From the NCBI GenBank assembly GCA_027037705.1, contig JALVYZ010000482.1, positions 1 to 5,642 of the forward strand: 5,642 nt of DNA. The letters are read 5' to 3'. Of this stretch, positions 1 to 5,642 are shown piece after piece (the stretch's first letter is position 1; each line of letters begins with the position of its first letter). Below the pieces are notes generated by a model. It was not told where the DNA came from. It made no database searches and saw only the letters and a list, made by a program, of their open reading frames with translations. A program made the position numbers and the translations under genes. The stretch comes from a bacterium (lineage in GTDB: Bacteria > DYJV01 > JALVYZ01).

Positions 1-84
1 TCAATAAATAATAAAAGGAGAAAAAGCTTTTTTATCTGATAAGAATTGTAGATTAAATATGAATAAACAAAGCGAAAGCAAAAC

Positions 85-121
85 TTAAAAAAATAAAAAT
101 TAATCCATAATTTTTATTTTT
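85..121 (-). terminator. Possible A/T-only intrinsic terminator after the HEPN gene
   Basis: Positions 89-102 and 108-121 form a perfect 14-bp inverted repeat with a 5-nt loop (103-107). The repeat overlaps the TAA stop of the HEPN gene. In the minus-strand transcript the hairpin ends in an unbroken run of U. The stem is entirely A-U, so it is weak in isolation. Such repeats are more likely by chance in AT-rich DNA, but 14 perfect pairs is long. It could act in both directions. The remaining bases 1-84 hold no gene that I can support. Confidence 0.4.
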
Positions 122-629
122 AGGTAAATTCATTTTTAATATGTTCAGTAACTTTTAAAAACAAAGATTTATTTATACTATTTAATATTGTCTCTCCAAT
201 TTTAACAACATCTATAAAATCTTTAAAAGAAAATGATATTGATGCCCTCGGGTCATGAGCAATTTTGTTTCGTTTAGTTATAAAATCTGAGTAAAATTGT
301 TGATCACTTTCTGAAATTGAGTTATTAATATCAATATTAAAAATTTTTAATAATTTTTTAATATCAGAAAATGTGGGGTTTTTTGATTTATTACCAAAAT
401 TTTTTAGAAACTCTCTTATGTCAGATATTGTTACCTGTTTAACTACAAATGGATAATGTTTTAAGGCTATAGTAATAATTTTTTTTATATTATCCTCCAT
501 TTCGGCAGAGAAAAGAATAATTGCACTTCTAAGTATATACGGCATTACATCCTCTACATAATTTTCATCAATGGCTGATATATCATCAATTAGTCTTTTA
601 CAATGTTGAAGTTCTATTCTTGGAATCAC
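120..629 (-). CDS. HEPN-family predicted ribonuclease (MAE_28990/MAE_18760-like), partner of DUF262
   Basis: This is an intact 169-residue, mostly helical protein. Near the C-terminus it has Arg120-Asn121-Lys-Ile-Ala-His125, the R-N-x-x-A-H signature of HEPN domains. In catalytic HEPN proteins the Arg and His form the metal-independent RNase site at a dimer interface. The N-terminal half (about residues 5-60) is predicted helical and probably forms the rest of the bundle. The start is GTG at 629. It overlaps the TGA of the upstream DUF262 gene as GTGA and has a GGAG 7 nt upstream, so translation is probably coupled. From family knowledge, small HEPN nucleases of this kind are often encoded beside DUF262 proteins in defence or toxin-antitoxin-like modules. 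It is inferred to be a cytoplasmic RNase toxin or abortive-infection effector. It keeps a full reading frame although its partner is damaged. HEPN assignment is fairly sure; substrate is unknown. Confidence 0.8.
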   Translation of the reverse strand: MIPRIELQHCKRLIDDISAIDENYVEDVMPYILRSAIILFSAEMEDNIKKIITIALKHYPFVVKQVTISDIREFLKNFGNKSKNPTFSDIKKLLKIFNIDINNSISESDQQFYSDFITKRNKIAHDPRASISFSFKDFIDVVKIGETILNSINKSLFLKVTEHIKNEFT

Positions 630-636
630 ATTTGAA

Positions 637-640
637 CTCC
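637..640 (-). promoter_or_regulatory. Ribosome binding site deciding the GTG start of the HEPN gene
   Basis: On the minus strand the sequence GGAG lies 7 nt before the GTG at 629-627. It sits within the last codons of the DUF262 gene. Together with the 4-nt GTGA overlap it supports GTG rather than an internal start, since no ATG lies near the N-terminus in this frame. Confidence 0.6.
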
Positions 641-1306
641 AAATTTTAAAAAAGTTAATTGAAATCTATCTTTTAATAATTTTGTTTTTGAAGTATCCCT
701 TGCTGTTATCAAATCAATATAATGTTCATCATTTTTTAACTCATTATATAATTTTGCAATTTCTTCAATAGAGAGTGTTGGATTTTTAGCAATAGATACC
801 ATTACACTATCTAATACCGCTAAATTAAGGCGCCCTCTTGGGATATGAAAAGGTTTTTCACCAAGAGCTTTTACTATCTTATCGCAAGTTTCTATAAAAA
901 TTTTTTTCCAATCATCTTTATATTGATATTGAAATTGCTCCATTATTGAATTTAAATATGTTTTTAAAGGGTCTTTATATTTTTTGAAATCAGTTAAATA
1001 AAAAGCAAAAAATCTTAAAATCCATTCTACATCCCTGAACCTCTTATCTTCTTGTTTTTTACCAATTATTTTTTGCCAATTATAATTTTTATTTAGTTCT
1101 TCAAGCATTTTCAAAAAAGGTCCTGCAAAAACCGCCCTTCTGATTTCCATTGATGTGAGCACTACTCCTCCTGTATTTAATCTTTCAAAAATATAAAACA
1201 TACTTGCATGTTCATTATCCGGTTTAATTTGACGGATTATTATTGAACGGATAACATAATCGTCTACTATAGATTTATCATCATCACTCAAATCGTCATA
1301 TTTCCT

Positions 1307-1313
1307 CCCCCCC
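1307..1313 (-). repeat. G7 homopolymer at the DUF262 frameshift
   Basis: Seven consecutive G on the minus strand sit exactly where the two DUF262 frames must be joined. Read with eight G, the codons become TGG GGG GGG AGG and the frame is continuous. Long G runs are rare in DNA this AT-rich. Such tracts are known slippage sites in phase-variable genes and also common sites of homopolymer sequencing error. Confidence 0.85.
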
Positions 1314-1491
1314 ATGGACTCTTCTCATCAAGAGTCAACCTAAGCTTATTTTTTAAAAAATTTTTTATCGTTTGTAATCTTTGATATCCATCGATAATTA
1401 GCATATTTGATGAATTAGGTTTTTTGTAAAGAAAAATTTGAGGTATTGGAAAGCCTAGTAATATAGATTCTATTAATCGTGTCACGTGCAA

Positions 1492-1498
1492 TGTTAAA
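1492..1498 (+). repeat. Left terminal inverted repeat of the IS21 remnant
   Basis: TGTTAAA here matches the reverse complement of 2147-2153. The match extends 3 nt outward on both sides (CAATGTTAAA against TTTAACATTG, 1489-1498 and 2147-2156), although those outer bases may be flanking DNA that matches by chance. Confidence 0.55.
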
Positions 1499-1542
1499 AT
1501 GTACCATAAAAAGAAAAATCTTGATAAGTTTCCTCCTGTAAA

Positions 1543-1586
1543 TTTTCAAGTAAAATTGACCCAGTTTTTTCATGAAAATTGACACC
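1543..1586 (+). repeat. Left subterminal repeats of the IS21 remnant
   Basis: Two imperfect direct repeats, TTTTCAAGTAAAATTGACCC and TTTTCATGAAAATTGACAC, begin 24 bp apart upstream of the istA start. Their position and repetition fit transposase binding sites of IS21-type elements. Confidence 0.6.
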
Positions 1587-1611
1587 TCCAAAATAAAAAA
1601 TGGAGTAAAGA

Positions 1612-1785
1612 ATGATAACTTATGAGGAGTTTATTATGATTCATACACTTTATAAACAGGGCTATAGCATGAGAGCAATTTCAAGGATGACAGGAATAGA
1701 TAGAAGGACAATATCAAAAAGATTGAAAGAGAATGAATATAAACTAAGAGAAAGAGTTTTACATAACTGTTATTTTTTATATTAG
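1612..1785 (+). pseudogene. istA: IS21 transposase IstA, N-terminal fragment
   Basis: A 57-residue frame opens with ATG at 1612 behind a GGAG at 1602-1605. It reads M-I-T-Y-E-E-F-I-M-I-H-T-L-Y-K-Q-G-Y-S-M, then R-A-I-S-R-M-T-G-I-D-R-R-T-I-S-K-R-L. This is the helix-turn-helix DNA-binding segment at the start of IstA proteins (about residues 8-42). Family likeness ends near Y-K-L-R-E-R (about 1750-1760). The last few residues before the TAG at 1783-1785 look like readthrough into unrelated DNA. The DDE catalytic core, hundreds of residues in a complete IstA, is absent. If made, the peptide could still bind the element ends, but that is speculation. Confidence 0.75.
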
Positions 1786-1951
1786 CATTAACATTGTATG
1801 GCTTGGATATAAGAATTATTCTCATTCATGATTGAATACCTCCTTGAAAATTAGAAATTAACAAAAAATTTAATTTTTGTAAATTTATTACTACAAACAC
1901 AAAATTATATATACCATCCACTTTGCATTTGTGGTACAATTTCATTTTGCA
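1786..1951. other. Non-IS21 filler inside the remnant with an orphan minus-strand Shine-Dalgarno and start
   Basis: This stretch separates the istA and istB fragments and shows no likeness to either. On the minus strand AAGGAGG (1839-1845) lies 9 nt before an ATG at 1829. That frame closes after 13 residues (M-N-E-N-N-S-Y-I-Q-A-I-Q-C). A second ATG at 1825 opens a 63-residue frame that runs antisense to istA. Upstream there is a possible extended -10, TGGTATATA at 1908-1916, without a convincing -35. It looks like the 5' leader and first codons of a lost minus-strand gene joined to the istA fragment. I cannot identify the gene. Confidence 0.4.
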
Positions 1952-2104
1952 CTTGAAAAATGGGGAAATATATTTGGAGATGTAGTATTAGCATCAGCAA
2001 TAATAGATAGACTTATAAATAATGCTTATATTTTTAAAATAACAGGAGAAAGTTATAGAATAAGAAATTTACAAATTAAAAATAAAAAAAATAATAAAAA
2101 TTAG
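1952..2104 (+). pseudogene. istB: IS21 helper ATPase IstB, C-terminal fragment
   Basis: About 50 residues in frame to the TAG at 2102-2104 read L-E-K-W-G-N-I-F-G-D-V-V-L-A-S-A-I-I-D-R-L, then I-N-N-A-Y-I-F-K-I-T-G-E-S-Y-R-I-R. This matches the family's ending, in which E-K-W-x-x-I-F-G-D, A-x-L-D-R-L and G-E-S-Y-R-L are conserved. The Walker A and B motifs of the AAA+ domain would lie upstream and are missing. The frame stays open further upstream (to about 1883) but those residues do not look like IstB, so the junction is placed near 1950. A lysine/asparagine-rich tail precedes the stop. Confidence 0.75.
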
Positions 2105-2144
2105 GTAGGGATTTTTCAAGGCCCTAGGTGGGGTTTTTCCTTGA
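2105..2144 (+). repeat. Right subterminal repeats of the IS21 remnant
   Basis: Two related units, GTAGGGATTTTTCAAGG and GGTGGGGTTTTTCCTTGA, follow directly after the istB stop. Read on the minus strand they have the same general form as the left units (CTTGAAAAA-type core then C-rich), as expected for inverted multiple end repeats. Confidence 0.5.
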
Positions 2145-2153
2145 CTTTAACAT

Positions 2154-2226
2154 TGGTGAAAAAAACTAAGTATCCCATTAATAAAATAGTACAAAATTGT
2201 TTATTCTAAGTTAGCATTATTATTTT
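2154..2226. other. Short AT-rich gap between the IS remnant and the polysaccharide cluster
   Basis: No gene, promoter or strong hairpin can be supported here. It is the far flank of the IS remnant. Translated on the minus strand, it does not supply the missing DUF262 N-terminus. The only inverted repeat seen is a weak 6-bp AATAAA/TTTATT pair. Confidence 0.4.
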
Positions 2227-2970
2227 TTATTTTAATTTTATCCACTCCCTTAAATTTTGAATAATAAAAATCTTAATACCCGTTAATTTTGTAATATTAC
2301 TTATAAGCCTAAAAAGTTTATCCTCGTTCGTAAAGTCTTTAGCTCTTAAAGCTAAAGCAACTTTTTCTTTTTTATAAGAATAAATTATTTCTTTAATTTT
2401 TTTAGCATTTTTAAAACCATAAGCCATAAAAACAACTAAATCACTATTGCTAAAAATATCTTCAATCACATCCTTGTAATGGTTCATATTTATTGCAACA
2501 CTAACCTTTTTTCCGTATTTATTGGCTATCAAATGGACTTTTTCCAAAAGGTTCACAAAAAGTTTTAAATATATCTCCTTTTTTTCTTTAAAATCATGAA
2601 GTATATGGGGCTCGAGATCAAGATGAACATTATAACCACTCTTGAATATATATATAAGTTTGCTTCTAATTTCATGCCACTTTTCAGAAAATATGTATGT
2701 TGGCTCGCTTAAAACTATATCTATCTTTTTACCACTTTTAGAAAGTTTTCTTACCAAATCTCTTATATCTTTTCTCTCAACAAAAGGCCTGTAAGAAAGC
2801 TCAATTCTTTTAATGTCTTCTGTTTTTATAAATTTTACAATCTCTGACATTTTTAGTTTCTCAAAACAGCCAGACCATGCATATACTCCTAAAGAGAGTT
2901 TTTTAGAGTAGGATGAACTACCAAATAAAAAAAGAGCAATCTGAAAAAGAAAAATAGTCTTAATTTTCAT
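2227..2970 (-). CDS. Secreted TIM-barrel-like protein, putative glycan-active enzyme, third gene of the polysaccharide cluster
   Basis: The 247-residue product starts with Lys-containing M-K-I-K, a hydrophobic core (about 5-17) and S-S-S-Y-S-K, which fits a Sec signal peptide cleaved near residue 22. The remainder alternates short hydrophobic strands with amphipathic helices, as in a TIM barrel: L-G-V-Y-A-W (27-32), R-I-E-L-S-Y (55-60), I-D-I-V-L-S-E-P (83-90), N-V-H-L-D-L-E-P-H (114-122), V-S-V-A-I-N (156-161), L-V-V-F-M-A-Y (178-184), V-A-L-A-L-R (204-209) and I-F-I-I-Q-N (234-239). D118-x-E120 at the end of the fourth or fifth strand is where retaining glycosidases of GH18-like folds carry catalytic acids, but I see no clear family signature. 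The ATG overlaps the end of the glycosyltransferase gene by 11 nt, so expression is coupled. The inferred role is cutting, trimming or guiding the exported polysaccharide in the periplasm. A non-catalytic binding barrel is also possible. No strong terminator is visible in the 73 nt between its stop and the IS remnant. Confidence 0.6.
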   Translation of the reverse strand: MKIKTIFLFQIALFLFGSSSYSKKLSLGVYAWSGCFEKLKMSEIVKFIKTEDIKRIELSYRPFVERKDIRDLVRKLSKSGKKIDIVLSEPTYIFSEKWHEIRSKLIYIFKSGYNVHLDLEPHILHDFKEKKEIYLKLFVNLLEKVHLIANKYGKKVSVAINMNHYKDVIEDIFSNSDLVVFMAYGFKNAKKIKEIIYSYKKEKVALALRAKDFTNEDKLFRLISNITKLTGIKIFIIQNLREWIKLK

Positions 2971-4264
2971 CTTTTAATATCTTTGAAACTTTCCATGGAT
3001 TCCATTTGTCGTAAAAAGAAGCTTTAAAAAAAAGTTCTGCAATATATGAAAATGTTCTAACTGACCTCATGAAAATTCCTGTATAAAAAGGCATTAGAGG
3101 AAGAAGTAGCCAAAGAGACTTCTCACTTTTATTAAAGGTATCACCAAGAGCAATTCTTGCTATAAAATACTCAAAAATGTTCAAGATTATATACAAAAAA
3201 TAATTAACTATAAAAATTGTAAAAAGACCCATTTTAAAGAAAAAGATAAGCTGCAATATATAGATTATCCACTTAAAGTCAAGAATAAAGTTAAAAAAGA
3301 TGTTGTCCAATAATGTTAGTGTATTAAAAAGCTCGAAGTTTTTATTAAATGGAGATAGCATATCCCTGTGTCTCCTCAACCTGAACCTAATAAGAGACCG
3401 ACTCCAACGATACCTTTGTTTTATTAACCCTTTTATGGAAATGGGCACAGATGTATATGCAATTGCTGTTGGCTCGTGGAGAATTTTAAATTTCAACTTT
3501 CTCATTCTCAAAACTACATCTCCATCAAGTCCAGGGCCCACATCCCATCCTTTTAGTCTCAATAAAACATCCCTTCTGAAAGCACCGAAGGCACCTGATA
3601 TTATCCTTAAAATTTTAAGAACTGAGTTAACGATTCTTCCCATAGTTATGGTTTTTAAATACTCTAACGCCTGTAACCTTGTAAGAAGGCTATAATCTAT
3701 ATTTTTAACCCTAATATCACCACCAACAGCCCCAATCCCATCATACATATAAAAGGGAAATATCACATTTTCTATGGCATCCTCTTTTAAATGTGTATCA
3801 GCATCAAGATGCACCACAAATTTACCTGTTGCAAATCTCAGAGAGAGATTTGCAGCAGAAGCTTTCCCCCCCCTTCTTTCATTTCTAAAGTAGTTGTTTA
3901 TCATTCCTTTCTTTTTTAAAGCCCTCAAGATTTGTAGAGTATCATCATCTGAACCATCATCAACCAGAATTATTTCTATATTTTTGTAAGTCTGCTGCTT
4001 TATAGATTCAACAAGAGCTGATAAATGTTTACCCTCATTCTTCCCCGGAGCTATGATAGTAACAAGAGGTTGTTCTTTGCAAAGGGCAAGCTTTATATCT
4101 CTAATTTTATATCTGTCCTTCCACCTATGAAATAAAAAAATAGGGACACATACCATATCTAACAATACAAATCTTGGAAGATCAAAGAAAAAGAACGGCC
4201 AGAACATAATTATCAATTGATCCAATGAATGGTTTAAAAACCAACTTATGATATTAGTAATCAT
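2960..4264 (-). CDS. Membrane processive family 2 glycosyltransferase (polysaccharide synthase)
   Basis: The 434-residue inner-membrane enzyme has the GT-A signatures in order: V-D-D-G-S-D-D (101-107) for UDP-sugar binding; R-G-G-K-A-S-A-A-N (131-139); the D-A-D metal-binding motif in H-L-D-A-D-T (152-157); G-A-F-G-A-F-R-R (224-231); L-D-G-D (246-249) at the position of the catalytic-base E-D-x-D motif; and Q-R-Y-R-W (283-287), the Q-x-x-R-W motif of processive synthases such as BcsA, NodC, HasA and PgaC. Hydrophobic segments flank the catalytic domain: about residues 14-46 before it, and about 322-345, 347-368 and 384-400 after it. This arrangement builds a chain on the cytosolic face and extrudes it through the membrane. 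There is no C-terminal PilZ domain, so any nucleotide control must come from another protein, probably the TackOD1/GGDEF product encoded 9 nt upstream. The sugar cannot be deduced. The glycine pair 132-133 is encoded by an unbroken G8 run. The start ATG at 4264 has only a weak Shine-Dalgarno. Confidence 0.88.
   Translation of the reverse strand: MITNIISWFLNHSLDQLIIMFWPFFFFDLPRFVLLDMVCVPIFLFHRWKDRYKIRDIKLALCKEQPLVTIIAPGKNEGKHLSALVESIKQQTYKNIEIILVDDGSDDDTLQILRALKKKGMINNYFRNERRGGKASAANLSLRFATGKFVVHLDADTHLKEDAIENVIFPFYMYDGIGAVGGDIRVKNIDYSLLTRLQALEYLKTITMGRIVNSVLKILRIISGAFGAFRRDVLLRLKGWDVGPGLDGDVVLRMRKLKFKILHEPTAIAYTSVPISIKGLIKQRYRWSRSLIRFRLRRHRDMLSPFNKNFELFNTLTLLDNIFFNFILDFKWIIYILQLIFFFKMGLFTIFIVNYFLYIILNIFEYFIARIALGDTFNKSEKSLWLLLPLMPFYTGIFMRSVRTFSYIAELFFKASFYDKWNPWKVSKILKDEN
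3866..3873 (-). repeat. G8 homopolymer inside the glycosyltransferase gene
   Basis: Eight G in a row on the minus strand encode the end of an Arg codon and two Gly codons (AGG GGG GGG AAA) in the conserved R-R-G-G-K motif. The frame is intact at this length. Gain or loss of one G would truncate the protein about one third of the way along. It is the longest G/C homopolymer in the window. Confidence 0.9.
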
Positions 4265-4273
4265 TATAACTTT

Positions 4274-5642
4274 TTATTCGTTGCCTTTTTTTAAATTTTT
4301 TAAAAGTTCTTCAACTAATTCGTCCGGTTGCTTAATATTATTATTAGAAATCTCAACCATTGAGCTTTCAATAGTAGGTTTAATGCCAACATTCTCTTCA
4401 ATGAGTTTATAACTTTCCATTACCAAACGTTTATTCACTAAATCTGCCCTTTTAATAGATGTATGGGGAAGGAGAAGTAAAATTGTTCCCTCATTCAAGA
4501 TGGTCAGAACATCACTCTTCCTTGTTATCACTTTTATTAGAGCTCCTAATTCCTTTAAAAGCCTTTCTGTTTTTCGACCAAGCTTTGAATATATATCATT
4601 CAAATTTACAATTCGGAAGGCAACTACAGATGATTTGACACCGTACCTCTTCGATCGCTCTAACTCTATTTGAAGAAAAGTTAAGAAGGAATTATATGGC
4701 AAAACATTTAATCCCTCACGTAGTGCTTTTAGTAGTGGACTTTCAAAACCATAAATTGCAAAGCTTTCTCCTACAGATGTCAGAGTATATATTTTAATTA
4801 TTTGAACTATCAAATCTTCAGGAAAGCTTTCTTTCTCACAATTGAAACAGATTGTTTTAACATCAGGCTCCTGCGTGACAAATCCACAGTTATTGCACTT
4901 ATGTATAAACGCAGGTTTGTCGTAATCAACTCCAAGACCTTTGAGCATTTTATTGCACTTAGGACATACAAGCTGTCCATTCTTTATAAAATCACTTTCT
5001 GGACCAACATACGCACAAGGGAAGTGGTGTATAAGATTTTCCTCGAAAAGGTTGGCAGAACTACAGTTTGGGCAAACTTCTATAAAGTTCAAAAAAGAGC
5101 AGTGGCATCTATTGCAAAAGTGAATTTTTTCAAAGAAATCTCCTTTAATAGAGCCATTTTCTTCTAAAAAGTCAAGTGTATTATACAATGCGTAATCCTC
5201 TTCTAAGAAAAAACACTCAATTGCTGGATAGGTTAGTCCGAAAAATGATGTTCTATCCCTCACTGGTCCTAATCTTTTATCCCTTGTGAATATAAACCTT
5301 AAGATCCTTAAAAATAAGTCGTCCTCCCTTTCGTCCTCTGTAGGATTAATTTTTCTAATGGCATCATTGATTCTATCTATCTTTTTCAGCTCAAACCTGA
5401 AAGCATCTTCATCTAACTCATTAGGGCTGAACACCGCATCAGCCATGGCTGCAATCCTTGAAGATAATTTCCCCTCAACAACGAAAATTATAGGTTTAAG
5501 ATAAATCTTGGGAGATCCTAAGTGTCTTATATTCCTGCATACCTCTTCTAAAAAATCATTTGAATTGCCCGCAACAACAAAAGCTTCAGGTTCTTTCAAG
5601 TTATTATTAATTTCATTTCTCTCTAACTTCTTATAGTGAAAT
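4274..5642 (-). CDS. TackOD1 zinc-ribbon protein with degenerate GGDEF domain (5' end beyond window)
   Basis: The frame is open to the window edge (reading ...F-H-Y-K-K-L-E-R-N-E-I-N-N-N-L-K-E-P), so the gene is 5'-partial. The TTG at 5599 is only an internal possible start, used here for numbering. Residues about 5-75 look like a small alpha/beta, receiver-like segment. Residues about 90-265 match the TackOD1 output domain: L-R-I-L-R-F-I-F-T-R; C-x-x-C (162/165) and C-P-x-C (176/179) around L-N-F-I-E-V; H-H-F-x-C (191-195); V-G-P-E-S-D-F; V-C-P-K-C (211-215); G-V-D-Y-D-K-P (223-229); and two further C-x-x-C pairs (235/238, 251/254), giving several zinc-binding knuckles. Residues about 300-400 have GGDEF-domain structure, but the signature position reads N-E-G-T-I (369-373), directly before L-L-L-L-P-H-T. 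Diguanylate cyclase activity is therefore very unlikely. It could be a c-di-GMP or protein-binding regulator. Its place directly ahead of the synthase gene suggests it controls or scaffolds polysaccharide synthesis at the inner membrane. Confidence 0.82.
   Translation of the reverse strand, partial: FHYKKLERNEINNNLKEPEAFVVAGNSNDFLEEVCRNIRHLGSPKIYLKPIIFVVEGKLSSRIAAMADAVFSPNELDEDAFRFELKKIDRINDAIRKINPTEDEREDDLFLRILRFIFTRDKRLGPVRDRTSFFGLTYPAIECFFLEEDYALYNTLDFLEENGSIKGDFFEKIHFCNRCHCSFLNFIEVCPNCSSANLFEENLIHHFPCAYVGPESDFIKNGQLVCPKCNKMLKGLGVDYDKPAFIHKCNNCGFVTQEPDVKTICFNCEKESFPEDLIVQIIKIYTLTSVGESFAIYGFESPLLKALREGLNVLPYNSFLTFLQIELERSKRYGVKSSVVAFRIVNLNDIYSKLGRKTERLLKELGALIKVITRKSDVLTILNEGTILLLLPHTSIKRADLVNKRLVMESYKLIEENVGIKPTIESSMVEISNNNIKQPDELVEELLKNLKKGNE

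Follow-up and report, generated by a model that had tools for sequence, protein, structure and literature searches.

The window, that is, the whole stretch of DNA analysed, is a complete contig of 5,642 bp. A TackOD1/degenerate-GGDEF gene, a GT2 gene and a secreted TIM-barrel gene occupy positions 2227-5641 of its minus strand, and the following features were assigned to them.

4274..5641, minus strand: TackOD1/degenerate-GGDEF regulator gene, an open ORF with 455 aa readable and its N-terminus at or just past the contig end
4781..5332, minus strand: TackOD1 domain (family match), with 12 conserved Cys/His
4310..4690, minus strand: degenerate GGDEF domain (Pfam match over aa 318-444, and alignment)
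4511..4522, minus strand: I-site motif RKSD (R374 to D377), located by alignment five residues N-terminal of the lost signature
2960..4264, minus strand: GT2 membrane polysaccharide synthase, 434 aa (Pfam, NCBIfam and conserved residues)
2227..2970, minus strand: secreted TIM-barrel protein, a putative glycoside hydrolase resembling GH18 and the PgaB C-terminal domain, 247 aa (AlphaFold2 and fold matches)
2611..2619, minus strand: Asp-Leu-Glu closing strand beta-4, where GH18 enzymes have their catalytic DxE motif

An earlier note on this DNA had described a three-gene module with a 9-nt gap and an 11-nt overlap, and had supposed that more genes lie past position 5642. The ORF coordinates confirmed the three genes, the gap between the TackOD1 and GT2 genes (4265-4273) and the overlap between the GT2 and TIM-barrel genes (2960-2970). 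Since the window is an entire contig, the gene cluster is cut by the assembly, inside the operon. Two additional upstream genes, encoding a TolC-like outer-membrane channel (OEP) and an HlyD adaptor, were indeed found in relatives (loci L033 and L088) and, interrupted, on contig C454 of the window's own genome, in which the GT2-HlyD-TolC set is split across contigs C454 and C482 and the HlyD is incomplete. The module is therefore not one of three genes; the operon has five, in the order OEP - HlyD - TackOD1 - GT2 - TIM/GH, and the window holds the last three. The GT2, the HlyD adaptor and the TolC-like channel are encoded together in L033, L088 and others, and because the module contains an OEP and an HlyD, export is probably through a TolC/HlyD-type conduit.

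The first protein matched the Pfam family TackOD1 (PF18551) with 182.6 bits against a cut-off of 32, and its relative in L033 is 80% identical. The 12 Cys/His of the domain (C176, C179, C190, C193, H205, C209, C226, C229, C249, C252, C265 and C268) are each kept in at least 25 of 26 aligned GT2-linked TackOD1 proteins, and are presumed to be zinc sites. The domain occurs in several settings: as a stand-alone 81-aa core after GT2-HlyD in Sinorhizobium medicae, joined to a REC domain in two operons (L041 and L093), and in a form without GGDEF in L073. Searching the PDB by sequence with this protein as query gave no significant match, and the AlphaFold2 model, built from a two-sequence alignment, was unusable (pLDDT 36). 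The function of TackOD1, which has been described as an output domain, was called obscure in 2018, when archaeal members were reported from type IV pilus loci (PMC5847659); that census was the only report on TackOD1 and synthases found in a literature search covering sources other than subscription journals and preprints.

The GGDEF match of the same protein was above the Pfam cut-off (26.9 against 23.8 bits). The GG[DE]EF signature of active diguanylate cyclases is absent from all 23 GT2-linked proteins, and in the window protein the aligned position reads NEGTI, as expected from the earlier description of a GGDEF fold lacking its catalytic signature. The protein retains more than the fold, since the RxxD of an I-site is also present, with R405 as the third I-site Arg. 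The window protein thus has the sequence features of PelD/BcsE-type receptors, namely an RxxD with an additional Arg (R374, D377, R405) and a lost catalytic signature. RxxD with an Arg/Lys at +31 is retained in 13 of the 23 GT2-linked proteins, the window's among them. RxxD is also found in 18 of 19 active cyclases of a biased sample, so that I-site retention may partly reflect ancestry. The I-site is lost throughout one alphaproteobacterial branch, and c-di-GMP therefore cannot be a universal input. Some of these operons have a LapD-type or GGDEF gene next to them.

The second protein matched Glycos_transf_2 with 96.5 bits. Its nearest NCBIfam family was PgaC_IcaA (TIGR03937), with a score of 158.6 bits that is under the equivalog cut-off of 422.3, followed by the XrtG-associated and NodC synthases. 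The hallmarks of processive GT2 enzymes (D, DxD, D, QRxRW), represented here by D103, D154-x-D156, D247 and Q283-R-x-R-W287, are invariant across the linked set, and the TackOD1-linked GT2s form one clade (UFboot 89). No PilZ match was obtained on the GT2 protein at E up to 1 (Pfam), in agreement with the earlier view that the synthase lacks PilZ and that the presumed nucleotide sensor sits on a separate zinc-ribbon protein. The HlyD proteins of L033, L068 and L039 likewise gave no PilZ match. A motif in the C-terminal tail of the GT2 was considered as a docking site for TackOD1 and dropped, because PgaC has a similar, Pro-containing tail.

The third protein belongs to no confident Pfam family. 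As had been proposed, it was predicted by AlphaFold2 to be a TIM barrel (pLDDT 86.5, pTM 0.83), and its N-terminus is signal-peptide-like. The best fold matches were GH18 and the PgaB C-terminal domain (GH153), with Z of 17-19 over about 220 residues. The GH18 profile (PF00704) itself did not match the window protein, and the fused domain of L069 scored 13.4 bits against a cut-off of 29.6. The Asp-Leu-Glu was placed by the model strands and by its conservation in both stand-alone and channel-fused copies. In six loci the TIM domain is the C-terminal domain of a TolC-like outer-membrane protein; encoding it as a secreted protein of its own is a local trait, and several other bacteria have the channel-fused domain.

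The earlier note had staked its proposal on the genes co-occurring in other genomes. The results showed that TackOD1 lies beside this GT2 subfamily in 13 of 14 bacterial genomes with a strong TackOD1 and in all 15 bacterial plasmid records. An end-to-end GT2 match was found in eight of nine strong TackOD1 carriers and in none of the other 377 of the 386 sampled genomes. The TackOD1 and GT2 genes are tight or overlapping in distant lineages, and their trees are congruent (r 0.83; permutations reached at most 0.23) and group sequences in ways that do not follow taxonomy. The module moves horizontally and is present in several bacterial phyla. In genome G136 a TackOD1 with an I-site is present and such a GT2 is absent; the one neighbourhood of an archaeal TackOD1 examined contains no GT2. 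Searches at phylum level centred on G114 and G064 gave no further loci.

The results support the earlier reading of an exopolysaccharide module with a cytosolic sensor, a membrane synthase and a periplasmic glycan enzyme. We consider it likely that the operon encodes a synthase-dependent exopolysaccharide system spanning the envelope, with TackOD1 as the controller of the synthase and the I-site domain as the sensor of c-di-GMP. The GT2 would polymerise the chain and extrude it through the inner membrane, from where the HlyD adaptor and the TolC-like channel would take it to the surface; the periplasmic TIM-barrel hydrolase might trim the polymer or clear the channel. Switching on the synthase would fall to the cytosolic zinc-ribbon protein TackOD1; in the window version, the dead GGDEF domain would bind c-di-GMP at RKSD (with R405) and signal via TackOD1 to the GT2, a relay to the synthase like those of BcsE and PelD in their own systems. 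Since relatives keep TackOD1 but have a REC domain, or nothing further, as input, TackOD1 would be the output part. The proposal builds on what was observed, namely that the genes are linked and co-inherited, which domains they encode, that the catalytic signature is lost while the I-site is kept, and that the hydrolase can be fused to the channel; from these we infer physical contact between TackOD1 and the GT2, c-di-GMP binding, the route of polymer export and the hydrolase activity. For bacteria in general, the chances appear even that TackOD1 is an output module dedicated to one subfamily of GT2 synthases, which it docks on and switches, with varied inputs (I-site GGDEF, phosphorelay receiver or none), and that these synthases export through their own HlyD/TolC-type conduit, whose outer-membrane channel can carry a polymer hydrolase. 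TackOD1 gains a specific, testable partner, and the operons define a family of synthase-dependent exopolysaccharide systems that moves horizontally, occurs in several bacterial phyla and has apparently not been described before. This suggests an undescribed mode by which bacteria control and export a slime polymer.

The bare zinc-ribbon core beside the GT2 in S. medicae, the GGDEF-less form in L073 and the branch that has entirely lost the I-site would all suit a structural role for TackOD1, in which the GT2 always needs it as a subunit or chaperone, with the zinc ribbon as a scaffold required for folding or for recruitment to the membrane, and in which the remnant of the GGDEF domain is in decay and has no sensing function. 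However, 13 proteins that have lost the catalytic signature completely still have the whole I-site triad, and REC domains are attached to TackOD1 in L041 and L093; both point to signal input, and we regard the scaffold as a rather unlikely explanation. It is very improbable that the TackOD1 protein regulates something else, such as transcription or, as the archaeal loci would suggest, pili, and merely travels with the polysaccharide cassette: horizontal movement is compatible with a passenger, but one would not expect a passenger gene to overlap or closely adjoin the GT2 gene in lineages far apart, to share its tree and to occur almost exclusively with it. The failure to reach the PgaC cut-off also leaves some room for a GT2 that transfers a single sugar to lipid or protein, with the HlyD and OEP exporting something else. 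Against this stand the invariant processive hallmarks, the polymer synthases that are nearest by score, and the polymer-hydrolase fold fused to the channel, which make it quite improbable. The control of a polymer synthase by TackOD1 is the reading we prefer.

The operon was compared with known systems. Assignment to Pga, Bgs, Xcs, Alg or Pel was rejected, because at least one defining feature is missing for each, and the earlier failure to recognise a named system stands. The statement of the earlier note that the arrangement is unlike Bcs, Pga or Alg was too strong, since BcsE of Bcs and PelD of Pel are degenerate-GGDEF receptors with an I-site, a GT2 goes with an HlyD adaptor in cyanobacterial Xcs, in Bgs and in alginate (there as a domain of Alg44), and the TIM domain shares the fold of the C-terminal domain of PgaB. 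BcsE, too, is soluble and separate from the GT2 synthase whose complex it joins, and has a degenerate GGDEF with an I-site, but its binding partners are BcsQ/R and the BcsA PilZ domain, whereas here the GT2 is without PilZ and the output part is TackOD1. PelD, whose degenerate GGDEF with RxxD and a further Arg binds c-di-GMP and activates a polysaccharide synthase, sits in the membrane, contains a GAF domain and serves a GT4 enzyme; the present protein is cytosolic, has a zinc ribbon and is encoded beside a GT2. PgaC is the nearest curated GT2 family, but its score is far under the cut-off, PgaD and the deacetylase domain were not found here, and HlyD/TolC-type export takes the place of PgaA. 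Alginate has a GT2 (Alg8), an HlyD-like periplasmic domain and c-di-GMP control, but Alg44 fuses PilZ to that domain, while here sensing would sit on a third protein.

The Sinorhizobium mixed-linkage glucan synthase BgsB-BgsA also combines a GT2 with an adjoining HlyD-like gene and is under c-di-GMP control without PilZ, but BgsA senses c-di-GMP through its own C-terminal tail (PMC5567048) and has no TackOD1 neighbour within the stretch read. The pSymB GT2 adjoining HlyD, taken as BgsA, fell outside the TackOD1-linked clade and scored 62.6 bits, where a linked GT2 reached 504. The Xcs system of cyanobacterial cellulose (XcsA-XcsB-XcsC with TolC; PMC12430437) likewise has a GT2, an HlyD-like adaptor, a TolC-like channel and a glycan hydrolase, and both systems are without BcsB/BcsC-type export. 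However, XcsA carries PilZ, XcsC is an endoglucanase and TackOD1 is lacking. In Xcs the link to TolC is a model only, and the genes are scattered over the genome rather than in one operon (PMC12430437); the present loci are operon-encoded examples of the GT2-HlyD-TolC route.

The three genes that the earlier note proposed as an exopolysaccharide module lie on the minus strand of the window, which is the whole of a 5642-bp contig (C482) from a fragmented genome of 496 contigs, and the ORFs bear out the 9-nt gap and the 11-nt overlap that the note described.

Window 2227-5641, minus strand: the three genes, by ORF reading

By Pfam search, protein 1 scores 182.6 bits for TackOD1 and, after it, only weakly for GGDEF (26.9 bits); protein 2 belongs to GT2, with PilZ absent; and protein 3 matched no family. 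The closest curated family to the window GT2 is PgaC/IcaA, at a score far under its cut-off. Further genes had been suspected past the window end, and a TolC-like outer-membrane channel (OEP) and a periplasmic adaptor (HlyD), both confirmed by Pfam, indeed precede TackOD1 in two other loci. In L033, a Desulfurellaceae MAG contig whose TackOD1 is 80% identical to that of the window, the order is OEP - HlyD - TackOD1 - GT2 - TIM barrel; in L088, from a different genome of the same phylum, all five genes are intact and overlapping. The end of C454, another contig of the window's genome, carries the OEP gene and the initial 36 HlyD codons; therefore C454 and C482 are very probably neighbours, so that about 1 kb of HlyD would fall in the gap. 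The L033 GT2 gene has an in-frame TAG at about 8092, where relatives have Trp, which could be a sequencing error, a pseudogene or a strain variant.

Co-occurrence in other genomes, on which the proposal depended, was found: the same GT2 subfamily is present in the TackOD1 gene run in 13 of 14 bacterial genomes that have TackOD1 at 130 bits or more and were read, and GT2 adjoins TackOD1 in all 15 bacterial plasmid records carrying TackOD1, as judged from most neighbourhoods read and from coordinates for the remainder. These records span Enterobacterales, Vibrionales, Aeromonadales, Hyphomicrobiales and Rhodobacterales, and HlyD comes next in nearly all neighbourhoods read. Conversely, TackOD1 adjoins GT2 in 15/15 plasmid records in which the match covers 80% or more of the window GT2, including a second Photobacterium locus (L096) and a Sinorhizobium medicae plasmid locus (L089). 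Among 386 sampled genomes, a near-end-to-end GT2 match (starting at or before query residue 18 and ending at or after 421) occurred in 8, all TackOD1 carriers, and was found neither in the other 377 nor in G136, the ninth strong TackOD1 genome. The G136 gene (L072, 7287-8468) encodes a strong TackOD1-degenerate-GGDEF protein with the I-site RGVD and no GT2 of this subfamily nearby; this exception may reveal another TackOD1 partner. After GT2-HlyD, L089 also encodes at 8209-8451 an 81-aa stand-alone zinc-ribbon protein consisting of the TackOD1 core only (45.9 bits), a mini-TackOD1.

The GT2 tree separates the linked GT2s as one clade (UFboot 89) from PgaC, from a pSymB GT2 assumed to be BgsA and from five more GT2s. 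The TackOD1 and GT2 distance matrices correlate at 0.83 (maximum in 2000 permutations, 0.23), and HlyD correlates at 0.86 with TackOD1 and 0.83 with GT2. The common groupings run across taxonomy, Rhodobacterales L043 and L092 falling with gammaproteobacteria and Rhodobacterales L041 with Hyphomicrobiales. TackOD1, GT2 and HlyD move as one unit.

In the regulator, 12 Cys/His positions are conserved in at least 25 of 26 aligned linked proteins; for TackOD1 the 2018 census counted 11 conserved cysteines besides an HxxC motif (PMC5847659). The GGDEF signature is gone in all 23 linked proteins whose domain could be aligned. The RxxD motif, five residues ahead of the lost signature, is present in 13 of the 23, and all 13 keep Arg/Lys at +31; its retention calls for caution, as RxxD is also frequent in active cyclases (18/19 in a biased sample). 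In one alphaproteobacterial branch the I-site has disappeared. The triad of the window protein (R374, D377, R405) resembles that of PelD (R367, D370, R402), and the motif is likewise retained by BcsE, which is also a separate degenerate-GGDEF protein, a c-di-GMP binder that becomes part of a synthase complex. The operon neighbourhood supports a c-di-GMP input: L096 has a LapD-type gene upstream of its operon, and L087 and L066 have GGDEF or GGDEF/HD genes as neighbours. In two loci a REC domain replaces GGDEF:

L041 8341-10035: REC-TackOD1, in a GT2-HlyD operon with Hpt and histidine-kinase-type genes alongside
L093 5942-7819: REC-TackOD1, in the same setting

These loci point to phosphorelay control of this synthase type. 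Because TackOD1 is constant while the input domain varies, we take it as the probable output module toward the synthase.

Protein 3 gave a confident model (pLDDT 86.5, pTM 0.83), whose fold agrees over about 220 residues (Z 17-19) with GH18 enzymes and with the glycoside hydrolase domain at the C-terminus of PgaB. Strand beta-4 ends in D-L-E, corresponding to Asp-x-Glu in the GH18 motif; strand beta-6 ends in M-x-Y. The TIM domain is a separate secreted protein in the Desulfurellaceae version and stands alone in Methylocystis (L040); in L066, L067, L068, L069, L071 and L087 it is fused C-terminally to the TolC-like protein. Fused and stand-alone copies alike conserve [HQ][LF]D[IL]E. This fusion arrangement ties the hydrolase to the export channel. 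The Desulfurellaceae-type channel proteins (L033:3890-5374, L065:3973-5895 and L088:9570-11537) have a C-terminal region without catalytic DxE, which may be a degraded hydrolase barrel present in addition to the separate intact one.

The data show that the genes are linked and inherited together, which domains they encode and which motifs are kept. We infer a mechanism in which GT2 would make the polymer and push the chain out, HlyD and the TolC-like channel would bridge periplasm and outer membrane, and the hydrolase would trim the product; c-di-GMP bound at the I-site domain would lead TackOD1 to contact and activate GT2. The closeness of GT2 to PgaC and of the TIM barrel to GH18 and the PgaB C-terminus weakly hints at an N-acetylhexosamine polymer. 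The nearest export architecture is the cyanobacterial cellulose model XcsAB-TolC, described as unvalidated (PMC12430437), whose genes, in contrast, are spread and not in one operon. Bgs shares GT2 and an HlyD-like gene, and PelD and BcsE have the nearest sensor logic. No report tying TackOD1 to a synthase was found in the openly accessible journal literature that was searched; the sole paper found naming TackOD1 calls its function obscure (PMC5847659).

The module DNA is 76-79% identical to L033 and L088, despite the window's genome lying in another phylum, one with two sampled genomes, of which the L033 genome (G540) is not one. The two sides of the five-gene module share a 30-bp AT-rich stretch (28/30 identical), and transposase remnants flank it on both sides:

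Window 1621-1791: downstream remnant, a helix-turn-helix fragment resembling an IS21-type transposase start
L065 (on C454) 3028-3668: upstream remnant, an integrase-core fragment

Horizontal transfer would account for the identity across phyla, and so would mis-binning of the contig; the module is read in the same way in both cases. Downstream of the module lie a HEPN_RiboL-PSP domain gene (window 120-629, minus strand) and a GmrSD_N/DUF262-type gene fragment (626-1315, minus strand), possibly a broken defence pair.
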